Part shown: in pieces, positions 1 through 64,000 of the stretch | Position numbering within the stretch: the first letter of the stretch is position 1 | Layout of the letters: every line of letters begins with the position of its first letter | Source: Candidatus Manganitrophus noduliformans | GTDB taxonomy: Bacteria > Nitrospirota > Nitrospiria > SBBL01 > Manganitrophaceae | Assembly: GCF_012184425.1 (NCBI RefSeq) | Contig: NZ_VTOW01000001.1 | Span: 1,736,001-1,800,000 of the forward strand | Length of the DNA: 64,000 nt | Reading direction: 5' to 3' | Position numbers and translations under genes: made by a program | The notes under the pieces: generated by a model | What the model saw: the letters and a program-made list of their open reading frames with translations, nothing else | The model's database searches: none | What the model was told of the DNA's origin: nothing

Positions 1-1073
1 GCTTGACCCGATTCACCCTCGTCACCTTCACCGCGAGCCTGGTTTTGGCGGTGCTTATGATCGAGCTCTTCGTCGGGCTCTTCCCCCGGACCAACTCCTG
101 GATGTTCAACCAATTCCGGTATCCGATCTATCTCGCCGTCGCCGCCTTTTTCATCCAGCTCTTCGCCCTCTATCCGTACTATCATTTCTGGGAGCCGATC
201 CGGCGGCGGAGTCCCGCGCTGCACCGCGCGCTCGGCTTTTTCGCCGCCTTTTTCGTGTTGGTCTGGGTGGCGGTTTTGGACGGCATGGGATCGTACATGC
301 TCACGCCGGTCTCCGCCGAGGGGACCTGGGGGAACCTGTTGAATCCGACCTGGATGCCGCTGGTCATTCATCGCTTCTTCGGCAACTTCGTCTTTGCCGG
401 GTTTGCGATCGCGGCTTACGCCGGCTGGATGCTCGGGAGGAGGCGGGGCGATCCGGAAGGGGAAGCCTACTATGCGCCTCTGTTGAAGATCGGTTTTCTG
501 ATCGGACTGGCGGCCCTGTTGATTCAGCCGTTCACCGGTCTCTTCTACGCGACGCAGATCCGGAGCGCCTCCCCGGAGGCTTATGCGCAGCTGATTTGGG
601 GGCGCTACCGGTGGCTGGTCTATCTTCAATTCGTCCTGATCGCTTTTCTCTTCATCGGAAGCCATCTGGTTTTAAGATCGATTCGGACCGAGCGGGGGAG
701 AACCCTCCCCGGGGAGTGGATTCTCTTCGGCAGCGCGCTTCTGATGGTCCTCTTCGTCGAGCGGCCGACCCTTCGCCGCCTCTTTACCTTTGCGCTGGTC
801 GGACTGAGCTTTTTTTATCTCTATCAGTGGCGGGAGGGGCTGCGGGCGGCGGGAGGGGATCAGCTCAACCGATCGCCGGTCCGCCGCCTGGCGATCGGGC
901 TCGGCATCGTCTCCCTTTTGACCTACTGGACGATGGGGACGATCCGGGAGACGGCCCGGCGGCCCGACACCGTCCGCGACATCATCTCCCTCTACGACGA
1001 GGCCCGGACGCCGAGCTATGCGCGGCCGGGTTCAACGCCGGATGCTGAAGAGATCGGAGCGGGAGGACCCTGA
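1..1073 (+). CDS. Cytochrome bd-like oxidase subunit I (CydA-like), 5' end outside window
   Basis: This is a polytopic membrane protein of at least 356 residues with about eight hydrophobic segments. It is clearly paralogous to the next gene: both contain an IHRFFGN motif (His about 123 here), a W-x-x-L-x-NPT segment before it, and a matching TMG/SMG...RETAR ending. Aligned to that neighbour, the first visible residue corresponds to about residue 57. The N-terminal helix with the first candidate haem histidine is therefore probably upstream of the window; a TTG at position 3 is a less likely start. The helix that carries two acidic residues in CydA (and in the neighbour) has none here (AVAAFFIQLF), so proton or haem chemistry may differ. 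It overlaps the next start (TGATG), which implies translational coupling. The CydA-like assignment is family inference; the paralogy is visible directly. Confidence 0.75.
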   Translation, partial: LTRFTLVTFTASLVLAVLMIELFVGLFPRTNSWMFNQFRYPIYLAVAAFFIQLFALYPYYHFWEPIRRRSPALHRALGFFAAFFVLVWVAVLDGMGSYMLTPVSAEGTWGNLLNPTWMPLVIHRFFGNFVFAGFAIAAYAGWMLGRRRGDPEGEAYYAPLLKIGFLIGLAALLIQPFTGLFYATQIRSASPEAYAQLIWGRYRWLVYLQFVLIAFLFIGSHLVLRSIRTERGRTLPGEWILFGSALLMVLFVERPTLRRLFTFALVGLSFFYLYQWREGLRAAGGDQLNRSPVRRLAIGLGIVSLLTYWTMGTIRETARRPDTVRDIISLYDEARTPSYARPGSTPDAEEIGAGGP

Positions 1074-2383
1074 TGCAAACAGAGCCGTTGAACGTTTCAA
1101 TCCTGACCGGGAAGATCGCCATCGCTACGTCCGCCCTGACGCACGGGCTCTTCGCCACCTTTATCGTCGGGACGACCCTGATCGGGGCGATCATCGCCAC
1201 CGTCGCCTATTTCAACCGGAAAGAGCCTTACATGCGCCTCTCCCGGACCCTTGCGTTTACGCTGGTCCTGACCACCGCCACGGTCTCGTTCATGGGGGTG
1301 GTCCTCGTCTTCATGCTGAATATCTACTGGCCCCGCTTCTGGAGCACGATCTTCCGGATCATGTTCTGGCCGTTCATCCTGGAGGCGACCTTTTTCCTCG
1401 GAGAGGCGGTCTTTATCTATGCGTGGTATTACACCTGGGCCTGGAGCGCCCTCGACGGATGGCGGCGGCGCGCCCATCTCTCGTTCGTCTGGACCGGGGC
1501 CTTCTTCGCCCTCATCGCCATGGTGATGATCGACATGACCGCCTCCTTCATGTTGACCCCGGCCCCTCCGGAGAGCACCTGGGCGAAGCTCTTCAACCCC
1601 ACCTTCCTCCATCTCGACATCCATCGCTTCTTCGGAAACCTCGCCTGGGCCGGATTCGCCCTCGCCGGTCTTTCGGCGATCGGGTTTCTCCGCGCCAAAG
1701 CCCCCGAAGACCGCGCCCACTATCAGTGGGCGGGGCGGCTTCTTTTTGTCATTGGATTCGCGGCGCTCCTGATCATGCCGATCAGCGGGTTTCTCTACCT
1801 GCGCCAGGTCCGGTACAGCCAGCCGCAGGCCTTCTTCACCCTGATGCTCGGAGATCGCTCCGCTCTCTTCGATCTGGTGGCGCTGCTCTACGGGCTCCTC
1901 GTCGCCGTCGGATCGCTCCACATCTATCAAACCGTCCGGTCGAAGACGCCGCGCCCCGCCACGTTCGACAGCTTCATGCCGGTCTCGCTCGCGGCGGTCG
2001 CCTTCGCCGCGGTTCTCCTGGCGATGCCGTATCAGATTCAGAACATCCCGTACGCTTCCCTCTTCACCGATCTTCGGATCAACCCGCTCGGGAAGATGCA
2101 GCCGAACAAATACATCGCCCTCGCCCTGTTGATCCTCCTCGGCCTCTTCAACCTCGTCTACTTCATCCGCGCCTTTCCCTGGCGGCGGATTTGGGAGCGG
2201 GACCGATGGGAGGGGCCGGCGGGGCGGCCGGCCCCTTATCTGCTGATCTCCCTCGCCCTTCTCTCGATCATGATTTATCTCTCGATGGGATGGGTCCGGG
2301 AGACGGCGCGCGCCGCCAACGGCTACCTGATTTATGGAATGGTTTCGATCGAAGACGAAGCGCCGACCTATCAAGGGGAGTAG
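1073..2383 (+). CDS. Cytochrome bd-like oxidase subunit I (CydA-like)
   Basis: A 436-residue polytopic inner-membrane protein, close in length to CydA (450-520 residues). Candidate haem ligands are His24 (ALTHGLF) and His184 (DIHRFFGN). Glu104 and Glu111 in the helix WPFILEATFFLGEA match the paired acidic residues near the CydA haem b595/d site. The long Q-loop of canonical CydA is not evident. The ATG overlaps the stop of the upstream paralogue, so the two are probably co-translated and may form a heterodimer. No CydB or CydX follows: the next gene is on the other strand. Role: probable quinol- or cytochrome-linked terminal oxidase or electron-transfer subunit in the inner membrane. Substrate cannot be read from sequence. 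Confidence 0.8.
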   Translation: MQTEPLNVSILTGKIAIATSALTHGLFATFIVGTTLIGAIIATVAYFNRKEPYMRLSRTLAFTLVLTTATVSFMGVVLVFMLNIYWPRFWSTIFRIMFWPFILEATFFLGEAVFIYAWYYTWAWSALDGWRRRAHLSFVWTGAFFALIAMVMIDMTASFMLTPAPPESTWAKLFNPTFLHLDIHRFFGNLAWAGFALAGLSAIGFLRAKAPEDRAHYQWAGRLLFVIGFAALLIMPISGFLYLRQVRYSQPQAFFTLMLGDRSALFDLVALLYGLLVAVGSLHIYQTVRSKTPRPATFDSFMPVSLAAVAFAAVLLAMPYQIQNIPYASLFTDLRINPLGKMQPNKYIALALLILLGLFNLVYFIRAFPWRRIWERDRWEGPAGRPAPYLLISLALLSIMIYLSMGWVRETARAANGYLIYGMVSIEDEAPTYQGE

Positions 2384-2390
2384 ATTCAAT

Positions 2391-2418
2391 GAGGAATGAG
2401 GAATGTGGAATCAGGAAT
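2391..2418. repeat. Four tandem heptamer units (GAGGAAT-like)
   Basis: Four consecutive 7-base units (GAGGAAT, GAGGAAT, GTGGAAT, CAGGAAT) lie just after the CydA-like stop codon in the gap between two convergent genes. They are a simple low-complexity spacer with no evident function. Confidence 0.6.
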
Positions 2419-2433
2419 TGATAGAAGGCGTTC

Positions 2434-3783
2434 TTAATACCAGATGAATATTCCGGTCGCCAGAAGCATCAGCGCGATCACCCCCGCCGCGATCACCGTC
2501 CCCCGGTGGAGATTCAGCCGAAGATGAATGCTGTCGGGCTTGGCCCGATGGCTGAAGATCCCCCGCGCGCCGTGATCACCCGGCACCGGACGCCAGAGGT
2601 TATCGGGGCGGTTCGGATCGACCGGCTCGCCGGTCTGCTGCCCGCCGTAGCCTTTCAGCGCCAGATACCAATCGAGGAAGCCCGGGATGATCTTGTTCCC
2701 CCAGATCGCCTTGGCGGCGGGCCATCCGACGGTCAGCTCGCGGCGATTGTGGTGGGCCGCCCAATAGATCGCCTCCGCCGCGACCTCCGGCTGGAAGATC
2801 GGCGGGACCGGCTGAGGGTGGTTCGGCATCCGGGTTTTGATCCAGCTGAATTGGGGGGTGTTATGGGCGGGAAGCTGAACCATCGTGATCCGGACGCGGC
2901 TCTTGTCGTGGATCAGCTCCGACCGGAGCGCGTCGGTGAATCCTTTGACCGCATGTTTGGCGCCGCAGTAGGCCGATTGCAGCGGGATCGAGCGGTAGGC
3001 GAGGGCCGAGCCGACCTGGACGATCGTCCCCCGGTCGCGCGGGAGCATCCGGCGCAGCGCCGCCAGCGTCCCGTAAACATAGCTGAGGTAGGTCACGTCG
3101 GTCACCCGTTTAAACTCCTCGGGGGGCATCTCTTTGACCGGGGAGAGGACCGAGACCATCGCGTTGTTCACCCAGATGTCGATCGGCCCGAACGCCTCCT
3201 CCACCGCGGCCGCCGCCGCTTCGACCTGTTCGGCGTCGGACACGTCGATCGGGATCACCAACGCCTTCCCTCCGGCCGCTTCGACCTCTTTGCGCGCCCC
3301 GGCGAGGCCGTCTTCTCCTCGCGCCAGCAGACCGATCTTCGCCTTTCTCTTGGCGAATTCCCGGACGACGGCGCGGCCGACGCCGGCCGACGCCCCGGTG
3401 ACGACGACGACTTCCGGACGGCCGTCCTGATCCTCCGAGGGGATGGCATGCCGCCAGAGCGACGACCACCCCCCGCCGAACCGCTTTGTCCTCCGGCCCC
3501 GGACCAAGGCGAAGGAGGAGAGAAGCGCGCCGACGATCAGGCTGTTGAAGAGGGGGCTCCCTTCATAGTCGAAAATCGACGGCGCCGCGATCAGCCAGAG
3601 GCCGAAGGCGAAATTGATCCATCGGAGCGGCCGGAGGACTTCCCACATCGCCATGAGGGCGACGCTGGCGACGATCGGCCCGACGATAGAGTCGTTCGTG
3701 CGCGCGGCGCCGGTGTAGCCGAGGAGCGCCGGCGCGGCCGTCAGCCAGACTCCGAGGAGCATATTGAATATTCGGGCCGACAT
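2434..3783 (-). CDS. SPW-repeat membrane domain fused to short-chain dehydrogenase
   Basis: A 449-residue fusion. Residues 1-95 hold four hydrophobic segments in two repeats (LLGVWLTAAPALLGY and FGLWLIAAPSIFDY), the pattern of SPW-repeat proteins. Residues about 124-370 are a classical SDR with NAD(P)-binding TGASAGVG (129-136), NNA (about 206-208), Ser259 and the catalytic Tyr272/Lys276 pair (YCGAK). A final hydrophobic helix (about 430-447) gives a second membrane anchor, so the oxidoreductase domain is probably held at the inner membrane facing the cytoplasm. The substrate is unknown. A GGGAG ribosome site precedes the ATG. The VKOR-like gene ends 11 bases upstream on the same strand, so the two are likely one operon. 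SDR assignment is firm; the SPW name rests on motif recognition. Confidence 0.85.
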   Translation of the reverse strand: MSARIFNMLLGVWLTAAPALLGYTGAARTNDSIVGPIVASVALMAMWEVLRPLRWINFAFGLWLIAAPSIFDYEGSPLFNSLIVGALLSSFALVRGRRTKRFGGGWSSLWRHAIPSEDQDGRPEVVVVTGASAGVGRAVVREFAKRKAKIGLLARGEDGLAGARKEVEAAGGKALVIPIDVSDAEQVEAAAAAVEEAFGPIDIWVNNAMVSVLSPVKEMPPEEFKRVTDVTYLSYVYGTLAALRRMLPRDRGTIVQVGSALAYRSIPLQSAYCGAKHAVKGFTDALRSELIHDKSRVRITMVQLPAHNTPQFSWIKTRMPNHPQPVPPIFQPEVAAEAIYWAAHHNRRELTVGWPAAKAIWGNKIIPGFLDWYLALKGYGGQQTGEPVDPNRPDNLWRPVPGDHGARGIFSHRAKPDSIHLRLNLHRGTVIAAGVIALMLLATGIFIWY

Positions 3784-3794
3784 CGTTTTCTCCC

Positions 3795-4367
3795 TTAAGC
3801 CGCTTTCGAAAGCGGCTCTGTTTTTTCATCCCGCTCTTCCAGGCCCCAGAACGCCCGCCAGAGCGATCGTCCGCGATCATACTCGCGCCGCAGGAACTGC
3901 AAGCTGGCGAGGACTTCGTCCATCGCCGGCCCGATCATGACGACTGAAATGAAGGCGGTGACGAGGCAGAGGGTGCACCAGTCGCCGAGGAGGACCGGCT
4001 GCGCGATCACCAGAAAGAGGCTGACGATCCCGAGCGGCCCCACGGCGATTCCGAAGAGGATCACCATCCAGGGCATCGTTTTCCATCGCCGGGCGCCGCC
4101 GATCGCTCCGGTCACGGCGTCGAGCAGGTAGGCGAAAGCGCCGAGGGCGGCGTCCGACACCGGAAAGACGCGGGAGAGCCAGGAGGTGAGGACCCGCTCG
4201 CTTCCCCCTCCGAAAAACGGCTCCCAGACGGAGGAGACGACGCCGTATTGAAAGAGCGCCAGATAGGTCGCGATGCCGAAGCCGACCATCGCCACGGCGA
4301 TGATCGGCCATCGATGGGGCCAACTCGACGGATTGTCGTCCCACCCCGGGGGGATATCGTTTTTCAC
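3795..4367 (-). CDS. VKOR-family-like membrane protein
   Basis: A 190-residue membrane protein with four or five transmembrane segments and the redox motif CTLC at 131-134, located in a helix as in vitamin K epoxide reductase homologues. VKOR proteins also have a loop cysteine pair; here the equivalent region (about 48-62, WEPFFGGGSERVL) has none. The protein therefore has only the active-site pair and may not act as a DsbB-like thiol oxidase in the usual way. It starts with GTG and is followed 11 bases later by the SPW-SDR fusion. The pairing suggests a membrane redox or stress role. The family is recognisable; the reaction is not. Confidence 0.75.
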   Translation of the reverse strand: MKNDIPPGWDDNPSSWPHRWPIIAVAMVGFGIATYLALFQYGVVSSVWEPFFGGGSERVLTSWLSRVFPVSDAALGAFAYLLDAVTGAIGGARRWKTMPWMVILFGIAVGPLGIVSLFLVIAQPVLLGDWCTLCLVTAFISVVMIGPAMDEVLASLQFLRREYDRGRSLWRAFWGLEERDEKTEPLSKAA

Positions 4368-4395
4368 TGTATTCGATCTCTTTTCACGGTTGTAT

Positions 4396-5007
4396 TTAAA
4401 ATCCCCACCCGATGCCGACCGTCGCCTCCCAGGTATTCAATGATTCTTCAAAGCGATCGACCAGCCGGTCGATGTAGCGGTAGCGCCCTTCGGCTTTGAG
4501 CGAGATCCGCTCCGTCATCTGCGTGGCGGCGCCGAGCCCGACGTTGTAAGTAAACCCGCTGTCATCGCTGATCCTGGCGGGAACTCCCGCGACCGATCCG
4601 AGGATAATGTCGCCGTCCAGGTCCCCTCGTGCCCAGCCGATTCCTGTAATCAAGTAGTAATTGATCGGATCTCGCGGATTGGCGTTCCAGTGAAGATTCA
4701 GATCGAGCAGGTGGACATTCATATCGCTTCCGCCGCCGGGGGCATTCTTCACCTCGCTCGGAACAAACGTATAGCGGCCCTCGACCCCCAAGGCCATGGT
4801 GGGATGGTAGAGATAATGGGCTCCCAGGACAAAAGCGTCATCCAACTCGGGGCGTCTGCCCAGGATCGATTGATCGGTCAGGTCGTCTCCGAAAAAGGCG
4901 CCGGCGTGAATCCCGAACTCGCGGCTTCCCGGCCGGATCTCGGCTGCCGCGAGGCCGGCCGTAAAAAGGGTGGCGATGAGCGGGAACATAAAAAGAAATC
5001 GTTTCAT
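4396..5007 (-). CDS. Outer-membrane beta-barrel protein
   Basis: A 203-residue precursor. The start at 5007 is chosen because a strong AGGAGG-type ribosome site precedes it and it begins a clean signal peptide (MKRFLFMFPLIATLFTAGLAAA). The mature part has alternating amphipathic strands, glycine- and aromatic-rich turns (LGAHYLYHPTMALGVEGRYTF) and a C-terminal Phe after an amphipathic strand (WEATVGIGWGF), which is the usual signature for outer-membrane assembly. It resembles the eight-stranded OmpW/OmpA-like barrel class. It is monocistronic and divergent from uspA. Role: surface or outer-membrane structural or porin-like protein; no ligand can be inferred. Confidence 0.75.
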   Translation of the reverse strand: MKRFLFMFPLIATLFTAGLAAAEIRPGSREFGIHAGAFFGDDLTDQSILGRRPELDDAFVLGAHYLYHPTMALGVEGRYTFVPSEVKNAPGGGSDMNVHLLDLNLHWNANPRDPINYYLITGIGWARGDLDGDIILGSVAGVPARISDDSGFTYNVGLGAATQMTERISLKAEGRYRYIDRLVDRFEESLNTWEATVGIGWGF

Positions 5008-5429
5008 TTTTCCTCCTTTCGTGCGGACGTGTGAAAAGTTTTCACGGCTGCCCCGCCGGCGTTCCTCGGACAGATCCGAAAGCATGCTGAAACTGAGCAA
5101 TCGTGTGAGGGGGACGGCATGAGTGTGAAATCTTTCTACAACGGATCACGGTCCCTCTTAGGATCAGGATATTCCTCTTATCGATCTCCCGCCTCAGGAG
5201 GTCGATATTTCATTTGAAAATGCAGCCCGTCCCAAGGACACGAAGATGCCGGTGGGGAGCGAACGATTCTGGAAAGGTTGAAAGTGCAAAAAGAAGACCA
5301 GCCGTTCAGCGAAGGAGATTTATCGATGGCGGCGAAAACAAGGTTTGTTCTTTCATTGCAACTTGATCGAGATTAGGATAAGTTTGGCGCGGAGCCCGAT
5401 GTGAACGACACTTTCGGAAAGGAGGAAAC
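5008..5429. other. Divergent intergenic region, barrel gene / uspA
   Basis: 422 bases separate the divergent outer-membrane barrel and uspA starts, so promoters for both must lie here. I see no convincing -35/-10 pair, operator palindrome or coding signal, only the two ribosome sites at its edges. Confidence 0.5.
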
Positions 5430-5912
5430 ATGGCGACGTTGCGTCGAATCTTGGCGGCGACCGATTTTTCGGATCACTCGAAAGAGGCCCTCGATTACGC
5501 AGCCTATTTGGCGAAGTCATTGGGGGCAGAGCTCTCTCTGCTCCATGTATTCGAGCCCCGTTATTACCATCAGGATGTGATGCGCTGGATGGGCCCGGAA
5601 GTCCACGTGTGGATGAAAAATCTCAGAGAGGAAGAACGCAGAAGACTGGCCGATCTTGAAAAAGAAGTCCGCGAAAAGGGGATAAAAGTGCGCTCCTTTT
5701 TCAAGGAAGGAACGCCGTTCCGTGAGATTTTAAAGGCCGCCGACGAGATCTCGGCCGATCTGATCGTCCTCGGCACCCACGGCCGGACCGGGTTGGATCG
5801 CTTCATGATGGGAAGCGTGGCCGAGCGTGTGGCGCGAAGCGCTCCGTGCCCGGTCTTTATCGCCAGACCGAAAGCCCGGGGGGGTGGAAGAAAAAAGAAG
5901 ATGGGCTCATAG
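5430..5912 (+). CDS. Universal stress protein, UspA family
   Basis: A 160-residue cytoplasmic protein with the Usp fold. The N-terminal strand RRILAATDFSDHS carries the conserved Asp. The C-terminal ATP-binding signature is GTHGRTGLDRFMMGS, followed by CPVFIARP. The intact G-x2-G-x9-G(S) pattern puts it in the nucleotide-binding UspA subgroup. A strong AAGGAGG site sits 5-6 bases before the ATG. The tail is lysine/arginine-rich. It probably acts in stress survival or dormancy. It is monocistronic, and the convergent mrp operon ends 28 bases downstream. Confidence 0.92.
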   Translation: MATLRRILAATDFSDHSKEALDYAAYLAKSLGAELSLLHVFEPRYYHQDVMRWMGPEVHVWMKNLREEERRRLADLEKEVREKGIKVRSFFKEGTPFREILKAADEISADLIVLGTHGRTGLDRFMMGSVAERVARSAPCPVFIARPKARGGGRKKKMGS

Positions 5913-5939
5913 CCGGGGATTACATCCCAGGCGTCAGCC

Positions 5940-6356
5940 TCAGGGAGGTGGGATCGGATCTCTTCCGGCTTCGGAAGAAGAGGAGGCGGAGGTGCTGTTT
6001 TGCTCGGACCGCAATACGCGGGTTTCGAGACTGTAGCGCCCTTTCAACTCATCCCCGATCGTCCCCTCCCAGAGTGGCACCCCCAGGATGTAGGCGGCGC
6101 GGCCGAGCATATGCGCCGCGACCGGCGCGGTCAGAAAAAAGAAGACGATCACCAACAGGGCGCGGGTCGTGACGCCGAGCTCAGCGAAGTAGACCGCCAC
6201 CCCCAGGAGCATCAAGGCGATGCCGAGGGTCGCCCCCTTGGTCGCCGCCTGCATCCGGGAGTAGAGGTCGGGGAAGCGGAAAATCCCGACCGCCGCCAAA
6301 AGGAGGAAGCCGGCGCCGGCGTACATCAAGATCCAGGCGATTCCTTCACTCATCAT
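5940..6356 (-). CDS. mrpG: Na+/H+ antiporter subunit MrpG
   Basis: A 138-residue protein with three transmembrane helices and the MnhG/PhaG hallmark FRFPDLYSRMQAATKGATLG near the N-terminus. The start is set at the double ATG at 6353/6356, which overlaps the end of mrpF. The longer open frame upstream is out of frame with mrpF and has no membrane character. The C-terminal 45 residues are hydrophilic and Ser-rich, a longer tail than usual. It is the last gene of the seven-gene Mrp operon and a small membrane subunit of the proton-coupled cation antiporter. Confidence 0.9.
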   Translation of the reverse strand: MMSEGIAWILMYAGAGFLLLAAVGIFRFPDLYSRMQAATKGATLGIALMLLGVAVYFAELGVTTRALLVIVFFFLTAPVAAHMLGRAAYILGVPLWEGTIGDELKGRYSLETRVLRSEQNSTSASSSSEAGRDPIPPP

Positions 6357-6636
6357 GCGCCCTCTTCTCCAGGTAGCGGGCAAAGGCCACGGTGCCGAGG
6401 AACGCCACCATGGAGAGTACGATCCCGGCGTCGAGGAAAACCGGATGGTCGGTGGTGATCGCATAGAGGCTGAGAATCCCGACGGCGACGATCGCGATTA
6501 GATCGAGCGCCACGACCCGGTCGGGAAGGCTCGGCCCGCGGACCAGCCGGTAAAAGGCGATCAGGAGGGCCACGACCAGCATGATCATCACTCCGTTGGC
6601 CGGATGGCTCAGGAATGAAAGAGGCGTTTCCATCAT
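6346..6636 (-). CDS. mrpF: Na+/H+ antiporter subunit MrpF
   Basis: A 96-residue protein with three predicted transmembrane helices and the MrpF motif RGPSLPDRVVALDLIA (about 28-43), in which the Asp is conserved and required in studied homologues. The ATG overlaps the 3' end of mrpE, and its own 3' end overlaps mrpG. Gene order and overlap leave little doubt about the assignment. Confidence 0.92.
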   Translation of the reverse strand: MMETPLSFLSHPANGVMIMLVVALLIAFYRLVRGPSLPDRVVALDLIAIVAVGILSLYAITTDHPVFLDAGIVLSMVAFLGTVAFARYLEKRAHDE

Positions 6637-7112
6637 CGCAACAGCTCCAAGATCCTTCGCTCGAACCCCTCTTTGATCCCCCTTCGGACCGCTTCGATGT
6701 CGTCGTTATCGACGTACATCGCATGGAGGAAGAGGACGCGGCGGTCTGTCGAGACATCGAGGCTCAACGTCCCCGGCGTCAACGAGACCAGGTTCGCCAA
6801 CAGGGTGATCTCCAGGTCGGATCGGACATCCAGAGGGACGGCGACGATCGCCGGACGCATGTAGTGCTTCGGCGTGACGACATCGTGGGCCAGCCGGAGA
6901 TTCGATTGGATCAATTCCCAGATGAAAAAGAAAAAAAGGTCGATCGCCTGGCGTACTTTCCGAGCGTAGCTCTCCAGGCCGACGACTCGCCGGGCGAAGA
7001 GCAAGATCAAAAAGCCGAGGACGAAACCGACCGCGAGATTGGCCATCGTGAACTCCGCGGTCATCGTCGCCCAGGAAAACGCCAGCAAGAGATTCCATAA
7101 AAGGCCGTTCAT
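6633..7112 (-). CDS. mrpE: Na+/H+ antiporter subunit MrpE
   Basis: A 159-residue protein. The N-terminal half is hydrophobic (two helices to about residue 45 plus a third at about 65-80). The cytoplasmic C-terminal half has the MrpE pattern [17 protein letters not shown] and a [13 protein letters not shown] segment. The start at 7112 overlaps the mrpD stop by four bases; an open extension upstream runs through mrpD out of frame and is not coding. MrpE is thought to support assembly and activity of the complex rather than transport directly. Confidence 0.92.
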
Positions 7113-8617
7113 GGTTCCCCTCCTAATACGGATCGGACATATTCCGACGGGTCGAGCAGCTGTTCCGCCGCCCGCATTGCAATGTTCATCATCGGCTCCG
7201 CCCCCAACCCCAGCAGAACGATGAGGATCGCCAACATCAACATGGGAAGATAGAGAAGCGGCTGCGCGGGCGGCGCGCCGACGGCGCCTCGACCCGTTCG
7301 TTCGGCGGACGCCTGCGGGTCTTTCCAGAAGGCCTCGGTCCAGATCTTGACCATCGAGAAGAGGGTCAGGATGCTGACGCCGAGGGCGACGGCGACGATC
7401 GGATACCGCGCGCTTCCGAGACCGGCTTGGACGAGGGTCAGTTTCGCGAAAAAACCGGAAAGCGGCGGCAATCCGGCGAGGGAGAGGGCCGGGATCAGGA
7501 AGAGGATCGACAGGCCGGGCGCGGCCCGATAGAGGCCCCCGAGCTTCTTCAGATCGGTCGTCCCGGCCAGCCGATCGGCGACCCCGCTGACGAGAAAGAG
7601 GGCCGCTTTGGAAAAGATGACGTGGACCATGAAGAAAACGGTCCCCGCCAGCGCCAAGGGGGTAAAGATTCCCAGGCCCATCAACAGATAGCCGATTTGG
7701 CTGACGATGTGAAATGAGAGGAGGCGGCGGAACTCCATCTGCGCAACCGCCCCCAAAACGCCGGTGACCATCGTCAGCCCGGCGACGACGAGGAGGAGGG
7801 TGTGGGTATAGCCGATGTCCTGAACGAAAAGAAGGGTGAAGACCCGGACCAACGCATAGACGCCGACCTTGGTCAGCAGACCGGAGAAGAGGGCGGTGAC
7901 CGCCACCGGCGGAACATGATAAGAAGCCGGGAGCCAGAAGAAGAGGGGAAAGATCGCCGCCTTGATCCCGAAGGCGACGAGAAAGAGCATTGCCAGCGTC
8001 GTCGCCAGCCCGGGGGAGGGGAGGCCGGCCAGCTTTCTCGAGAGATCGGCCATGTTCAGGGTGCCGGCGACGCCGTAGAGAATGCCGATCGCCGCCAGGA
8101 AGAAGGCCGACGACATCAGGTTGAGGGTGACATATTTGATCGCCCCCTCCATCTGCGCCCGTTCTCCCCCGAGCGCCAGCAGGACGAAGGAGGCCATCAA
8201 CAACACCTCGAACCAGACGTAGAGATTGAAGATATCTCCCGTGAGAAAAGCCCCGCAAACCCCCATCAGAAGGATCTGGACGAGCGGGTGATATCCGAAC
8301 GATTCGCGCTCCGGATCGATGCTCCCGAGCGAATAGAACATGACCGCGGCGCCGACGACCCCCGCCACGACCACCATCACCGCGCTGAAAAGGTCGGCGA
8401 CAAGGGTGATCCCGAAAGGGGCGGGCCAGTTCCCGATCTGGACCGACTGAATCCCGTGGCGCCGGACCGACTCGAAGAGCCCGACCGCCGCGAAGAGGAG
8501 ACCGATGCTCCCCGCGACGCCGAAGGCGCGCTGGAGCGCGCGTCTCCGCCAGGCCATGAGCGCGGCGATCGCCGCCAGAAACGGGATCAAGATCGGGAGA
8601 ATCAGCAAAAGGGTCAT
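7109..8617 (-). CDS. mrpD: Na+/H+ antiporter subunit MrpD
   Basis: A 502-residue protein with about 14 transmembrane helices, of the NuoL/M/N-like proton-channel family. Visible hallmarks are the Glu-containing helix [19 protein letters not shown] (about 132-150), Lys residues in mid-membrane helices ([25 protein letters not shown]), and [18 protein letters not shown]. These are the residues that carry the antiporter proton path in MrpD and complex I. The start overlaps the mrpC stop (ATGA). Role: one of the two large ion-translocating subunits. Confidence 0.95.
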
Positions 8618-8961
8618 GTGTCGGTTCCCTTCATGGCATCGAGATCTTCGCTGCCGACGGTCTGATAGGCGCGGTAGGCGAGGACCAACGCGAAGGCGAG
8701 GACGCCGAATCCGATGACGATCGCCGTGAGAATCATCGCCTGCGGGAGCGGATCGGCGAACAGGCCGGTTGGAGCGCCGGCCCCCGGCGGGACCAGGGGG
8801 GGCTCGGCGCGGGTCAATCCCCCGGCGGTAAAGATCAACAGGTTGGCCGCGTTTCCCAGGAGAGCCAATCCGAGGATCAATTTCGCCAGGCTCCGCCGGA
8901 GCATCATATAGAAGCCCGCCGCGTAAAGCCCGCCGATCACCGACGCCAAGAGCAGCTCCAT
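8614..8961 (-). CDS. mrpC: Na+/H+ antiporter subunit MrpC
   Basis: A 115-residue, three-helix protein of the NuoK/MnhC family, with the marker [15 protein letters not shown] and the [17 protein letters not shown] segment typical of MrpC. The start at 8961 is chosen because it begins the first hydrophobic helix and lies directly after the mrpB stop; longer open sequence upstream is antisense-like noise over mrpB. The C-terminus overlaps mrpD by four bases. Confidence 0.94.
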
Positions 8962-8963
8962 TC

Positions 8964-9377
8964 TTACTCCTCCGCCAGCGAGAGAATGATCATCAGGGTG
9001 ACCCCGACGACGGTCAGATAAACCCCGGCGTCGAACAGCAACGGCGTGCCGAGATCGAGACGGTCGAAATAGGGGAGGGAGAGGTGTCCCCATGCGCCGG
9101 TCATGAACGGCGCTCCTCGAAAGAGGGAAAAGAGCCCGCTTCCGGCGGCGACCGCCAGCCCGGAGGCGATCAGGGTGTGCGGATCGACCCGGAGCGCGCG
9201 GCGGGTCGAAGCGGCGTCGTAGGCGATGGTGTAGAGGGCGAAGGCCCCCGCGGCCATCAATCCGGCGATGAATCCCCCTCCCGGCTCGTTGTGGCCGCGC
9301 AGCAGAAGAAAAATGGAGAACTGGAGCATGATGGTGAGGAGGAAATTTGTCGCGGTCCGGAGGATGAGAGAAATCAT
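8964..9377 (-). CDS. mrpB: Na+/H+ antiporter subunit MrpB
   Basis: A 137-residue, four-helix protein with the MrpB hallmark [20 protein letters not shown] (about 26-45). In some lineages this domain is fused to the MrpA C-terminus; here it is separate. The ATG at 9377 overlaps the mrpA stop, and the gene ends two bases before mrpC. It is a structural subunit of the antiporter membrane arm. Confidence 0.94.
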
Positions 9378-11674
9378 TTCTTTCCCTCCAGGCGCAGTTT
9401 CAAGAGGGCATAAACGCCGAAGGCGGCCACCGCCAAGACGGTGATCTCCCCCAGCGTATCGAATCCCCTGAAATCGACCAGGATGACATTTACGATATTC
9501 CGGCCGTGCGCCATCGGGACGCTCTTTTCGGCAAAGAACTCGGAAATCGGCGGATGAAACCGGGGATGGGAGGCCATCAGAACCAGCGCAAACATCAAGG
9601 CGCCGACGCCGAGCGAGAGGACTCCGTCCCGGGCTCTCGCCTTCCAATCGGAGATCGGGGTGAACCGGGGGAGATGGTAGAAGACCAAGACAAAGAGGAG
9701 GACGGTGAAGGTCTCGATCAAGAACTGGGTCATCGCAAGATCGGGCGCGCCGTAGAGGATATAGATGAGCGCCACCCCGTATCCGACGACGCCGAGGGCG
9801 GTGACGGCGCCGAGGCGGGACGAGGTCTGCGTGGCGACCAACGCGGCGGCGAGGATCATTGCGCCGACGGCCGCTTCGTAAAAACGGACCTCCGACAACC
9901 GGTCGGGGAGGAGAAAGCCGCCTTTGCTCAAGAGGGTAAAACCGGTCAGCCCCACGGCGGCGACCGCCACGATCATCAGATAAATCCGGAGGCGGCCGTT
10001 CTGAAGAAGGCGGGTCTGGGTTTTGGCCAGCATTATCATCCCGTCGAGGGCGGCCTTGTACCCGCGCGCCGGTCCCCACCGCGAGAGCGCTTTGAGCCCT
10101 TGGGTGGCGGCAAGAATCCGGTCCCGCGCGGCGTAGAGGCCGATCCCCGCCGCGACGGCCGCCGCGCTGAATGCGAGAATCAGATTGAGCCCATGCCAGA
10201 GCGCCAGATGAAGCTCGGCCGGCCGACGGAGAACGGCCGCGGCGGCCGGAGAAAGAACGAAGCGCTCGGCGGGTCCGGGAAAAAGCCCGAAGAGGAGGCC
10301 CAATCCGCCCAGCAACGCAGGGCCGAGCCAAAGGCTCACCGGCGCCTCATGCGCCGCCGGTTCGGCCCCGTTCCGTTTCCCGGAAAAGAACGGCGCGAAG
10401 CCGACCATCCCCCCCACCGCCACGAATAAAAGACTCGCCAACATCATCACGCCGATCAAGAGGAGGCGCGCCGACGGCGCCTCCCAGCCTGCTGCGTAAA
10501 GCATCTCCTTGCCGATAAAGCCGAAGGTGGGGGGAATTCCCGCCATCGAGATCGCCGCCAGCCCGGCGGCCGCGGCGGTGATCGGCATCTTCTTGCCGAG
10601 GTTCCCGAGGCGGCGCAAATCGAGATCGCCGGTTTCATGATAGACCGCTCCGGCGACCATGAAGAGCGCCCCCTTATAAAGGGCGTGGGCGAAGAGGTAC
10701 ACGACCGCCGCCTTGATCGCCTCCGCCGTTCCGAGCCCGAGGAGCATCGTGAGCGTTCCCAGGACGCTAACGGTCGAGTAGGCGAGAACCCGTTTCAAGT
10801 CATTTTGATAAAAGGCCAGGACCCCGGTGATCAGCATCGTCGCGGCCCCGACGGTCGAGACGATGTAAAACCAGGGGTCGGTTCCTCCGAGGAGCGGCGT
10901 CAGGCGCGCCATCAAGTAGATGCCGGCCTTGACCATCGTCGCCGAGTGAAGATAGGCGCTGACGGGGGTCGGCCCTTCCATCGCCCCCGGAAGCCAGAAA
11001 TGGAACGGGACCTGCGCCGATTTGGTGAAGGCGCCGAGGAGCACCAGAAGGAGGATCGGGAGATAAAGCGCATGGCTGCGAAAGAGGTCCCCCTTCTGGA
11101 GCAGAACGGAGAATTCGAAGCTCTCCCCCACCTGGCCGATCAGCACCAGGCCGGCCATCAGTGCGAGCCCCCCTCCGCCGGTGACCAGGAGTGCTTGCAG
11201 CGCGGCCGACCGGGCCGCCTCCCGTTCGTGATCAAAGCCGATCAGAAGATAAGAGCTGAAGCTCGTCAGCTCCCAGAATACGAAAAGGGTTAACAGGTTC
11301 CCCGCCAGGACCACGCCGAGCATCGAGGCCATGAACATTAAGATGAAAAGGTAGAACCGCCCGAGCTGGGGGTGGTCCGAGAGGTAGCCCCCCGCATAGA
11401 TCAGGACCAGGGCGCCGATCCCGCTGATGAGGAGGGCGAAGAGAAGGCTCAATCCGTCGAGATAAAACGAAAGGGTGAGACCGAGCTGCGGGACCCACGG
11501 GTGGGAGACGATGACCGTCTCCCCCGCGGCGACGGTGCCGGCGTGGGAGAGGAAATAGATCAAAAGGGAGATCGGAAGAAGGGCCGTGATCCATCCAATC
11601 GCGCCTTTTAAGAAGCGGTGCAGCCAGGGGGCGGCCGCAGCAAGGAAAAAGCCAGATAAAACCGCAACCGTCAT
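9374..11674 (-). CDS. mrpA: Na+/H+ antiporter subunit MrpA
   Basis: A 766-residue protein, the largest Mrp subunit. Residues about 1-480 are NuoL-like, with [20 protein letters not shown] (key Glu) and the Lys helix [20 protein letters not shown]. The C-terminal part carries the MrpA-specific domain with [14 protein letters not shown] and [17 protein letters not shown]. It opens the operon mrpABCDEFG, in which every junction overlaps or abuts. Role: cation/proton exchange at the inner membrane, supporting pH and sodium homeostasis. No regulator is adjacent. Confidence 0.96.
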
Positions 11675-11774
11675 TCACATCCTTTGATTTTATCGAGGGG
11701 TTGCATCTGTTGTCGCCTGTTCTTTTGAAATGCGCGGAGGGGAGCCCGCGCCGTTCGACCGGCCGGATCTTCCG

Positions 11775-13634
11775 TTATCTTTCCTCCGCCCGCGATCCGA
11801 TTTCTTTCTCAACCTGTCCCCGCTTCGCCTTCTCGAGGTCGACGGCGGCGCTGATCAGCGCCACATGGGTAAAGGCCTGGGGAAAATTGCCGAGATGCTC
11901 CTCGGTGATCGGATCGATCTCCTCGGCGTAAAGTCCGAGATCGTTCGCGCAGGAGAGAAGGTGCTTCAGGCGCGCGTCCGCCTCCTCGATCTCCCCCATC
12001 AAGCTGAGGGCGTCGACCAGCCAGAACGAGCAGGGGAGGAAGGTCCCCTCCCGGTCCGGCAAACCGTCCTCCATGATGTAGCGGTAGACGAAATGACGGC
12101 TCATCAGATGTTTCTCGATCGCCCGGACCGTCGAGACCATTCTGGGATCGGCGGGATCGATAAACCCGAGGATGGGAAAAAGAAGGGCCGATGCGTCGAG
12201 CGCCTTCTCGCCGAAGGCCTGCACGAAGCTCCCCAGCTCGGGATCGTAACCTTCCTTCAAAATCGTCTCCCGGATTTCATCCCGTACCGGCTCCCACCCC
12301 CGGGTCTCGATCTTCAACGCCTGCTCCCGCGCCAGCTTGATCGAGAGATCGAGCGTCAGCCAGCACATCACCTTCGAATGGACGAAATGGCGTCTCCTGT
12401 CCCGGAACTCCCAGATGCCGTGGTCGGGCTCTCTCCAATGGGCGACGACGAATTCGCAGACCTCCTTCAGGAAAGCGCGGAGCTCTTCCCGGGGGAGCTC
12501 CGCCGCGTGCGGATGGTCCTTTCGCTTGTAGAAGGTATAGAGGGTGTCGAGAAGCGCCCCATAGGTGTCGAGCTGAAGCTGCTTCGCCGCCGCGTTGCCG
12601 ACCCGGACCGGCCGGGACCGCCGATATCCTTCGAGATGGGGGAGGGTCTCCTCCGGAAGCTCGGTTCCGCCGTCGATCCGGTACATGATCTGAAATCGAT
12701 GTGTTCGCGTCGAGGAAGAGAAGGTCGAGATGAAGAAGGCGGCGGCCTCTTCCCGATAGCCGAGAACGAGGAGGGCGTAGAGGGTGAGGACGGCATCTCT
12801 CAACCAGGAGAAGCGGTAATCCCAGTTGCGCACCCCGCCGATCGACTCGGGAAGCGAGGTGGTCGCGGCGGCGACGATCCCGCCGGCCGGCGCAAAGGTC
12901 AGCAGTTTCAATGTCAGCGCGCTTCGAACGACCTCTTTTTCGTACGGGCCCGCATACCGGCACTTTCCGGCCCAGCGCCGCCAGTAATCGACCGTCCGGG
13001 CGATGCGGGCCTCCATCCCCTCGGGGGTGCGCTCTTCCGCGCGCGGCCGGTCCGCTTCCTCGGTATAATCCAAGAGGAGATAGAGAATTTCCCCTCGCGC
13101 GATCCGGATGACCGCCTCCGCTTTCCCTTTTTCAATCCGCCAGGGGATCTTCCGGAGCGTCGCCGTCCGGCTGATCGAAAAGAGGATGAGCGATCCCGGT
13201 CGGTCGATTAAGGCCCCTTCCCCGTCCGGATGAAGATCGGCGTTCCGCCGCGCATAATCGGGCGTCGGCTTGAAGCGGATTTCGACATCGACCTCCCCTT
13301 CGACCCCTTCGATCTTCCTCAGGATCTCTTCAGGCCGCTCGTCTTTTGCCGGAATCGGCATCAGATCGATGACCCGGATCGTCCCAAAGCCGTTGGAAAA
13401 GGTGGTGGATAAGACGTTGGTTCGCTCCAGATAGGATCGCTCCACCTTGTAGGGACCGCGCAGATTGATCTGAAAATAGCCGCCGATCCCGATATCGAGG
13501 AGCCGGCAGAAGACGGCGGGGGAGTCGAAATGAGGGAAGCAGGCCCAATCGATCGATCCCTCCGAAGAGATCAACGCCGCCGTATGGAGGTTGCCGACGA
13601 CACCGTAATCCGAGATTGCCTGATAAGGGCCCAA
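11775..13634 (-). CDS. Glycoside hydrolase family 15 protein (glucoamylase/trehalase-like)
   Basis: About 619 residues. An N-terminal beta-sandwich region begins with YQAISDYGVVGNLHTAALIS and SIDWACFPHFDSPAVF. An (alpha/alpha)6 catalytic domain follows, with NWDYRFSWLRDAVLTLYALL, a first catalytic-acid region DHGIWEFRD, and a C-terminal PITEEHLGNFPQAFTHVAL carrying the second candidate Glu. This matches the bacterial GH15 group that includes trehalases and glucan 1,4-alpha-glucosidases. No signal peptide is present, so it is cytoplasmic and probably acts on trehalose or glycogen-derived glucans. I start it at the TTG at 13634, which has a GGAG site eight bases upstream and fits family length. 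An ATG-initiated extension to 13760 (42 extra residues) is possible but does not look like the family. Confidence 0.88.
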   Translation of the reverse strand: MGPYQAISDYGVVGNLHTAALISSEGSIDWACFPHFDSPAVFCRLLDIGIGGYFQINLRGPYKVERSYLERTNVLSTTFSNGFGTIRVIDLMPIPAKDERPEEILRKIEGVEGEVDVEIRFKPTPDYARRNADLHPDGEGALIDRPGSLILFSISRTATLRKIPWRIEKGKAEAVIRIARGEILYLLLDYTEEADRPRAEERTPEGMEARIARTVDYWRRWAGKCRYAGPYEKEVVRSALTLKLLTFAPAGGIVAAATTSLPESIGGVRNWDYRFSWLRDAVLTLYALLVLGYREEAAAFFISTFSSSTRTHRFQIMYRIDGGTELPEETLPHLEGYRRSRPVRVGNAAAKQLQLDTYGALLDTLYTFYKRKDHPHAAELPREELRAFLKEVCEFVVAHWREPDHGIWEFRDRRRHFVHSKVMCWLTLDLSIKLAREQALKIETRGWEPVRDEIRETILKEGYDPELGSFVQAFGEKALDASALLFPILGFIDPADPRMVSTVRAIEKHLMSRHFVYRYIMEDGLPDREGTFLPCSFWLVDALSLMGEIEEADARLKHLLSCANDLGLYAEEIDPITEEHLGNFPQAFTHVALISAAVDLEKAKRGQVEKEIGSRAEER

Positions 13635-13965
13635 TTTCGATTCTCCAAATCGGAAGACGGGAAGAAGGGGAGAACCCCTCTTCAGAAAGTTTCGATCGTT
13701 CCGGGCCGAGCCTTTCCGGACCGGTCGGCCTCTCGCTACGCAGCGCGCGGGCGATGCCATCGGATGGGCATCGATCGCATATTGATTCTAATGCGGAAAG
13801 GAGGACGTTTGAGACGAAAGACGACAGCGACGATCAAGCCGTATCTTTTCACAAGCCGGGAGAGAAAGTCAATGTGGGGATTTCCCGCAGGAGGGTAAGG
13901 TGCCGCGCCGGGATCGTTTGGTCCAAGGGGAAGGGGCCCCCGATCCGGGGGACCGATCGGGCCGC
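13635..13965. other. Intergenic region between GH15 and PPC/DUF296 genes
   Basis: 331 bases with no supported gene. Just beyond the PPC/DUF296 stop there is a small G/C palindrome (CCCCCGATCCGGGGG, about 13937-13951) that could act as a weak terminator for the minus-strand operon. The GH15 promoter should lie here but I cannot identify it. Confidence 0.4.
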
Positions 13966-14397
13966 TTACAGCCGGATCAACGGGAGCCCGGTCTCCGGAT
14001 CGGTCCGGCGCTGGAGGTGGCGGGGGGATTCGGTCACCACGATCTCCAGGGTCGGCCAGACATGTCCTTCCAAAAGGTGGCCGCCGTGCGCCGTGCCGTC
14101 GGCCTTGCCGACCACGACATGGGCGTGGACCTTGGGGGCGCCTTGATGCAGGGCGATGTTGCCGGTCAGCGAGAGAACTTCGACCTGTTCCCGGACCGGA
14201 ATGGCCTTGTAGCCCTTCCGGTCCGGCTCGAAGAAGCCGAGGGAGACATCTTGAAACCCGCCGATCCCGGTCAATTGGGCGGCGGCGAGCCGGTGGGTCT
14301 CGGCGAATTTCGAGAGCCCCTCCATCACCGCGTCTCCTTTGTCGAATACCAAGACGTAGACCTGCTCTTCCCGGTTTCGGATCAACTTTTCCTTCAT
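13966..14397 (-). CDS. PPC/DUF296 domain protein
   Basis: A 143-residue single-domain protein of the PPC (DUF296) family, which in plants is joined to AT-hooks and in bacteria stands alone as a trimer of unknown function. The signature parts are AAQLTGIGGFQDVSLGF and VHAHVVVGKADGTAHGGHL followed by VWPTLEIVVTE. The histidine cluster (HAH...HGGH) could bind a metal. There is no signal or membrane segment. The start overlaps the end of the FAD/Fe-S oxidoreductase by four bases, so it is translated with that enzyme and may accompany it functionally. Confidence 0.85.
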   Translation of the reverse strand: MKEKLIRNREEQVYVLVFDKGDAVMEGLSKFAETHRLAAAQLTGIGGFQDVSLGFFEPDRKGYKAIPVREQVEVLSLTGNIALHQGAPKVHAHVVVGKADGTAHGGHLLEGHVWPTLEIVVTESPRHLQRRTDPETGLPLIRL

Positions 14398-17300
14398 GCG
14401 GCGCTCCTTCGCTTCAGCCCCCAGGCCAAGGCGGCCCCGGCGAGCAGGGCGCCCGCCCCCAAAAGGGGGGCCGTTTTCTTCAATCGCACGGGGAGCCGGT
14501 GTTTTCCCCCCCCGTTCTCGCTCGGCGTCTCGGACGGCGCGGGGCGCATCGCCATCTGAAGGACTTCCGCCAGGTGGAGCGCCCGCCGGTTCGTCGTCTG
14601 GGCGATCTGCTCCCGGCAGCTGAAGCCGTCGGAGAGGATCAGCGTCTCCGCGTCGGCTTCGCGGACGGCGGGGAGGAGGACCCGCTCCCCCGAGGCGATT
14701 GAGACATCATAATGCGCCTTCTCGAAGCCGAACGCCCCGGCCATCCCGCAGCAGCCGGAATCGAGAATTTCGAAATCGAGGCCGAGCTTGGCGAGGATCT
14801 TCTCCTCATCGTTCAGCTTCATGATCGCCTTGTGGTGGCAGTGCCCGTGGACCACCGCCTTGCGCGCAAGCCGCGGCGGCTGGAAATGATCGACTTTCTT
14901 TTCGAGAAATTCGCTCAACATGAACGTCTGGCGGCTGAGGCGGAGCGCGTCTTCGTCACGCGGGAAGAGGTTCACCAACTCGTCGCGAAAGGCGGCGACG
15001 CAGCTCGGCTCCAGGCCGACCACGGGAATGCCCGCCTCGATTTCAGGTTGCAGCGCCGCCAGCGTCTGCCGCCAGCGTTTTTTGGCCCGATCGAGAAAGC
15101 CGAAATCGTACAGCGGCCGTCCGCAGCAGAGGATTCGCCGCGGAATCTCGACCCGATAGCCGAGCCCTTCCAGCACCTCGACCGCCGCCTTGGCCGTATC
15201 GGGATAAAAGAAATTATTGAAGGTATCCGGCCAGAGGAGAACACGAGGGCCCGCGGCGTTTTTGGCCTCCCGACGGCGGAACCAATCTCGAAACGTCTCG
15301 GTGGCAAAAGCGGGGATCCGGCGCTCCGGGGCGATATCCCCGACCGCTTTCGCCAGACCGCTCAGCCAGGGTGTTTGCATGACGAAGTTCGCCAGCCGCG
15401 GCGCCGTCGAGGCGAGCCGCGACCACCCGTAGATCAGCCCCATCGAATAGGCGGAGCGCGGACGGAGTCTCCCCTTGTAGTAGTGGGCGCGGAACTCGGC
15501 CTTGTAGGTGGCGATATCGACATTGACCGGGCAGTCCCCCTTGCACCCTTTGCAGGCGAGGCAGAGATCGAGCGTCTCCTCCACATGATCGTCCCGCCAT
15601 CCTTCCGTGATCGGGTCTCCCTGCAGCATCTCGAAGAGGGCGTGGGCCCGCCCCCGGGTGGTATCTTTTTCCTCCCGGGTCACCATATAGCTGGGGCACA
15701 TCGTCCCCCCGCTCTCCCGCCGGCACTTGCCGACCCCGACGCAGCGGAGGGTCGCGTGGGCGAAGCTTCCATCTTCGGGATATTGAAAATAGGTCTCAAC
15801 CGCCGGCGGGTTGTAGCCGGTTCCGAGCCGAAGGTTCTCGGTGATCAAATCGGGCTCGATCACCTTTCCGGGATTCATCTTCCACGAGGGGTCCCAGATC
15901 GATTTGAACTCCCGAAACGCCGCCGTCAGCTCCGGGCCGTACATTTTCTGAAGCAGCTCCCCGCGCGCCTGTCCGTCGCCGTGCTCCCCGGAGAAAGAGC
16001 CGCCGTACCGGAGGACGGTCTCTGCCGCCTCGTCGAGGAAAGCGCGGTAGCGGTCGATCCCCTCCTTCGTGATCAGATCGAAATCGATCCGGGTGTGGAC
16101 GCACGCCTGTCCGAAGTGGCCGTAGAGGGCGCACTGATATCCGTGCCGGTCCAGCAGCCGGCGCAGGTCGCGAAGATAGTCGCCGAGCCGCTCCGGATGG
16201 ACCGCCGAGTCCTCCCAGCCGGGCCAGGAGTCTTTCTCGCCGGGGACAAACGCCGTCGCGCCGAGCCCCGACTCGCGGATTTCCCAAATCCGCTCCTGAT
16301 CTTCCGGATCGGCATACAGATGCATGGCGGGGGGACGTTCCCCCTTCCGGAGCGCCTCCATCATCTCCCGCCCCCGCGCGTTCGCCTCTTTTTGATCCTC
16401 GCCGCCGAACTCGACGAGGAGCCATCCCCCCCCCTCGGGGAGGAGATCGACATTTTCCGCATGAAGGTGTTTCTTTCTGATATAGCCGACCAGACGGTCG
16501 TCGATCCCCTCCAGGCCGACCGGCCCGTGGGCCATCACCTCCGTGATATGGTCCCCCGCGGTGAAAACGTCGGGGTAACCGAGGACGGCGAGGGCCCGCT
16601 TGGGGGGACTCGGGACGAGCTTAACCACCGCCTCCAGGACGGTCACGCAGGTCCCCTCCGAGCCGACAAGCGCGCGGGCGACGTCGAAGCCGTTCTCCGG
16701 AAGGAGCTGCTCCAGGCTGTACCCCGACACGCGCCGCGGAATCCGCGGAAAGCGCTCTCGGATCAGACCGGCATGGCGGTCCCGCAGCGATTTCAGCTTG
16801 GCGTAAATTTCTCCCCGCCGCCCCCCCTCCTGAATGATTCTCTGCAGCGCATCGTCGCCGGTTTTTCCCGCCTGCATCCGAAGGCCGTCGTGGGTGAGGA
16901 TTTCCAAAGTCTCGATATTGTCGGCGGTCCGCCCCGCCATCACCGAGTGGATGCCGCAGGAGTTGTTGCCGATCATCCCCCCCAGCGTGCACCACCGGTG
17001 TGTCGCCGGGTCGGGGCCGAAGGTGAGATCGAATCGCTCGGCGGCGCTCCGAAGGTTGTCGAGGACGACCCCCGGCTCGACGCGGGCCCGTTTCCGATCG
17101 GGGTCGATCTCGATGATCCGGTTCATATACTTGCTGAAGTCGATCACCACCGCGACATTGCAGGTCTGCCCGGCAAGACTGGTGCCGGCTCCGCGGGGGA
17201 GGATCGGCGCGCCATATCGGCGGCAGATCTCGATCGTCTCGATCACATCCTCGGCCGTTTTTGGAATGACCACTCCGATCGGCACCTGCCGGTAGTTCGA

Positions 17301-17423
17301 CGCGTCGGCCGCGTAGAGGGCGCGGCTGCCGGCGTCGAACCGGACCTCGCCGTTGATGCGCGATCGGATCGCTTCGGCCAGGACTTCTGCGTGATCGGTC
17401 TCGACCCTTTTTGTCATCCGCAT
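14394..17423 (-). CDS. FAD-binding and 4Fe-4S oxidoreductase (D-lactate dehydrogenase/GlcD-GlcF-like fusion)
   Basis: About 1009 residues. It begins with an FAD-binding PCMH domain (LPRGAGTSLAGQTCNVAV, about 75-92) and an FAD-oxidase C domain containing the SGEHGDGQARGELLQKMYG signature. A ferredoxin-like region follows, with CVGVGKCRRE and CLACKGCKGDCPVN. Two CCG-type cysteine-rich domains (CCGRPLYDFGFL; DSGCCGMAGAFGFE, with HGHCHHKA between) end the enzyme part. This architecture oxidises 2-hydroxy acids (D-lactate, glycolate, 2-hydroxyglutarate) and passes electrons to quinone. Unusually, the last 30 residues form a hydrophobic helix followed by KRR, apparently a C-terminal membrane anchor. 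The start at 17423 has AGGAG six bases before it. It lies in an operon with DoxX upstream and the PPC/DUF296 gene downstream. Confidence 0.9.
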   Translation of the reverse strand: MRMTKRVETDHAEVLAEAIRSRINGEVRFDAGSRALYAADASNYRQVPIGVVIPKTAEDVIETIEICRRYGAPILPRGAGTSLAGQTCNVAVVIDFSKYMNRIIEIDPDRKRARVEPGVVLDNLRSAAERFDLTFGPDPATHRWCTLGGMIGNNSCGIHSVMAGRTADNIETLEILTHDGLRMQAGKTGDDALQRIIQEGGRRGEIYAKLKSLRDRHAGLIRERFPRIPRRVSGYSLEQLLPENGFDVARALVGSEGTCVTVLEAVVKLVPSPPKRALAVLGYPDVFTAGDHITEVMAHGPVGLEGIDDRLVGYIRKKHLHAENVDLLPEGGGWLLVEFGGEDQKEANARGREMMEALRKGERPPAMHLYADPEDQERIWEIRESGLGATAFVPGEKDSWPGWEDSAVHPERLGDYLRDLRRLLDRHGYQCALYGHFGQACVHTRIDFDLITKEGIDRYRAFLDEAAETVLRYGGSFSGEHGDGQARGELLQKMYGPELTAAFREFKSIWDPSWKMNPGKVIEPDLITENLRLGTGYNPPAVETYFQYPEDGSFAHATLRCVGVGKCRRESGGTMCPSYMVTREEKDTTRGRAHALFEMLQGDPITEGWRDDHVEETLDLCLACKGCKGDCPVNVDIATYKAEFRAHYYKGRLRPRSAYSMGLIYGWSRLASTAPRLANFVMQTPWLSGLAKAVGDIAPERRIPAFATETFRDWFRRREAKNAAGPRVLLWPDTFNNFFYPDTAKAAVEVLEGLGYRVEIPRRILCCGRPLYDFGFLDRAKKRWRQTLAALQPEIEAGIPVVGLEPSCVAAFRDELVNLFPRDEDALRLSRQTFMLSEFLEKKVDHFQPPRLARKAVVHGHCHHKAIMKLNDEEKILAKLGLDFEILDSGCCGMAGAFGFEKAHYDVSIASGERVLLPAVREADAETLILSDGFSCREQIAQTTNRRALHLAEVLQMAMRPAPSETPSENGGGKHRLPVRLKKTAPLLGAGALLAGAALAWGLKRRSAA

Positions 17424-17439
17424 TTCTCTCCTTCTTCGA

Positions 17440-17880
17440 TCAAGCGGCCCTCCGGCGCGCATCGGCTTCGGTGCGACGGTATGATTCGGGTTTCCGCTTG
17501 GCGTCGACGCTGATCCGTCCCGGACCCGCCCCCATCACATAGAGAATGCCGCCGATCATCGCCAGATTTTTCATGAAGTGGATCATCTGATTCGGGTCGG
17601 CGAAGTTGGTGTGAAAGATCAAGGTCGTCGGAATCATGAAGATCAAAAGGGCGAGGCTCCCCCAGAAGGTGAACGCTCCGAAGAGGAGGGAGAGGGCGCC
17701 GCCGATTTCGAGAACGATCGCCCCGACGAGAAAGAGGCCGGGGAGCGGCATGCCGGCCTGGGCCATCATCTCCTGCGTTGCGCCGGGCGCCAGGATTTTA
17801 TTGATCCCCGACATGAAAAAAATCGCCGCAATGAAGATGCGGCCGAATAACGCCAGATAATCGTGCCAATCCGTTTTCAT
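17440..17880 (-). CDS. DoxX family membrane protein
   Basis: A 146-residue protein with four transmembrane helices and the DoxX pattern GRIFIAAIFFMSGINKI, then LVGAIVLEIGGALSLLFG. The C-terminus is basic and cytoplasmic (KRKPESYRRTEADARRR). I start at 17880 because GGAGG lies six bases upstream; an in-frame ATG four codons earlier lacks a site. DoxX proteins are linked to quinone-dependent oxidation and redox stress, and its position 16 bases before the FAD/Fe-S dehydrogenase fits a membrane electron-transfer partner. The precise role is unknown. Confidence 0.88.
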   Translation of the reverse strand: MKTDWHDYLALFGRIFIAAIFFMSGINKILAPGATQEMMAQAGMPLPGLFLVGAIVLEIGGALSLLFGAFTFWGSLALLIFMIPTTLIFHTNFADPNQMIHFMKNLAMIGGILYVMGAGPGRISVDAKRKPESYRRTEADARRRAA

Positions 17881-17913
17881 GGGAACCTCCATTTTTTTAG
17901 CGGTCGTATCCCT

Positions 17914-19023
17914 TCACACCGCATACTTCTCCGCGTCTGCCCGCTTCAATTCCAATCCCAATCCGGGACGCGAGAGGTCCGGTTTGAGCATTCCGCCCGA
18001 CGGGGAGATCGCGCCGTCGAAGAGCATCCGCTCGATCCGGGCGTGATCATAGAAATACTCCACGTGAACCGTCCGGGCCAGCGCGCAGCAGGGATGGGTG
18101 TGGAGCGACGGGGCGGTATGAGCCGAGAGCGGCATCGAGCGGGCGTCGCAGAGCGGTCCGGTCTGCAAGAATCCGGTGATTCCGCCGCAGCGGGTGGCGT
18201 CGGCCTGAAGGATATCGACCGCTCCCGCCTCCAGCATCCGTGCGAAGTAGGGAAGGTCATAACCGTATTCCCCGGCGGCGATCGCCATCCCGGCCGGGGC
18301 GCGGTCGCGCAGCAGGCGGAGCCCTTCCAGATCGTCGGAGGAGACCGGCTCCTCGAACCAGGTGACGCCGAATTCGGCGAACGCCTCGGCCATGGCCAGC
18401 GCCTCTTTCCGACCGTAGGCGCCGTTGGCATCGACGAAGAGCTCCGGACCCGGACCGATCGCTTCCCGGGCGGCCCGGACCCGGTCGAGATCGGCCGCCG
18501 GGTGCCGGCCGACCTTCATCTTGACGCGCGAGAACCCCTCGGCGATCCAGCCGCCGAGCTGTTTTTGAAGCTGCGGGATCGAGTAGGAGGTGAATCCCCC
18601 GCTCGCGTAGGCCGGAACGCCGTCGCGGACCGCCCCCAGCAGGGTGACGAGCGGCAGATCGAGGAGGCGCGCCTTGAGGTCCCAGAGGGCGTTGTCGACG
18701 GCGGCGATCGCCGTCGAGGCGATCCCGGGGCGGCCGAGGTTGCGGACCGCCCGGACCATCTCGCTCCAACTCCCCGCGACCGCCATCGCGTCGCCCCCTT
18801 CAACGCTCCGGGCAAGGCGCTCCCGGATCAATCGCGCGGCGGCGTCGGCGGCGTAGCTGTATCCGAGGCCGCGGACCTCTCCCGCCGTCGCTTCGACCAC
18901 CACCAGCGTCGTTTCGGTCCACTCGAACGTGCCGTCCGATTCCGAAAAATCGGTCGGGATCCGATAGGCCGAGACGTCGATCCGGTCGATGGGGACGCGG
19001 CCGGCGGCGAATCGCGTCGCCAT
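17914..19023 (-). CDS. Enolase-superfamily enzyme (mandelate racemase/muconate lactonizing type)
   Basis: About 369 residues with the N-terminal capping domain and a TIM barrel. Catalytic landmarks are RVKMKVGRH (K-x-K base pair), metal ligands in FVDANGAY, WFEEPVSSDDL and IAAGEYGYD, and the LQADATRCGGITGF strand. The barrel His appears in LSAHTAPSLHTH. This is the mandelate-racemase branch, likely a sugar-acid dehydratase or racemase; the substrate cannot be fixed. The ATG pair at 19023/19026 overlaps the TPP-enzyme stop; the inner ATG has the better-placed G-rich site. The gene sits between the TPP enzyme and DoxX/FAD dehydrogenase, consistent with a hydroxy- or sugar-acid oxidation pathway. 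Confidence 0.9.
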   Translation of the reverse strand: MATRFAAGRVPIDRIDVSAYRIPTDFSESDGTFEWTETTLVVVEATAGEVRGLGYSYAADAAARLIRERLARSVEGGDAMAVAGSWSEMVRAVRNLGRPGIASTAIAAVDNALWDLKARLLDLPLVTLLGAVRDGVPAYASGGFTSYSIPQLQKQLGGWIAEGFSRVKMKVGRHPAADLDRVRAAREAIGPGPELFVDANGAYGRKEALAMAEAFAEFGVTWFEEPVSSDDLEGLRLLRDRAPAGMAIAAGEYGYDLPYFARMLEAGAVDILQADATRCGGITGFLQTGPLCDARSMPLSAHTAPSLHTHPCCALARTVHVEYFYDHARIERMLFDGAISPSGGMLKPDLSRPGLGLELKRADAEKYAV

Positions 19024-20816
19024 CATTTCCCCCGGCGCGGAAGATACGACTCCACCATATCCTTGAACGACTGCCGGATCACGCCGACCGCGTCGGGATC
19101 TCCCTTGAAGAGCGACATCGCGAACGACTTTGCCTGCTCGAAGGTGATGTGCGGCGGCAGCGGCGGCACGTTCGGGTCGGTGATCGCCTCGACGACGACC
19201 GGACGGTCGGCGGCGAGCGCCTCCTCCCAGGCGGGGCCGACGGCGTCGGGCGAATCGACCCGGATCCCCTTCAGGCCGATCGACTCCGCGTAGCCCGCAT
19301 AGGGAAAATCGGGAACGTTTTGGGACGCCTCGAACTTGGTGTCGCCGACCAAGACCCGCTGCTCCCAGGTGACCTGGTTCAGGTCGTGGTTGTTGAGAAC
19401 CAGAACGATGAGCTGTGGATTGCGCCACTCCTTCCAATATTTCGCGACGGTGATCAGCTCGTTGTTCCCGGCCATCTGCATCGATCCGTCGCCGACCAGC
19501 GCGAAGACCGGCCGGTCGGGGAAGGCGAACTTGGCGGCGATGGCGTAGGGGACCCCCGGTCCCATCGTCGCGAGCGTTCCCGAGACCGAGCCCATCATCC
19601 CGCGCCGGAGCTTGATGTCGCGGGCATACCAGTTGGTGACCGAGCCGGTGTCGCAGGCGATGATTGCATTGTCCGGCAGGCGCGGCGAGAGCTCCCAGGC
19701 GACCCGCTGGGGATTCAGCGGGTCGGCGTCGTTCATGGCGCGCGCCTCCAGGACCCGCCACCACTCGGCGATGGTTCCCTCGATCCACTCCCGCCATCGC
19801 CGGTCCCGCTTCCGCTGCAAGTAAGGAATCAGCGCCCGGAGGGTCTCTTTGCTGTCGCCGACGAGGTTGACCTCCATCGGATAGCGCATGCTCAGCATCC
19901 GCCCGTCGAGATCGATCTGCACGCCGCGCGCCTGTCCCTCTTTCGGGAGGAACTCGGAGTAGGGAAAGCGGCTTCCGATCATCAGAAGGGTGTCGCAGTT
20001 CGCCATCATCTCCCAACTCGGCCGGGTGCCGAGCAGGCCGATCGAACCGGTGACGAAGGGAAGATCGTCGGGGAGGGCCGCCTTCCCGAGGAGCGCTTTG
20101 GCGACGCCGGTTCCCAAAAGATCGGCGACCTCGGTCACCTCGTCGGCCGCCCCCATCGCCCCTGCGCCGATCAAGATGGCGACCCGCTCCCCGGCGTTGA
20201 GAACGTCGGCGGCCCGGCGCAGATCGGCGTCGGCCGGGACGACCCGCGGGTCGGCGTAGCCGATGCCGGAGAAGATCGTCCCGTGCTTGCGCTCGGGGCT
20301 CGGCACCGCCTCTAATTCCTGAACGTCGGCCGGAACGATCACGCAGGTGACGCAGCGCTCGGACCTGGCGATCCGGATCGCCCGGTCGATCAGATGGCGA
20401 ACCTGCGCCGGATCGGTCGCCATGTGGACATATTCGTGCGCCACATCTTTGAAGAGGGTGATCAGATCGACCTCCTGCTGATAGTGCCCGCCGAGGGCGG
20501 TCCGCGCCTGCTGTCCGACGATCGCCACCACCGGCTGGTGGTCGAGCTGGGCGTCGTAGAGGCCGTTGAGCAGATGGATCGCTCCCGGTCCGGAGGTGGC
20601 GAGACAGACGCCGACCTCGCCGGTGAACTTGGCATGCGCGCAGGCCATGAAGGCGGCCATCTCTTCGTGCCGGACCTGGACGAACGCCATCGAATCGGAG
20701 GCGCGGTTGAGCGCCCCCATGATGCCGTTGATGCCATCGCCGGGATAGCCGTAGATCCGTTTGATCCCCCAGTCCAAAAGCCGTTTCACCATAAAATCGC
20801 TGACCGTCTCAGCCAT
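19023..20816 (-). CDS. Thiamine-pyrophosphate enzyme (pyruvate oxidase / acetolactate synthase-like)
   Basis: A 597-residue TPP enzyme with the three standard domains. The PYR domain has YGYPGDGINGIMGAL and the activating Glu in VRHEEMAAFMACAHAKFTG. The middle domain has a possible nucleotide-binding fold (VAILIGAGAMGAADEV). The PP domain has the TPP/Mg motif ALVGDGSMQMAGNN, with VLNNHDLNQVTWEQ after it. It is closest in layout to PoxB-type pyruvate:quinone oxidases and related TPP-requiring proteins. The amphipathic C-terminal membrane-binding peptide of PoxB is not obvious. It would decarboxylate pyruvate or another 2-oxo acid. It is the first enzyme of the run that continues with the enolase-family gene, DoxX and the FAD dehydrogenase. 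Confidence 0.88.
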   Translation of the reverse strand: MAETVSDFMVKRLLDWGIKRIYGYPGDGINGIMGALNRASDSMAFVQVRHEEMAAFMACAHAKFTGEVGVCLATSGPGAIHLLNGLYDAQLDHQPVVAIVGQQARTALGGHYQQEVDLITLFKDVAHEYVHMATDPAQVRHLIDRAIRIARSERCVTCVIVPADVQELEAVPSPERKHGTIFSGIGYADPRVVPADADLRRAADVLNAGERVAILIGAGAMGAADEVTEVADLLGTGVAKALLGKAALPDDLPFVTGSIGLLGTRPSWEMMANCDTLLMIGSRFPYSEFLPKEGQARGVQIDLDGRMLSMRYPMEVNLVGDSKETLRALIPYLQRKRDRRWREWIEGTIAEWWRVLEARAMNDADPLNPQRVAWELSPRLPDNAIIACDTGSVTNWYARDIKLRRGMMGSVSGTLATMGPGVPYAIAAKFAFPDRPVFALVGDGSMQMAGNNELITVAKYWKEWRNPQLIVLVLNNHDLNQVTWEQRVLVGDTKFEASQNVPDFPYAGYAESIGLKGIRVDSPDAVGPAWEEALAADRPVVVEAITDPNVPPLPPHITFEQAKSFAMSLFKGDPDAVGVIRQSFKDMVESYLPRRGK

Positions 20817-20856
20817 GAAAACCCCTCCTCATCATTGAGATTGACGATGTTGTCGA

Positions 20857-21237
20857 TTATTCGTTGCCGGCGTATGCGATGGTCGTGAGCAGCGCATTCT
20901 CCGCTTGGCGCGAGTCGAGCCGGGTGTGCTGGACGACGATCGGGACGTCCGAGTCGAAGACGCTGGCGTAGTCGGTGTCGCGCGGGATCGGCTCCGGATC
21001 GTTCAGGTCGTTGAAGCGAAGATGCCGGGTGCGCCGGGCGGGGACCGTCACCCGGTAGGGTCCGACCGGCTCCCGATCGGCGTAATAGATCGTGATCTCC
21101 ACGTGCGCCTCTTGATCGGCGGTATTGAGAATACAGGCCGTCTCATGGCTGGTGAACTGCGGCTCCGGCCCGTGACTCCAGCCGGGGATGTACCCCTCCG
21201 CAATCGCCCAATGTCTTTTTCCGATGGGTGAGCGCAT
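20857..21237 (-). CDS. Anabaena sensory rhodopsin transducer (ASRT)-family protein
   Basis: A 126-residue soluble protein with unmistakable ASRT-family motifs: GKRHWAIAEGYIP, PEPQFTSHETACILN, YYADREPVGPYRVTVPARRT and DVPIVVQHTRLDSRQAENAL. Length equals that of the Anabaena protein, which binds a microbial rhodopsin. No rhodopsin gene is in the window, and family members occur widely in bacteria without rhodopsins, so here it may be a small beta-sandwich ligand-binding or regulatory protein. It lies 40 bases upstream of the TPP enzyme on the same strand and could head that operon. Confidence 0.9.
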   Translation of the reverse strand: MRSPIGKRHWAIAEGYIPGWSHGPEPQFTSHETACILNTADQEAHVEITIYYADREPVGPYRVTVPARRTRHLRFNDLNDPEPIPRDTDYASVFDSDVPIVVQHTRLDSRQAENALLTTIAYAGNE

Positions 21238-21484
21238 CTCTTCCTTAGGCGCTTGTTGTTGTGAAAGCCGGCTTTCATTCTATGCGGCCCGGCTCCCGAT
21301 AAGAAAAATTGTATAGAGACCGGCGGCGGCGATGCAATCATCCATCCGGATGATCTCCATTCGCGGAAGCGTGTGGCGCGTCGGCGCCCAATTCGGGGTC
21401 CGCCTGCCGCCGATCCGAATTGAAGCAAAAGATCGGATCGGTTACACTGGAAAAATCAATCACCTGTGAGTGGAGGAGATCGCG

Positions 21485-21937
21485 ATGAAGGAAAAAGCGC
21501 CCGATTTGACGAAAGCGTTTCCGAGAAGCCCCAAAGAGAAGCTCGGCGGCTACGCGCATCTGGCCCGGATGGCCGACAAGGCGCGGGCGAAGGGGGCGGG
21601 CACCCTGGGAGAGTATCTCTATCCCTGTCCGCTTGATCAGGCGCTCTTGAAATTTCTCGGCCTCGACGGAGATCTGTTCCAGAAAGCGGCGGTCGAGCTG
21701 GGGGATCAGGATCTCCTGAAGTGGTTTCAGCACAACGCCAAGGTCCATACGCCCGAGCAGATCGATGCCTGGAATCGGGAGTTTTTGAGCCGGACCCCGC
21801 AGGACGAGGAGAGCCGCTGGCGATTCCTCAAAACGCGGGAGCGGGTCGCCCCCAACCGGACCGACGTCACGAGCTGGATCGATCTGCTCGATCTGGAAGA
21901 GGGAAGGGAAGTGCCTCAGAGGACGGTGAAGCGTTAA
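21485..21937 (+). CDS. DUF5069 family protein
   Basis: A 150-residue cytoplasmic protein. It opens with a conserved LTKAFPRSPKEKLGGYAHLA segment and continues through ADKARA...LGEYLYPCPLDQALLKFLGL, the pattern of the DUF5069 family. No catalytic motif is evident. The ATG at 21485 has GGAGG about seven bases upstream. It is followed by a short repetitive spacer (about 21938-21990) and then thiI. Function unknown. Confidence 0.8.
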   Translation: MKEKAPDLTKAFPRSPKEKLGGYAHLARMADKARAKGAGTLGEYLYPCPLDQALLKFLGLDGDLFQKAAVELGDQDLLKWFQHNAKVHTPEQIDAWNREFLSRTPQDEESRWRFLKTRERVAPNRTDVTSWIDLLDLEEGREVPQRTVKR

Positions 21938-22021
21938 GAGCGAAGCGTGGAGAGTAGGGGGTGAAGCGTGCGCCACTCTCTTGCTGGTTTTCGTTCTCCG
22001 CCCATGTTATGATGCCCCGTT

Positions 22022-23203
22022 ATGTCAAAAATGCCACCCAACAGTTTAGTCGTTCACTACCACGAGATTGCCCTCAAAGGGGATAACCGTCCGCTCTTTG
22101 TCCGCCAATTGATCGAAAACATTCAACAGGCCACCTTGCGCCTCGGCGTTCAAAAAATCGTCGCGCCGCGGGGAAGAATTATCCTTTTCCTGGAGGAGGG
22201 GGCGAATTGGACGGAGATCGTCGGACGGCTTAAATCTGTTTTTGGGATCGCCAACTATTCACCCGCCTGGCGGCGGTCGACCGGTTACGAAGCGATTGAA
22301 GAGACCATCGCCGCGCTGATTCCCGAAAAAGCCTTTGCGAGCTTTCGAATGTCGGCGCGGCGCGGAGACAAAAGCTACCCGATCCGGTCGCAGGAGTTGA
22401 ATGAGCGACTGGGCCGATTTGTAGAAGAGAAGAGCGGCGCGCGGGTCGATCTGGAAAATCCGGAGCGGACCTTTCACGTCGAAATCCTTCCGAGGGAGGC
22501 GTTGATCTATACGGAGAAACATCGCGGACCCGGCGGGCTTCCGGTCGGCGTCTCCGGCCCGGTCGCCGCGTTGATCTCCGGCGGGATCGACTCTCCCGTC
22601 GCCTCCTACCAGATGATGAAGCGGGGATGCACCGTCTCCTTCATCCACTTTCATAGTTACCCCTTCGTCACCAAGGCTTCTTGGGAGAAGGCGGAGGAAC
22701 TGGTGGAGCATCTCACGGCGTATCAGTTCCACTCGCGGCTTTATGCCGTTCCCTTCGGAGAGGTCCAGCGCCAGATCGTCACGAGCGCCCCCCCGGCCCT
22801 TCGGGTCGTCCTCTACCGCCGGTTCATGGTTCGGATCGCCCAGGAATTGGCGCGGCGGGAGGGGGCCAAAGCGCTCTTGACCGGGGAGAGCGTGGGGCAG
22901 GTCGCCTCGCAGACGCTGGAGAATCTCGCCGTGATTGAGGAAGTGGCCGCGCTTCCGATCCTCCGCCCCCTGATCGGCTTCAACAAAGATGAGATTATTA
23001 CCGTGGCGCAGGAGATCGGAACCTATCCGATTTCGATTCAGCCCGATCAAGACTGCTGCCGTCTCTTCATCCCGCCGCACCCCGCCGTCCGCGCCCGCCT
23101 GGAGGCGATCCATCAAGCCGAGGCGAAGCTCGACATCGACGGGCTGGTCAAGATGGGGGTGGAAGGGGTGGTGATGCGGGAGTTTCGTTTTGGAGAAGGA
23201 TAG
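22022..23203 (+). CDS. thiI: tRNA 4-thiouridine sulfurtransferase ThiI
   Basis: A 393-residue protein. The N-terminal ferredoxin-like and THUMP domains (about 1-165) bind tRNA. The adenylation domain holds the PP-loop ALISGGIDSPVASYQMMKRG (about 183-202), and a DQDCCRLFIPPHPA segment follows near residue 345. It lacks the C-terminal rhodanese domain of the E. coli enzyme and has the length of the shorter form. It makes s4U8 in tRNA with sulfur from a cysteine desulfurase; the desulfurase gene at 53.8 kb is a possible donor. The 3' end is partly repeated at 26699-26878, beyond a cassette-bearing insertion. Confidence 0.95.
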   Translation: MSKMPPNSLVVHYHEIALKGDNRPLFVRQLIENIQQATLRLGVQKIVAPRGRIILFLEEGANWTEIVGRLKSVFGIANYSPAWRRSTGYEAIEETIAALIPEKAFASFRMSARRGDKSYPIRSQELNERLGRFVEEKSGARVDLENPERTFHVEILPREALIYTEKHRGPGGLPVGVSGPVAALISGGIDSPVASYQMMKRGCTVSFIHFHSYPFVTKASWEKAEELVEHLTAYQFHSRLYAVPFGEVQRQIVTSAPPALRVVLYRRFMVRIAQELARREGAKALLTGESVGQVASQTLENLAVIEEVAALPILRPLIGFNKDEIITVAQEIGTYPISIQPDQDCCRLFIPPHPAVRARLEAIHQAEAKLDIDGLVKMGVEGVVMREFRFGEG

Positions 23204-23523
23204 CCACGCTTCGCTCTTTTAAGGGGCGGTGGAACCCGACTCCCTCCACTTCGAGCCTGGATCATCTTCCCCCGATGAGCCGACTGAAATAGGTTTGTCC
23301 CTATGATATTGCTTTTAGGGTTCCCCTTATGATATATCCCATCCGTTTATCATTTTAAAACATAAACTTTTCCGTCTAACCCGGTTCATGACTTCATGGG
23401 GTTAAACCTTCTCAACAGGTTATGAGCTGTTCTGCAATGAAAGGCAGAAAAACTTCTGTAATTAAAGGCGGAAGAGATTCTGTCTAATATAATTTGGGCG
23501 AGGACATAGATGGAGAATTAAAG
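23204..23523. other. Left edge of the AT-richer cassette block, no gene seen
   Basis: 320 bases between the thiI stop and the first cassette gene. Base composition shifts to AT-rich within about 100 bases of thiI. A short inverted repeat (23374-23407, GTCTAAC...GTTAAAC) resembles the outer ends of an attC site but is too short to be one. I see no attI site, integrase or open frame of quality here. Confidence 0.5.
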
Positions 23524-24186
23524 ATGAATATTCGAAGTAAAGTAAAGTCCGCGAGTATGGCAGTAATATTGTTACTGTTGTTCACAGGATGTGCGTCATT
23601 TTCTAGAAATCAGCTACCAAATGCGGCAAATCTTCTCCAGCTTAGTGAAAATAATAGTAAACCAACCGCATCGTATTCTTTTTCTTCTGGGATTGACCTT
23701 TTTGGGAAGCAAGAACACCAAGAAAATGTGCGCAAAAAGCTAGAAGACGAGTTTATCTCTGTGTTCAGGGAATCTGGTTACTTTGCCTCGTTGACTCCCG
23801 GAGGACAAGCTGAAATGAATATAGAAGTCCGTCTGGTCAACTCCGGAACACCTGCCGCAATGATTCCAGCCATGATTACAGGTTTCAGTCTTTACACTAT
23901 CCCATCATGGGCGACAGATCACTACACCGTTACGGCGAAGGTGACAACACAGGATGGAAAAGAGCATATATACGAGCTTACGGATGCGATGACAACAGTT
24001 CAGTGGCTTCCGATGATTCTGGTCTTTCCATTTCAGAACATGGTCAACGTTTCTAAGCAAGTACGACAAAATATCTGGAAAAACCTGATCCTTAAGATGC
24101 AGAAAGACGGTGTTCTGTCACAGAACGTGCCTGTTGGACAAACGGATCATCTCGTCATTCAATTTGAGTGGTCTTTCCACGGTTAG
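23524..24186 (+). CDS. Predicted lipoprotein, cassette gene
   Basis: A 220-residue protein with a lipoprotein signal (VILLLLFTGCAS; lipidated Cys at about residue 22), so probably anchored on the periplasmic face of a membrane. The mature part is mixed alpha/beta with a hydrophobic stretch (SGTPAAMIPAMITGFSLYTI). I do not recognise the family with certainty. The start at 23524 has GGAG eight bases upstream. Codon use is markedly more AT-rich than flanking genes. It is the first of four plus-strand genes separated by attC-like sites, which suggests acquisition as a mobile cassette. Confidence 0.7.
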   Translation: MNIRSKVKSASMAVILLLLFTGCASFSRNQLPNAANLLQLSENNSKPTASYSFSSGIDLFGKQEHQENVRKKLEDEFISVFRESGYFASLTPGGQAEMNIEVRLVNSGTPAAMIPAMITGFSLYTIPSWATDHYTVTAKVTTQDGKEHIYELTDAMTTVQWLPMILVFPFQNMVNVSKQVRQNIWKNLILKMQKDGVLSQNVPVGQTDHLVIQFEWSFHG

Positions 24187-24235
24187 GAACAAAATGAGGG
24201 ACACATCCCTATTTACTGTTGGTATGATCTTCCAA

Positions 24236-24307
24236 GCCCAACCGCTAAAGAGCCCGCATTATTTTGGTGAGGGTCGTTTCAGCGGCGGCTCAGCTTTTTC
24301 GTTAGGC
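24236..24307 (+). other. attC-like integron recombination site 1
   Basis: A 72-base imperfect palindrome bounded by GCCCAAC (R'', 24236-24242) and GTTAGGC (R', 24301-24307), fitting the RYYYAAC / GTTRRRY consensus. Inner arms GCTAAAGAGCC and GGCTCAGC pair with unpaired bases on one side, as expected for attC extrahelical bases. It sits 50 bases after the lipoprotein stop and 38 bases before the DUF4236 start, the usual position for a cassette boundary. Confidence 0.7.
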
Positions 24308-24344
24308 TTGTTCGAGGACTTTCAACAGAGTCGGGAGGAACAGT

Positions 24345-24866
24345 ATGGGGCTCCGTTTTCGAAGGTCAGTAAAGCTCGCCCCCGGTATCCGAATGAACTT
24401 CAGCGGCAGTGGCGTAAGCTGGACTCTTGGCTCTAGAGGCGCGTCTATTGGTATTGGGAAGCGAGGCACATACCTTAACTCCGGTATTCCCGGAACAGGA
24501 TTCCACGCCCGGGAGCGTATAGGAGGTTCGCGTGCGGGCAGTCGCTCAAGTGCGTCATCCTACTCAAGTATGTCTGTCACTATCGGAGTAACAGATGATG
24601 GAACGGTGTATTTCAGGGATGCAGATGGAAACCCTCTTGCAGAACATCTGATCAGTGCAGCAAAAAAACAACAAGGCGACGCAATACGAGATCTTATTCA
24701 AAAGAAATGTGATGAGATAAATGCACAAATCGAAGCACTCGGGGAAATTCATGTCGATACTCCGAACCCCAATGTAAAGCCGCAATATCAACCTCAAGAG
24801 TTTCCAGAATCCTCTCCCGCAAAGCCGGTTCCAAAGAAAGCTGGGCTATCGGCATGCTCTTTCTAA
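24345..24866 (+). CDS. DUF4236 protein, N-terminal part (frameshifted gene)
   Basis: A 173-residue open frame. It begins with the DUF4236 motif GLRFRRSVKLAPGIRMNFSG, followed by VSWTLGSRGASIGIGKRGTY and a Ser-rich linker. DUF4236 proteins usually continue beyond this length. The frame stops at 24866, but the +1 frame is open from 24778 and reads into the next entry, with charged helical sequence (LSKREKIERENQERVRQF) that fits a continuation. The break probably lies near the A-rich run at 24833-24840. Whether it is a real mutation, a programmed shift or a base-calling error cannot be told here. Confidence 0.7.
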   Translation: MGLRFRRSVKLAPGIRMNFSGSGVSWTLGSRGASIGIGKRGTYLNSGIPGTGFHARERIGGSRAGSRSSASSYSSMSVTIGVTDDGTVYFRDADGNPLAEHLISAAKKQQGDAIRDLIQKKCDEINAQIEALGEIHVDTPNPNVKPQYQPQEFPESSPAKPVPKKAGLSACSF

Positions 24867-24900
24867 ACGCGAAAAGATAGAAAGAGAAAACCAAGAAAGA

Positions 24901-25527
24901 GTGCGTCAGTTCGAGGAAGACCTTGAAAATTGGCGAGCGGCCAAACGCGAGTTTGATGAAGCCGAGGAACGTCGCAAGGATGTAATCGAACGAGGCATCT
25001 ACTCCAATGTGGAACTGATGAAAGACTTTCTGGAAGAGAATCTACAGAGCATTGTTTGGCCGCGCGAGACAATTGTATCAACGGAGATTCTTGATGACGG
25101 AAAAAGAGTGTTCGTCGATGTCGATCTTCCGGAACTAGAAGATATGCCGAGGAAAACAGCTTCGGCTCCGCAGCGAGGCTATAAGCTGTCCGTAAAGGAA
25201 ATGTCAGCTACGCAGATTCAACGACTGTACATGCGTCATGTGCATGGCATTGGATTCAGGATTATTGGAGAGACATTTAGTGCTTTACCCAACGCACAGG
25301 AATTGGTGCTCTCCGCATATTCGCAACGCCCGGATCGAGCAACTGGCCATGTAACGGATGAGTATCTTTATTCGGTCCGGGTAGACCGGGACTCTTGGTC
25401 TCATATAAACTTTGACAATTTACAGAACTTAGATATTGTTGAGGTCCTTGCGCAGTTTGATCTGAAGAGAAGCATGACAAAGACCGGTATCTTCAAACCC
25501 GTTGAACCCTTTGGTCCGAATGGATAG
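24901..25527 (+). CDS. C-terminal continuation of the frameshifted DUF4236 gene
   Basis: A 208-residue open frame from a GTG at 24901. It starts inside a charged helix (FEEDLENWRAAKREFDEAEE) rather than at a natural N-terminus and has no ribosome site. The open frame extends upstream to 24778 and overlaps the preceding DUF4236 fragment in another frame. The C-terminal part (LPNAQELVLSAYSQR...DEYLYSVRVDRDSW) looks like a compact alpha/beta domain with no motif I recognise. Best read as the second half of one broken cassette gene spanning 24345-25527. Confidence 0.6.
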   Translation: MRQFEEDLENWRAAKREFDEAEERRKDVIERGIYSNVELMKDFLEENLQSIVWPRETIVSTEILDDGKRVFVDVDLPELEDMPRKTASAPQRGYKLSVKEMSATQIQRLYMRHVHGIGFRIIGETFSALPNAQELVLSAYSQRPDRATGHVTDEYLYSVRVDRDSWSHINFDNLQNLDIVEVLAQFDLKRSMTKTGIFKPVEPFGPNG

Positions 25528-25539
25528 AAAAACGAACAA

Positions 25540-25597
25540 GCCTAACACGGTGCTACACGCGACCGGCTACGCCGGCGCGTGAGCTTGGTCATTGGGC
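25540..25597 (+). other. attC-like integron recombination site 2
   Basis: A 58-base site with R'' GCCTAAC (25540-25546) and R' ATTGGGC (25591-25597; first base departs from GTTRRRY). The inner arms GCTACACGCGACCGGC and GCCGGCGCGTGAGC pair fully except for two unpaired A residues on the 5' arm, with a three-base TAC loop. This is the compact structure of many chromosomal attC sites. It separates the DUF4236 cassette from the next gene. Confidence 0.8.
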
Positions 25598-25603
25598 AGC
25601 CAA

Positions 25604-26092
25604 ATGAAGACGGTCCTAGTTATCGGGCTCTTTTCTCTAGTGCTCGGTAGTGCTGCGAGTGCCCAGGTGCCTGTGGTCGAGCAATTCTGCTCGGGAGGAT
25701 GGGGCTTTCCTACTAACTCGTGGGCTCAGATTCACGCTGCTCTCGGTGAACCCCTCCGCGAAGACACCCAGACATTTCCCAACCCTCATCTCTCAGGTAG
25801 CCACATCACCAAACGGTCTGCGCAGTTTGCAGGCGGACGCGCCACAGTACTCATCGTCCCAGGTTCGCCCGAACGGCTGCTCCTACAAGAACTCGTGGTC
25901 GAAACGTCAACGGTTGCCCTGGTATCTGGACTTCGGGTCGGTCGCCCCCTTGCAGAATTTCAGCGTGTACTCGGAAAGGAAACCGACACCCACAACAACC
26001 GCTTTTCGTACCAGTGCGAATCAGATGCATTTGAACTCGAAGTACAAGATGGCATTGTGTCACGGGTCACATGGACCTTCTACACTGATTAG
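25604..26092 (+). CDS. Secreted hypothetical protein, cassette gene
   Basis: A 162-residue precursor with a clear Sec signal (MKTVLVIGLFSLVLGSAASAQ). The mature domain has two Cys (EQFCSGGWG and FSYQCESD) that could form a disulfide. Its pattern of an N-terminal LGEPLREDTQTFPN turn and repeated strands resembles small periplasmic proteins of unknown function. It starts just six bases after attC-like site 2 and ends 13 bases before site 3, which is typical compact cassette packing. No ribosome site is obvious. Family not recognised. Confidence 0.7.
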   Translation: MKTVLVIGLFSLVLGSAASAQVPVVEQFCSGGWGFPTNSWAQIHAALGEPLREDTQTFPNPHLSGSHITKRSAQFAGGRATVLIVPGSPERLLLQELVVETSTVALVSGLRVGRPLAEFQRVLGKETDTHNNRFSYQCESDAFELEVQDGIVSRVTWTFYTD

Positions 26093-26104
26093 CCAGTGCC
26101 CGCT

Positions 26105-26206
26105 GCACAACAATACGCTCGAGCCGACCGCTGCCAGCGCGCTTCTCTTTCTGGCGGTTCCCTCGTCACTACGCTCCGAGGCGGCGGCTCGGCGCGAGCG
26201 TTGGGA
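26105..26206 (+). other. attC-like integron recombination site 3
   Basis: A 102-base imperfect palindrome from GCACAAC (26105-26111) to GTTGGGA (26200-26206). Left arm CGCTCGAGCCGACCGC pairs with GGCGGCTCGGCGCGAGCG on the right, leaving an unpaired A in the same position as site 2. The outer boxes each depart from consensus by one base. It lies between the secreted-protein gene and the next lipoprotein gene. Confidence 0.6.
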
Positions 26207-26209
26207 CTT

Positions 26210-26641
26210 ATGAGAATTCGAACAATCTTACTAGCGTTGTTCATAGGGATCGTGGCGGGTTGCGATTCCTGGTTTCATCGTCGCATTGACATAAGCGGTC
26301 CAGAAGCTGCGGTAGCGCTGCCAAAGGACAGTGACAGTGCGGTGCTTGCAGCCATCCGGGAGTACGCAGGCCGAAAAGACATTTCTTGTAAAGATACGGG
26401 GCAGCTTCCCATTGAGTGCTGGCGGCAGCCCATTCGCATCTGGGCGGTTACATACGGCGATACAATCGTTGTCTGTTACACCGCAATGGGCATACCACTC
26501 GAAAGCAGCAAGTTTGAGCGACATATGGATGAACTCGAGAGTCTAATACGCGAAAGAACCGGAAATGCGGCAACAGTGGTGAAGGCTCAGTGTCCGGCAC
26601 CACCAATGTTCTTGAATACGAAGGATCTAAGGGGACATTGA
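26210..26641 (+). CDS. Small predicted lipoprotein, cassette gene
   Basis: A 143-residue protein that begins four bases after attC-like site 3. The N-terminus is a lipoprotein signal (MRIRTILLALFIGIVAGCDS, Cys18). The mature part has four further Cys, at least two of which flank a short hydrophilic loop (DISCKDTGQLPIECWRQP). An earlier in-frame start would translate through attC and is rejected. Family unknown. No attC site follows, so this cassette end is either lost or is the array boundary. Confidence 0.65.
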   Translation: MRIRTILLALFIGIVAGCDSWFHRRIDISGPEAAVALPKDSDSAVLAAIREYAGRKDISCKDTGQLPIECWRQPIRIWAVTYGDTIVVCYTAMGIPLESSKFERHMDELESLIRERTGNAATVVKAQCPAPPMFLNTKDLRGH

Positions 26642-26657
26642 AGCATGAACTGTTTGG

Positions 26658-26680
26658 AAAATGGGGACAGTCCCCATTTT
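26658..26680. terminator. Perfect short hairpin after last cassette gene
   Basis: AAAATGGGGA and TCCCCATTTT form a 10-base perfect stem with a CAG loop, 17 bases after the last cassette stop. The T-run at its 3' end would allow factor-independent termination in either direction. Confidence 0.5.
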
Positions 26681-26698
26681 CTCATTCCCATTTTCTAG

Positions 26699-26878
26699 TC
26701 TCGCCGTGATTCAGGAAGTGGCCGCGCTTCCGATCCTCCGCCGCACCCCGCCGTCCGCGCCCGCCTGGAGGCGATCCATCAAGCCGAGGCGAAGCCCGAC
26801 ATCGACGCTCTCATCAAGCTCGGCGTAGAGGGGGTTGTGGTCCGAGAGTTCCGTTTTCAGGGCGAAATCGGGCGATAA
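26699..26878 (+). pseudogene. Decayed second copy of the thiI 3' end
   Basis: This segment repeats the last part of thiI in the same orientation. Bases 26699-26742 match 22924-22967 with one difference. The copy then jumps 109 bases, and 26743-26794 match 23077-23128 exactly. The final 84 bases are a diverged but recognisable ThiI C-terminus (IDALIKLGVEGVVVREFRF versus IDGLVKMGVEGVVMREFRF) that ends in its own TAA. The 109-base deletion breaks the frame and there is no start. It marks the right edge of the inserted cassette block. Confidence 0.9.
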
Positions 26879-27159
26879 CCTTTCAAGTTCCTCCCTTCCA
26901 TCGTCTCCGAAGTCTCCGAATTTTTCCTTTGGACCGCTCCTTCCATACCCCAATAAAGTAACATATTTTTTACGGCAACTGTTATGCCTAGACGTTATCA
27001 TTTAGAAAAATATTAATTAAAACATGGACTTATGTCATACCGATTGAATAAAAAGTGGCATAATTAGATGAGAATTGGATGAGAAGCAGATCTGGAAGAT
27101 CGTTGATCCTTTGCCATAAGAGTTGACTGAATGAGTGCGCGCAAGTGTTTTGAAATTGA

Positions 27160-27189
27160 AGATTCCCCGCAGCAAGCTGCGGGGAATCT
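27160..27189. repeat. REP-like perfect palindrome 1
   Basis: A 13-base perfect stem (AGATTCCCCGCAG / CTGCGGGGAATCT) around a CAAG loop. It resembles repetitive extragenic palindromes of many bacterial genomes. Lacking a following T-run, it is not a classical terminator. Confidence 0.65.
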
Positions 27190-27224
27190 TCGACCCGAAA
27201 GGATGGAAAGACTCTATTTGTATT

Positions 27225-27269
27225 CGCGCGTCTAACCTTCGCAGCAAGCTGCGAGGAATGCGACGCGCG
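27225..27269. repeat. REP-like nested palindrome 2
   Basis: Outer arms GCGCGTC (27226-27232) and GACGCGC (27262-27268) enclose an inner hairpin TCGCAGCAAGCTGCGA. The inner core is shared with palindrome 1, 50 bases upstream. Its 3' end lies 26 bases before the start of the next gene, so it would fold in that mRNA leader or promoter. Confidence 0.55.
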
Positions 27270-27295
27270 TGCGTGTTCAAATTATTGGAGAAACA

Positions 27296-30238
27296 ATGAA
27301 GGGACCTAGGTCGGAAGAGGGCGCGGGGTTGAACGCCCGTCATGGACCGGCGATCGTAAACATATTATCCGAAGAAACCTTCGACGACCTCACCCGTCTT
27401 GCCGCTCAACTCTGTTCCGCGCCGATCGCATTTATCCACGTCATCGAGAACAACCAACACTACATCAAGTCGGGCATCGGCCTGGAGCCGCAAGCGAATC
27501 CGCCTGACCTGCCGTTTTTCTCCCACGCCATTTTGCAATCCGATGTTTTTATCGTGTCGGATGTGTCGATCGACCCGCGATTTTCAACGGACCCACGGGT
27601 CCTCTCCGGTCCGCTTCGCTTTTACGCCGGCGTGCCTCTCATGACCGACCGGGGAGAGGTTGTGGGAACGCTCTGTGTGATGGGTCCGTCTCCGAAAGTG
27701 CTCCATCCCGATCAGATCGAATCCCTGCGAACAGCGGCTCGGCAGGTGACCTGTCGTTTTAATCTCAGGATTCAACTTGCCGAATTAAAACAGAACACCC
27801 AAGAAGGCAAGCTGTTCAGAGAGCGGCTTGCCGCGGAGCATGCCATCACACATGTGTTGGCCCAGTCCAAAACCCTGTCGGACGCCGTTCCGAAAATCCT
27901 TCGGATCGTCTGTGAAAGTCTGGGATGGACGATCGGTATTTTCTGGAGAGTCAGTGATCAGGTCAGCGCCCTGACCTGCGTTGAAACTTGGCAGGCCCCT
28001 TCCGCGAATCGCTCCGATTTTGAAGCGTTGAGTCGAGAGATGATTTTTGAGCCGAACGAGGGCCTTCCCGGACAGGTCTGGAGCCATGGAGCGCCGGCCT
28101 GGATCATCGATGCGGCTGAGGAGCCGCTGTTGGCCCGAGCCTCCCTTGCGGCAAAGGAGGGACTGCATGGGGCCTTCGCATTTCCGGTTCGAGGCCAGAA
28201 TAAAATTCTCGGCGTGATGGAGTTCTTTTGCTCCGGGAAAAGGAAGCCGGACGACAGCTTGCTCGAAATGATGTCGAACGTAGGAAGCCAGATCGGTCAA
28301 TTCATGGCGCGGAAACAGGCCGAGGAGACCCTCGTTCAATGGGCGGCGATTGTCGAGTCGTCCGAAGACGCCATCATCGGAAAGACCCTCGACGGGATCA
28401 TCACCAGCTGGAACAGCGGGGCCGAGAAGATCTTCGGTTATTCTTCGGAGGAGGTTCTGGGCCAGCCGATCTCGATTCTCTTCCCGCCCGAGCGCCTGAA
28501 TGAATTTCAGGAGATCCAGGATCGAATCGCGCAGGGGGAATCGGTGACCCACTACGAGACGATACGGGTGAGAAAAGACGGCAAGCGAATCGACGTCTCC
28601 ATGACGATTTCACCGATTCGAGACAACGCGGGAAAGGTCGTCGGCGTCTCGTCGATCAAGCGGGATATCACCGGGCGAAAAGAGATGGAGAAGGCGCTCC
28701 GCGAGAGCGAGGCGCGCAAGGGGGCGATTCTGGAATCGTCGCTCGATTGTATTATCACCATCGATCATGAGGGGAAGATCGTTGAATTCAACCCGGCCGC
28801 CGAGAACACGTTTGGTTATCGCCGCGCCGATGTGATCGGAAAGGAGATGGCGGAATTGATCATTCCCCCCTCTCTCCGGGAACGGCATCGGACCGGTCTG
28901 GCCCACTATCTTGCCGCCAAAGAAAAGAAGGTCTTATACCGCCGGATCGAAATGACGGCGATGCGGGCCGACGGGAGCGAGTTTCCGGTTGAGCTGACCA
29001 TTACCCGCATTCATCTGGACGGGCCCCCCCTGTTCACCGGCTATATTCGGGATATCAGCGAGCGCAAACGGACGGAGGAAGAACGGGACCGATTCTTAAT
29101 TCAAGAGCGAGTTGCGCGCGCCCAAGCGGAGGAAGCGCGCCGACACATGGCCTTTCTGGCGGAGGCCAGCACCCTTCTTTCCTCCTCTTTGGATTATGAG
29201 GCGACCCTTTCCAGCGTGGCGCGCCTCGCGGTCCCCTATCTGGCCGACGGTTGCGTGGTCGATATTTTGGAAGAAGATCAAACGGTGCGCCGTCTGGCCG
29301 TGGCCGCGACCGACCCTTCCAAAGAGAAGATCGGAAAAGAGCTGATCCACCGCTATCCGCCCGACCCGGGCGGAAAACACCCTCTTCAACGGGTTCTGCG
29401 GACCGGAAAGCCGATCTTCCTCCCGGAGATTACCGATGCGATGTTGGCGTCCGTCGCGCAGAATGAAGCGCATCTGAAAATCGGCCGATCGCTTGGGTTG
29501 ACATCGGCGATCATCGTGCCGCTTTTAGCCCGGGAGCGGACGCTCGGCGCCATCTCGTTTGTGTTGACCGATTCGGGCCGTCGCTATTGTCCGGCCGATC
29601 TGGCGCTGGCGGAAGATTTGGCCCGCCGGGTCGGCATGGCGGTGGACAATGCCCGACTCTATCGGGCGGCTCAAGAGGAGATCAAGGAACGAAAACGGAT
29701 GGAGGATCACCTTCAGTTTTTGGCGAGTCACGACGCATTGACCCACTTGCCGAATCGGGTCGTTTTTACCGATCGGCTGAACCAAGCCGTCGAGCGGGCC
29801 CGGCGTTATCCGAAGTTGATCGCCGTCTTTTTTCTCGATCTGGACGGGTTTAAGGAAATTAATGATTCATTCGGGCACGCGATCGGAGATCGATTGCTCA
29901 AAGAGATGGCCGAGCGGTTGACCCATTCTACCCGTCGAAGCGATACGGTTGCCCGGCTGGGAGGGGATGAATTCACCCTGATCATCCCCGATCTGTCGGA
30001 AGCCCAAAACGTCACGATCATCGCGCAGAATATCGTCAATGCATTGGCCGAGCCGTTCAGCCTGGAGGGGTATCTTTTTTCAGTGACGGCGAGCATCGGC
30101 ATTTCTCTTTACCCGCGTGACGGAACGGATGCCGAAACATTGCTGCAAAAAGCCGATCAGGCGATGTACCGCGCTAAAAAACAAGGGGGAAATCTTTTCC
30201 GATTTTATTCTCCGCCGCACGTCTCGGATAAAAATTGA
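27296..30238 (+). CDS. GAF/PAS-sensor diguanylate cyclase
   Basis: A 980-residue cytoplasmic protein with six domains: GAF (about 20-160), GAF (about 180-325), two PAS (about 340-460 and 470-590), a third GAF (about 625-790) and GGDEF (about 810-970). The cyclase site is intact (ARLGGDEFTLI), with a product-inhibition motif RRSD exactly five residues before GGDEF. No EAL domain follows, so it should make cyclic di-GMP. There are no membrane helices, so sensing is intracellular (redox, gas or small ligand). The ATG at 27296 has GGAG five bases before it; an upstream GTG at 27269 lies in the palindrome. The third GAF is strikingly like that of the kinase at 42.6-44.8 kb. Confidence 0.92.
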   Translation: MKGPRSEEGAGLNARHGPAIVNILSEETFDDLTRLAAQLCSAPIAFIHVIENNQHYIKSGIGLEPQANPPDLPFFSHAILQSDVFIVSDVSIDPRFSTDPRVLSGPLRFYAGVPLMTDRGEVVGTLCVMGPSPKVLHPDQIESLRTAARQVTCRFNLRIQLAELKQNTQEGKLFRERLAAEHAITHVLAQSKTLSDAVPKILRIVCESLGWTIGIFWRVSDQVSALTCVETWQAPSANRSDFEALSREMIFEPNEGLPGQVWSHGAPAWIIDAAEEPLLARASLAAKEGLHGAFAFPVRGQNKILGVMEFFCSGKRKPDDSLLEMMSNVGSQIGQFMARKQAEETLVQWAAIVESSEDAIIGKTLDGIITSWNSGAEKIFGYSSEEVLGQPISILFPPERLNEFQEIQDRIAQGESVTHYETIRVRKDGKRIDVSMTISPIRDNAGKVVGVSSIKRDITGRKEMEKALRESEARKGAILESSLDCIITIDHEGKIVEFNPAAENTFGYRRADVIGKEMAELIIPPSLRERHRTGLAHYLAAKEKKVLYRRIEMTAMRADGSEFPVELTITRIHLDGPPLFTGYIRDISERKRTEEERDRFLIQERVARAQAEEARRHMAFLAEASTLLSSSLDYEATLSSVARLAVPYLADGCVVDILEEDQTVRRLAVAATDPSKEKIGKELIHRYPPDPGGKHPLQRVLRTGKPIFLPEITDAMLASVAQNEAHLKIGRSLGLTSAIIVPLLARERTLGAISFVLTDSGRRYCPADLALAEDLARRVGMAVDNARLYRAAQEEIKERKRMEDHLQFLASHDALTHLPNRVVFTDRLNQAVERARRYPKLIAVFFLDLDGFKEINDSFGHAIGDRLLKEMAERLTHSTRRSDTVARLGGDEFTLIIPDLSEAQNVTIIAQNIVNALAEPFSLEGYLFSVTASIGISLYPRDGTDAETLLQKADQAMYRAKKQGGNLFRFYSPPHVSDKN

Positions 30239-30287
30239 TCGACAGAGCCAGGCCGCTCCATCCCCGGATGGCCCGGCTTAGATCATT

Positions 30288-30326
30288 CAAAGAGGGTGCG
30301 GACGTTCTCTCCGCACCCTCTTTTGT
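30288..30326. terminator. Bidirectional rho-independent terminator
   Basis: AAGAGGGTGCGGA pairs with TCCGCACCCTCTT around a short loop, flanked by A-run and T-run. It lies between the convergent diguanylate cyclase and CBS genes and can end both transcripts. Confidence 0.88.
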
Positions 30327-30347
30327 GGGAAATTAGAGCTAAAAGAC

Positions 30348-30779
30348 TTACGCCGCTTTGCTCGGTTTGGAGATCTCTTGAACGGTTTCGGTGACCTCTT
30401 CCGGTTTTCCGACCTTGAGGGCAATATCGGCCTGCGCGATCATCCCGAGAATGCGCCCCTGATCGTCCACCACCGGAATGCGCCGGACCTGATACTCCTT
30501 CATCAAGTCGGCCGCTTTCTGGACATCGTCCTCCGGCTTGCAAGTGACGAGGTCTTCGCTCATACACTCTAAGACCTTCACCTCCCGCGGGTGTCTCTCT
30601 TCGGCCACGACGGTCAGGCAGAGGTCCCGGTCGGTGACCACCCCGACGAGCTTTTTGTCTTCTTCGCAGACCGGCACGATCCCGACATCTTCATCCCGCA
30701 TGATCCGGGCCGCTTTAACCGACATCTCTTCGGGTGAACAGTAGCTCGGATTCTGCGTCATGATATCTTTACACTTCAT
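30348..30779 (-). CDS. Tandem CBS-domain protein
   Basis: A 143-residue protein made of two CBS motifs. The first is MKCKDIMTQNPSYCSPEEMS with VGIVPVCEEDKKLVGVVTDRD. The second is LECMSEDLVTCKPEDDV with VRRIPVVDDQGRILGMIAQAD. Stand-alone CBS pairs bind adenine nucleotides (AMP, ATP, SAM) and regulate partner proteins. AGGAGG precedes the ATG. It is monocistronic, with a shared terminator downstream and a long imperfect hairpin upstream. The partner is unknown. Confidence 0.93.
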   Translation of the reverse strand: MKCKDIMTQNPSYCSPEEMSVKAARIMRDEDVGIVPVCEEDKKLVGVVTDRDLCLTVVAEERHPREVKVLECMSEDLVTCKPEDDVQKAADLMKEYQVRRIPVVDDQGRILGMIAQADIALKVGKPEEVTETVQEISKPSKAA

Positions 30780-30820
30780 TTTTTCCTCCTATCATTTAGA
30801 CTCAGATGAATTCAAAAATT

Positions 30821-30883
30821 GAAGGCCCTCTTCATCTACCCTCACGAAGCGGGTAAATCAGCGAGGGTTGAGGATGGGCCTTC
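30821..30883. repeat. Long imperfect hairpin between divergent genes
   Basis: GAAGGCCCTC... and ...GATGGGCCTTC form an interrupted stem of roughly 20 pairs, with inner arms ACCCTC / GAGGGT. It lies 42 bases upstream of the CBS ATG and would fold in its mRNA leader, or it could be an operator or REP-type element. No riboswitch class is recognised. Confidence 0.4.
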
Positions 30884-31041
30884 ATAGCGAATGATCGCTT
30901 CAATATCAGTATAAAGGGGAGGCCTATCAGCGAGTCAATAATTCAAAGGGATTACCCTTCCAAAAAAGAGGTAGATAAAGATTGAACTTCGGCGCACCTC
31001 CGGCTAGAATTCTCCAAATCATGTGACGGGGAGGCCGTTAT

Positions 31042-32205
31042 TTGCTGAAGCGGGGTCGATTCGCTCTTTCCTATCTGGTCCTCTTCCTATTCGTCGGATA
31101 CGGTTGCCAAAGCCGGCACGGAAACGGTCTGTACGCGCTTCAATCGGCCGATCCGTCTTTATGCCGTGAGATCGATCATCGAATCGACTTCCAAAACCGG
31201 ATCGAGACGCTCAATCTGATCGCGCAGGCCTACTACAATCGCTGCTACGAGAAGGTCATTCAGTACGGTCCCCAGGCCCAGAGCGCCTATCGCCAAAAGA
31301 CCTTTTCGATCGTCAGAGAGACCGGCAATCTTTTTTTCCCCGATGGGATCTTGATCGACTATGTTTTGGAAAGTCACGAGCGCGCTTTTTTCTCTTTCCT
31401 TCTTGCGGCCAGCTACGCGCAGCTCGGCCAAACCGAAGCGGCCAAAGTGGAGCTGAGGCGGCTCGACCATGAGTTGATGACCCGGCTTTACAATTTCGGA
31501 GAAGACCCGGTGAACATCTTGCTTCAAGCGGTGCTCTGGGAGCGGCTGGGCGAGGTCCCGGAATCGCGGGTCGATTGGAACCGTCTGCATGGACAGGCAA
31601 ACATTGATGAATCGGTCCGCGCCTTTGCCGTCGGACGAATGGAGTCGATCGACCGGAGAGAGGCGCTCCGGTCGGAGTGGAAGATCTATGCAGTCGACTT
31701 CTTCCCGAAGGTGGAGTGGCAGGTGAAGTGGGCCGATACAACGGGCGGTTATTTCGATGTCAAACCGGCCTCGCGCTTCCTTGAAGCATGCGCCTCCGAC
31801 ACCGGTGTCCGGCTCTCCACTGAGAGTTGGTTCGACAAAATTGCAGGGAGGTATCATCACGATTATCACCCCCTTTTAAACCTTCAGAGCTGGGTTCGGC
31901 TTCCGATCGGTCTCGTTTACGGCGCGACGACTTTTGCTTTTGGGACCGGCATTGCTGTCGGCGGCTGCCTCCTGGATGGAATGCTGAAGGGAAGTGGTCA
32001 GTTTTGCGAGGGCTCGGTTCGGACCGGCTTTGAAGTGATAAAAGAATCTCCGGGGGTGGTTCGAAAAACCATCGAACCGGACCTGCGGCACTGGGAAAAC
32101 GTTCCGGCCGCGATCCTGGCGACTACCGTCGAGGAGCCGGCCCTGGAGCGCTGCTTGACGGGGATTTGGATGGAAGGGACCGGGCGGGTCCGGCGGATCT
32201 TCTGA
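31042..32205 (+). CDS. Predicted lipoprotein of unknown function
   Basis: A 387-residue protein starting at TTG, with GGGGAGG nine bases upstream. The signal is of lipoprotein type (VLFLFVGYGCQSR, Cys22). The mature N-terminal half is helical and TPR-like (YYNRCYEKVIQYGPQAQSAY and FLLAASYAQLGQTEAAKVEL), resembling COG3014-type lipoproteins of bacterial envelopes. A glycine-rich hydrophobic segment at about 290-315 (YGATTFAFGTGIAVGGCLLDG) could contact the membrane. No neighbour points to a pathway, and it ends 105 bases before uvrA on the same strand. Confidence 0.7.
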   Translation: MLKRGRFALSYLVLFLFVGYGCQSRHGNGLYALQSADPSLCREIDHRIDFQNRIETLNLIAQAYYNRCYEKVIQYGPQAQSAYRQKTFSIVRETGNLFFPDGILIDYVLESHERAFFSFLLAASYAQLGQTEAAKVELRRLDHELMTRLYNFGEDPVNILLQAVLWERLGEVPESRVDWNRLHGQANIDESVRAFAVGRMESIDRREALRSEWKIYAVDFFPKVEWQVKWADTTGGYFDVKPASRFLEACASDTGVRLSTESWFDKIAGRYHHDYHPLLNLQSWVRLPIGLVYGATTFAFGTGIAVGGCLLDGMLKGSGQFCEGSVRTGFEVIKESPGVVRKTIEPDLRHWENVPAAILATTVEEPALERCLTGIWMEGTGRVRRIF

Positions 32206-32310
32206 CCGCCCTAATGACTTCCACCCCCGTGTTTCCGGATGCGAATCGTGATAAGATGCGACGTTCGTTTGGCGCGGATGGCAGCGCCTCCTTTTCATTA
32301 AAGATGACAC

Positions 32311-35300
32311 ATGTCGAAAGATTTTATCTCCATCAAAGGGGCCCGGCAGAACAATCTGAAGGGGCTTCAACTGGAGCTTCCGCTCAATGAGCTGATCGTC
32401 GTTACCGGGGTGAGCGGTTCGGGGAAGTCGTCGCTCGCGTTCGATACGATTTATGCCGAGGGGCAGCGCCGCTACGTCGAAACTTTCTCGCCGTACGCCC
32501 GGCAGTTTCTCGACCGGATGGACAAACCCCGGACCGACCGGATCGAAGGGATTCCGCCGGCGATCGCGATCGATCAGACCAACCCGGTCCGGACCTCGCG
32601 CTCAACGGTTGGAACCATGACCGAGCTGAACGACCACCTCAAGCTCCTCTTTGCCCGCGCCGCCCGGCTTTACTGCCGCGGCTGCGGCCGGATCGTCCGG
32701 CGCGACACGGCCGACAGCATCGCCGAGCAGCTTCTGGAAAAAGACGCCGATCGGTCGGCGTTGATCGTTTTCCCCGTGCCGATTCCGCAGAACTTCTCGG
32801 CGGAAGAGATGAAGGGCTTGCTCGCCGGACAGGGTTACACGCGGATTCACCGGGAGCGGAACGGGCTTCTCGAAGTGATCTCCGATCGCGTCCGGCTCAC
32901 TCCCGATCGCCGCCCCCGCCTGGTCGAGGCGCTGGAGATCTCCCTTCACCAGGGACGGGGCCGTGTTTCGATTTATCCGCTCGATGAGGCCGGCCAGACC
33001 GGCGCGCCCCGTCGCTTTTCTTCCGACTTCCATTGCCCCGACTGCGACCTCGTTTATCGCGATCCGTCGCCGAGCCTCTTTTCGTTCAATTCGCCGATCG
33101 GGGCCTGCGACGCCTGCCGCGGCTTCGGCCGGACGATGGGGATCGACGACGGCCTCGTCATCCCCGATGAAGGGAAGAGCCTCGCGCAGGGGGCGGTCCG
33201 CCCCTGGCAGACCGAGAGCTACCGGGAGTGTCAGAGCGACCTGATCCGGCTGGCGCGCCGCCGCGGGATTCCGATCGACACCCCCTGGAGACAGCTCGGC
33301 GAAGAGGAGAAACGGTGGGTGATCGAAGGAGAGGGGGAGTGGGAGGATAAAAAGTGGTACGGCGTGCGCCGGTTTTTCCGGTGGCTGGAGACGAAGAGCT
33401 ACAAGATGCACATCCGGGTCCTTCTCTCGAAGTACCGCGCCTATCTTCCCTGCGCCGATTGCCTCGGCGCCCGGCTCAAACCCGACCCCCTCCTCTGGCG
33501 GATCGGGACCGGGGAAGATGCCGATTGGGCGCTTCCGCCCGAGCGCCGGTTCAGGCCGGCCTCCGTCTCGATCGATCCCGCCGCCTTCGCCGCGCTTCCG
33601 GGGCTGACGATCCATGACGTCATGCTCCTCCCGATCGAGCGCTGCGCCGGCTTTTTCGACCGGCTTCAGCTTCCGGCACCGTTGGATGAAGCGACCGATC
33701 TCCTCCTCAAAGAAATCCGGACACGCCTCCGTTATCTCGTCGAGGTCGGGCTCGGCTATCTCTCCCTCGACCGCCAGTCGCGGACCCTCTCCGGCGGCGA
33801 AGTCCAGCGGATCAATCTGACGACTGCCCTCGGCACGTCGCTCGTCAACACCCTCTTCGTCCTCGACGAGCCGAGCATCGGGCTGCACCCCCGCGACATG
33901 GGACGGGTGATCGGCGTCCTCCAACGCCTTCGCGACGCCGGAAATTCGCTGATCGTCGTGGAGCACGACCCGCAGGTGATGCTTGCCGCCGATCGGATCC
34001 TCGATTTGGGTCCGGGGCCGGGGGAGCGGGGCGGAGAGATCGTCTTCTTCGGCACCCCCGGACAACTCCTGCGGGCGCGCCGCTCTCTCACCGCCGAATA
34101 CCTCACCGGAAAACGCGCCGTCGCGTCGGAAGCAGATCGCGTCCCGAAGCCGCCGGCGTCCGCTTTTCTTGAAATCGCCGGCGCTGCCGAAAACAATCTG
34201 AAGAACGTCGATGTGAAGATCCCGCTGGGGCGGCTGGTTTGTCTGACCGGGGTGAGCGGCTCTGGAAAATCGACCCTCCTGCAGGATGTTTGTTATCGGG
34301 CGCTCCGCAAAATCAAGGGGAAGCCGACCGAACCGGCGGGCCGGCATCGGGCGCTCCGGGGCCATGACCAGATCCGCGACGTGGTCCTCGTCGACCAATC
34401 GCCGATCGGGCGGACGACCCGCTCCAACCCGGCGAGCTACGTCGGGGCGTTTGAGGCGATCCGCAAAGCTTTTGCCGCCGAGCCGCTCTCGCGGGAGCGG
34501 GGCTATACCGCGGCGACCTTCAGCTTCAACGCGGGGACCGGACGCTGTCCCACCTGCGCCGGGTGCGGCTTCGAGCATGTCGAGATGCAGTTCTTGAGCG
34601 ATGTCTACCTCCGCTGTCCCGACTGCGACGGCCGCCGCTACCGGCCGGAGGTGTTGGAGGTGAAGCTCGCTCCTTCGAATGGAGAGAAGAAAAATCCCAA
34701 ATCGATTGCCGATGTTCTTGAAATGACCATCTCCGAAGCGCTCGCTTTTTTTGCGGGTGATGTCGAGGTCGCCCGATCGTTGGAGCCGCTCCAGGCGGTC
34801 GGGCTCGATTACCTTCGGCTCGGCCAGCCGGTTCCGACCCTGAGCGGCGGCGAGGCGCAACGGCTGAAGCTCGCCGGGTTTCTCGCCGAAGCCCACGGCG
34901 GAAAAGCGGGTGAAACAGGCCTTCTCTTCCTTTTCGATGAGCCGACGACCGGACTCCACTTTCACGACATCGCCAAGCTCCTCGGCGCCTTTCGGCGGCT
35001 GCTCGCCGAGGGACATTCGCTGGTGGTGATCGAGCATAACCTCGATGTGATCGGGGCGTCGGATTGGATCATCGATCTCGGTCCCGAGGGGGGCGATGCC
35101 GGCGGAGAGATCGTCTGCGCCGGGACGCCGGAGGAGGTCGTCAAGTGCGACCGGAGCCACACCGGCGTCGCTTTGAAAGCGTATGCGCAGGCGGTCGGCT
35201 TGGTCGTGCCGCCGGCCCGTCCGGCGCGCCGCGCGAATGGATCGGGAAAGAACGATGTGATCCGGATCCATAACGCGCGGGAGCACAACCTGAAGGGGGT

Positions 35301-37818
35301 CGATGTCGAAATTCCGCGCGACCGGTTCACCGTCATCACCGGGGTGAGCGGGAGCGGCAAGAGCACGCTGGCATTCGATATCCTTTTCGGGGAGGGGCAG
35401 CGGCGGTATCTCGAATCGCTCAACGCTTACGCCCGGCAATTCGTCCAGCCCTCCTCCCGGCCCGACGTCGATGCGATCTTCGGCATCCCGCCGACGGTGG
35501 CGATCGAGCAGCGGACCAGCCGCGGGGGACGGAAGAGCACCGTGGCGACGATGACCGAGATTTACCATTTTCTCCGGCTCCTCTTCGTGAAGCTCGGGAC
35601 GCAATCGTGTCCCGATTGCGACATCGAGATCGAGCAGCAGACGCCCGAAGCGATCCTGGCCCGATTGATGCGCGATGAACGCGGGAAACGGATCGGTCTG
35701 CTGGCGCCGCTCGTCGTGGCCCGGAAAGGCTATTACACCGACCTGGCGAAGTGGGCGGAGGCGAAAGGTTTTACGCAGCTTCGGGTCGACGGGGTGATGA
35801 TGCCGGTTGCGCCGTGGCCGCGGCTCGACCGGTTCAAGGAGCACAACATTGAATTGCCGATCGGCGAGATCAAGGTCCAGCCGTCGGCGGAGGCGGCGCT
35901 GCGCGCGCTGCTGACCCGCACGTTGGCGTTCGGGAAGGGGGTCGTCCAGATCGCCCCCTCCGAGAAAATTTTCTCGATCGAGCGGGCCTGCGCCCGCTGC
36001 GGCCGCAGCTTCGCCGAGCTTGATCCGCGCCTGTTTTCCTACAACTCGAAGCACGGCTGGTGCGGGCGCTGTTATGGAACGGGAATCGTTCTCCCGGGGT
36101 TCGATCAGGAGCAGACGGGGGAGGAGATCTGGTGGAACGCCTGGTGGGAAGGGGCCGAAGCGACCTGCCCCGCCTGCGAGGGGAAGCGCCTCTGCCCGGA
36201 GGCGCTCGCCGTCCGTTTCCGAAATGAAAATATCGCCGGGATGGCCGCCCTTCCGGTCGAAGCGGCGGAGCGGTTTTTCCGTGATCTCAAGCTCAAGGGA
36301 CGGGAAGCGGAGATCGCCCGGGATCTTCTGGCGGAGATCCGATCCCGTCTGGCCTTTTTAAAACAGGTCGGCCTCGGCTATCTTTCGCTCGACCGGGCGG
36401 CGCCGACCCTCTCCGGCGGCGAGGCCCAGCGGATTCGCCTTGCCTCGCAGCTCGGATCGAACCTGCGCGGCGTCTGCTACATCCTCGATGAGCCGACGAT
36501 CGGCCTCCATCCGCGCGACAACCGCCTGTTGCTCGACACCCTCCACGAGCTCGAAGCGAAGGGGAATACCGTGGTGGTGGTCGAGCATGACGAGGAGACG
36601 ATCCGCCGCGCGGAGTATGTGGTCGATCTCGGTCCCGGCGCCGGACGCAACGGCGGGCATGTGGTGGCCCAGGGCTCGGTGAAGGAGTTGATACGTCGTC
36701 CCGAATCGGTCACCGGGAAATTTCTGGCCGAGCCGCTCCGGCATCCGTTGATCGAGCGGAGGCCGCCGCTCAACGCGGGGGAGCCGCGCCTGACGATCGT
36801 CGGCGCCCGGTTGAACAATCTGAAAAATCTCAAGATCGATCTTCCGCTCCGGCGGCTCGTCTGCGTCACCGGCGTGAGCGGCAGCGGCAAGAGCACCCTG
36901 GTCCGGAGCGTCCTGCACGACAGTCTGAGACACCTTCTCGCCGCCAAGCGGGGCCGCGGCGCGCCGGGTCTCGTCGGCTGCGATGAGATCCGCGGTTGGG
37001 AGTCGGTCCGAAACGTCCTCGAAGTCGACCAAACCCCGATCGGAAAAACCCCCCGCTCCTGTCCCGCGACCTACGTCGGATTTTGGGACGAGATCCGCCG
37101 CCTCTTCGCCGCGACCCCGGAAGCCCGGATGCGCGGCTACGGTCCGAGCCGGTTTTCGTTCAACGTGAAAGGGGGACGGTGCGAAGCGTGCGAGGGGCAG
37201 GGGGCGCGGAAGATCGAGATGAGCTTCCTTCCGGACGTGACGGTCGCCTGCGAGGTCTGCGCCGGCGCCCGCTTCACCCCCGAAACGATGCTGGTCCGCT
37301 TCAAAGAGAAGAACATCAGCGAGGTGCTCGCCATGAGCGTCGATGAAGCGGCTGAATTCTTCACCGCCCACGCCCGGATCCACCACGCGCTGCGGCTGCT
37401 TCAGGATGTCGGCCTCGGCTACTTGACCCTGGGTCAGCAGAGCCCGACCCTCTCCGGCGGGGAGGCGCAGCGGATCAAGCTGGTGACCGAGCTGGCGAAG
37501 GCGAAGCCGGTGGAGGCCGAGTCGGCGGCCTTTTCCCACGCGCTCTATGTTCTGGACGAGCCGACGATCGGCCTGCACATGGCCGACGTGGAAAAACTGA
37601 TCCGGGTGTTGCACCGATTGGTGGCGGCGGGAAATACCGTCGTCCTGATCGAGCACAACCTCGACATCATCGCCGAAGCCGACTGGCTGATCGACCTGGG
37701 GCCGGAGGGAGGCGACGGCGGCGGCCGGATCGTCGCGGCGGGACCGCCGGAGAAGATCATCCGCGCCCGCAACGGATCGCATACGGCGAAGATCTTGGCG
37801 GAGTTTCTCAAAAATTAG
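32311..37818 (+). CDS. uvrA: Double-length UvrA (four ABC cassettes)
   Basis: An 1835-residue protein, nearly twice the normal UvrA of about 940. It consists of two complete UvrA-like halves in tandem. Four Walker A motifs GVSGSGKS lie near residues 34, 646, 1010 and 1518. Four TLSGGE signatures lie near 491, 843, 1365 and 1713. Zinc-finger CxxC pairs occur in both halves (CPDCDLVY, CPTCAGCG, CARCGRSF, CEACEGQG). A normal UvrA dimer has four ATP sites, so this fusion may act as a pseudo-dimer. Such tandem UvrA proteins are known as a separate group and are thought to serve as accessory damage recognisers or resistance factors rather than the main UvrA. There is no frameshift or stop along its length. 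Confidence 0.93.
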   Translation: MSKDFISIKGARQNNLKGLQLELPLNELIVVTGVSGSGKSSLAFDTIYAEGQRRYVETFSPYARQFLDRMDKPRTDRIEGIPPAIAIDQTNPVRTSRSTVGTMTELNDHLKLLFARAARLYCRGCGRIVRRDTADSIAEQLLEKDADRSALIVFPVPIPQNFSAEEMKGLLAGQGYTRIHRERNGLLEVISDRVRLTPDRRPRLVEALEISLHQGRGRVSIYPLDEAGQTGAPRRFSSDFHCPDCDLVYRDPSPSLFSFNSPIGACDACRGFGRTMGIDDGLVIPDEGKSLAQGAVRPWQTESYRECQSDLIRLARRRGIPIDTPWRQLGEEEKRWVIEGEGEWEDKKWYGVRRFFRWLETKSYKMHIRVLLSKYRAYLPCADCLGARLKPDPLLWRIGTGEDADWALPPERRFRPASVSIDPAAFAALPGLTIHDVMLLPIERCAGFFDRLQLPAPLDEATDLLLKEIRTRLRYLVEVGLGYLSLDRQSRTLSGGEVQRINLTTALGTSLVNTLFVLDEPSIGLHPRDMGRVIGVLQRLRDAGNSLIVVEHDPQVMLAADRILDLGPGPGERGGEIVFFGTPGQLLRARRSLTAEYLTGKRAVASEADRVPKPPASAFLEIAGAAENNLKNVDVKIPLGRLVCLTGVSGSGKSTLLQDVCYRALRKIKGKPTEPAGRHRALRGHDQIRDVVLVDQSPIGRTTRSNPASYVGAFEAIRKAFAAEPLSRERGYTAATFSFNAGTGRCPTCAGCGFEHVEMQFLSDVYLRCPDCDGRRYRPEVLEVKLAPSNGEKKNPKSIADVLEMTISEALAFFAGDVEVARSLEPLQAVGLDYLRLGQPVPTLSGGEAQRLKLAGFLAEAHGGKAGETGLLFLFDEPTTGLHFHDIAKLLGAFRRLLAEGHSLVVIEHNLDVIGASDWIIDLGPEGGDAGGEIVCAGTPEEVVKCDRSHTGVALKAYAQAVGLVVPPARPARRANGSGKNDVIRIHNAREHNLKGVDVEIPRDRFTVITGVSGSGKSTLAFDILFGEGQRRYLESLNAYARQFVQPSSRPDVDAIFGIPPTVAIEQRTSRGGRKSTVATMTEIYHFLRLLFVKLGTQSCPDCDIEIEQQTPEAILARLMRDERGKRIGLLAPLVVARKGYYTDLAKWAEAKGFTQLRVDGVMMPVAPWPRLDRFKEHNIELPIGEIKVQPSAEAALRALLTRTLAFGKGVVQIAPSEKIFSIERACARCGRSFAELDPRLFSYNSKHGWCGRCYGTGIVLPGFDQEQTGEEIWWNAWWEGAEATCPACEGKRLCPEALAVRFRNENIAGMAALPVEAAERFFRDLKLKGREAEIARDLLAEIRSRLAFLKQVGLGYLSLDRAAPTLSGGEAQRIRLASQLGSNLRGVCYILDEPTIGLHPRDNRLLLDTLHELEAKGNTVVVVEHDEETIRRAEYVVDLGPGAGRNGGHVVAQGSVKELIRRPESVTGKFLAEPLRHPLIERRPPLNAGEPRLTIVGARLNNLKNLKIDLPLRRLVCVTGVSGSGKSTLVRSVLHDSLRHLLAAKRGRGAPGLVGCDEIRGWESVRNVLEVDQTPIGKTPRSCPATYVGFWDEIRRLFAATPEARMRGYGPSRFSFNVKGGRCEACEGQGARKIEMSFLPDVTVACEVCAGARFTPETMLVRFKEKNISEVLAMSVDEAAEFFTAHARIHHALRLLQDVGLGYLTLGQQSPTLSGGEAQRIKLVTELAKAKPVEAESAAFSHALYVLDEPTIGLHMADVEKLIRVLHRLVAAGNTVVLIEHNLDIIAEADWLIDLGPEGGDGGGRIVAAGPPEKIIRARNGSHTAKILAEFLKN

Positions 37819-38181
37819 TACAAGATCGCATTTGGACCGATTCGCTCTTGGAGCTTTTACGAGAGACGTCGAACCCGTCTCCAAGACCTCTGCAAACAGA
37901 CCACGCCGCATTTTGCTCAGCATCGCTCTGATGAAATATTCAATTTGTTCCCTTTTCGCCCGCTTTTTATAAATTCCCTCTTTGATCATGGCGCATCTCT
38001 GCACTGCATCCTGGAAAGATCTTGGGTAGGGTAACGCGGCCCACGTATCAGAGATTGCGAAGCGTCTAAACAGAGAGAGAAAAAGCCCTCACCGCAGTGT
38101 TCCTGTGGCGGCATCTCGCTTGCAATCCTTCTTGCATCACTTCCGGTCCTGAGTTTAAGCCCTTTCTTAAGGAGGAAACCG
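37819..38181. other. Intergenic region after uvrA, no gene seen
   Basis: 363 bases without a supported open frame. An inverted pair (GAGACGTCGAACCCGTCTC, about 37861-37882) lies 45-65 bases after the uvrA stop and could be a weak transcription stop. The AAGGAGG ribosome site of the next gene is at its right end. Confidence 0.4.
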
Positions 38182-39336
38182 ATGCGTGCAATGGTTTATC
38201 GCGGCCCTTACCGGGTGCGCGTGGAGGAGAAGGAGAGGCCGTCGATCGAGCATCCGAACGATGCGATCGTCCGGGTCACGCTGTCGGCGATCTGCGGATC
38301 GGATCTTCATCTTTATCACGGGATGATGCCCGACACGCGCGTCGGGATGACGTTCGGTCACGAGTTCACCGGCGTCGTGGAAGAAATCGGCGCGTCGGTC
38401 CAGAACCTGCAGCGGGGCGATCGCGTTCTGGTGCCGTTCCACATCTCCTGCGGCTCTTGTTTCTTCTGCGTCAGAGAGCTCTACAGCAACTGCCACAACA
38501 CGAACGCGAACGCGAGCGCCGTCGGCGGCATCTACGGCTACTCGCATACCGCGGGAGGGTACGACGGCGCGCAGGGAGAGTATGTGCGCGTGCCGTTCGC
38601 CGACGTCGGTCCGAGCAAGATTCCGGAGTGGATGGATGAAGAAGACGCGGTCCTGCTCACCGACGCCTGTCCCACGGGGTATTTCGCGGCCGAGCTGGGC
38701 GACATCAAAGAGGGCGACGTGGTCGTCGTCTTCGGCGCCGGTCCCGTCGGGCTCTTCGCCGCCGAATCTTCATGGCTGATGGGGGCCGGCCGCGTGATCG
38801 TCGTCGATCATCTCGATTATCGCCTTGAGAAGGCCAAAGACTTCGCGCAAGCCGAGACGATCAATTTCACCGAGCACGACGACATCGTGATGCATCTCAA
38901 AAAGATGACCGACTTCCTCGGCGCGGACGTCTGCATCGACGCCGTCGGGTGTGAATCGGACGGAAGCTTCTTCCAGGTGCTGACGTCGAGCAAGATGAAA
39001 CTGCAGGGGGGCTCGCCGGTGGCGCTCAATTGGGCGATCGACTCCGTACGAAAAGCCGGCAACGTGTCGGCGATCGGGGGCTACGGCCCGCTTTTCTCCG
39101 CGGTCAAATTCGGGGATGCGATGAACAAAGGGCTGACGATTCGCACGAACCAATGCAGCGTCAAGCGGCATTGGCCGCGCCTCTTCGAGCACGTCCGGAA
39201 CGGCGTCCTCAAGCCGAGCGAGATTGTGACGCACCGCATCCCGCTCGAAGAGATCGCCGAAGGCTACCACATTTTCTCGAGCAAGCTCGACAACTGCATC
39301 AAACCGTTGATTCAACCTCACGCTCAAGCAGCATAG
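38182..39336 (+). CDS. Zinc-dependent alcohol/formaldehyde dehydrogenase
   Basis: A 384-residue medium-chain dehydrogenase. Catalytic zinc ligands are in AICGSDLHLYHG and FGHEFTGVVEEIG. The structural zinc lobe is CGSCFFCVRELYSNC (four Cys). The Rossmann motif is VVVFGAGPVGLFAA (about 175-188), with Asp at the end of the second strand (VVDHLDYR), indicating NAD preference. The sequence resembles glutathione-independent formaldehyde dehydrogenase and threonine dehydrogenase-like members. Cytoplasmic. The uncharacterised gene 42 bases downstream probably belongs to the same operon. AAGGAGG precedes the ATG. Confidence 0.92.
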   Translation: MRAMVYRGPYRVRVEEKERPSIEHPNDAIVRVTLSAICGSDLHLYHGMMPDTRVGMTFGHEFTGVVEEIGASVQNLQRGDRVLVPFHISCGSCFFCVRELYSNCHNTNANASAVGGIYGYSHTAGGYDGAQGEYVRVPFADVGPSKIPEWMDEEDAVLLTDACPTGYFAAELGDIKEGDVVVVFGAGPVGLFAAESSWLMGAGRVIVVDHLDYRLEKAKDFAQAETINFTEHDDIVMHLKKMTDFLGADVCIDAVGCESDGSFFQVLTSSKMKLQGGSPVALNWAIDSVRKAGNVSAIGGYGPLFSAVKFGDAMNKGLTIRTNQCSVKRHWPRLFEHVRNGVLKPSEIVTHRIPLEEIAEGYHIFSSKLDNCIKPLIQPHAQAA

Positions 39337-39378
39337 ACTCGAGCAGCATAAAATAGAGAAGATAAATAGGAGAGGGTC

Positions 39379-40017
39379 ATGGGATATACCGCGCAAAAAC
39401 CGAAAATCGCATACGACACGGAGGCGCTTCGCAACCGGATTCCCGGTTGGGGGGTCGATCTCGATCCGAAAGACCGGCCGGCCGTTCCGAAAGAGAAATT
39501 CAACCCGAATACCGGCGCCCACTGGGACTTTCCCGAGCGGCAGGTCGAACGCCGGCCGCGGGAGAAATCGCCCGAGCATAAGTTCCTAACCCCCGTGTTC
39601 GGCACGGCGTGCCCGCCGAAAGGGCTCTCCGGGGCGATCCGGCGATACGCCTATACGCTCAGCGAAGGACGGACGGCGCATTGGCTTCTTCTCCTCGGCG
39701 CCGATCGCGTCGATGTGATCGAGAGCCGGCTGGGAGCGCTTTTGAGAGGCCGGCCGGACAATCCGATCACCGAAACCGGCGTGCTGAGCGAATTCAAACG
39801 GAACGGCCTCCGTGCGCGGTTCGGACGGCGCCGGGCCGACGTAAAGCACCAGGCGGTCGATCTGCTCCTGTTTGCCGCTACTTATCTCATTATTGGGCGC
39901 GCCGTCTACGCGCTGGGCCGCGCCATTGCGGGGAACGGCCGCTCCGGCAGCGAGCCGGAGGAGATTGAATCAAACGGTTTGGGGGCTTTGTGGAGAAGCG
40001 TCCGTACGGCAAAATAG
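39379..40017 (+). CDS. Conserved hypothetical protein paired with the dehydrogenase
   Basis: A 212-residue protein. The N-terminal 80 residues are Pro/Arg-rich with strongly patterned motifs (RIPGWGVDLDPKDRPAVPKE; TGAHWDFPERQ; HKFLTPVFGTACPPKGLSG). These are followed by a predicted helix-rich region (HWLLLLGADRVDVIESRLGA) and one hydrophobic helix (LLLFAATYLIIGRAVYALG, about 160-180). I recognise this as a recurring uncharacterised protein found beside alcohol dehydrogenase and stress genes, but no function is known to me. The membrane helix suggests attachment to the inner membrane. Confidence 0.75.
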   Translation: MGYTAQKPKIAYDTEALRNRIPGWGVDLDPKDRPAVPKEKFNPNTGAHWDFPERQVERRPREKSPEHKFLTPVFGTACPPKGLSGAIRRYAYTLSEGRTAHWLLLLGADRVDVIESRLGALLRGRPDNPITETGVLSEFKRNGLRARFGRRRADVKHQAVDLLLFAATYLIIGRAVYALGRAIAGNGRSGSEPEEIESNGLGALWRSVRTAK

Positions 40018-40046
40018 GTCGAGGGATCTGTTCTTAATAATCGTAA

Positions 40047-40076
40047 TTGACAGTTGTTCGCCATTGGTCTTAGAAT
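40047..40076 (+). promoter_or_regulatory. Sigma70-type promoter for the gene at 40176
   Basis: TTGACA (40047-40052) and TAGAAT (40071-40076) are separated by 18 bases. Transcription would begin about 40083, leaving a leader of some 93 bases that includes a GGAG ribosome site just before the ATG. Confidence 0.6.
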
Positions 40077-40175
40077 CACCTGCGACGACTCCCGCAGAGA
40101 TTCATCCTTCCCCGCGGGGGTTGAAGAGGAATTTTGCCTCATCGGCGGGTGGCTCCCCAATAACGGAGAAGACGA

Positions 40176-40664
40176 ATGAAGGACGACATCAAATCCGACC
40201 TCGATACGATTTTTCGGACGCACCAAGAAAAGAGAGACAACGCACAGAAGCTTGAAGAGGAAAAAGGACGCCGGGAAGAGGAATTCTTGTCCCAGTTTTA
40301 TCTTCACCAAAAAACGACGATCAGGCCGGCGATGGAGGTCATCGGAAAGTATGTAGAAGAAAAAGGCTATTCATACAGAATTGACGAGAGCAAAGACGAA
40401 ATGACCCATGACGTGAAACGCCGGGGCGCCTCGATCTCGATCTGTTTTCTCGTCGGCCGAGACCCGCTCCGGCCCTCTCATGAGTATCCCAATTTTACTG
40501 TTTTCTGCGATAAACATGCCCAGCGGGCGCGGTTTAGCGAAAGCACGATCTCTCCCGGCCTGAGCGGCCGTTCCGGCGCAGCCGGAGAGGCGCCGCTGAC
40601 AGAAGTGACCGAGGAGCTCATTCACAAAAAGATCATTAAAATTCTGACCGAGGTCTTCAGATAA
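40176..40664 (+). CDS. Hypothetical protein with N-terminal coiled coil
   Basis: A 162-residue soluble protein. Residues about 1-45 are highly charged and likely coiled coil (HQEKRDNAQKLEEEKGRREE). The remainder is a compact alpha/beta domain (MEVIGKYVEEKGYSYRIDES; ISICFLVGRDPLRPSHEYPN). The ATG has GGAG at proper spacing, and a good promoter lies upstream, so expression is likely independent. I do not recognise the family. Confidence 0.75.
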   Translation: MKDDIKSDLDTIFRTHQEKRDNAQKLEEEKGRREEEFLSQFYLHQKTTIRPAMEVIGKYVEEKGYSYRIDESKDEMTHDVKRRGASISICFLVGRDPLRPSHEYPNFTVFCDKHAQRARFSESTISPGLSGRSGAAGEAPLTEVTEELIHKKIIKILTEVFR

Positions 40665-40803
40665 GAGGTCCCGTTTTCCCGCGAGCATTTCGTAACCGTC
40701 CGCAAAAGCCCCAGCCCAACGCGGGCTCCCTTCCGGGCCGTCATTCCCGCGGAGGGGGGAATCCCGCTCCGTATCCTATCCCATTCCCAAGTCCCTCCTC
40801 GGG

Positions 40804-40832
40804 TTGACAGGAGTCGAATTATTCTGTATTTT
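40804..40832 (+). promoter_or_regulatory. Sigma70-type promoter upstream of prfC
   Basis: TTGACA (40804-40809) and TATTTT (40827-40832) are spaced by 17 bases, near consensus. The predicted leader to prfC is about 180 bases. It contains a 48-codon open frame at 40850 with no ribosome site, which I do not call as a gene. Confidence 0.65.
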
Positions 40833-41017
40833 TAATCTCTTGTGAGCCGATGAGCAAAGGAAAAGCGCGGGTGACGGGAAAGGCCGCTGCTGAAGCGAAG
40901 GGCCCGTCCTCCTCCTGTCTGGAGTGCCGTTCCGCAGGGAGAACCAGAGCGCCGGGCGGACCCCGCATCCTCTTTATCTCTTCTCACTTTCGCCTTTAAT
41001 ATTGTTTGAGTGAACGC

Positions 41018-42628
41018 ATGTTTGAACTGGCCGAGATGGCTGTCATAGAAGAAATCAAGCGCGAGGTGGCGCGCCGGCGGACCTTTGCCATCATCTCCCA
41101 TCCGGACGCCGGCAAAACGACCCTCACCGAGAAGCTGTTGCTTTACTCGGGGGCGATCGAGCTGGCCGGCGCGGTGAAGGCGCGCAAGAACCAGCGCCAT
41201 GCCACCTCCGACTGGCTGGAGATGGAGCAGTCGCGGGGGATCTCCATCACCTCCACCGCGCTTCAATTCGACTACCAGGGTTGCCGATTCAACCTCCTCG
41301 ACACGCCGGGCCATCAGGATTTCAGCGAGGATACCTACCGGACCTTGATGGCGGTCGACAGCGCCGTGATGGTGCTCGACGGCGCCAAGGGGATCGAGCC
41401 GCAGACGAAAAAGCTTTTTGATGTCTGCCGGATGCGGCATATCCCGATCCTGATCTTCATCAACAAGATGGACCAGCCGGGCCGGCCTCCGCTCGACCTG
41501 CTGGACGAAATCGAAAAAGTCCTCGGGATGGGGGCGGTGCCGAAGAACTGGCCGATCGGAGAGGGACCCGATTTTCAGGGGGTCTACGATCTGGAGCAGA
41601 AACAGGTCCTCCGCTTTCAGAGGACGGTCCGCGGTCAGCAGCGGGCGCCGGTCTGGGTCGGCGAAATCGACGATCCTCAGTTTGCGGAAGAGATCGGCGG
41701 GCCGGCCTACCGGCAGCTTTGCGAAGATGTGGCGCTTTTGGCGGGGGCCGGATTTTCGTTCGACCGGGAGCGGTTTCTAAAAGGAGAGGTGGCGCCGGTT
41801 TATTTTGGAAGCGCCATCCACAATTTCGGCGTGGAGCCGTTCCTCGCCGGTCTTAAGGAACTGGCGCCCCCCCCGGGGGCCCGGATGAGCAGCCATGGAT
41901 TGGTCGCGCCCGGGATCGAGGCCTTCTCCGGATTCATCTTTAAGATCCAGGCCAACATGGACCGCCGGCACCGGGACCGGATGGCCTTCCTGCGGGTCTG
42001 CTCCGGGCGCTTCGAAAAAGATATGCTGGTCTACCATTCCCGGCTCGATCGGAAAGTCAGGATGACCCGGCCGCACCGCCTCTTCGGCCGGGAGCGGGAG
42101 ACGATCGAAGAGGCCTTCGCCGGCGATGTGGTAGGGTTGGTCAATCCCGGCCTCTTCGCCATCGGCGACACCCTCTGCTCCGCGGCGCCGCTCAAGTATG
42201 ACGGCATTCCCCGGTTTCACCCGGAGTGTTTCGGCATTCTGATCAATCGGAACCTGTCCAAGAACAAACAATTCCAAAAAGGGCTTCAGCAACTGGAGGA
42301 AGAGGGGGTGATGCAGGTTCTCTTCTCCCCCGACGGGGCCCGCCGCGAGCCGATTCTGGCGGTGGTGGGGAATCTCCAATTCGATGTGGTTCAGGCGCGG
42401 CTCCAATATGAATATGACGTCGAGACATCGGTGGAGCGGCTTCCCTATACCTCCGCCCGATGGATCAGCGGCGACGCCGATGCGATCGACAAGATGATTC
42501 GGCTCCGATGGGAGGGGATGCACTTGCAGGACCGGGACGGGCAGATGGTCGCTCTATTTTCCACGGAGCGAGAATGCGCTTTCCATCAGAAACATTATCC
42601 GGAAATCGAGTTCAAGGAATTAAAGTAG
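41018..42628 (+). CDS. prfC: Peptide chain release factor 3 (RF3)
   Basis: A translational GTPase of about 536 residues. G1 is ISHPDAGKTTLTEKLL, G2 lies in RGISITSTALQF, G3 is LDTPGHQDFSEDT, G4 is INKMDQPGR and G5 is GSAIHNFG-like. The RF3 signature DTYRTLMAVDSAVMVLDGAKG distinguishes it from EF-G. It recycles RF1/RF2 from the ribosome after peptide release. The start is uncertain: ATG 41018 has only a GAG upstream, TTG 41006 and ATG 41036 are alternatives, and family alignment favours a short extension before RRTFAIISHPD. It is convergent with the kinase gene downstream. Confidence 0.94.
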   Translation: MFELAEMAVIEEIKREVARRRTFAIISHPDAGKTTLTEKLLLYSGAIELAGAVKARKNQRHATSDWLEMEQSRGISITSTALQFDYQGCRFNLLDTPGHQDFSEDTYRTLMAVDSAVMVLDGAKGIEPQTKKLFDVCRMRHIPILIFINKMDQPGRPPLDLLDEIEKVLGMGAVPKNWPIGEGPDFQGVYDLEQKQVLRFQRTVRGQQRAPVWVGEIDDPQFAEEIGGPAYRQLCEDVALLAGAGFSFDRERFLKGEVAPVYFGSAIHNFGVEPFLAGLKELAPPPGARMSSHGLVAPGIEAFSGFIFKIQANMDRRHRDRMAFLRVCSGRFEKDMLVYHSRLDRKVRMTRPHRLFGRERETIEEAFAGDVVGLVNPGLFAIGDTLCSAAPLKYDGIPRFHPECFGILINRNLSKNKQFQKGLQQLEEEGVMQVLFSPDGARREPILAVVGNLQFDVVQARLQYEYDVETSVERLPYTSARWISGDADAIDKMIRLRWEGMHLQDRDGQMVALFSTERECAFHQKHYPEIEFKELK

Positions 42629-42648
42629 TTTCCGACAGAAGGCGAAAA

Positions 42649-44805
42649 TCATCCGTTCTTCTCCTGCCATCGGTAGGGGAGGGAGAGGGTGAAGGTGGAG
42701 CCGACGCCGTATCGACTCTCCACCCGGATTTCTCCATGAAGCAGGAGGGAGAGATCTTTCGCAATTTTTAAACCGAGGCCGACCCCTTCGTATTCCCGGG
42801 TCAGATCGGCATCGATCTGGTGAAAGGCGGTGAAGAGCTTCGGAAGCGCTTCCGGACGAATCCCGATGCCGGTATCCTGAACGGCGATCTCGACGGTCTC
42901 CGCCTCGGGATGATTCTTTCCAGAGACGGTAATGCTTCCCCTCTGTGTGAATTTGATTGCATTGGAGAGAAGGTTGGTCAAGATCTGCTTCACCTTGTTC
43001 CCGTCCGACACAATCGGGGGGAGCGATTCGATTCCATCCCAGCGAAGCGTGAGCGATTTTTTCTCCAAGAGCGGTTTCATCCCTTCTACGATCTCTTCCA
43101 GTAAATCGGGCAGCCGGAGCGGTTCCGGAGAGACCGTCTCCTTGCCCGACTCGATTTTCGACAAATCCAGAACATGATTGATCAGGCTGAGGAGCTCTTT
43201 GGCATTCCGCGCCACCCCTTTCAGCGGCCCCTTTTGTTCAGGGCCGATTGCGCCGTAGGTTTCATTGAGTAAAAGCTCGGTGTATCCGAAGATGGCATTC
43301 AGCGGGGTTCTGAGCTCGTGGGAGACATTCGACACAAACTGTGATTTGAGGCGGCTCGACTCTTCGGCTTCAAGGGTCTTCCGTTTCAGCGCTTCTTCCG
43401 CTGCGCGGCGCTCCGTGATGTCTCGGGAGATCACCACAACGTCATGAGGCCGTCCCCCTTCGGTCGAGATCGGAAAGAGAATATACTCATAAAAGCGCAT
43501 CCCCGACGGCGCCATAAAGTGGACCTCGCTTTTGTCCGGCCGGCCGGTCGACAGGACCTGCTCTCTTTTCCGATCGAACTGTTCCATCACCTCGGCGGGG
43601 AGCCCCAAGTCGCGCCAATTCTTTCCGACCATGTCGGATGCGTCCAATCCCAAAACCGCCGCCCCGCCGTCGCTGACGAATTTGTAGCGGCCTTCGTGAT
43701 CGAGCACATAGATATTGTCGACCGAGGCGGAGAGAATCCCATTGAGGGTACCGGCCTGTTCGCGAATCCGCTCATTGAGCTGCTGGAGCGCCCGCTCCAC
43801 CCGCTCCCGCTCGGCCAGCTCTTGCTGGGAGATCGAGTAAAGCCGCGCATTGTCGATGGCCAGGGCGGCGCGCCGGGCCAGGTCCTGAGCGAAGAGGAGA
43901 TCTTCTTCCGCATAGTGGCGGCCCGACTCCGCCGTGACGAATGTAATAGCGCCGAAGATTCGTTCGCGGGCGATCAATGGAACGATCATCACCGACCTAA
44001 GGCCGAGTTCCCGGAGAATGCGTAAATGCTCCGGATCCCGGGCACTCTCTTCCAATACATTATCTCTGATCTCAGCATAAATCTCCGGTGTGCCGCTTCT
44101 AAGCACCTGCGGAATCCCCCGTGTCGCGTTCGGATCGGAGGGATATCGGCGTTCGACCTCATAGGCCAGCTTCACTTTTGCCGGGTCGATGTGCGCGGTG
44201 GCGAGCCGTTGAATCGATTGATCCTCTTCGAGGATGTCGACGACGCACCAATCCGCAATTTTGGGGACGGCCAACTGAGCCACCCGGCTCAGCGTGGTTC
44301 GATAGTCCAAAGAAGAGGCGAGCAGACTGTTTGCATCGACCAAAAAAGAGAGATAGTTCCGGGCCGCCTCGGCGTCAACCCTGGCTTTGTGCTCCTGTTG
44401 CAGCTCCCGATTCTTTTTATACAGCGCGACGAAAACGGAGACTTTCGATTTGAGAATATGCGCGTTGAACGGCTTGAGAACATAGTCGACCGCGCCGACG
44501 GAGTAGCCTTTGAAAAGATGTGCTTCATCGTGGCTGATGGCGGTCAGAAAAATAATCGGAATGTACTTCAGCCTCGCCCGGCGCTTGATCAATTTCGCCG
44601 TCTCGAACCCGTCGAGCTCCGGCATTTGGACGTCGAGCAGAATAACGGCGAAATCGGGATGAAGGAGGAGCTGTTTTAATGCCTCTTCGCCCGATTGAGC
44701 TTTGACAATCCGGTAATCGGGAGAGTCGAGAATCGCCTCCAAAGAGAGAAGGTTTTCAGGCCGGTCATCCACAAGTAAGATGTTTATTTTTTCCTCAGCG
44801 TTCAT
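42649..44805 (-). CDS. REC-GAF-PAS hybrid histidine kinase
   Basis: A 718-residue cytoplasmic kinase with an N-terminal receiver. REC (about 8-125) has the acidic pair VDD and phospho-acceptor Asp58 in VILLDVQMPELDG, with Lys at LKPF. GAF (about 160-325) and PAS (about 350-470) follow. HisKA has FVSNVSHELRTPLNAI, and the ATPase has NLLSNAIKFTQRG, DTGIGIRPE and GVGLGLKIAKDL. There are no membrane helices. A receiver ahead of the kinase suggests it is itself phosphorylated by another kinase and modulated. No cognate response regulator is adjacent. Its GAF shares long near-identical motifs with the diguanylate cyclase at 27.3 kb. Confidence 0.93.
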   Translation of the reverse strand: MNAEEKINILLVDDRPENLLSLEAILDSPDYRIVKAQSGEEALKQLLLHPDFAVILLDVQMPELDGFETAKLIKRRARLKYIPIIFLTAISHDEAHLFKGYSVGAVDYVLKPFNAHILKSKVSVFVALYKKNRELQQEHKARVDAEAARNYLSFLVDANSLLASSLDYRTTLSRVAQLAVPKIADWCVVDILEEDQSIQRLATAHIDPAKVKLAYEVERRYPSDPNATRGIPQVLRSGTPEIYAEIRDNVLEESARDPEHLRILRELGLRSVMIVPLIARERIFGAITFVTAESGRHYAEEDLLFAQDLARRAALAIDNARLYSISQQELAERERVERALQQLNERIREQAGTLNGILSASVDNIYVLDHEGRYKFVSDGGAAVLGLDASDMVGKNWRDLGLPAEVMEQFDRKREQVLSTGRPDKSEVHFMAPSGMRFYEYILFPISTEGGRPHDVVVISRDITERRAAEEALKRKTLEAEESSRLKSQFVSNVSHELRTPLNAIFGYTELLLNETYGAIGPEQKGPLKGVARNAKELLSLINHVLDLSKIESGKETVSPEPLRLPDLLEEIVEGMKPLLEKKSLTLRWDGIESLPPIVSDGNKVKQILTNLLSNAIKFTQRGSITVSGKNHPEAETVEIAVQDTGIGIRPEALPKLFTAFHQIDADLTREYEGVGLGLKIAKDLSLLLHGEIRVESRYGVGSTFTLSLPYRWQEKNG

Positions 44806-45048
44806 CTTCCGAAAGGGCGGCTCCTGATAAAAAGGGGGTCGGCCTCAAAGGAGGCAGGGTGCGGAAATATGGAATGGTGAACGAAACGGAGGATCGGATC
44901 TGAACGTTTGGCCATGGCGTGGGGATCGGCTTTCCTATGTCATCATCAAAACAGAGGTTATTCTAAACGAAGTGTATCGCCGTTCGCAAGTAGGACGAAA
45001 CGGTTCAGAATGGGTAAGATAAAGCGCCATCCGCCGTTGGTCAGATCG

Positions 45049-47730
45049 TTACGGCTGGACGGGGGTGACCCGGATCGATCGAGTGGTCGTCCCGGCCGGG
45101 AACCGTCCCTCCGGCGTTAAGCGTCCGTCGGGGCCGATCGAATAGACAAAGACGTCGTTGGAATTCAAATTCGCGACGTAGATGAATTTGCCCGAGGGAT
45201 CGGCGGTGATGGAGCGGGGCCCCGACCCGCCGCCGACCGTTCCCAGCGCGGTCAACGCGCCAGTTGTGCCGTCGATCCGGTACATCGAAATCGTGTCGGC
45301 GGAGTTGGCGACATAGGCAAATCGGCCGGAGGGATCAACCGTGATGGAGAAGGGACGGGTCCCGGCGGCGATCGCGCCTGTTTGGGTCAACCTTCCGGTG
45401 GTTGCGTCGACGGAATAGATCCAGACATTATTGGCGTTGTAGTTGGCGGCGTAGGCGAATCGGCCTGAAGGATGGATGACGATGGAATTCGCCCCCGATC
45501 CCCCCGGGGCATGCCCGAGGAGGGTCAGCTCTCCGGTCGATCCGTCGAGCGTGTACATCGAGATATTGTCGGAGATGGTGTTGGCGACGTAGGCGAACTC
45601 GCCCGAAGGGTGAACCGTGATGGAGATCGGGCTGACCCCCGCGTTGACGGTTCCGATCAAAGATAAAGCGCCGCTGGTTTGATCGATCCGATAGATCCAG
45701 ACATCGGTCGACGAGTTTTCATTTGCGACATAGAGATAGCGGCCGGCCGGATCGACCGCGCCGGAATAAGGCCCGATGCCGGTCGGTACGGTTCCGATGG
45801 CGGTCAAGCGGCCGCTGTTCGGATCGATCCGATACATCGAGATATTGTTCGACCCGAAATTGCCCGCATAAACAAACCGTCCCTTCGGGTCGACCGTGAC
45901 CGAGTAGGGCGCCGTCCCGGCGGCGATCGATCCGATTTTCGTCAGAAGACCGGAGGCGGGGTCGACTGTGTACATTGTGACATCGTTCGAAGCCGAGTTG
46001 GCGGCGTAGGCAAAGCGGGGGAGGGTGGAGGTGTCGGCGCCGACGAGGATGCTCCTCTGGGTGGCCGCGCTCGCCCCCCCCTCGTCGGTGACCGTGAGCG
46101 TTGCGACATAGGTCCCGGCGGCGGGATAGGTATGTTCGATCGCGGCGCCGGTGCCGCTTGCGCCGTCGCCGAAGTTCCAGAGATAACTTGAAACGACCCC
46201 ATCGGGATCGGAAGAGGTTGAACCGTCGAATCGAACCGTCAGCGGGGGAGGGCCGACGGTCGGCGTCGCGGTCATCCGCGCCGTCGGGAAGGCATTGGCG
46301 GCGGGATAGACGGTGAACCGGTCATATTTCACCCCGGCGTTGTAGTTGATGATCCCCGGAACGCCGGAGAGGATCCGCGCGGAGGCGTCGTCGTTGAAGC
46401 TGAAGAGGGGGGCGCCGTCGACGGAGACGTCGAGGACCACCGGATTGCTCCCGGCGACCTTCACGCGAACGGTGTAAGGTTTGCCGGCGACGATGCCGGC
46501 CGGGGCCGATCTGAGCAAGGTCCAGACCCCCGCATTTCTACGATAGAGCGCGGCGGTCCCTTTGGTGGAGAGCTGAACCGAATAGAGATCGGCGGTAAAG
46601 TTCGAATCGCTCCTCCCGCGGACGACAATTCCCGAGTAGAGCGATCCTGCGGGGACGATCAGGACCGATTCCACGATATAATCGTTGCTCCCCAAGCTTG
46701 GGGTGATCGCCGCAGCGTTCGTTCCCGCCGTCGAGACGGCCACGTTTCCATCGGTCGCCATGCTCCCCCCCGCCGGCCGCCAGTTTGCGCCGAGGCCGGT
46801 CGTTCGATCGAATTCATCCGAAAAGAGCGTTGCGCTCCCCGATGTCACGGAAAGGGTCCGCTGCGCGGAGGTCCTCGCCCCCTGGTTGTCGGTGACGGTG
46901 AGGGTGGCGGTGAACGTGCCGGCCGTTGAATAGGAATGATCGATGAGCGGTCCGGCGCCGTTCGATCCGTCGCCGAAATCCCAGGCGTAGGAGGAGATGC
47001 TTCCATCCGGATCGGAAGAGCCGCTCCCATCGAAGTGCACCGTCAACGGGGCGGCCCCGGAGCCGGGGCCGGCGGACAAGGCGGCCAGGGGAGGCCGGTT
47101 GGCCGGAGGGGAGGCTCCATTGTCGGAAACGGTGAACCGGTCGTATCGCACCCCGGCGTTGTAGTTGATGATCCCCGGAACACCGGAGGTAATTCGCGAA
47201 GCGGCGCTGTCGCTGAAGGTGAAGAGCGAGGCCCCGTCCAGGAAGACGGTCAGATCGACCGGACTGCCGCCGGCGACCTTCAATCCGAGCGTATAGGCTC
47301 TGTCGGCGACAATCCCTGCGGCGGCCGACCGCAACAATGTCCAGGCGCCTCCATTCCTTCTGTAAAGATTGACCGTCCCTGTGGTCGAGAGCTGAGCCGA
47401 ATAGAGATCGAACGTGAAGTTCGCATCGGTTCTCCCCCGGGCGATGATCCCGGAGTAGGCCGAGCCGGGCGGAATCAGGATGACCGATTCGACGGTGTAG
47501 TCATCGGTTCCCAAACCGGGGGTGATCGCGGCCGCATTGGCGCTCCCTTGGGAGCGCGCGGCATTGCCGTCGGTGCCGAAGCTTCCGGCGGTCACCCTCC
47601 ACGAAGAGCCCAACCCGGCGGTCCGGTTGAATTCATCATTAAAGAGCGCGGCGGCATAGCCCGTTTCGTGTGTCAGCGCGCTGCCGAGGAGAAAAAAGAG
47701 CCATCCCCATTTTCTAAAATGTGATTTCAT
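45049..47730 (-). CDS. Secreted LamG-PKD-LamG-PKD protein with seven-bladed YVTN/lactonase propeller
   Basis: An 893-residue exported protein. A signal peptide (about 1-27, ending GYAAA) is followed by two copies of a 270-residue unit. Each unit has a LamG-like jelly-roll (ALFNDEFNRTAGLGSSWRV; LFSDEFDRTTGLGANWRP) and a PKD domain (FDGSGSSDPDGSISSYAWDF). The last 320 residues contain seven repeats of the form RFAYVANxxSxxISMY-DxxTGxLTxxG, a seven-bladed beta-propeller. There is no membrane anchor or sorting tail. It is probably extracellular or cell-surface, with binding rather than catalysis most likely; a 6-phosphogluconolactonase-like role is less likely given the adhesive domains. It is monocistronic. 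Confidence 0.88.
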   Translation of the reverse strand: MKSHFRKWGWLFFLLGSALTHETGYAAALFNDEFNRTAGLGSSWRVTAGSFGTDGNAARSQGSANAAAITPGLGTDDYTVESVILIPPGSAYSGIIARGRTDANFTFDLYSAQLSTTGTVNLYRRNGGAWTLLRSAAAGIVADRAYTLGLKVAGGSPVDLTVFLDGASLFTFSDSAASRITSGVPGIINYNAGVRYDRFTVSDNGASPPANRPPLAALSAGPGSGAAPLTVHFDGSGSSDPDGSISSYAWDFGDGSNGAGPLIDHSYSTAGTFTATLTVTDNQGARTSAQRTLSVTSGSATLFSDEFDRTTGLGANWRPAGGSMATDGNVAVSTAGTNAAAITPSLGSNDYIVESVLIVPAGSLYSGIVVRGRSDSNFTADLYSVQLSTKGTAALYRRNAGVWTLLRSAPAGIVAGKPYTVRVKVAGSNPVVLDVSVDGAPLFSFNDDASARILSGVPGIINYNAGVKYDRFTVYPAANAFPTARMTATPTVGPPPLTVRFDGSTSSDPDGVVSSYLWNFGDGASGTGAAIEHTYPAAGTYVATLTVTDEGGASAATQRSILVGADTSTLPRFAYAANSASNDVTMYTVDPASGLLTKIGSIAAGTAPYSVTVDPKGRFVYAGNFGSNNISMYRIDPNSGRLTAIGTVPTGIGPYSGAVDPAGRYLYVANENSSTDVWIYRIDQTSGALSLIGTVNAGVSPISITVHPSGEFAYVANTISDNISMYTLDGSTGELTLLGHAPGGSGANSIVIHPSGRFAYAANYNANNVWIYSVDATTGRLTQTGAIAAGTRPFSITVDPSGRFAYVANSADTISMYRIDGTTGALTALGTVGGGSGPRSITADPSGKFIYVANLNSNDVFVYSIGPDGRLTPEGRFPAGTTTRSIRVTPVQP

Positions 47731-48149
47731 GGGATGTCCCTCTTTGCAATAAAGTTGCAGCCTTTTTCCCGGGAAGGTTGCGGCGGGCGCGTGAGGGGAA
47801 GGTTTATCTTCGCTTCCTCAAGCATATCCCTCCATAGAGATGCATGTTTATGGAAGGTATAGTCATCGGAAGCATAAGAAGAGCAAAAAGGGTGCCCCCC
47901 GGATTTCCGTGAAATTTTTACACACACCGCTTCAGAATAGATCGGCCCCGATTTCCTTAAAGGCCTGCACGAATTGCATTTCAAAGTTCTGCAAGGCTAC
48001 AATTAAGAGAAGGAAATGCGAATGCCGTTTTGATCATCCTACCGGTTTTTCCGCTCGATCATTACCGACGCCCGACGCGGCGCCTCTAAGGTCCGATCGG
48101 CGATCGATAGGTTGTCACGCAACGCAATTCAAAACCAAAAGGAGGATTT
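47731..48149. other. Divergent intergenic region, propeller gene / csbD
   Basis: 419 bases between divergent starts. The AAAGGAGG site of csbD is at the right edge. I see no confident promoter pair, operator or coding frame in the rest. Confidence 0.45.
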
Positions 48150-48356
48150 ATGAACTGGGATCAGATCGAAGGAAATTGGAAGCAGTTTAAAGGCAAGGTG
48201 AAAGAGAACTGGGGAAAACTCACGGACGATGATGTTCAAGTCATCGGCGGCAACCGGGAAAAACTCATCGGCAAGCTGCAAGAGAAATATGGAATCGCGA
48301 AAGAAGAAGCTGAAAAGCAGTTGAAGAATTTCGAGGACCAGAGCCGAGCGGCGTAA
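48150..48356 (+). CDS. CsbD family stress protein
   Basis: A 68-residue protein with the full CsbD signature: NWDQIEGNWKQFKGKVKENW, GKLTDDD, VIGGNREKLIGKLQEKYGI and EEAEKQL. Family members are small, charged and induced by general stress; molecular function is unknown. AAAGGAGG lies six to seven bases before the ATG. The gene is monocistronic and followed by a perfect hairpin. Confidence 0.95.
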   Translation: MNWDQIEGNWKQFKGKVKENWGKLTDDDVQVIGGNREKLIGKLQEKYGIAKEEAEKQLKNFEDQSRAA

Positions 48357-48379
48357 GCGGATCGCCGTCCCGCGGAGAG

Positions 48380-48403
48380 GGCAAGGGGCTTCGGCCCCTT
48401 GCC
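48380..48403 (+). terminator. Perfect GC-rich hairpin after csbD
   Basis: GGCAAGGGGC and GCCCCTTGCC form a 10-base stem on a TTCG tetraloop, 23 bases after the csbD stop. There is no T-run, so it may terminate poorly and mainly protect the transcript 3' end. Confidence 0.65.
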
Positions 48404-48417
48404 CCATTCGAAGAGGT

Positions 48418-48555
48418 TTACCTTTCGGCGGAGCCCAAAGCGGCATGGGCGAATTGAAGCATTCGCTCTTGACAGAGCTGTTTCACCTGGGCTGCGCCGT
48501 CGAAATATCCCGCCTCGATCCAATGCACTTCGATCTTTTTGCCAAGCGATCTCAT
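48418..48555 (-). pseudogene. Possible C-terminal remnant of an S9/alpha-beta hydrolase
   Basis: A 45-codon open frame. Its peptide (KKIEVHWIEAGYFDGAAQ; QERMLQFAHAALG) resembles the C-terminal end of prolyl-oligopeptidase-type hydrolases, where a VHW-x-EAGHG strand carrying the catalytic His precedes an ERMLxFAHRxLG helix. Here the His position appears to be replaced (EAGYF). No upstream part of such a gene is present, so at most this is a fragment. The assignment is by pattern memory only. Confidence 0.3.
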
Positions 48556-48898
48556 CTCTTCTCATAAACTTCGATCCCGCGTCCGGACGAAAATCTCCTG
48601 GAACAGGAGAGAAGTCCGCCACCCTCTCAAGGTATCCTACGGTCCATCCTGAAGCGTCGCAATCCGATTCCCCGATCCCGTATCATACGCGACCAGCGTA
48701 GTAGCCCCCTTTGACCCGCGGTGTTTGCGCTATTTTATTTAGGCAGGTTTTCCTGGTTGCTTTGCTGCCGCCGGTTTGGACTTTCTTTGATATACTTTCA
48801 GGGAATTTATTGTTCGGTTCCCGTCCGAGCGAGATGGCTCCCATAATACAACACATACAAATAGATCATCCCCATACAGAATAGAAAAGGAGACGGCA
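48556..48898. other. Intergenic region upstream of the molybdenum-hydroxylase operon
   Basis: 343 bases with no convincing open frame. It must contain the promoter for the six-gene run that follows. The only clear element is AAGGAG seven to eight bases before the iorA start. Confidence 0.4.
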
Positions 48899-49354
48899 AT
48901 GGTTGCACTGAATATTAACGGCAAGAATATTGAAGCGGATGTGCCCGGTGACATGCCGCTGCTCTGGGTCGTTCGGGATGTTCTCGGTCTGACCGGCACG
49001 AAATTCGGCTGTGGGGCCGGCCTCTGCGGGGCGTGCACCGTTCATCTCAACGGGGCCGCCGTCCGTTCCTGTCAAACAGTCGTGTCCAAGGCGGCCGGCA
49101 AAAAAATTCTCACGATCGAAGGAATGAGCGGCACCGATGTAGGACAGCGCGTGCAGCAGGCATGGCTCGATTTGGATGTCGTACAGTGCGGCTACTGCCA
49201 ACCGGGCCAGATCATGCAGGCCGCTTCCCTCTTGACGCAGAAAAAAAATCCGTCGGATGCGGAGATCGATTCGGCGATGTCGGGCAATATCTGCCGATGC
49301 GGGACCTATCCAAAAATCCGCGCCGCGATCAAGCAGGCCGGGAAAAGCATCTGA
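48899..49354 (+). CDS. iorA: Isoquinoline 1-oxidoreductase-type [2Fe-2S] subunit
   Basis: A 151-residue iron-sulfur subunit of a molybdenum hydroxylase. The plant-ferredoxin-type cluster is bound by [17 protein letters not shown] (about 38-54) and a fourth Cys near SCQT. The second cluster is in the helical domain, [13 protein letters not shown] and [10 protein letters not shown]. Length and order match IorA and the small subunit of aldehyde dehydrogenases that lack an FAD subunit. It transfers electrons from the Mo site of the next gene product. It has no signal peptide and would be exported bound to its Tat-bearing partner. Confidence 0.92.
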
Positions 49355-49382
49355 GAAGATACCTAATATATGGAGAGATGGC

Positions 49383-51680
49383 ATGACAATACCGCCGAAC
49401 AAACCGACAGAGACCCAGTCGCCGCCGAAGGCGACCGCTTCGGAAAAAGAGGGATCGAAAGAGGTATCAAGACGCGTCTTTCTCCAGATGTTCGGCCTGA
49501 GCGCCGCCGGTTTGGTTCTCGCCGTGCATTTTGGAGAGCTTCCCGCATGGGCGGAGGAGCCAGCGGCGCCCCCGGGTCTTCCGCTGACGCCGAATGCCTA
49601 TCTTCGGATCGGGCGCGACGGCAAGATCACCTTCATCGCGCCGCGGGCCGACATGGGACAGGGCATCCATACGTCGACCGCGCAGCTCGTCGCGGAGGAG
49701 CTCGACGTCGATCCGGCCGATTTCAAGATAGAGCATGCCCCGCCGAATGATCCGGTTTACGGCATTCCATCGGGCGTCCAGTTGACCGGGGCGTCGTCTT
49801 CCATCGCCGGCCTCTGGCTTCCGATGCGACAGGTCGGCGCCATCACCCGGTCGATGCTCGTTGCCGCCGCCGCAAAGGAATGGAAAGTGAATCCCGCGAC
49901 CCTCCGGACCGAGAAGGGGGTCGTCTACCATGATGCCGGCAAGCGCCAGGCCGCCTACGGCGGGCTTGTCGATGCGGTCGCGAAGATGGACCCGCCGAAA
50001 GCCGATGTGCCCCCCCGATACTTCTTCCTCTTCGACGGAAACACCCCGCCGACGGAAGTCCGTCATGGGGTCAAGCTGAAAGACCCGAAGGACTTTAAGG
50101 TCATCGGCAAGTCGATCCCCCGAATCGAGGCGACGGAAAAGGTCAAAGGCGCGCCGCTCTACGGCATCGATGTCCGTCTTCCCGGGATGCTCGTCGCGAC
50201 GGTGAAGGCCTCTCCGGTTTTTGGAGGGAAACTGAAGTCGGTGAATGACGCGAAAGCAATGAAGATCAAGGGTGTCCAGAAGGTAGTGAAGCTGGAGAAT
50301 GCGGTGGCGGTGGTCGCCGATCATTTCTGGGCGGCCAAACAAGGGCTCCAGGCGCTGGAGATCACCTGGGACGAAGGGCCGCACGCCAACGTAAGCAACG
50401 CCGACATTGTCCGTGATCTCGCCAAGGCGGCGGAGTCGGAAGGGCTGGTGATCCGCAACGAGGGGGATCCTGCCAAAGGGTTAAAAGGGGCGGCCAAACG
50501 GATCGATGCCACCTACGAGCTTCCCTTTCTCGCTCACGCCACGATGGAGCCGATGAACTGTACCGTTCATGTTCGGCCTGACCACTGCGAGGTCTGGACC
50601 GGCACCCAGACCCCATCGATTACCCAGATCGTGGCGGCGCAAGTCACCGGATTGAAGCCGGAACAGGTGACGGTTCACAACCATTGGCTCGGCGGCGGCT
50701 TCGGCCGTCGGCTGGAGATGGACGTTTTGGTCCAGGCGATCCTGATCGCAAAAAATTTCGATCGCCCGGTAAAACTGGTCTGGACACGAGAGGAGGATAT
50801 CCAGCATGACCTCTACCGGCCCTATTATTACGACAAGGTCTCGGCCGGTGTCGACAAAAATGGAAAAATCGTCGGCTGGACCCACCGGCTGGTCGGTTCG
50901 AGCGTCGTCGCCCGCTACGCGCCGGTATTGATCTTGGAGGATAAGATCGATCCGGACGCGATGGATGGGGTGCGGCAGTATCCCTACGACCTTCAGAACG
51001 TGAAGGTCGACTATGTCGCCAAGGAGCCGCCGGGTGTGCCGACCGGATTCTGGCGCGGCGTAAGTGTGGGGCATAACACCTTCGTCCAGGAGAGTTTGAT
51101 GGACGAGTTGGCCCACGCCGCGGGAAAAGATCCGGTCGAATTCCGAAAGCAGCATCTCTCGAAGGACAAACGCGCCAAGGCGGTTCTTGAACGGGTCGCC
51201 AAAGAGGCCGGATGGGGAAAACCGATGCCGGCGGGAAAAGGGCGCGGCATCGCGGTGAGTCGTGTCTGGGGGAGCTATCTCGGAATGGTTGCGGAAGTCT
51301 CCGTTTCCAAAGCCGGCGACGTCCGGGTCGAGCGCGTCCTCTGCGCGGTCGACTGCGGCATCGCGATCAATCCCGGCCACGTCAAGAGCCAGATCGAAGG
51401 CGGCATTATCTTCGGCCTGGCGCCGGTCTTTCTCGACGCCATCACCATCAAGAACGGCCGTGTGGAGCAGTCCAACTTCCACGATTACCGGCTGATCCGT
51501 ATGTCCGACACGCCCGACATCGAAGTTTTCGTGATCGACAGCGGCGAGGCGCCGAGCGGCATCGGCGAAACCGGAACGGCGATGGTGGTGCCGGCGGTTA
51601 CCAACGCGATCTTCGCCGCCACCGGCAAGCGGCTCCGCAAAATACCGGTGAAGCCCGAGGAGCTGAGAAGGACGGTATAA
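49383..51680 (+). CDS. iorB: Isoquinoline 1-oxidoreductase-type molybdenum subunit, Tat-exported
   Basis: A 765-residue large subunit of the xanthine-oxidase superfamily (IorB type). The N-terminus has a twin-arginine signal (SRRVFLQMFGLSAAGLVLA, about residues 29-47). Two aldehyde-oxidase/xanthine-dehydrogenase domains follow, with MPT-binding segments such as NHWLGGGFGRRLEMDV and VPTGFWRGVSVGHN. The catalytic Glu lies in GIGETGTAMVVPAV. It hydroxylates an aldehyde or N-heterocycle in the periplasm and probably passes electrons to a cytochrome c. The ATG at 49383 follows iorA by 28 bases; open sequence upstream overlaps iorA and is out of frame with it. The substrate is not predictable. Confidence 0.92.
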   Translation: MTIPPNKPTETQSPPKATASEKEGSKEVSRRVFLQMFGLSAAGLVLAVHFGELPAWAEEPAAPPGLPLTPNAYLRIGRDGKITFIAPRADMGQGIHTSTAQLVAEELDVDPADFKIEHAPPNDPVYGIPSGVQLTGASSSIAGLWLPMRQVGAITRSMLVAAAAKEWKVNPATLRTEKGVVYHDAGKRQAAYGGLVDAVAKMDPPKADVPPRYFFLFDGNTPPTEVRHGVKLKDPKDFKVIGKSIPRIEATEKVKGAPLYGIDVRLPGMLVATVKASPVFGGKLKSVNDAKAMKIKGVQKVVKLENAVAVVADHFWAAKQGLQALEITWDEGPHANVSNADIVRDLAKAAESEGLVIRNEGDPAKGLKGAAKRIDATYELPFLAHATMEPMNCTVHVRPDHCEVWTGTQTPSITQIVAAQVTGLKPEQVTVHNHWLGGGFGRRLEMDVLVQAILIAKNFDRPVKLVWTREEDIQHDLYRPYYYDKVSAGVDKNGKIVGWTHRLVGSSVVARYAPVLILEDKIDPDAMDGVRQYPYDLQNVKVDYVAKEPPGVPTGFWRGVSVGHNTFVQESLMDELAHAAGKDPVEFRKQHLSKDKRAKAVLERVAKEAGWGKPMPAGKGRGIAVSRVWGSYLGMVAEVSVSKAGDVRVERVLCAVDCGIAINPGHVKSQIEGGIIFGLAPVFLDAITIKNGRVEQSNFHDYRLIRMSDTPDIEVFVIDSGEAPSGIGETGTAMVVPAVTNAIFAATGKRLRKIPVKPEELRRTV

Positions 51681-51681
51681 A

Positions 51682-52290
51682 ATGGTCGCCGCCGTCATTT
51701 TGGCCGCCGGACTCTCCCGCCGGCTCGGTCAACCGAAACTTCTTCTCCCGTTGGAAGGGAGAAGCCTCATTCGGCGGACCACGGAGCAGGTGATTGCGGC
51801 CGGGGAGAGTCAATGGAAGGAAGTGGTGGTGGTTCTGGGTCATGAGGCGGATAGGATTCGGCAGGAACTGGAGGGATTAGCCGTTCGAACGGCATTCAGT
51901 CCCCGGTTTGCGGCCGGGATGAGTGCTTCCCTGATTGCCGGGCTGCAGGCGGTCTCTCCGAGAGCAGAAGGGGCGATGATCTTCCTCGGCGATCAGCCGC
52001 TCGTTTCGGCGGAGGTCGTCCGGCCGATGCTGACCGCCTTCAGAAAAAGGGGGAGGCCGATCATCGTCCCGGTTTATGACGGGGCGAGGGGAAACCCGGT
52101 CCTTTTCTCCCGGTCGCTCTTTTCCGAATTGATGACGGTGGAGGGGGACCGGGGGGGACGCGACGTGGTGATGCGGGATTCCGGTCGGGTGGAAACCGTC
52201 GCCTTTGCATCGGACCTCGCGCCGCAGGATGTCGATACCTGGGAGGATTACGAAATCGTTCAGGCAAGTGTCCGCCGGACAAGGAGATGA
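51682..52290 (+). CDS. mocA: Molybdenum cofactor cytidylyltransferase (MocA-like)
   Basis: A 202-residue nucleotidyltransferase. The NTP-binding loop is VILAAGLSRRLGQPKLLLPL (about 5-24), FLGDQPLVSAEVV carries the metal Asp, and a GNPVLFSRSLF strand follows. These identify the MobA/MocA family, and LGQPK favours the CTP-using MocA branch. It would form molybdopterin cytosine dinucleotide, the cofactor of xanthine-oxidase-type hydroxylases. It begins one base after the iorB stop and ends three bases before xdhC, so it is tightly co-expressed. Confidence 0.9.
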   Translation: MVAAVILAAGLSRRLGQPKLLLPLEGRSLIRRTTEQVIAAGESQWKEVVVVLGHEADRIRQELEGLAVRTAFSPRFAAGMSASLIAGLQAVSPRAEGAMIFLGDQPLVSAEVVRPMLTAFRKRGRPIIVPVYDGARGNPVLFSRSLFSELMTVEGDRGGRDVVMRDSGRVETVAFASDLAPQDVDTWEDYEIVQASVRRTRR

Positions 52291-52293
52291 AGG

Positions 52294-53436
52294 ATGATCG
52301 AGTCGCTTGAACTCTTCGAAAAAGCGAGCGCCGTCGGCGGAAGGGCCGTCATGGCGACGCTGATCAATACCAAAGGCCCCACCCCGCGTAAAGCGGGGGC
52401 CCGGATGTTCGTCGGCGAAGGGGGGCGCATTCTTGGATCGGTCACGATCGGGGGATGTGTCGATGCCCGTGTGATTGAAGAAGCCGAAGCGATCCTGACC
52501 CGCCGCGTCTCGAAGCGGATCGGGATGGCGCTGGGGGATGAAGAAGCGGGAGAGCTCGGCCTCACCTGCGGCGGAAATGTCGATGTCCTCATCGACTTCA
52601 TCGATTTCTCCGATCCGGGCGACCCGGTGGTCCGGCTGCATGAGCTGGCCCGTCAGGAGATGCAGGCGGGACGACGGTCGGCCCTCGTGACGCTGGTCGC
52701 CCCTTCGGGCGGCCCGAACTCTTCCCGGACGCGGATGCTGATCGGCGGTGATGGAAGGGCGCACGGCACTCTCGGGAACCTGCTGGAGACCCTGCGTGAA
52801 CGGCTCGTCGTCGACGCCCGAACCCTCATGTCGTCCGGAAGTTCCCGGATGAAATCGTACCGGGTTGAAGGGGAGGCGGTCGAAGTTTTCATCGAAGTTT
52901 TCGGACCGCCGTTCCCCCTCTTCATTTTCGGCGGAAGTCATGTGGCGATCCCGTTGGTATCGATGGCGAAGATCGTCGGCTTGCGGACCGTGGTGGTCGA
53001 CGGCCGGCCCCGCTTCGCAAATCGGGAGCGCTTCCCGGAAGCGGACGAAGTCATCATCGGAATTCCTTCCGAGGTTGTTGAAAGCTTCGCGCTGGATGCC
53101 GCGGCCTCCCTCGTGCTACTGACCCATGACTATAAATACGAGGTGCCGGTGTTGAAATGGGCGCTGGCGACCGATTGCGGCTATATCGGTCTGCTCGGCA
53201 GCCGAAGGCGGGGAAGGGCGATTCTCGACCTGCTGCGCGAGCAGGGAGTTGAGGAGCGCCGGCTCCAGAGGGTGCGGGTGCCGGTCGGCCTGAATATCGG
53301 CGCGCAGACCGCGCCGGAGATCGCTCTGAGCATCCTTTCAGAAATTCTCGCCGTCCGGAACGGCCGATTCGGCGGATCGCTGAGTGAAGCGGACCGAATC
53401 CCGACGGGAATGGTCAAATCGAGCCCTCTCTGTTGA
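52294..53436 (+). CDS. xdhC: XdhC/CoxI-family molybdenum cofactor insertion protein
   Basis: A 380-residue protein with the two XdhC parts. The N-terminal XdhC_CoxI domain has ATLINTKGPTPRKAGARMFV and SVTIGGCVDARVIEEA. The C-terminal Rossmann-like domain has FIFGGSHVAIPLVSMAKIVG and YIGLLGSRRRGRAILDLL. XdhC binds Moco, protects its sulfido form and hands it to the apo-hydroxylase; in Rhodobacter capsulatus it works with the desulfurase NifS4. The presence of desulfurase genes directly downstream matches that scheme. The Cys in GLTCGGNVDVLID is the conserved family position. Confidence 0.92.
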   Translation: MIESLELFEKASAVGGRAVMATLINTKGPTPRKAGARMFVGEGGRILGSVTIGGCVDARVIEEAEAILTRRVSKRIGMALGDEEAGELGLTCGGNVDVLIDFIDFSDPGDPVVRLHELARQEMQAGRRSALVTLVAPSGGPNSSRTRMLIGGDGRAHGTLGNLLETLRERLVVDARTLMSSGSSRMKSYRVEGEAVEVFIEVFGPPFPLFIFGGSHVAIPLVSMAKIVGLRTVVVDGRPRFANRERFPEADEVIIGIPSEVVESFALDAAASLVLLTHDYKYEVPVLKWALATDCGYIGLLGSRRRGRAILDLLREQGVEERRLQRVRVPVGLNIGAQTAPEIALSILSEILAVRNGRFGGSLSEADRIPTGMVKSSPLC

Positions 53437-53454
53437 AGAGGGAAGGAGCGGTTT

Positions 53455-53838
53455 ATTCTTTACGGAGGGGTCATCCAAGAACACGCGCGTCGGCCGAGGA
53501 ATGTCGGCTCCTTGGAAAATCCCGATATCCGGCATGAAGAGGTGAATCCTTTCTGCGGTGACCGGATTCGGATTGAGGCGATCCTGGATTGTCATCGGAG
53601 AGTGGCCGAGATCCGGTTTCGCGGAGACGCCTGTATGATCAGTCAGGCCGCCGGCTCGATTCTCACCGAAATGATCAAGGGGTGGCCGATCGAGGCGATC
53701 GAGCGGTTGAAAGAGGCCGACCTCTTGAAGGCCCTTGAAGCCCCCCTCCGTCCGGCCCGCATCAAATGCGCGCTGCTCCCTCTGGAAATCCTCCAATCGG
53801 GCGTCGCCTCCTATCGGCGCCTTCACGCGGTATCCTAA
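53455..53838 (+). CDS. SufU/IscU-like iron-sulfur scaffold protein, probable ATT start
   Basis: The SufU family core is plain: NPFCGDRI, FRGDACMISQAAGS and RIKCALLPLEIL hold the three conserved Cys, and Asp follows the first. The conserved N-terminal part YGGVIQEHARRPRNVGSLEN is encoded in frame upstream of any ATG, GTG or TTG except a TTG that would cut it off (53512). The frame opens only at the xdhC stop (53434-53436). An ATT at 53455 preceded by AAGGAG with a six-base spacer is the best start, giving 127 residues. The role is a zinc-dependent sulfur acceptor or Fe-S scaffold for the adjoining desulfurase. It ends one base before that gene. Confidence 0.82.
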   Translation: MLYGGVIQEHARRPRNVGSLENPDIRHEEVNPFCGDRIRIEAILDCHRRVAEIRFRGDACMISQAAGSILTEMIKGWPIEAIERLKEADLLKALEAPLRPARIKCALLPLEILQSGVASYRRLHAVS

Positions 53839-53839
53839 A

Positions 53840-55081
53840 ATGTCTGCTCCCGGCGCGCTATTGAATAGCGAGGCGATCAGAAAGGATTTCCCGATTCTCG
53901 GCAGGACGGTCCAGGGAAAGCCGCTGATTTACCTCGACAACGCCGCAACGTCGCAGAAGCCCTATCCGGTCATCGAGCAGATCACCTCTTATTACGAACG
54001 ATCCAACGCCAATATCCACCGGAGCGTTCACACGCTCGGTGAAGAAGCGACCGCCCTTTATGAAGCGGCCCGGGATATGGTCTGCCGGTTTATCCATGCG
54101 CCGAGCCGCGAAGGGGTGATCTTCACAAGGGGGACGACCGAAGCGGTCAACCTCGTCGCCGCAAGTTGGGGGCGAACCCACATTCAACCGGGTGACGAGA
54201 TCCTTCTCTCCGTTTTGGAGCACCACGGCAACCTGATTCCGTGGCAACTCCTCGCTGAAGAGAAAGGGGCGAAATTGGTCTTCCTCGATATGGATGAAGA
54301 GGGGAGACTCCGGTTAGACAAGCTCGATCGTCTCTTGACCGACCGGACCCGTTTGGTGGCGGTGACAGCGGCATCGAACGTGATGGGGACGGTCATCCCC
54401 CTCCGTCGAATTGTAGAACGAGCGCATGCGGCCGGGGCGCCGGTTTTCGTGGACGGCGCTCAGATGGCGCCTCACATTCCGGTCAATGTTCGGGAAATGG
54501 GGTGTGATTTCTTCGCCTTCTCGGGGCACAAGATGCTCGGCCCCACCGGGATCGGCGTGCTTTACGGCAAACCGGAGCTGCTGGAGAAGATGCCTCCTTT
54601 TTTGGCCGGCGGAGAGATGGTCCGGGAGGTCTGGCCCGACCGGGCGAGTTGGAACGCGCTTCCCTGGAAGTTCGAAGCGGGCACCCCCAACATCGCTTCG
54701 GCGATCGGCCTCGGCGCCGCTGTCAAGTATCTCGATCAACTCGGCATGGAGGCTGTCCGTACGCACGGGCAGGCATTGGTCCGCGAGGCGTTGACCGCCC
54801 TGTCAACGTTGGAAGGGGTGACGGTTTACGGTCCGCCCGCTTCGGAAGAGCGGGCTCCGCTGGTTTCTTTTAACTGTCAAGGCATCCATCCACACGATCT
54901 CGCCGCCGCGCTCGACGAAGAGGGGATCGCCGTCCGCGCCGGACGGCACTGTGCCGACCCTTTGATGAAGCGCCTCGGCGTGGCAGGAACGGCGCGTGCC
55001 AGTTTTTATCTCTATAATACCCGTAGCGAAGTGGAAGCCTTCGTTCAGTCCGTTCAACGAGCGATTGCGCTTTTGTCGTAA
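53840..55081 (+). CDS. Cysteine desulfurase (SufS/NifS4-like)
   Basis: A 413-residue PLP enzyme of group II. The N-terminal ...YLDNAATSQKP motif, VFTRG-type TTEAVNLVA, cofactor Lys in FSGHKMLGPTGIGVLYG (about residue 230), and the catalytic Cys loop VRAGRHCADPLMKRLGV are all present. It is closest to SufS by layout. It follows the SufU-like gene by one base, and both lie at the end of the iorAB-mocA-xdhC run. It probably supplies sulfur for the sulfido ligand of the Mo cofactor and possibly for Fe-S clusters. It could also serve ThiI. Confidence 0.92.
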   Translation: MSAPGALLNSEAIRKDFPILGRTVQGKPLIYLDNAATSQKPYPVIEQITSYYERSNANIHRSVHTLGEEATALYEAARDMVCRFIHAPSREGVIFTRGTTEAVNLVAASWGRTHIQPGDEILLSVLEHHGNLIPWQLLAEEKGAKLVFLDMDEEGRLRLDKLDRLLTDRTRLVAVTAASNVMGTVIPLRRIVERAHAAGAPVFVDGAQMAPHIPVNVREMGCDFFAFSGHKMLGPTGIGVLYGKPELLEKMPPFLAGGEMVREVWPDRASWNALPWKFEAGTPNIASAIGLGAAVKYLDQLGMEAVRTHGQALVREALTALSTLEGVTVYGPPASEERAPLVSFNCQGIHPHDLAAALDEEGIAVRAGRHCADPLMKRLGVAGTARASFYLYNTRSEVEAFVQSVQRAIALLS

Positions 55082-55104
55082 GGCCGATCGGCAGAATCCC
55101 AAAT

Positions 55105-56241
55105 TTATTTAATGTTTTCGATCGTGACCACTTTTCCGTTTTCGATTTTTGTCAGAAAGACCTGGTGGAGGCCTTGATGGTCGGCGGGGGTGAACCGTAT
55201 CTTCAGGCCCCCCGCGTCTATGCTAAGATGCTCCAGCGCGGAGACAAACGCTTCCCGGGTGAGGGGAGCGGTTCTCTTCAACGCTTCCACCAGCACCTTG
55301 GCGCCGAGATAACTCTCCAGGCTGACCGGGTTGGGGGTGAGTCCTGCGGCTTTAATCGCTGAGAGATATTCTTTTACGATCGGCAAGGAGCTGTCGGTTG
55401 GATTCGGCACGATCTGTGTCACAATAAGCCCGTCGGCGGCCTCTCCGGCTTCGTGGATCAGGGGGAGGGTGCCGGCTGAAATATGTAAAAGTTTCGGATT
55501 GAATCGACGCGCCCTTGCCTTTTTCAGAAAGGCGGCGCACGGCTCATAAGTACAGGCGAGAATCACCGCCTCCGGATCGGCTTTGATCAACGTTTCCAAT
55601 GCCTCGCCGACATCGAGGGTGTTCCGTTGATATTTCCCATCCCCGACCAAGGCCATGTTCCGCTTCCGCAACGCCCGGATCAGTCCGGCCCGGCCCGCTT
55701 CCCCCATGGCGTCGTCTTGGGCGAAGACCCCGATCCGGGTCACCTTCAGATCCCGGGTCAGCCGTTCGACCAACACTTCAATCTCGTCGGCGTAGCTGGC
55801 GCGGATGTTGAAGATATATTTATTCACCGGATTGCGGATGATCTCCGCCCCCGTCAGCGGGAAAAGGTAGGGGACGCGGGCGCGCGTGACGATCGGCACG
55901 ACGGCCGCGGAGTTCGGCGAGCCGATGTATCCGAAGAGGGCGAAAACCTTCTCCTCCTCGATCAATTTACGGGTATTCGCGATCGTCAGGGCGGGCCGGT
56001 AGCCGTCATCGTAGACGATCAGCTTGATCTTGCGGCCCTGGACCCCCCCGGCGGCGTTGACCTTATCAAAATAGACCTCCGCCCCTTCCCTCATCATATT
56101 CCCATTCTCGGAAGTCGGTCCGGTTTGGCCGTTGGACATCCCGATGAGGATCTCTTTTTCCGTGATCCCCTCTTCCGCCGAGGAAAAGGTCGCCGATAAA
56201 AGCAAGACCAGAACGACCCATCCTCGTTTCCCCTTCATCAT
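55105..56241 (-). CDS. LivK-type periplasmic binding protein 1
   Basis: A 378-residue exported protein with a signal peptide (about 1-22, ending SSAEE) and the type I periplasmic-binding fold: ITEKEILIGMSNGQTGPTSE, KIKLIVYDDGYRPA, FALFGYIGSPNSAAVVPI, RIGVFAQDDAMGEAGRAG. Its closest relatives in the window are the two other binding proteins of this operon. It is the last gene of the set, nine bases after the chemotaxis receptor, and convergent with the desulfurase gene. No permease or ATPase gene is nearby. It probably binds a branched-chain amino acid, amide or small organic ligand and presents it to the receptors. Confidence 0.9.
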   Translation of the reverse strand: MMKGKRGWVVLVLLLSATFSSAEEGITEKEILIGMSNGQTGPTSENGNMMREGAEVYFDKVNAAGGVQGRKIKLIVYDDGYRPALTIANTRKLIEEEKVFALFGYIGSPNSAAVVPIVTRARVPYLFPLTGAEIIRNPVNKYIFNIRASYADEIEVLVERLTRDLKVTRIGVFAQDDAMGEAGRAGLIRALRKRNMALVGDGKYQRNTLDVGEALETLIKADPEAVILACTYEPCAAFLKKARARRFNPKLLHISAGTLPLIHEAGEAADGLIVTQIVPNPTDSSLPIVKEYLSAIKAAGLTPNPVSLESYLGAKVLVEALKRTAPLTREAFVSALEHLSIDAGGLKIRFTPADHQGLHQVFLTKIENGKVVTIENIK

Positions 56242-56250
56242 GGCAGCCCC

Positions 56251-57768
56251 TCAGGCGGGATTCTGATCCGATCGGTTGAGCTCAAATCGGAAGTTGTTTA
56301 TCAGCGCCGTCAGATCGCTCCCCATCCGGGCCAGCTTTTTCGAGGCGACCAGAATCTCCTCGGCCGTTTTCGCCGTGCTTTTGGACCCATCGGCCACCCC
56401 TTCGATGCTCTGGTTCACCTCCTTGGTTCCGTGCGCCGCCTGGGCGACCCTGCCGCTGATCTCGTTTGTCGTCACCGTCTGCTCTTCCAGCGCCCCCGAA
56501 ATGTCGATCGAGATCTGATTGATCTGATCGATGATCTCCCCAATCTTTCCAATCTCCGAGACGGCTTCCTTGGTATCCCCCTGGATGGCGCCGATCTTTT
56601 GTGTGATCTCCTCGGTCGCTTTGGCTGTCCTCGTGGCGAGATCTTTCACCTCGTTCGCCACGACGGCAAATCCTCTTCCGGCCTCCCCCGCGCGCGCCGC
56701 CTCGATGGCGGCATTCAGCGCCAGGAGATTGGTCTGCTGGGCGATGGCGGTGATCACCTTGACCACCTGCCCGATCTCCATGCTCGATTCGCCCAGCTTG
56801 GAGATGGTTTTGTTGGTCGAATCGGCCATTTTCACCGCTTGGGCGGTGATCTGCGTTGCATTGACGATGTTGCGGGAGGTCTCCTTGAGCGAGATCGATA
56901 TCTCCACGGAAGCGGTCGCGACATCCCCCACCATTCTGTTGATCTCCTGGCTGGTCGAAGAAACCATGCTGGCCAGACGCTCCGTCTCCGAGGAATTGGC
57001 GCTCATCTGCTGGCTGGCGGCCGAGAGCGCTTCGGAGGAGAGGGTGATCTGCTTGCAGCTGTCGCGAACGGCATAGACCAATTCCTGCATCACCTTTTTA
57101 AGGCCGGCCGACATTTTCGAGAAAGCCCGGGCGAGGATGCCGATTTCATCCTGTGCGCGCAGGAGCCTCGGCTCAACCTCGACCGTCATATCTCCCTGGG
57201 CGACTTTTTCGATCACCCCGACCAGGTGGGCCAGGGGGCGGGTGATTCCCCGAAAGAGGATCGTCACCCCGAGAATGAGCAGGATCAGCGCCACCAGGTT
57301 GCCCACGGCCACCGTCTGGATGCCGCTGCGCAGGTTTTTCGAGAGGGTCTCTTGGCTGTAGCCGATCTGAAGGTGCCCGACGGGCGTTTGATCTTCCCGG
57401 AGGCTGTGGATTTCCCGATCATAAATCGACAGCGAAGAGATGTCGCTCGGGGGCTTGCTGTTCTCCGTCAACGGCGCCCTGTCGGCATCGTAAAAAACGA
57501 CGAAAACCACGTCGGGATCTTTCAATGCAACCTTGACGAACATCTCCAAGGCCTGAAGATCGAAATTCATGACGTAGCTGGCGCTGATTTGCGCCAGCGT
57601 ATCGGCCAAGGCGTTTCCTTTGGATTCCATCAGGGATCGGATCGTGGCATGATTTCGATTGATCATGAGGGCGCCCAATCCGCCCAGCAGAATCACCATG
57701 AAAATGAGATTCGGGATCAAGAATTTCTTGCTGATGGAATTCAGCCGAAAAACTTTTTCAAGCGCCAT
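56251..57768 (-). CDS. Methyl-accepting chemotaxis receptor
   Basis: A 505-residue transmembrane receptor. Helix 1 (about 15-38) and helix 2 (about 155-178) bracket a periplasmic sensor domain of about 115 residues (SESKG to SKNLRSG). HAMP follows ([20 protein letters not shown]), then the signalling domain with the hairpin tip [37 protein letters not shown] (about 365-401, intact). Methylation-site regions are present; no C-terminal CheR pentapeptide is seen. The N-terminal 210 residues are nearly the same as those of the kinase encoded just upstream. Its first 28 bases overlap that gene. It should couple ligand sensing to CheA/CheW. Confidence 0.94.
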
Positions 57769-59267
57769 GTGTTCTTTCGCCTTTCATCGCGCGGGGTTTG
57801 AACGGTCGCCGCTTTTCCTTTTGACCCTGTATCGGAGAGATGTTCCGTCGACGGCCGGTTTTGCCGACCGGTCGGTTGAGGTTTATTCTTCCGGGGAAGC
57901 CAGAAAAAGAATGTTGCTCCCTTCCCCTTCTGAGACTCCACCCAGATCCTGCCGCCGTTCAGATCGACGATCTTTTTTACGATGGGGAGTCCCACGCCGG
58001 TTCCCTCGACCCTCACATCCTGCAGCCGCTGGAAAATGGCGAAGACCTTTTCATGATAGGCCGGATCGATCCCGATTCCATTATCTTTGACGTAGCACTC
58101 CACCCCCCCCTTCGACTCTTTCCCCCCGATCTCAATCCGAGGGTGGGGTTGATCCCCCATGAACTTTGTGGCATTGGAGATCAGGTTCTGGAAGATTTGG
58201 GCCAGCTGGACAGGGTTGAACATAATGCGTGGGAGAGGAGATTGAACGGAGACCGCGATGTTGCGCTCTGCGAGTTGATTTTGAAGAATGTCCAGGACAT
58301 TTTGGATGACATCGTTGACCTCGATCATCTCTTGGCGTTCCTGCATCTTTCCAATCCTCGAGAGGGTCAAAAGCCCCTGGATCAATTCTTCCATGTAGTT
58401 CGCGTTGCCGATGATTCGGTCGAGGTAATGCCTCGCGTGATCGTTTAATTCTTGACCATACTCTTCTTTCATCATGCCGGCCATTCCATTCATCGAGACC
58501 ACCGGGGACTTCAAGTCGTGTGAAACGGTATAAATGAACGCTTCCAACTCCGCCGTGCGCGCCCTCACCTGTTCCTCCAGGTGGTCGTGAGACCGAGCAA
58601 GCTCTTCGCTCATTCGGTTGAAGCTGCGGGCCAAAACCCCCATCTCATCGGGGCGATCGACCAGGCGGGGGGCGACGCGGGCGGTCAAGTCGCCTTGGGC
58701 GACTTTTTCGATCACCCCGACCAGGTGGGTCAAGGGCCGCGTGATTCCCCGAAAGAGGATCGTCACCCCGAGAATGAGCAGGATCAGCGCCACCAGGTTG
58801 CTCACGGCCACCGTCTGGATGCCGCTGCGCAGGTTTTTCGAGAGGGTCTCTTGGCTGTAGCCGATCTGAAGGTGCCCGACGGGCGTTTGATCTTCCCGGA
58901 GGCTGTGGATTTCCCGATCATAAATCGACAGCGAAGAGATGTCGCTCGGGGGCTTGCTGTTCTCCGTCAACGGCACCCTGTCGGCGTCATAGAAAACAAC
59001 AAAAACAACATCGGGGTCTTTCAACGCTTCGTTGACGAACAATTCCAAGGCCTGAAGATCGAAATTCATGACGTAATTGGCGCTGATCTGAGCGAGGTTG
59101 TTGGCCAGGGCGTTTCCCTTTGATTCCATCAAGGATCGGATCGTGGCATGATTCTGATGGATCATGAGGGTGCCCAATCCGCCCAGCAGGATCACCATGA
59201 AAATGAGATTCGAGATCAAGAATTTCTTGCTGATGGAATTCAGTCGAAAAACCTTTTCAAGCGCCAT
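57741..59267 (-). CDS. Transmembrane sensor histidine kinase sharing the receptor's sensor domain
   Basis: A 508-residue kinase. Residues 1-210 (two membrane helices, periplasmic sensor, start of HAMP) match the chemotaxis receptor almost residue for residue. A coiled coil follows ([20 protein letters not shown]). HisKA has the phospho-acceptor in [17 protein letters not shown]. The ATPase has [18 protein letters not shown] and [14 protein letters not shown]. The SHDLKSP box places it with phytochrome/WalK-like HisKA kinases. The C-terminus is low-complexity and hydrophilic and reads through the receptor's start. No response regulator lies beside it. Its neighbours are binding proteins on both sides. 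Confidence 0.93.
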
Positions 59268-59279
59268 GTGTTCTTTAAA

Positions 59280-60449
59280 TTATTTGAGGTTTTGGATGGT
59301 GACTGCTTTTCCGTTTTCGATTTTTGTCAAAAAGAGCTGGTGCAGGCCTTGATGGTTGTTCGGGCTAAACCACACCTCCAGCCCTCCGGCGTTCATCTTC
59401 AGTTTTTCGAGCGTAGAGATAAACGCCTCCCGGGTCAGCGGAGAGGTTTTCTTCAGCGCTTCCACGAATACCTTGGCGCCGAGGTAACTCTCCAGACTCA
59501 CCGGGTCCGGAGCAAGACCGGCGGCTTTCATATCCGAGAGATATTCCTTTACAATCGGCAGGGAACTGTCGCTTGGATTCGGAACAACCTGGGTCATGAT
59601 GACCCCGTCGGCGTCTTTCCCCGCTTCCTGGACCAGCGGGGTGACGCCCCCCGCAAAGAGGAAAAATTTGGGGTTGAATCCACGCTCTTTGGCCTTTTTG
59701 AGAAAAACCGCACAGGGGGTATAAGGACAAAACATAATTACCGCTTCGGGATTCGCTTTGACGAGCGCTTCCAAAGCGACATCGACATTGATGGTATTCC
59801 GCTCAAATTTCCCGTCCCCGACCAGCGGCATATTTCTTTTCCGCAAGGCCCGCATCAGCCCGGCGCGGCCTGCTTCACCCAGGGCGTCGTCCTGGGAAAA
59901 GACGCCGATCTTGGTTATCTTCAGATCCTCGGTCAACCGCTCGACCATCACTTCAGTCTCGTCCGCGTAGCTTGCGCGGAGGGTGAAGATATATCGATCC
60001 ACCGGATTGCGAAGGAATCGAGCCCCCGTGAACGGGAAGAGATAGGGGACATGGGCTCTTGTGAAGATCGGCACGATCGATGCGGAGATCGGTGAGCCGA
60101 CATACCCGAATAAGGCGAACACCTTCTCCTCCTCGATGAATTTTCGGGTATTCTCGATCGCTTTGGCGGGCTGGTAGCCGTCATCAGAGACGATCAGCTT
60201 GATCTTGCGGCCATGGACCCCTTCGGCGGCGTTGACCTTATTGAAAAAAACGGCGGCTCCTTCCTTAATTAAAATGCCAACCCCGGAAAGGGGGCCGGTC
60301 TGAGCGTTGGACATACCGAGGAGGATCTCTTTCTCCGTCACCCCGTCCTCCGCCCATAAAGGGGGAGTCGACAAAAGCAATAGGATCAGGCTGGAGATGA
60401 AGGGATTCTTGATAATAGAGTTTAATCTGAAAAATTTCCGGGACGTCAT
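59280..60449 (-). CDS. LivK-type periplasmic binding protein 2
   Basis: A 389-residue exported protein. The fold motifs parallel protein 1: VTEKEILLGMSNAQTGPLSG, KIKLIVSDDGYQPA, FALFGYVGSPISASIVPI, KIGVFSQDDALGEAGRAG. The N-terminus differs from the other two: MTSRKFFRLNSIIKNPFISS resembles the start of the two membrane receptors ([15 protein letters not shown]) and precedes the hydrophobic signal, so the leader looks recombined from a receptor gene. Position Cys (MFCPYTPCAVF) is shared with protein 3. It lies 14 bases after binding protein 3 and 12 bases before the kinase. Confidence 0.9.
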   Translation of the reverse strand: MTSRKFFRLNSIIKNPFISSLILLLLSTPPLWAEDGVTEKEILLGMSNAQTGPLSGVGILIKEGAAVFFNKVNAAEGVHGRKIKLIVSDDGYQPAKAIENTRKFIEEEKVFALFGYVGSPISASIVPIFTRAHVPYLFPFTGARFLRNPVDRYIFTLRASYADETEVMVERLTEDLKITKIGVFSQDDALGEAGRAGLMRALRKRNMPLVGDGKFERNTINVDVALEALVKANPEAVIMFCPYTPCAVFLKKAKERGFNPKFFLFAGGVTPLVQEAGKDADGVIMTQVVPNPSDSSLPIVKEYLSDMKAAGLAPDPVSLESYLGAKVFVEALKKTSPLTREAFISTLEKLKMNAGGLEVWFSPNNHQGLHQLFLTKIENGKAVTIQNLK

Positions 60450-60463
60450 CTCTCTCTTAGGCT

Positions 60464-61600
60464 TTATTTTAGGTTCCCGATCGTCACCACTTTGCCGTTT
60501 TCAATTTTTGTCAGAAAGACCTGGTGGAGGCCTTGATGGTCGGTGGGGGTGAAGGAGATCTCCAGCCCTCCCGCCTCCATGCTGAACTTCTCCAGCGTGG
60601 AGATCAGCGCCTCCCGGGTCAGGGTGGAGGTCTTCTTTAAGGCCTCCACCAACACCTTGGCGCCGAGATAACTCTCCAGACTCACCAGATCGGGAGTGAA
60701 TCCGGCGGCTTTCATGTCCGAGACGAATTCCTTCACAATCGGCAGGGCGCTGTCGCTCGGATTCGGCACAATCTGAGTGACGATGAGCCCGTCGGCGGCT
60801 TTCCCCGCCTCGTGGATTAAGGCGGTGGTACCGACCCCCAGGTGTAAGAAGAGGGGGGAGAATCCACGCGCCCTGGCCTTTTTGAGAAAAGCAGCGCAAG
60901 GCGTATAGGGACAAGCCAGCATCACCGCCTCGGGGTTGGCTTTCACGAGCGTCTCCAACGCCGCCTCGACATCTTCGGTATTCCGTTCATATTTCCCGTC
61001 CCCGACCAGCGGCAGATTTCGCTTGCGCAAGGCCCGGATCAATCCGGCGCGGCCTGCTTCCCCCATGGCGTCGTCCTGGGCAAAGACGCCGATCTTGGTC
61101 AGCTTCAGATCCCGGGTCGCCCGATCGACCAAGACTTCCGCTTCGTCCGCGTAGCTGGCCCGAAGGTTGAAGATATATTTATTGACCGGATTTCGGATGA
61201 CTTCCGCGCCGGTGAGCGGGAAGAGATAGGGGACGCGGGCGCGCGTGATGGTCGGCACGATGGCGGCGGAGATTCCGGAGCCGATGTAGCCGAATAAGGC
61301 GAAGACCTTGTCCTCCTCGATGAACTTTCGGGTGTTGGCGATCACCTTGGGGAATTCGTAACGATCATCGTAGACGATCAGCTTGATCTTGCGGCCCTGG
61401 ATCCCTCCGGCGGCGTTGACCTTGTTGAAGTAAACCGTGGCCCCTTCCTTCATCGCGATACCCAACTCATAAACGGGTCCGGTCTGGGCGTTGGACATGC
61501 CGAGGAGGATCTCTTTTTCCGTGACGCCGTCTTCCGCCCGGGAGAAAGACGCAGATAAAAGCAGAATAAGAACGAACCCCCATGCCTTGCCTCTCAACAT
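60464..61600 (-). CDS. LivK-type periplasmic binding protein 3
   Basis: A 378-residue exported protein. The start at 61600 is chosen for GGAG seven bases upstream and a standard signal peptide (AWGFVLILLLSASFSRAE); 57 codons of open frame before it have no secretion character. Fold motifs: VTEKEILLGMSNAQTGPVYE, KIKLIVYDDRYEFP, FALFGYIGSGISAAIVPT, KIGVFAQDDAMGEAGRAG. It is the first gene of the five-gene operon. It is closer to protein 1 in its N-terminal half, and shares ACPYTPCAAFLKKARARGF-like segments with both. Its ligand may differ: the SELGIAMKEG region that contacts ligand in this fold varies among the three. Confidence 0.9.
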   Translation of the reverse strand: MLRGKAWGFVLILLLSASFSRAEDGVTEKEILLGMSNAQTGPVYELGIAMKEGATVYFNKVNAAGGIQGRKIKLIVYDDRYEFPKVIANTRKFIEEDKVFALFGYIGSGISAAIVPTITRARVPYLFPLTGAEVIRNPVNKYIFNLRASYADEAEVLVDRATRDLKLTKIGVFAQDDAMGEAGRAGLIRALRKRNLPLVGDGKYERNTEDVEAALETLVKANPEAVMLACPYTPCAAFLKKARARGFSPLFLHLGVGTTALIHEAGKAADGLIVTQIVPNPSDSALPIVKEFVSDMKAAGFTPDLVSLESYLGAKVLVEALKKTSTLTREALISTLEKFSMEAGGLEISFTPTDHQGLHQVFLTKIENGKVVTIGNLK

Positions 61601-61963
61601 GACAAGCTCCTTATGCAGAGAACATACGGTTGTGAAAAGTGGGGTCTGAATCTCAGAATCTCGTCGAATGAGACGTCTTCTGATGCGGTTGCATTTGTCG
61701 TCGCCTTTCCAAGAGAAAAAAGGAAATCTCCGAGGGCTTGGTCGACAGACAATCAGTCGAAAGTATAGCACCGAAACGGACCTTGTCTATATTTCCGCAC
61801 GGTATCGATCGTGACGGCGGAAAATACATTAAATACCCGCAACCACGGATTTATTAGCTCCCGATAGAGGTGGAAATGATTCGCCCGGGCGCGTCGCACG
61901 GTTCTTTCTCTGCGATGCGGATGGATGCTTTTCGGGAAAAAAAGGGGAGGGACGGATCGGCCC
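61601..61963. other. Promoter-side gap of the sensory operon, no gene seen
   Basis: 363 bases upstream of binding protein 3 and downstream of the convergently placed membrane-protein gene on the same strand. No supported open frame. It should hold the operon promoter. I see no clear sigma70 pair and no CRP- or sigma28-type site I would defend. Confidence 0.4.
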
Positions 61964-63220
61964 TTATATTTCTCCGCAGCCGTATTGATGCGTCGATTTC
62001 GGGAAGAACCATCCCGATTTTTCGGTCAGGAAAAGGCGGACCGATCTGTCCGGCACGTGAGAACAGATCGTGTCGAGCACCGCTTTGAAGATTCTTTTTT
62101 CCGGATAGGGATTGGCGTTGAACTCGTGGAGGGTCCAGGCATTCAAATCGAGCACCGCCCAACCGTCGCGCTCGGTCACAAAGGGCGAAAGCTCGGCCGG
62201 CAGACGGGGCGCCGCATCGGGGTGCATCCGGATTTGGCCGTGGGTGACGTTCCCCGTATAGACGTTGAACGAGAGGGCGGAATCCCAGCGGTTCACATTA
62301 TTCAGAAGCGGGAGGATTCCAATCAAGAGGACGGCGAGCGCCTGCGGGAGGTTGTAGAAACGGGGGGCGCCGAACATTTTTTTGAACGCAAATGGCGGCG
62401 CTTTGTAAAAGAGCAGCCAGGCCTGCGCCGCCATCGTCTGGCCCCAGATCCAGGCGCTGTTGTTCCAGTCGTTTCTGAACGGTCCGATGAGGAAAAAAAT
62501 AAGCGCGTGCATCAACAGCGCTTCGTAAAGGGCGAAGGTGCGAAACCGTTTCGTCAGAAGTCCGATCGCAAAGAGCACTTCGAAGAGCGCTGCAAAAACG
62601 CCGAGGGCCGGCAGGGTGGGAATGTCGAACGGCAGAAGATCGGTCAGCGGCCGGAGGAACCAGGGGAATTCCTCGTTGAAAAAATGGGTGTTCAGCTTCT
62701 GGACCCCCCCCCAGAAATAAACCGCGGCGAGGGTGAACCGAAATCCGGTGAGAATGCGATGCGCTTCTTCCTCGCCCGCATCCCTTCTGTAGGTGAGCAG
62801 AAGGAGGAAACAGAAAAAGAAATGATAAAACGACGGCCAGATGCGGCTTTGATCCTGTAGAAAGAGAATCGTAAAAGCCGCAACGATCAACCCGACCCAC
62901 ATTTTCGACCGAGGCTGGATGACCAGGGCGAGAAGGAGGCCGGAGAAGAGAGCGAGAAACAAATAATCGAACGGATAGGGAAAAGCCGGAACGAGCCCAA
63001 AGAGGGGAACCAGAGGATAGAGCCGGCTGGAAGTCCAGAGCTTCCAGGAAAAGCCGAGGCAGAGCAAAACGAAAACGGCGAGAAGCCTGATCAATAAGGT
63101 CAGCCGTTTTTCTTCGCTCCCGAAGATCGATGCAGATCCCTCCGGCTGCGATTCCGACCCGCTGAGTCGCGGCGAGGGGCTCAGGTGCGAAGCCGGTTTC
63201 GAACGGGGCTTCGTTTTCAT
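61964..63220 (-). CDS. HTTM-like integral membrane protein
   Basis: A 418-residue protein with a hydrophilic N-terminal 50 residues, about nine transmembrane helices and a C-terminal soluble part of about 90 residues. The segment LTGFRFTLAAVYFWGGVQKL followed by FFNEEFPWFL is the pattern of HTTM (vitamin-K-dependent carboxylase-like) membrane domains. The start at 63220 is preferred over a frame extension to 63262. It is divergent from the carbamoyltransferase gene, with 153 bases between starts. The C-terminal domain (SVRLFLTEKSGWFF) has no motif I recognise. The biological role is unknown. Confidence 0.75.
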   Translation of the reverse strand: MKTKPRSKPASHLSPSPRLSGSESQPEGSASIFGSEEKRLTLLIRLLAVFVLLCLGFSWKLWTSSRLYPLVPLFGLVPAFPYPFDYLFLALFSGLLLALVIQPRSKMWVGLIVAAFTILFLQDQSRIWPSFYHFFFCFLLLLTYRRDAGEEEAHRILTGFRFTLAAVYFWGGVQKLNTHFFNEEFPWFLRPLTDLLPFDIPTLPALGVFAALFEVLFAIGLLTKRFRTFALYEALLMHALIFFLIGPFRNDWNNSAWIWGQTMAAQAWLLFYKAPPFAFKKMFGAPRFYNLPQALAVLLIGILPLLNNVNRWDSALSFNVYTGNVTHGQIRMHPDAAPRLPAELSPFVTERDGWAVLDLNAWTLHEFNANPYPEKRIFKAVLDTICSHVPDRSVRLFLTEKSGWFFPKSTHQYGCGEI

Positions 63221-63373
63221 ACGTGCTTTCTCTTCAAAGAATAAACAGAACGAATATATCATAGGTCAGGCCGTTTTCATTCACGGATAAAAATCACCCG
63301 AGGCGACCGCCGATATTCCAAGCGTAAGATCCTCTATCTTGACAGAAACCAGGATCGATGTTAAGACCGATGA

Positions 63374-64000
63374 ATGGCGTCAACCGTTTTAGGGATTTCG
63401 GCATATTATCACGACAGCGCCGCGGCCTTGCTGCGCGACGGCGAAATCGTCGCCGCCGCCCAGGAGGAACGCTTCACCCGGCGGAAGCACGACGCCCGGT
63501 TTCCAGAACAGGCGATTGCCTACTGTTTGAAGGAGGGGGGCGTCCGCCTGACCGATCTTGAATCGATCGTCTTCTACGATAAGCCTCTGGTGAAATTCGA
63601 GCGGCTGCTCGAAACCTACCTCGCCGAAGCCCCCCGGGGGTATCGCTCCTTCGCCGCCGCCATGCCGGTCTGGCTGAAGGAAAAGCTCTTCCTGAAACCC
63701 CAACTGAAAAAGGAGCTGGCCCGCCTTGGACAATGCGGGGCGCCGGCGCTTCCGCCCCTCTATTTCGCCGAGCACCATCAGGCCCACGCCGCCTCCGCCT
63801 TTTATCCCAGCCCCTTTTCCCGCGCCGCGGTCCTCTGCATGGACGGGGTCGGAGAGTGGGCGACGACCTCGGTCTGGCTGGGGGAGGGCCATACGCTGAC
63901 CCCGCAATGGCAGATCGATTTTCCCCACTCCCTCGGCCTCCTTTATTCGGCCTTTACCTATTACACCGGCTTCAAGGTCAACTCCGGAGAGTATAAATTG
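63374..64000 (+). CDS. Carbamoyltransferase (NodU/CmcH family), 3' end outside window
   Basis: The visible 209 residues are the N-terminal Kae1-like part of a carbamoyltransferase. VLGISAYYHDSAAALLRDGE and AAAQEERFTRRKHDARFP are the family opening. The metal-binding histidines appear in FAEHHQAHAASAFYPSPF, and AAVLCMDGVGEWATTSVWLG carries the phosphate-binding Asp-Gly. The full protein is normally about 600 residues. It transfers a carbamoyl group from carbamoyl phosphate to a sugar or natural product. TTGACA (63339-63344) with TAAGAC 17 bases later ends only six bases before the ATG, and there is no ribosome site, so a leaderless mRNA is possible. Confidence 0.92.
   Translation, partial: MASTVLGISAYYHDSAAALLRDGEIVAAAQEERFTRRKHDARFPEQAIAYCLKEGGVRLTDLESIVFYDKPLVKFERLLETYLAEAPRGYRSFAAAMPVWLKEKLFLKPQLKKELARLGQCGAPALPPLYFAEHHQAHAASAFYPSPFSRAAVLCMDGVGEWATTSVWLGEGHTLTPQWQIDFPHSLGLLYSAFTYYTGFKVNSGEYKL

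Follow-up and report, generated by a model that had tools for sequence, protein, structure and literature searches.

The cassette array behind thiI in the window (the whole 64-kb stretch of DNA that was analyzed, G000:C1:1736001-1800000) is probably an integron minus its integrase gene, with cassettes that have since been moved by a non-resident integrase or, as blocks, by homologous recombination. The DNA of the genus shows attC sites, a common leader, stubs of the integrase gene intI, no intI itself, and a cassette transferred as an exact unit. We infer that the leader is a working attI and that an integrase not encoded in the sequenced genomes acted in trans, homologous recombination being the second route.

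The genome containing the window (G000, 5.17 Mb, 22 contigs), that of a manganese-oxidising bacterium, was compared with five congeners (G001 to G005; Candidatus Manganitrophus, Nitrospirota). One of these six genomes, G005, is a single contig that is 98% complete, and four are drafts or consist of several contigs. A strict regular-expression scan for attC overlooked most sites at Nitrospirota integron loci, and covariance models were used instead. Model R1 was built from 20 attC sites of annotated class 1 integrons on plasmids, with the genus excluded and the R and L boxes paired, and was run without filters. Model R2 consists of R1 plus attC sites beside intI genes of other Nitrospirota, with none of the six genus genomes in its training. 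Profile R3 describes the leader and was derived from 8 other copies, those at the thiI locus being left out. Rfam at the gathering threshold matched nothing in the 64-kb window. The array and its borders comprise the following features (positions within the window; a slash within a motif marks the crossover point).

22022 to 23203, plus strand: thiI (tRNA sulfurtransferase), the left-hand host gene (Pfam ThiI E 5.5e-71, THUMP, ThiI_fer)
23291 to 23493, plus strand: attI-like leader (R3 83 bits, E 1.5e-24), aligned to copies at four other loci
23493/23494: predicted crossover, AATATAAT/TTGGGC, in which T replaces the usual G before TT
23524 to 24186, plus strand: cassette 1 gene, an ORF for a 220-aa lipoprotein-like protein
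24236 to 24307, plus strand: site 1, a degenerate attC without the L'' arm, recognized by homology to an intact attC
24345 to 25527, plus strand: cassette 2 gene, DUF4236 protein (Pfam DUF4236 E 1.2e-20)
25540 to 25597, plus strand: site 2, attC (R'' GCCTAAC, R' ATTGGGC; R2 29.2 bits, E 1e-4; R1 19.1 bits)
25604 to 26092, plus strand: cassette 3 gene, an ORF for a 162-aa secreted-type protein
26105 to 26206, plus strand: site 3, canonical attC (R'' GCACAAC, R' GTTGGGA; R1 38.5 bits, E 8.9e-7; R2 41.2 bits)
26210 to 26641, plus strand: cassette 4 gene, an ORF for a 143-aa lipoprotein-like protein
26656 to 26684: REP-like palindrome where the array ends on the right, in the same place in G003 and G005
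26698 to 26857, plus strand: 3' remnant of thiI, shortened by an internal deletion of 104 bp and located on the ancestral downstream flank (blastn within the window; five congeners compared)

The first-pass annotation had the coordinates and layout of the array right; it overlooked the leader and the partial 3' end of thiI. Its four small genes correspond to four cassettes, but in the second gene a frameshift near 24838 leaves two ORFs, at 24345-24866 and 24901-25527 (three-frame reading); alternatively, this may be a base error of the metagenome-assembled genome. DUF4236 is the only family assigned to the window cassette proteins, which were negative in PADLOC and NCBIfam. For the cassette 1 protein nothing was found in Pfam, NCBIfam or PADLOC. 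The cassette 3 gene was not found in any other genus genome in a search of all six, and phage and plasmid searches with this cassette gave no match. AbiV, Mrr, AbiTii and PDC-type proteins are among those encoded by cassettes elsewhere in the genus, which would fit the anti-phage roles of integron cassettes.

Two of the three proposed attC-like sites are well supported. Site 3 is the top R1 match in both the window and the whole genome, and site 2 is second in the window. Their scores are well above chance, the next-best matches in the 64-kb window being 12.9 bits with R1 (versus 38.5 and 19.1 for sites 3 and 2) and 12.3 bits with R2 (versus 41.2 and 29.2). Both have complementary R'' and R' boxes with the GTTRRRY crossover and single departures in each site, paired L'' and L' arms, and extrahelical bases; on the bottom strand both fold into an attC hairpin with bulged bases (z -3.7 for site 2 and -1.8 for site 3). 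Sites 2 and 3 look usable. Site 1, by contrast, was unmatched by R1 and R2, and its fold equals those of shuffled sequences (z -0.1). The inner arms that had been claimed for it are lacking, yet it is homologous to attC sites: 72 nt of it align at 93% identity with an intact attC of G005 (L128:6609-6697, 34.4 bits), its identity to L097:16693-16761 is 84.5%, and its relatives include attC L097:16693-16781 in the window's own genome and L140:24-112 in G002. An 18-nt deletion takes out the L'' arm, and the direct repeats GCCCAACC and GCCCGACC that flank the loss are consistent with slippage between them. Site 1 is a broken attC, probably inert, in an array that is decaying. Further signs of decay are the change of the crossover G to T, the frameshift in gene 2, and a last cassette that has no attC of its own (no R2 signal from 26641 to 27000). 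The earlier suggestion of a relic fits the window array well. Genome-wide, R2 finds attC at about seventeen places, and each of the six genomes has some of them.

As had been noted for the window, intI is absent, and it is absent from the rest of genome G000 as well: the two best matches to the integron integrase profile TIGR02249 pass the NCBIfam cut-offs for XerD and XerC. None of the six genus genomes, one of them a single contig, has an integron integrase by this profile, and the matches in all six jump profile positions 180-237 (the IntI-specific insert). As a control, IntI scored above the TIGR02249 cut-off in 91 of 396 Nitrospirota genomes, several of them in the same order, and the method therefore detects integrases when present. 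Note that the four draft or multi-contig genomes may carry intI on an unassembled plasmid. With two attC sites recognized by independent covariance models, a third that is degenerate, and no integron integrase nearby, in the genome or in the genus, the original reading as a CALIN-type cluster holds. The idea of a remote store for an integrase elsewhere is unsupported within the genome; G000 and its five congeners encode no integrase, and one acting in trans would therefore have to come from outside. It is very unlikely that XerC, XerD or another Xer-type recombinase of the host took over attI/attC recombination. XerC and XerD are present, and the leader end TTATATGTTAG may loosely resemble a Xer half-site; both proteins nevertheless lack the IntI-specific insert, and the sole extra Xer paralogue (G000:C2:349432-350472), a third XerC-like recombinase considered as a replacement integrase, is not genus-wide.

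The array is more than a cluster of attC sites: its left edge is an attI-like leader that also occurs with other arrays in the genus, and some of those still have an intI stub. The shared stretch is ∼200 bp long and lies directly before the first cassette. DNA and profile searches yielded eleven full copies in five of the six genomes (four in G000 including that of the window, three in G003, two in G005, and one each in G004 and G002), distributed over five chromosomal loci as follows.

Locus M, before a mazG-like gene: leader in G000, G002, G003 and G005
Locus Z: leader in G000, G003 and G005
Locus T, thiI: leader in the window (G000) and in G003
Two further loci: leader in G000 at one and in G004 at the other

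All copies terminate in ...TTCTGTCTATTTATATG/TTRRRY or a variant, most of them in TATG/TTRRRY. Alignments of the leader between species break at the predicted crossover point: at locus M, the alignment of G003 with G005 stops at 6148/4724, two bases beyond the crossover at 6146/4722, and past the crossover identity under the same aligner is 66-74%, the level of unrelated flanks. The most divergent copies are those of the window, which lacks the crossover G, and of the thiI locus in G003 (R3 49 bits). In G004 the leader (G004a) sits between attC sites within an array, copies G000f and G003d have no attC nearby that is detectable by covariance model, and G001, with an assembly that is 72% complete, has attC sites and no clear leader. 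A class-wide search outside the genus gave only weak matches, including one in G011, and the leader is absent from the plasmids and viral contigs searched. Matches to the leader pattern in a Bacteroidales MAG, in Undibacterium and in a MAG labelled ‘bacterium’ were attributed to chance (R3 was short and weak in the first two and found nothing in the third). The plus strand of the window leader contains no clear sigma-70-type promoter as a Pc candidate. The leader is a putative working attI.

The leader bears directly on whether the array is a bare CALIN made by attC x attG recombination, in which an outside integrase dropped cassettes at a chance G/WT site with no attI (discussed in PMC12444791 and PMC12901181). 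The lack of intI, the small number of attC sites and the chromosomal position would all suit such an origin, but the left edge is not a chance site: the 200-bp leader is common to arrays at four other loci, at one of them beside an intI stub. This origin is largely refuted for the window array, for which it is very unlikely. Arrays without a leader also occur, L131 and L129 being examples, and for these an attG insertion is possible.

At the thiI locus, G001 has a GGDEF gene directly behind thiI. The window, G003 and G005 have thiI, then an insert, then the thiI 3' remnant on the ancestral flank. The insert consists of the four cassettes in the window, of other small genes flush at the leader (GTTAGCT...AGCTAAC) in G003, and in G005 of a gene behind GTTAGGC with no recognizable leader; this last gene we take, by reading, to be epoxide-hydrolase-like. 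The duplicated end of thiI suggests that the leader reached thiI via homologous recombination with a donor.

An intact intI, as in a complete integron, was not found; there are only N-terminal stubs, at loci other than that of the window array. A divergent stub of 15-38 codons adjoins the leader in four genomes. The stub at G004a (L136 7915-7796, minus strand) lies upstream of the leader in opposite orientation, the usual arrangement in integrons, and reads MKSPLLTHVQPSAPQPKKLLDQVREIIRLKHYSIRTDW followed by a stop. It was detected by tblastn with thirty Nitrospirota IntI proteins (E 2.6e-5), and a blastp alignment of 28 aa with the IntI of G013, from the same order, shows 64% identity (E 1.7e-8). 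At locus M, the stubs of G003 and G005 keep the same start and break after about 28 codons, that of G003 being frameshifted; the stub of G000 has about 15 codons and shares the break point with both.

In the reading we prefer, an ancestral integron of the genus would have comprised a divergent intI, attI and cassettes. Deletion of intI would have left attI-cassette blocks that persisted and ended up at several chromosomal loci. In the window, positions 23291-23493 would be the attI docking site, followed by four captured cassettes. IntI recombines a circular cassette, through the folded bottom strand of its attC, with double-stranded attI at G/TT, and new cassettes therefore come to sit beside the leader. 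Since these genomes encode no IntI, an IntI from outside (for example, of a plasmid or phage passing through) would have brought cassettes in. The second route would be homologous recombination in which attI-array blocks of one strain recombine with those of a related one.

Two observations speak for cassette movement after the loss of intI. G001a and G005a have in common a 633-bp stretch, with a gene for 173 aa and the attC belonging to it, at 98.4% identity, compared with a background of about 79% for thiI and its neighbours in G001 and G005. The similarity begins at G/TT, next to attI in G005 and next to an attC in G001, and extends to the R' box; the two loci are unrelated. The arrays of G003 and G005 at locus M agree in their flanks (94%), leader (98.6%), intI break and attI-distal cassettes, while the attI-proximal cassettes are all different. 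This is the expected polarity of capture at attI, because new cassettes enter there; the differences could come partly from differential loss. Both observations say that cassettes moved once intI had gone. They tell against pure fossils, in which every cassette was gained before intI was lost and the differences between arrays reflect decay and differential deletion only. Fossil arrays would accord with the decay in the window (the site 1 deletion, the frameshift, the missing last attC), and strains of Xanthomonas citri pv. citri all have the same frozen CALIN without intI (PMC12444791). We nonetheless regard pure fossils as unlikely, given a cassette of near identity at non-orthologous loci that ends at crossover points, and the fact that G003 and G005, whose intI breaks are identical, differ in their attI-proximal cassettes.

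Block exchange is itself visible at locus M, where the G000b leader is a mosaic: the leader is 94% identical to G002 and 86% to G003, and the adjoining flank is 80% identical to G002 and 97% to G003. Homologous recombination (for example, by natural transformation) between leaders, flanks and common cassettes, with no site-specific recombinase at work now, would explain this leader, which is nearer G002 than its own sister species, and also the thiI end duplicated around the window array. It leaves unexplained how a single cassette moved flush at G/TT between unrelated loci, attI-adjacent in one and attC-adjacent in the other, and as the only process it is rather doubtful. An integron deprived of intI and served by both routes is our preferred account. 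A more specific version, less likely than not, is that the genus keeps several working attI sites per chromosome without an integrase, and that these are filled by a visiting outside integrase, so that the function is split between the host, with its docking sites and cassettes, and a transient helper.

In surveyed genomes, CALINs and complete integrons occur about equally often; the origin and working state of CALINs is the question addressed here. The genus offers a series, with common attI leaders, a partly deleted intI, step-wise decay of arrays and cassettes that have moved between species all the same, and makes it testable whether integrons persist without an integrase of their own. To our knowledge, integron finders recognize attI for few classes only, which suggests that other CALINs may hide unrecognized attI sites.

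Among the papers searched, none dealt with integrons in Manganitrophus. The window array resembles CALINs as defined (Cury et al. 2016; IntegronFinder 2.0, PMC9024848) in having at least two attC sites, cassette-like genes and no intI nearby; it differs by its attI-like leader, found at five loci in five genomes, and by the intI stub at sister loci. The two CALINs that IntegronFinder 2.0 reported in Nitrospirota come from a single organism, Ca. Nitrospira inopinata (PMC9024848). Delta-attI-type gene cassettes of mobile integrons (PMC12901181) also have pieces of attI away from intI, comparable to the G004a leader amid attC sites, and such pieces can still recombine; they are, however, short attI fragments of class 1/2 integrons with IntI in cis, from which the Manganitrophus leaders differ. 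The sedentary chromosomal integrons of other Nitrospirota in the same order (for example, G013, G014 and G011) have the same type of attC, with G013 supplying the IntI that the stub resembles most, but unlike Manganitrophus they keep a full-length intI. The nearest precedent is Xanthomonas, where integrons at ilvD have a lost or truncated intI and CALINs occur at seven other loci (PMC12444791). Common to both are an old, genus-wide integron, decay of intI and CALINs dispersed at conserved places. Many Xanthomonas strains still have intI at one locus, and arrays that have lost it appear frozen (PMC12444791), whereas in Manganitrophus intI is present in no genome, attI leaders stand at several loci, and cassettes differ between sister species.

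Within the genus, a third XerC-like recombinase was found in the window genome (G000) only:

G000, contig C2, 349432-350472 (L005): third XerC-like recombinase, 49% identity to XerC

For two copies of the attI-like leader (L163, 7012-7219, and L162, 9743-9950), no attC detectable with the covariance model was found close by. These are possibly attI sites whose cassettes have lost attC. Among the other attC loci of the genus are these two:

G000, contig C3, L131 6250-8513: array of a second kind, three attC sites
G005, L129 6999-14154: sparse attC cluster

No leader was detected at the L131 array, in which the cassettes include AbiV HEPN and Mrr-nuclease genes. The L129 cluster has AbiTii-like and PDC-type genes, and R-M-like genes nearby.

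In the window array, the DUF4236 cassette gene is broken in two by a frameshift at approximately position 24838, and should be considered either a pseudogene or an assembly error. Two palindromes were also recorded:

24196-24210: REP-like palindrome inside the array
26656-26684: REP-like palindrome at the array end

The G003 and G005 arrays also carry short palindromic repeats, similar to these or of other types. To the right of the window array, a second, partial thiI 3' end (26698-26857), internally deleted by 104 bp, sits on the ancestral downstream flank; it is absent in G001, and the same arrangement occurs in G003 and G005. A dispersed 125-bp repeat at 27155-27280 has copies, 96-98% identical, on the flanks of array M (the leader-cassette array before a mazG-like gene) in G000 (two), G003 and G005.

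Follow-up and report, generated by a model that had tools for sequence, protein, structure and literature searches.

That binding proteins can activate receptors is already known. In TorT-TorS and LuxP-LuxQ the sensor of a histidine kinase responds to a periplasmic binding protein; in MBP-Tar the binding protein acts on a chemoreceptor and also serves a transporter; and in Halobacterium the BasB-BasT and CosB-CosT gene pairs each join a binding protein to a chemotaxis transducer. To our knowledge, the transporter or receptor role of a solute-binding protein (SBP) cannot usually be read from its sequence.

According to PMC11113362, 10 of the 11 characterised SBP-kinase pairs are gene neighbours; it cites SBP-activated kinases, with Kokoeva 2002 cited for archaea, and reports that no binding was found in the two neighbour sets matching AgtS/AruS of Pseudomonas aeruginosa with PA0602, AgtB and PA4985. 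As given there, AgtS/AruS resemble the locus described below in having SBP genes near sensor kinase genes; their SBPs however belong to another family (SBP_bac_8 rather than Peripla_BP_6), and the null binding is a caution here.

We describe an operon of Candidatus Manganitrophus noduliformans in which genes for three binding proteins (BP1-3) flank those of a histidine kinase (HK) and a methyl-accepting chemotaxis receptor (MCP). It lies in the window, the whole 64,000-nucleotide stretch of contig NZ_VTOW01000001.1 that was analysed. What is new is its composition. TorT-TorS and LuxP-LuxQ have a single binding protein of another subfamily and a single output; the Halobacterium pairs are archaeal, with one binding protein, one transducer and no sensor-sharing kinase, whereas the operon has three binding proteins and both receptors; and unlike the binding protein of MBP-Tar, those of the operon have no linked transporter. 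Also close are the BP-MCP pairs on plasmids of Terrarubrum and Phaeobacter, whose binding proteins belong to the same clade as BP1-3 and have the receptor directly downstream, but which have one binding protein, one receptor and larger MCPs. In a literature search we recognised no description of the five-gene operon or of its binding-protein clade. From its gene content and relatives we consider the operon probably (at roughly 0.7) a transporter-free, binding-protein-dependent sensing system that feeds a kinase and a chemoreceptor.

Operon layout

The five ORFs all lie on the minus strand in the order BP1, BP2, HK, MCP, BP3, and their coordinates (Table 1) give gaps of 14, 12, -28 (an overlap) and 9 nt, as an earlier sequence-only reading had it. 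Signal peptides of BP1-3 and transmembrane segments of HK and MCP were assigned by eye. Among the features of an SBP-activated transmembrane receptor, an SBP of known family is present (Peripla_BP_6 in BP1, BP2 and BP3), and both HK and MCP join an extracytoplasmic sensor to a signalling output, judged by Pfam and those by-eye segments. No response regulator adjoins the operon. The coding sequences show purifying selection, with dN/dS of 0.12-0.28 in 11 pairs.

Table 1. Features of the operon, with positions in the window
Feature	Position	Strand	Description	Basis or remark
BP1	60464..61600	-	LivK-type periplasmic binding protein, 378 aa	Peripla_BP_6 2.2e-65; receptor-linked clade
BP2	59280..60449	-	LivK-type periplasmic binding protein, 389 aa	Peripla_BP_6 3.1e-63; receptor-linked clade
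HK	57741..59267	-	Membrane histidine kinase, 508 aa; sCache-like sensor, HAMP, HisKA, HATPase_c	Pfam (HAMP+HisKA+HATPase_c)
MCP	56251..57768	-	Methyl-accepting chemotaxis receptor, 505 aa; sensor as in HK, HAMP, MCPsignal	Pfam (HAMP+MCPsignal)
BP3	55105..56241	-	LivK-type periplasmic binding protein, 378 aa	Peripla_BP_6 2.8e-68; receptor-linked clade
HK sensor	58818..59156	-	Periplasmic sensor part, ~codons 38-150	Borders by eye
MCP sensor	57319..57657	-	Periplasmic sensor part, ~codons 38-150	Borders by eye; 93% identity to HK, residues 1-177
Tract, HK copy	58803..58974	-	172-nt tract identical in HK and MCP	Conversion-like, HK as apparent donor
Tract, MCP copy	57304..57475	-	172-nt tract identical in HK and MCP	HK base at 31/31 sites differing from GAC4 MCP
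Promoter-like site	61762..61789	-	5' of BP1; 10/12 matches, TG ahead of second hexamer	Consensus match only

Shared sensor and binding proteins

The sequence-only reading had also noted nearly the same sensor halves with different outputs, and this is borne out: HK and MCP are 93% identical over residues 1-177, and the remaining halves are unrelated (HisKA/HATPase_c versus MCPsignal). Their identical tract, codons 98-155, looks like a recent gene conversion between the two sensors with HK as donor. A Pfam search with the HK sensor gave no family match, sCache models included. In a profile-profile comparison it matched an alignment of ten sensors of BP-linked receptors (probability 92.5, E 4.8e-7), two of which (L198 and L192) were scanned and both match sCache_3_2. 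A PDB sequence search returned one weak match, 5o7j_A ‘Histidine kinase’ (E 0.0018), which we take to be GacS. AlphaFold models of the sensor (mean pLDDT 55.9) and of BP1 (56.9) are of too low confidence to judge an interface.

BP1, BP2 and BP3 are 69-77% identical in pairwise comparison. At the positions of LivJ T102, D121 and E226, presumably the residues that coordinate the amino acid, 17 binding proteins of the clade have G, Y and S/A/G, respectively, while a transporter binding protein of the same genome retains T, D and D. Since these residues, typical of amino-acid binding, are missing from the operon's binding proteins, the name ‘LivK’ is misleading as to ligand.

A receptor-linked clade

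In a tree of the family, BP1-3 fall inside a clade of 43 rows (SH-aLRT 100), 37 of them receptor-linked and none transport-linked, with transporter-linked relatives outside. The neighbourhood survey covered all 40 of the 40 fetched clade loci, none of which had contributed to the search profile. Directly next to the binding-protein gene in the operon, 35/40 carry a gene for a kinase, chemoreceptor or GGDEF/EAL receptor, a count in which the loci are not independent, 21 coming from two genera; by genus code, 13/18 have an immediate receptor. A receptor stands somewhere in the operon chain in 38/40, leaving five loci with no immediate receptor and two with none in the chain, and a transporter gene in the chain was found in 0/40. 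Among 43 control binding proteins of the same Pfam family, two have an immediate receptor, three a receptor in the chain and 24 transport genes in the chain. The receptor lies downstream of the binding protein in 34 of 36 immediate receptor neighbours, and the genes overlap (-4 to -22 nt) in 31 of the 36.

Outside the genus the gene pairs are BP-MCP, BP-HK or BP-GGDEF/EAL, proteobacterial relatives having BP-MCP or BP-phosphorelay order; at one locus (L121) the binding protein sits within a chemotaxis cluster, CheW-CheW-BP-MCP-CheB-CheR. This phylum-wide neighbourhood test with its control strongly supports a link from binding protein to receptor, and because clade relatives adjoin signal receptors in other bacteria, BP1-3 probably report chemicals rather than import them.

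Distribution within the genus

The exact five-gene layout is rare: it occurs in two of the six genomes of the genus, the second being Candidatus Manganitrophus GAC4. In GAC4, BP1 is split over three frames and the orthologues of BP2 and BP3 are 97 and 99% identical. Two further genomes have reduced layouts: BP-BP-HK-MCP plus a binding-protein remnant (BP3) in G004, and BP-MCP only in G002. In the other two, one of them 72% complete, the operon was not found. HK homologues in two same-genus genomes show 94 and 81% identity, and MCP orthologues are present in GAC4, G004 and G002. A scan of the genome contigs gave three loci only.

Alternative explanations

LivKHMGF-type importers would be the expected partners of such binding proteins, and a nearby liv operon that owns them would have refuted the sequence-only reading. 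No importer permease or ATPase genes are linked to the operon's binding proteins, and the genome-wide search placed all six BPD_transp_2 matches elsewhere (C1:565-567k, 578-580k and 1892-1894k, with the operon at C1:1791-1798k), the closest ~95 kb away. They form three liv permease pairs, each beside its own binding protein, so that a liv transporter as owner of BP1-3 was rejected, every pair lying at least ~95 kb off with its own binding protein. Several binding proteins can in principle share one permease, and BP1-3 might serve one of these three pairs in trans while both receptors sense the same nutrients. Against this, which we consider very improbable, stand the dedicated binding protein of every pair, the identity of 24-28%, over part of the protein, between these and the operon's, and the absence of any transport-linked row among the 43 of the clade. 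Alternatively, ligands might act on the sCache-like domain of the receptors themselves, with the binding proteins just co-regulated, or buffering or scavenging ligand, and never in contact with the receptors. Such a sensor can work with no neighbouring binding protein, since outside the genus and G026 one adjoins the receptor in only 4/46 loci with this sensor class, 42/46 lacking it; and PMC11113362 reports no interaction for two SBP/kinase neighbour sets (AgtS, AruS). Direct sensing is nevertheless unlikely given a separate binding-protein clade that accompanies receptors differing in output and in sensor type in 38/40 loci with no transporter, a linkage that co-regulation alone does not predict.

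That BP1-3 are redundant is a more serious contender, with a sizeable minority chance on top of the sensing system preferred here, with which it is compatible save for the different ligands: the three would bind the same ligand, and the operon would be a recent, partly decaying tandem expansion rather than a multi-ligand hub. The copies' likeness, the broken BP1 of GAC4 and the BP3 remnant of G004 point that way. The three BP-BP comparisons inside the window however give dN/dS of 0.22-0.26, BP2 and BP3 are well conserved in GAC4, and pocket-aligned residues differ, LivJ column 18 being L, V and N in BP1, BP2 and BP3 and some other such columns also varying.

Proposed mechanism and origin

In the binding-protein-dependent sensing system that we favour, the secreted LivK-fold proteins would pick up small molecules in the periplasm and, loaded or unloaded, dock on the small sCache-like sensor common to both receptors. 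Contact with HK would alter phosphotransfer to a response regulator whose gene lies elsewhere, contact with MCP would alter CheA activity and movement, and all three binding proteins may serve both receptors. The operon may have arisen by duplication of a BP-MCP pair, after which one receptor copy would have swapped its output for a kinase. Gene content suggests that a BP/chemoreceptor pair is the ancestral unit and that the operon expanded from it in this lineage, with one output exchanged; the priority of the MCP form rests on G002 and on BP-MCP pairs elsewhere because the sensor-half tree did not fix the branching order of HK and MCP copies. Of the dedicated system first proposed, the lack of a transporter and the linkage of binding proteins to receptors (35/40 versus 2/43 in controls) stand; the fixed five-gene unit gives way to a local expansion of a BP-plus-receptor pair.

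Taken jointly, and tentatively, at somewhat less than even odds, the binding proteins would make up a cross-phylum family of receptor-dedicated LivK-fold co-receptors, annotated as ABC transporter substrate-binding proteins, in which canonical amino-acid binding has been lost. In Manganitrophus the operon would be a hub of many inputs and two outputs, three binding proteins competing for one docking surface kept alike on kinase and chemoreceptor by gene conversion, and gene regulation and movement would then respond to one and the same mixture of chemicals.

Implications

A well-supported clade with 0/40 transporter links makes it possible to test from sequence whether a binding protein is receptor-dedicated, and suggests that amino-acid-transport names on such proteins are often wrong. 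It predicts binding-protein control of many orphan kinases and chemoreceptors. The near-identical sensors on a kinase and a chemoreceptor would be a natural test of whether a single docking surface can serve two outputs and integrate several binding proteins.

The operon and its surroundings

The five reading frames lie where the sequence-only reading placed them, in the order BP1-BP2-HK-MCP-BP3 (BP, LivK-type periplasmic binding protein; HK, membrane histidine kinase; MCP, chemotaxis receptor), with gaps of 14, 12, -28 and 9 nt, and Pfam agrees with the roles assigned to the BPs, the kinase and the chemotaxis receptor. The sensor halves of the two receptors are indeed nearly the same (93% identity over residues 1-177) and their outputs differ as claimed, HisKA and HATPase_c in HK versus MCPsignal in MCP, with no relation past HAMP. 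HK kinase motifs and the MCP hairpin tip appear intact by eye, and the top-scoring promoter-like site (a consensus match only) is found 5′ of BP1. BP2 begins with MTSRKFFRLNSIIKN, similar to the 15-residue cytoplasmic start of both receptors, as if its gene start had perhaps been copied from a receptor during tandem duplications.

The supposed lack of a liv permease beside these genes was borne out: the genome's six BPD_transp_2 matches form three pairs, the nearest ~95 kb off, each adjoining a binding protein of its own. With BP1 as query, identity to these binding proteins is 24-28% over partial length.

Coordinates of features in the window and at other loci (numbered within each locus)
Feature	Location	Content
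Operon	window 55105-61600, minus strand	BP1-BP2-HK-MCP-BP3
Cysteine desulfurase-like gene (by eye)	window 53735-55081	convergent, downstream of operon
BP2	window 59280-60449	
Unrelated gene	window 61964-63262	upstream of operon
L121	2803-10701	CheW-CheW-BP-MCP-CheB-CheR, then CheA-like frame (by eye)
L122	3189-10123	CheW-BP-MCP-CheR, small regulator (by eye), then CheA
L162	5136-7268	clade BP adjoins 710-712-aa membrane protein (order relative)
L163	2927-5059	as L162
L164	6242-8380	as L162
L165	2989-5121	as L162
L171	785-7326 (G000:C1:658-671k, window genome)	kinase, preceded directly by 296-aa secreted-looking protein
L174	2828-9836	clade BP between HAMP-GAF-hemerythrin membrane protein and GAF/PAS-GGDEF receptor
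L178	3626-8267	BP-HK pair (4-nt overlap), Response_reg+SpoIIE phosphatase protein upstream; likewise other g23 loci

A receptor-linked clade of binding proteins

In a tree of 33 BPs, those of the operon group with MCP-adjacent BPs from three other Nitrospirota genomes, the lone BP of genome G026 and BPs whose neighbour is a Cache-bearing membrane protein of 710 aa; LivJ, LivK and the BPs of transporter type fall outside this group. A profile (A5) of 14 BPs from this clade, run against 395 genomes of the phylum with the cutoff at E 1e-60, found 52 places spread over 47 genomes; 12 belong to the window genome or other profile-member genomes, and the remaining 40 were all fetched. Operon chains were called by script (same strand, gaps no wider than 250 nt, at most four genes to either side); custom HMMs identified kinase, MCP, permease and ATPase neighbours, and a motif identified GGDEF. 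A kinase, chemoreceptor or GGDEF/EAL receptor was the direct operon neighbour (immediate receptor) at 35/40 loci and stood within the chain at 38/40, while transport genes were found at 0/40; the loci are uneven, genus codes g23 and g76 supplying 21 of the 40, and counted by genus code the immediate receptor was present in 13/18. Among the five exceptions, L177, L174 and L175 have a receptor one gene beyond, L181 has a decarboxylase as neighbour, and L191 has a 610-aa neighbour without a Pfam match and a kinase past the gap limit.

Controls came from a PF13458 search of 60 genomes, in which 40 regions absent from the A5 list, with frames below ~520 aa, were hand-picked down the upper ranking to give 43 BPs. 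Here a permease or ATPase was in the chain for 24/43 and a signalling gene for 3/43 (one also with transport); 17 had neither, six of these at contig ends, and an immediate receptor was seen for 2/43. Fisher's p of 1e-15 for clade versus control exaggerates the contrast because rows are related.

A tree of 92 rows, omitting 15 near-copies from g23 and g76, split the clade (43 rows) from the rest (49 rows) with SH-aLRT 100, though this is a quick tree with the controls on long branches. The clade side held 37 receptor-linked rows, counting two profile-member rows whose Cache/channel-like neighbour was scored as such, six with neither linkage and none with transport; the other side held 28 transport rows, three receptor, one both and 17 neither or cut off. 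Four changes between receptor and transport linkage are required. The MCP-adjacent BP of L122 (genome G148) falls outside the clade, and receptor linkage therefore arose elsewhere too.

Ligand pocket and sensor class

Aligned to LivJ, 17 clade BPs carry G in place of T102, Y in place of D121 and S/A/G in place of E226, where the window genome's transporter BP has T, D and D; the alignment around 202 and 226 is possibly one or two columns off. We take these three LivJ residues to be those holding the amino acid. Because they are replaced, a branched-chain amino acid is an improbable ligand. BP1, BP2 and BP3 themselves differ at LivJ columns 18 (L/V/N), 150 (M/L/M) and, within the alignment uncertainty just noted, 202 (P/P/T).

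A profile of the sensor found 51 places in 36 of the 395 genomes. Outside the genus and G026, only 4/46 sensor loci have an adjoining BP, each directly upstream of an MCP, so the sensor class by itself does not imply a BP partner; the remaining loci are mostly MCPs lacking one. Profile comparison related the HK/MCP sensor to those of ten BP-linked receptors, and both members scanned (L198, L192) matched sCache_3_2.

Within the window, HK and MCP share 172 nt without any difference (codons 98-155), covering the sensor's second half, where the same-genus genome GAC4 (G003) has 33 sites differing between the two genes. At 31/31 tract sites that differ between the window and GAC4 MCPs, the window MCP carries the HK base, and 54 mismatches shuffled over 600 nt gave a run of at least 172 nt in 0/20000 draws. 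This looks like conversion of MCP by HK sequence.

Other arrangements and downstream partners

At L121 and L122 the BP gene is within a chemosensory operon. The g23 loci such as L178 also encode a small protein, by eye a candidate anti-sigma-factor antagonist partner of the SpoIIE protein, and could represent a BP-fed partner-switching system. The 710-712-aa membrane protein is Cache-type in its N-terminal part (MCP-like_PDC_1 in the three scanned) and by eye resembles prokaryotic pentameric ligand-gated channels in its C-terminal part; it is perhaps a BP-gated ion channel. PMC549065 reports that such channels occur fused to, and in operons with, other binding-protein or Cache domains.

BP matches occur in 170 plasmid records (PLSDB). 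Five from different organisms, among 25 matches listed, were examined: a BP is followed by an MCP in Terrarubrum and Phaeobacter, and by an annotated response regulator and then an EAL protein in Burkholderia stagnalis, while Eleftheria and Comamonas have a BP with no adjoining receptor. No permease adjoined the BP in any of the five, by gene tables that are incomplete; the Phaeobacter record has an AzlC-type permease gene past the MCP on the opposite strand.

No response regulator stands beside HK at the operon. CheW-like domains occur at 11 places in the window genome; some of the frames that carry them, at 561-877 aa, are candidates for CheA. The L171 kinase has an sCache_3_2 sensor and shares 52% identity with HK (residues 126-461); small regulators are present in its region (by eye), and with the protein before it this is perhaps a second binding-protein/kinase pair of a different family. 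At L194 a single-domain regulator lies downstream of a BP-linked kinase.

Variation within the genus and place among known systems

The five-gene order, sought in six genomes of the genus, holds in the window genome and GAC4, is reduced in two others and was not found in the remaining two. GAC4 keeps the window's layout, its BP1 broken across three frames by gene decay or sequencing error. G004 has BP-BP-HK-MCP with a BP remnant at the BP3 position and a further BP elsewhere, G002 has a BP-MCP pair only, and nothing of the operon kind was matched in G001 (72% complete) or G005 (98%); the desulfurase-like gene adjoins the locus in 4/4 (window, GAC4, G004, G002; by eye). Because the arrangement varies, the five-gene layout is a changeable expansion rather than a fixed machine.

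The literature searches turned up no description of a kinase and a chemoreceptor of common sensor together with three BPs, or of a receptor-dedicated BP clade. According to PMC11113362, the genes are neighbours in 10/11 characterised SBP-kinase pairs and 3/11 SBP-chemoreceptor pairs; it also gives two negative SBP/kinase cases. The operon has the sequence-level features of the known SBP-activated receptors (PMC11113362, PMC9602780) and would work like them.
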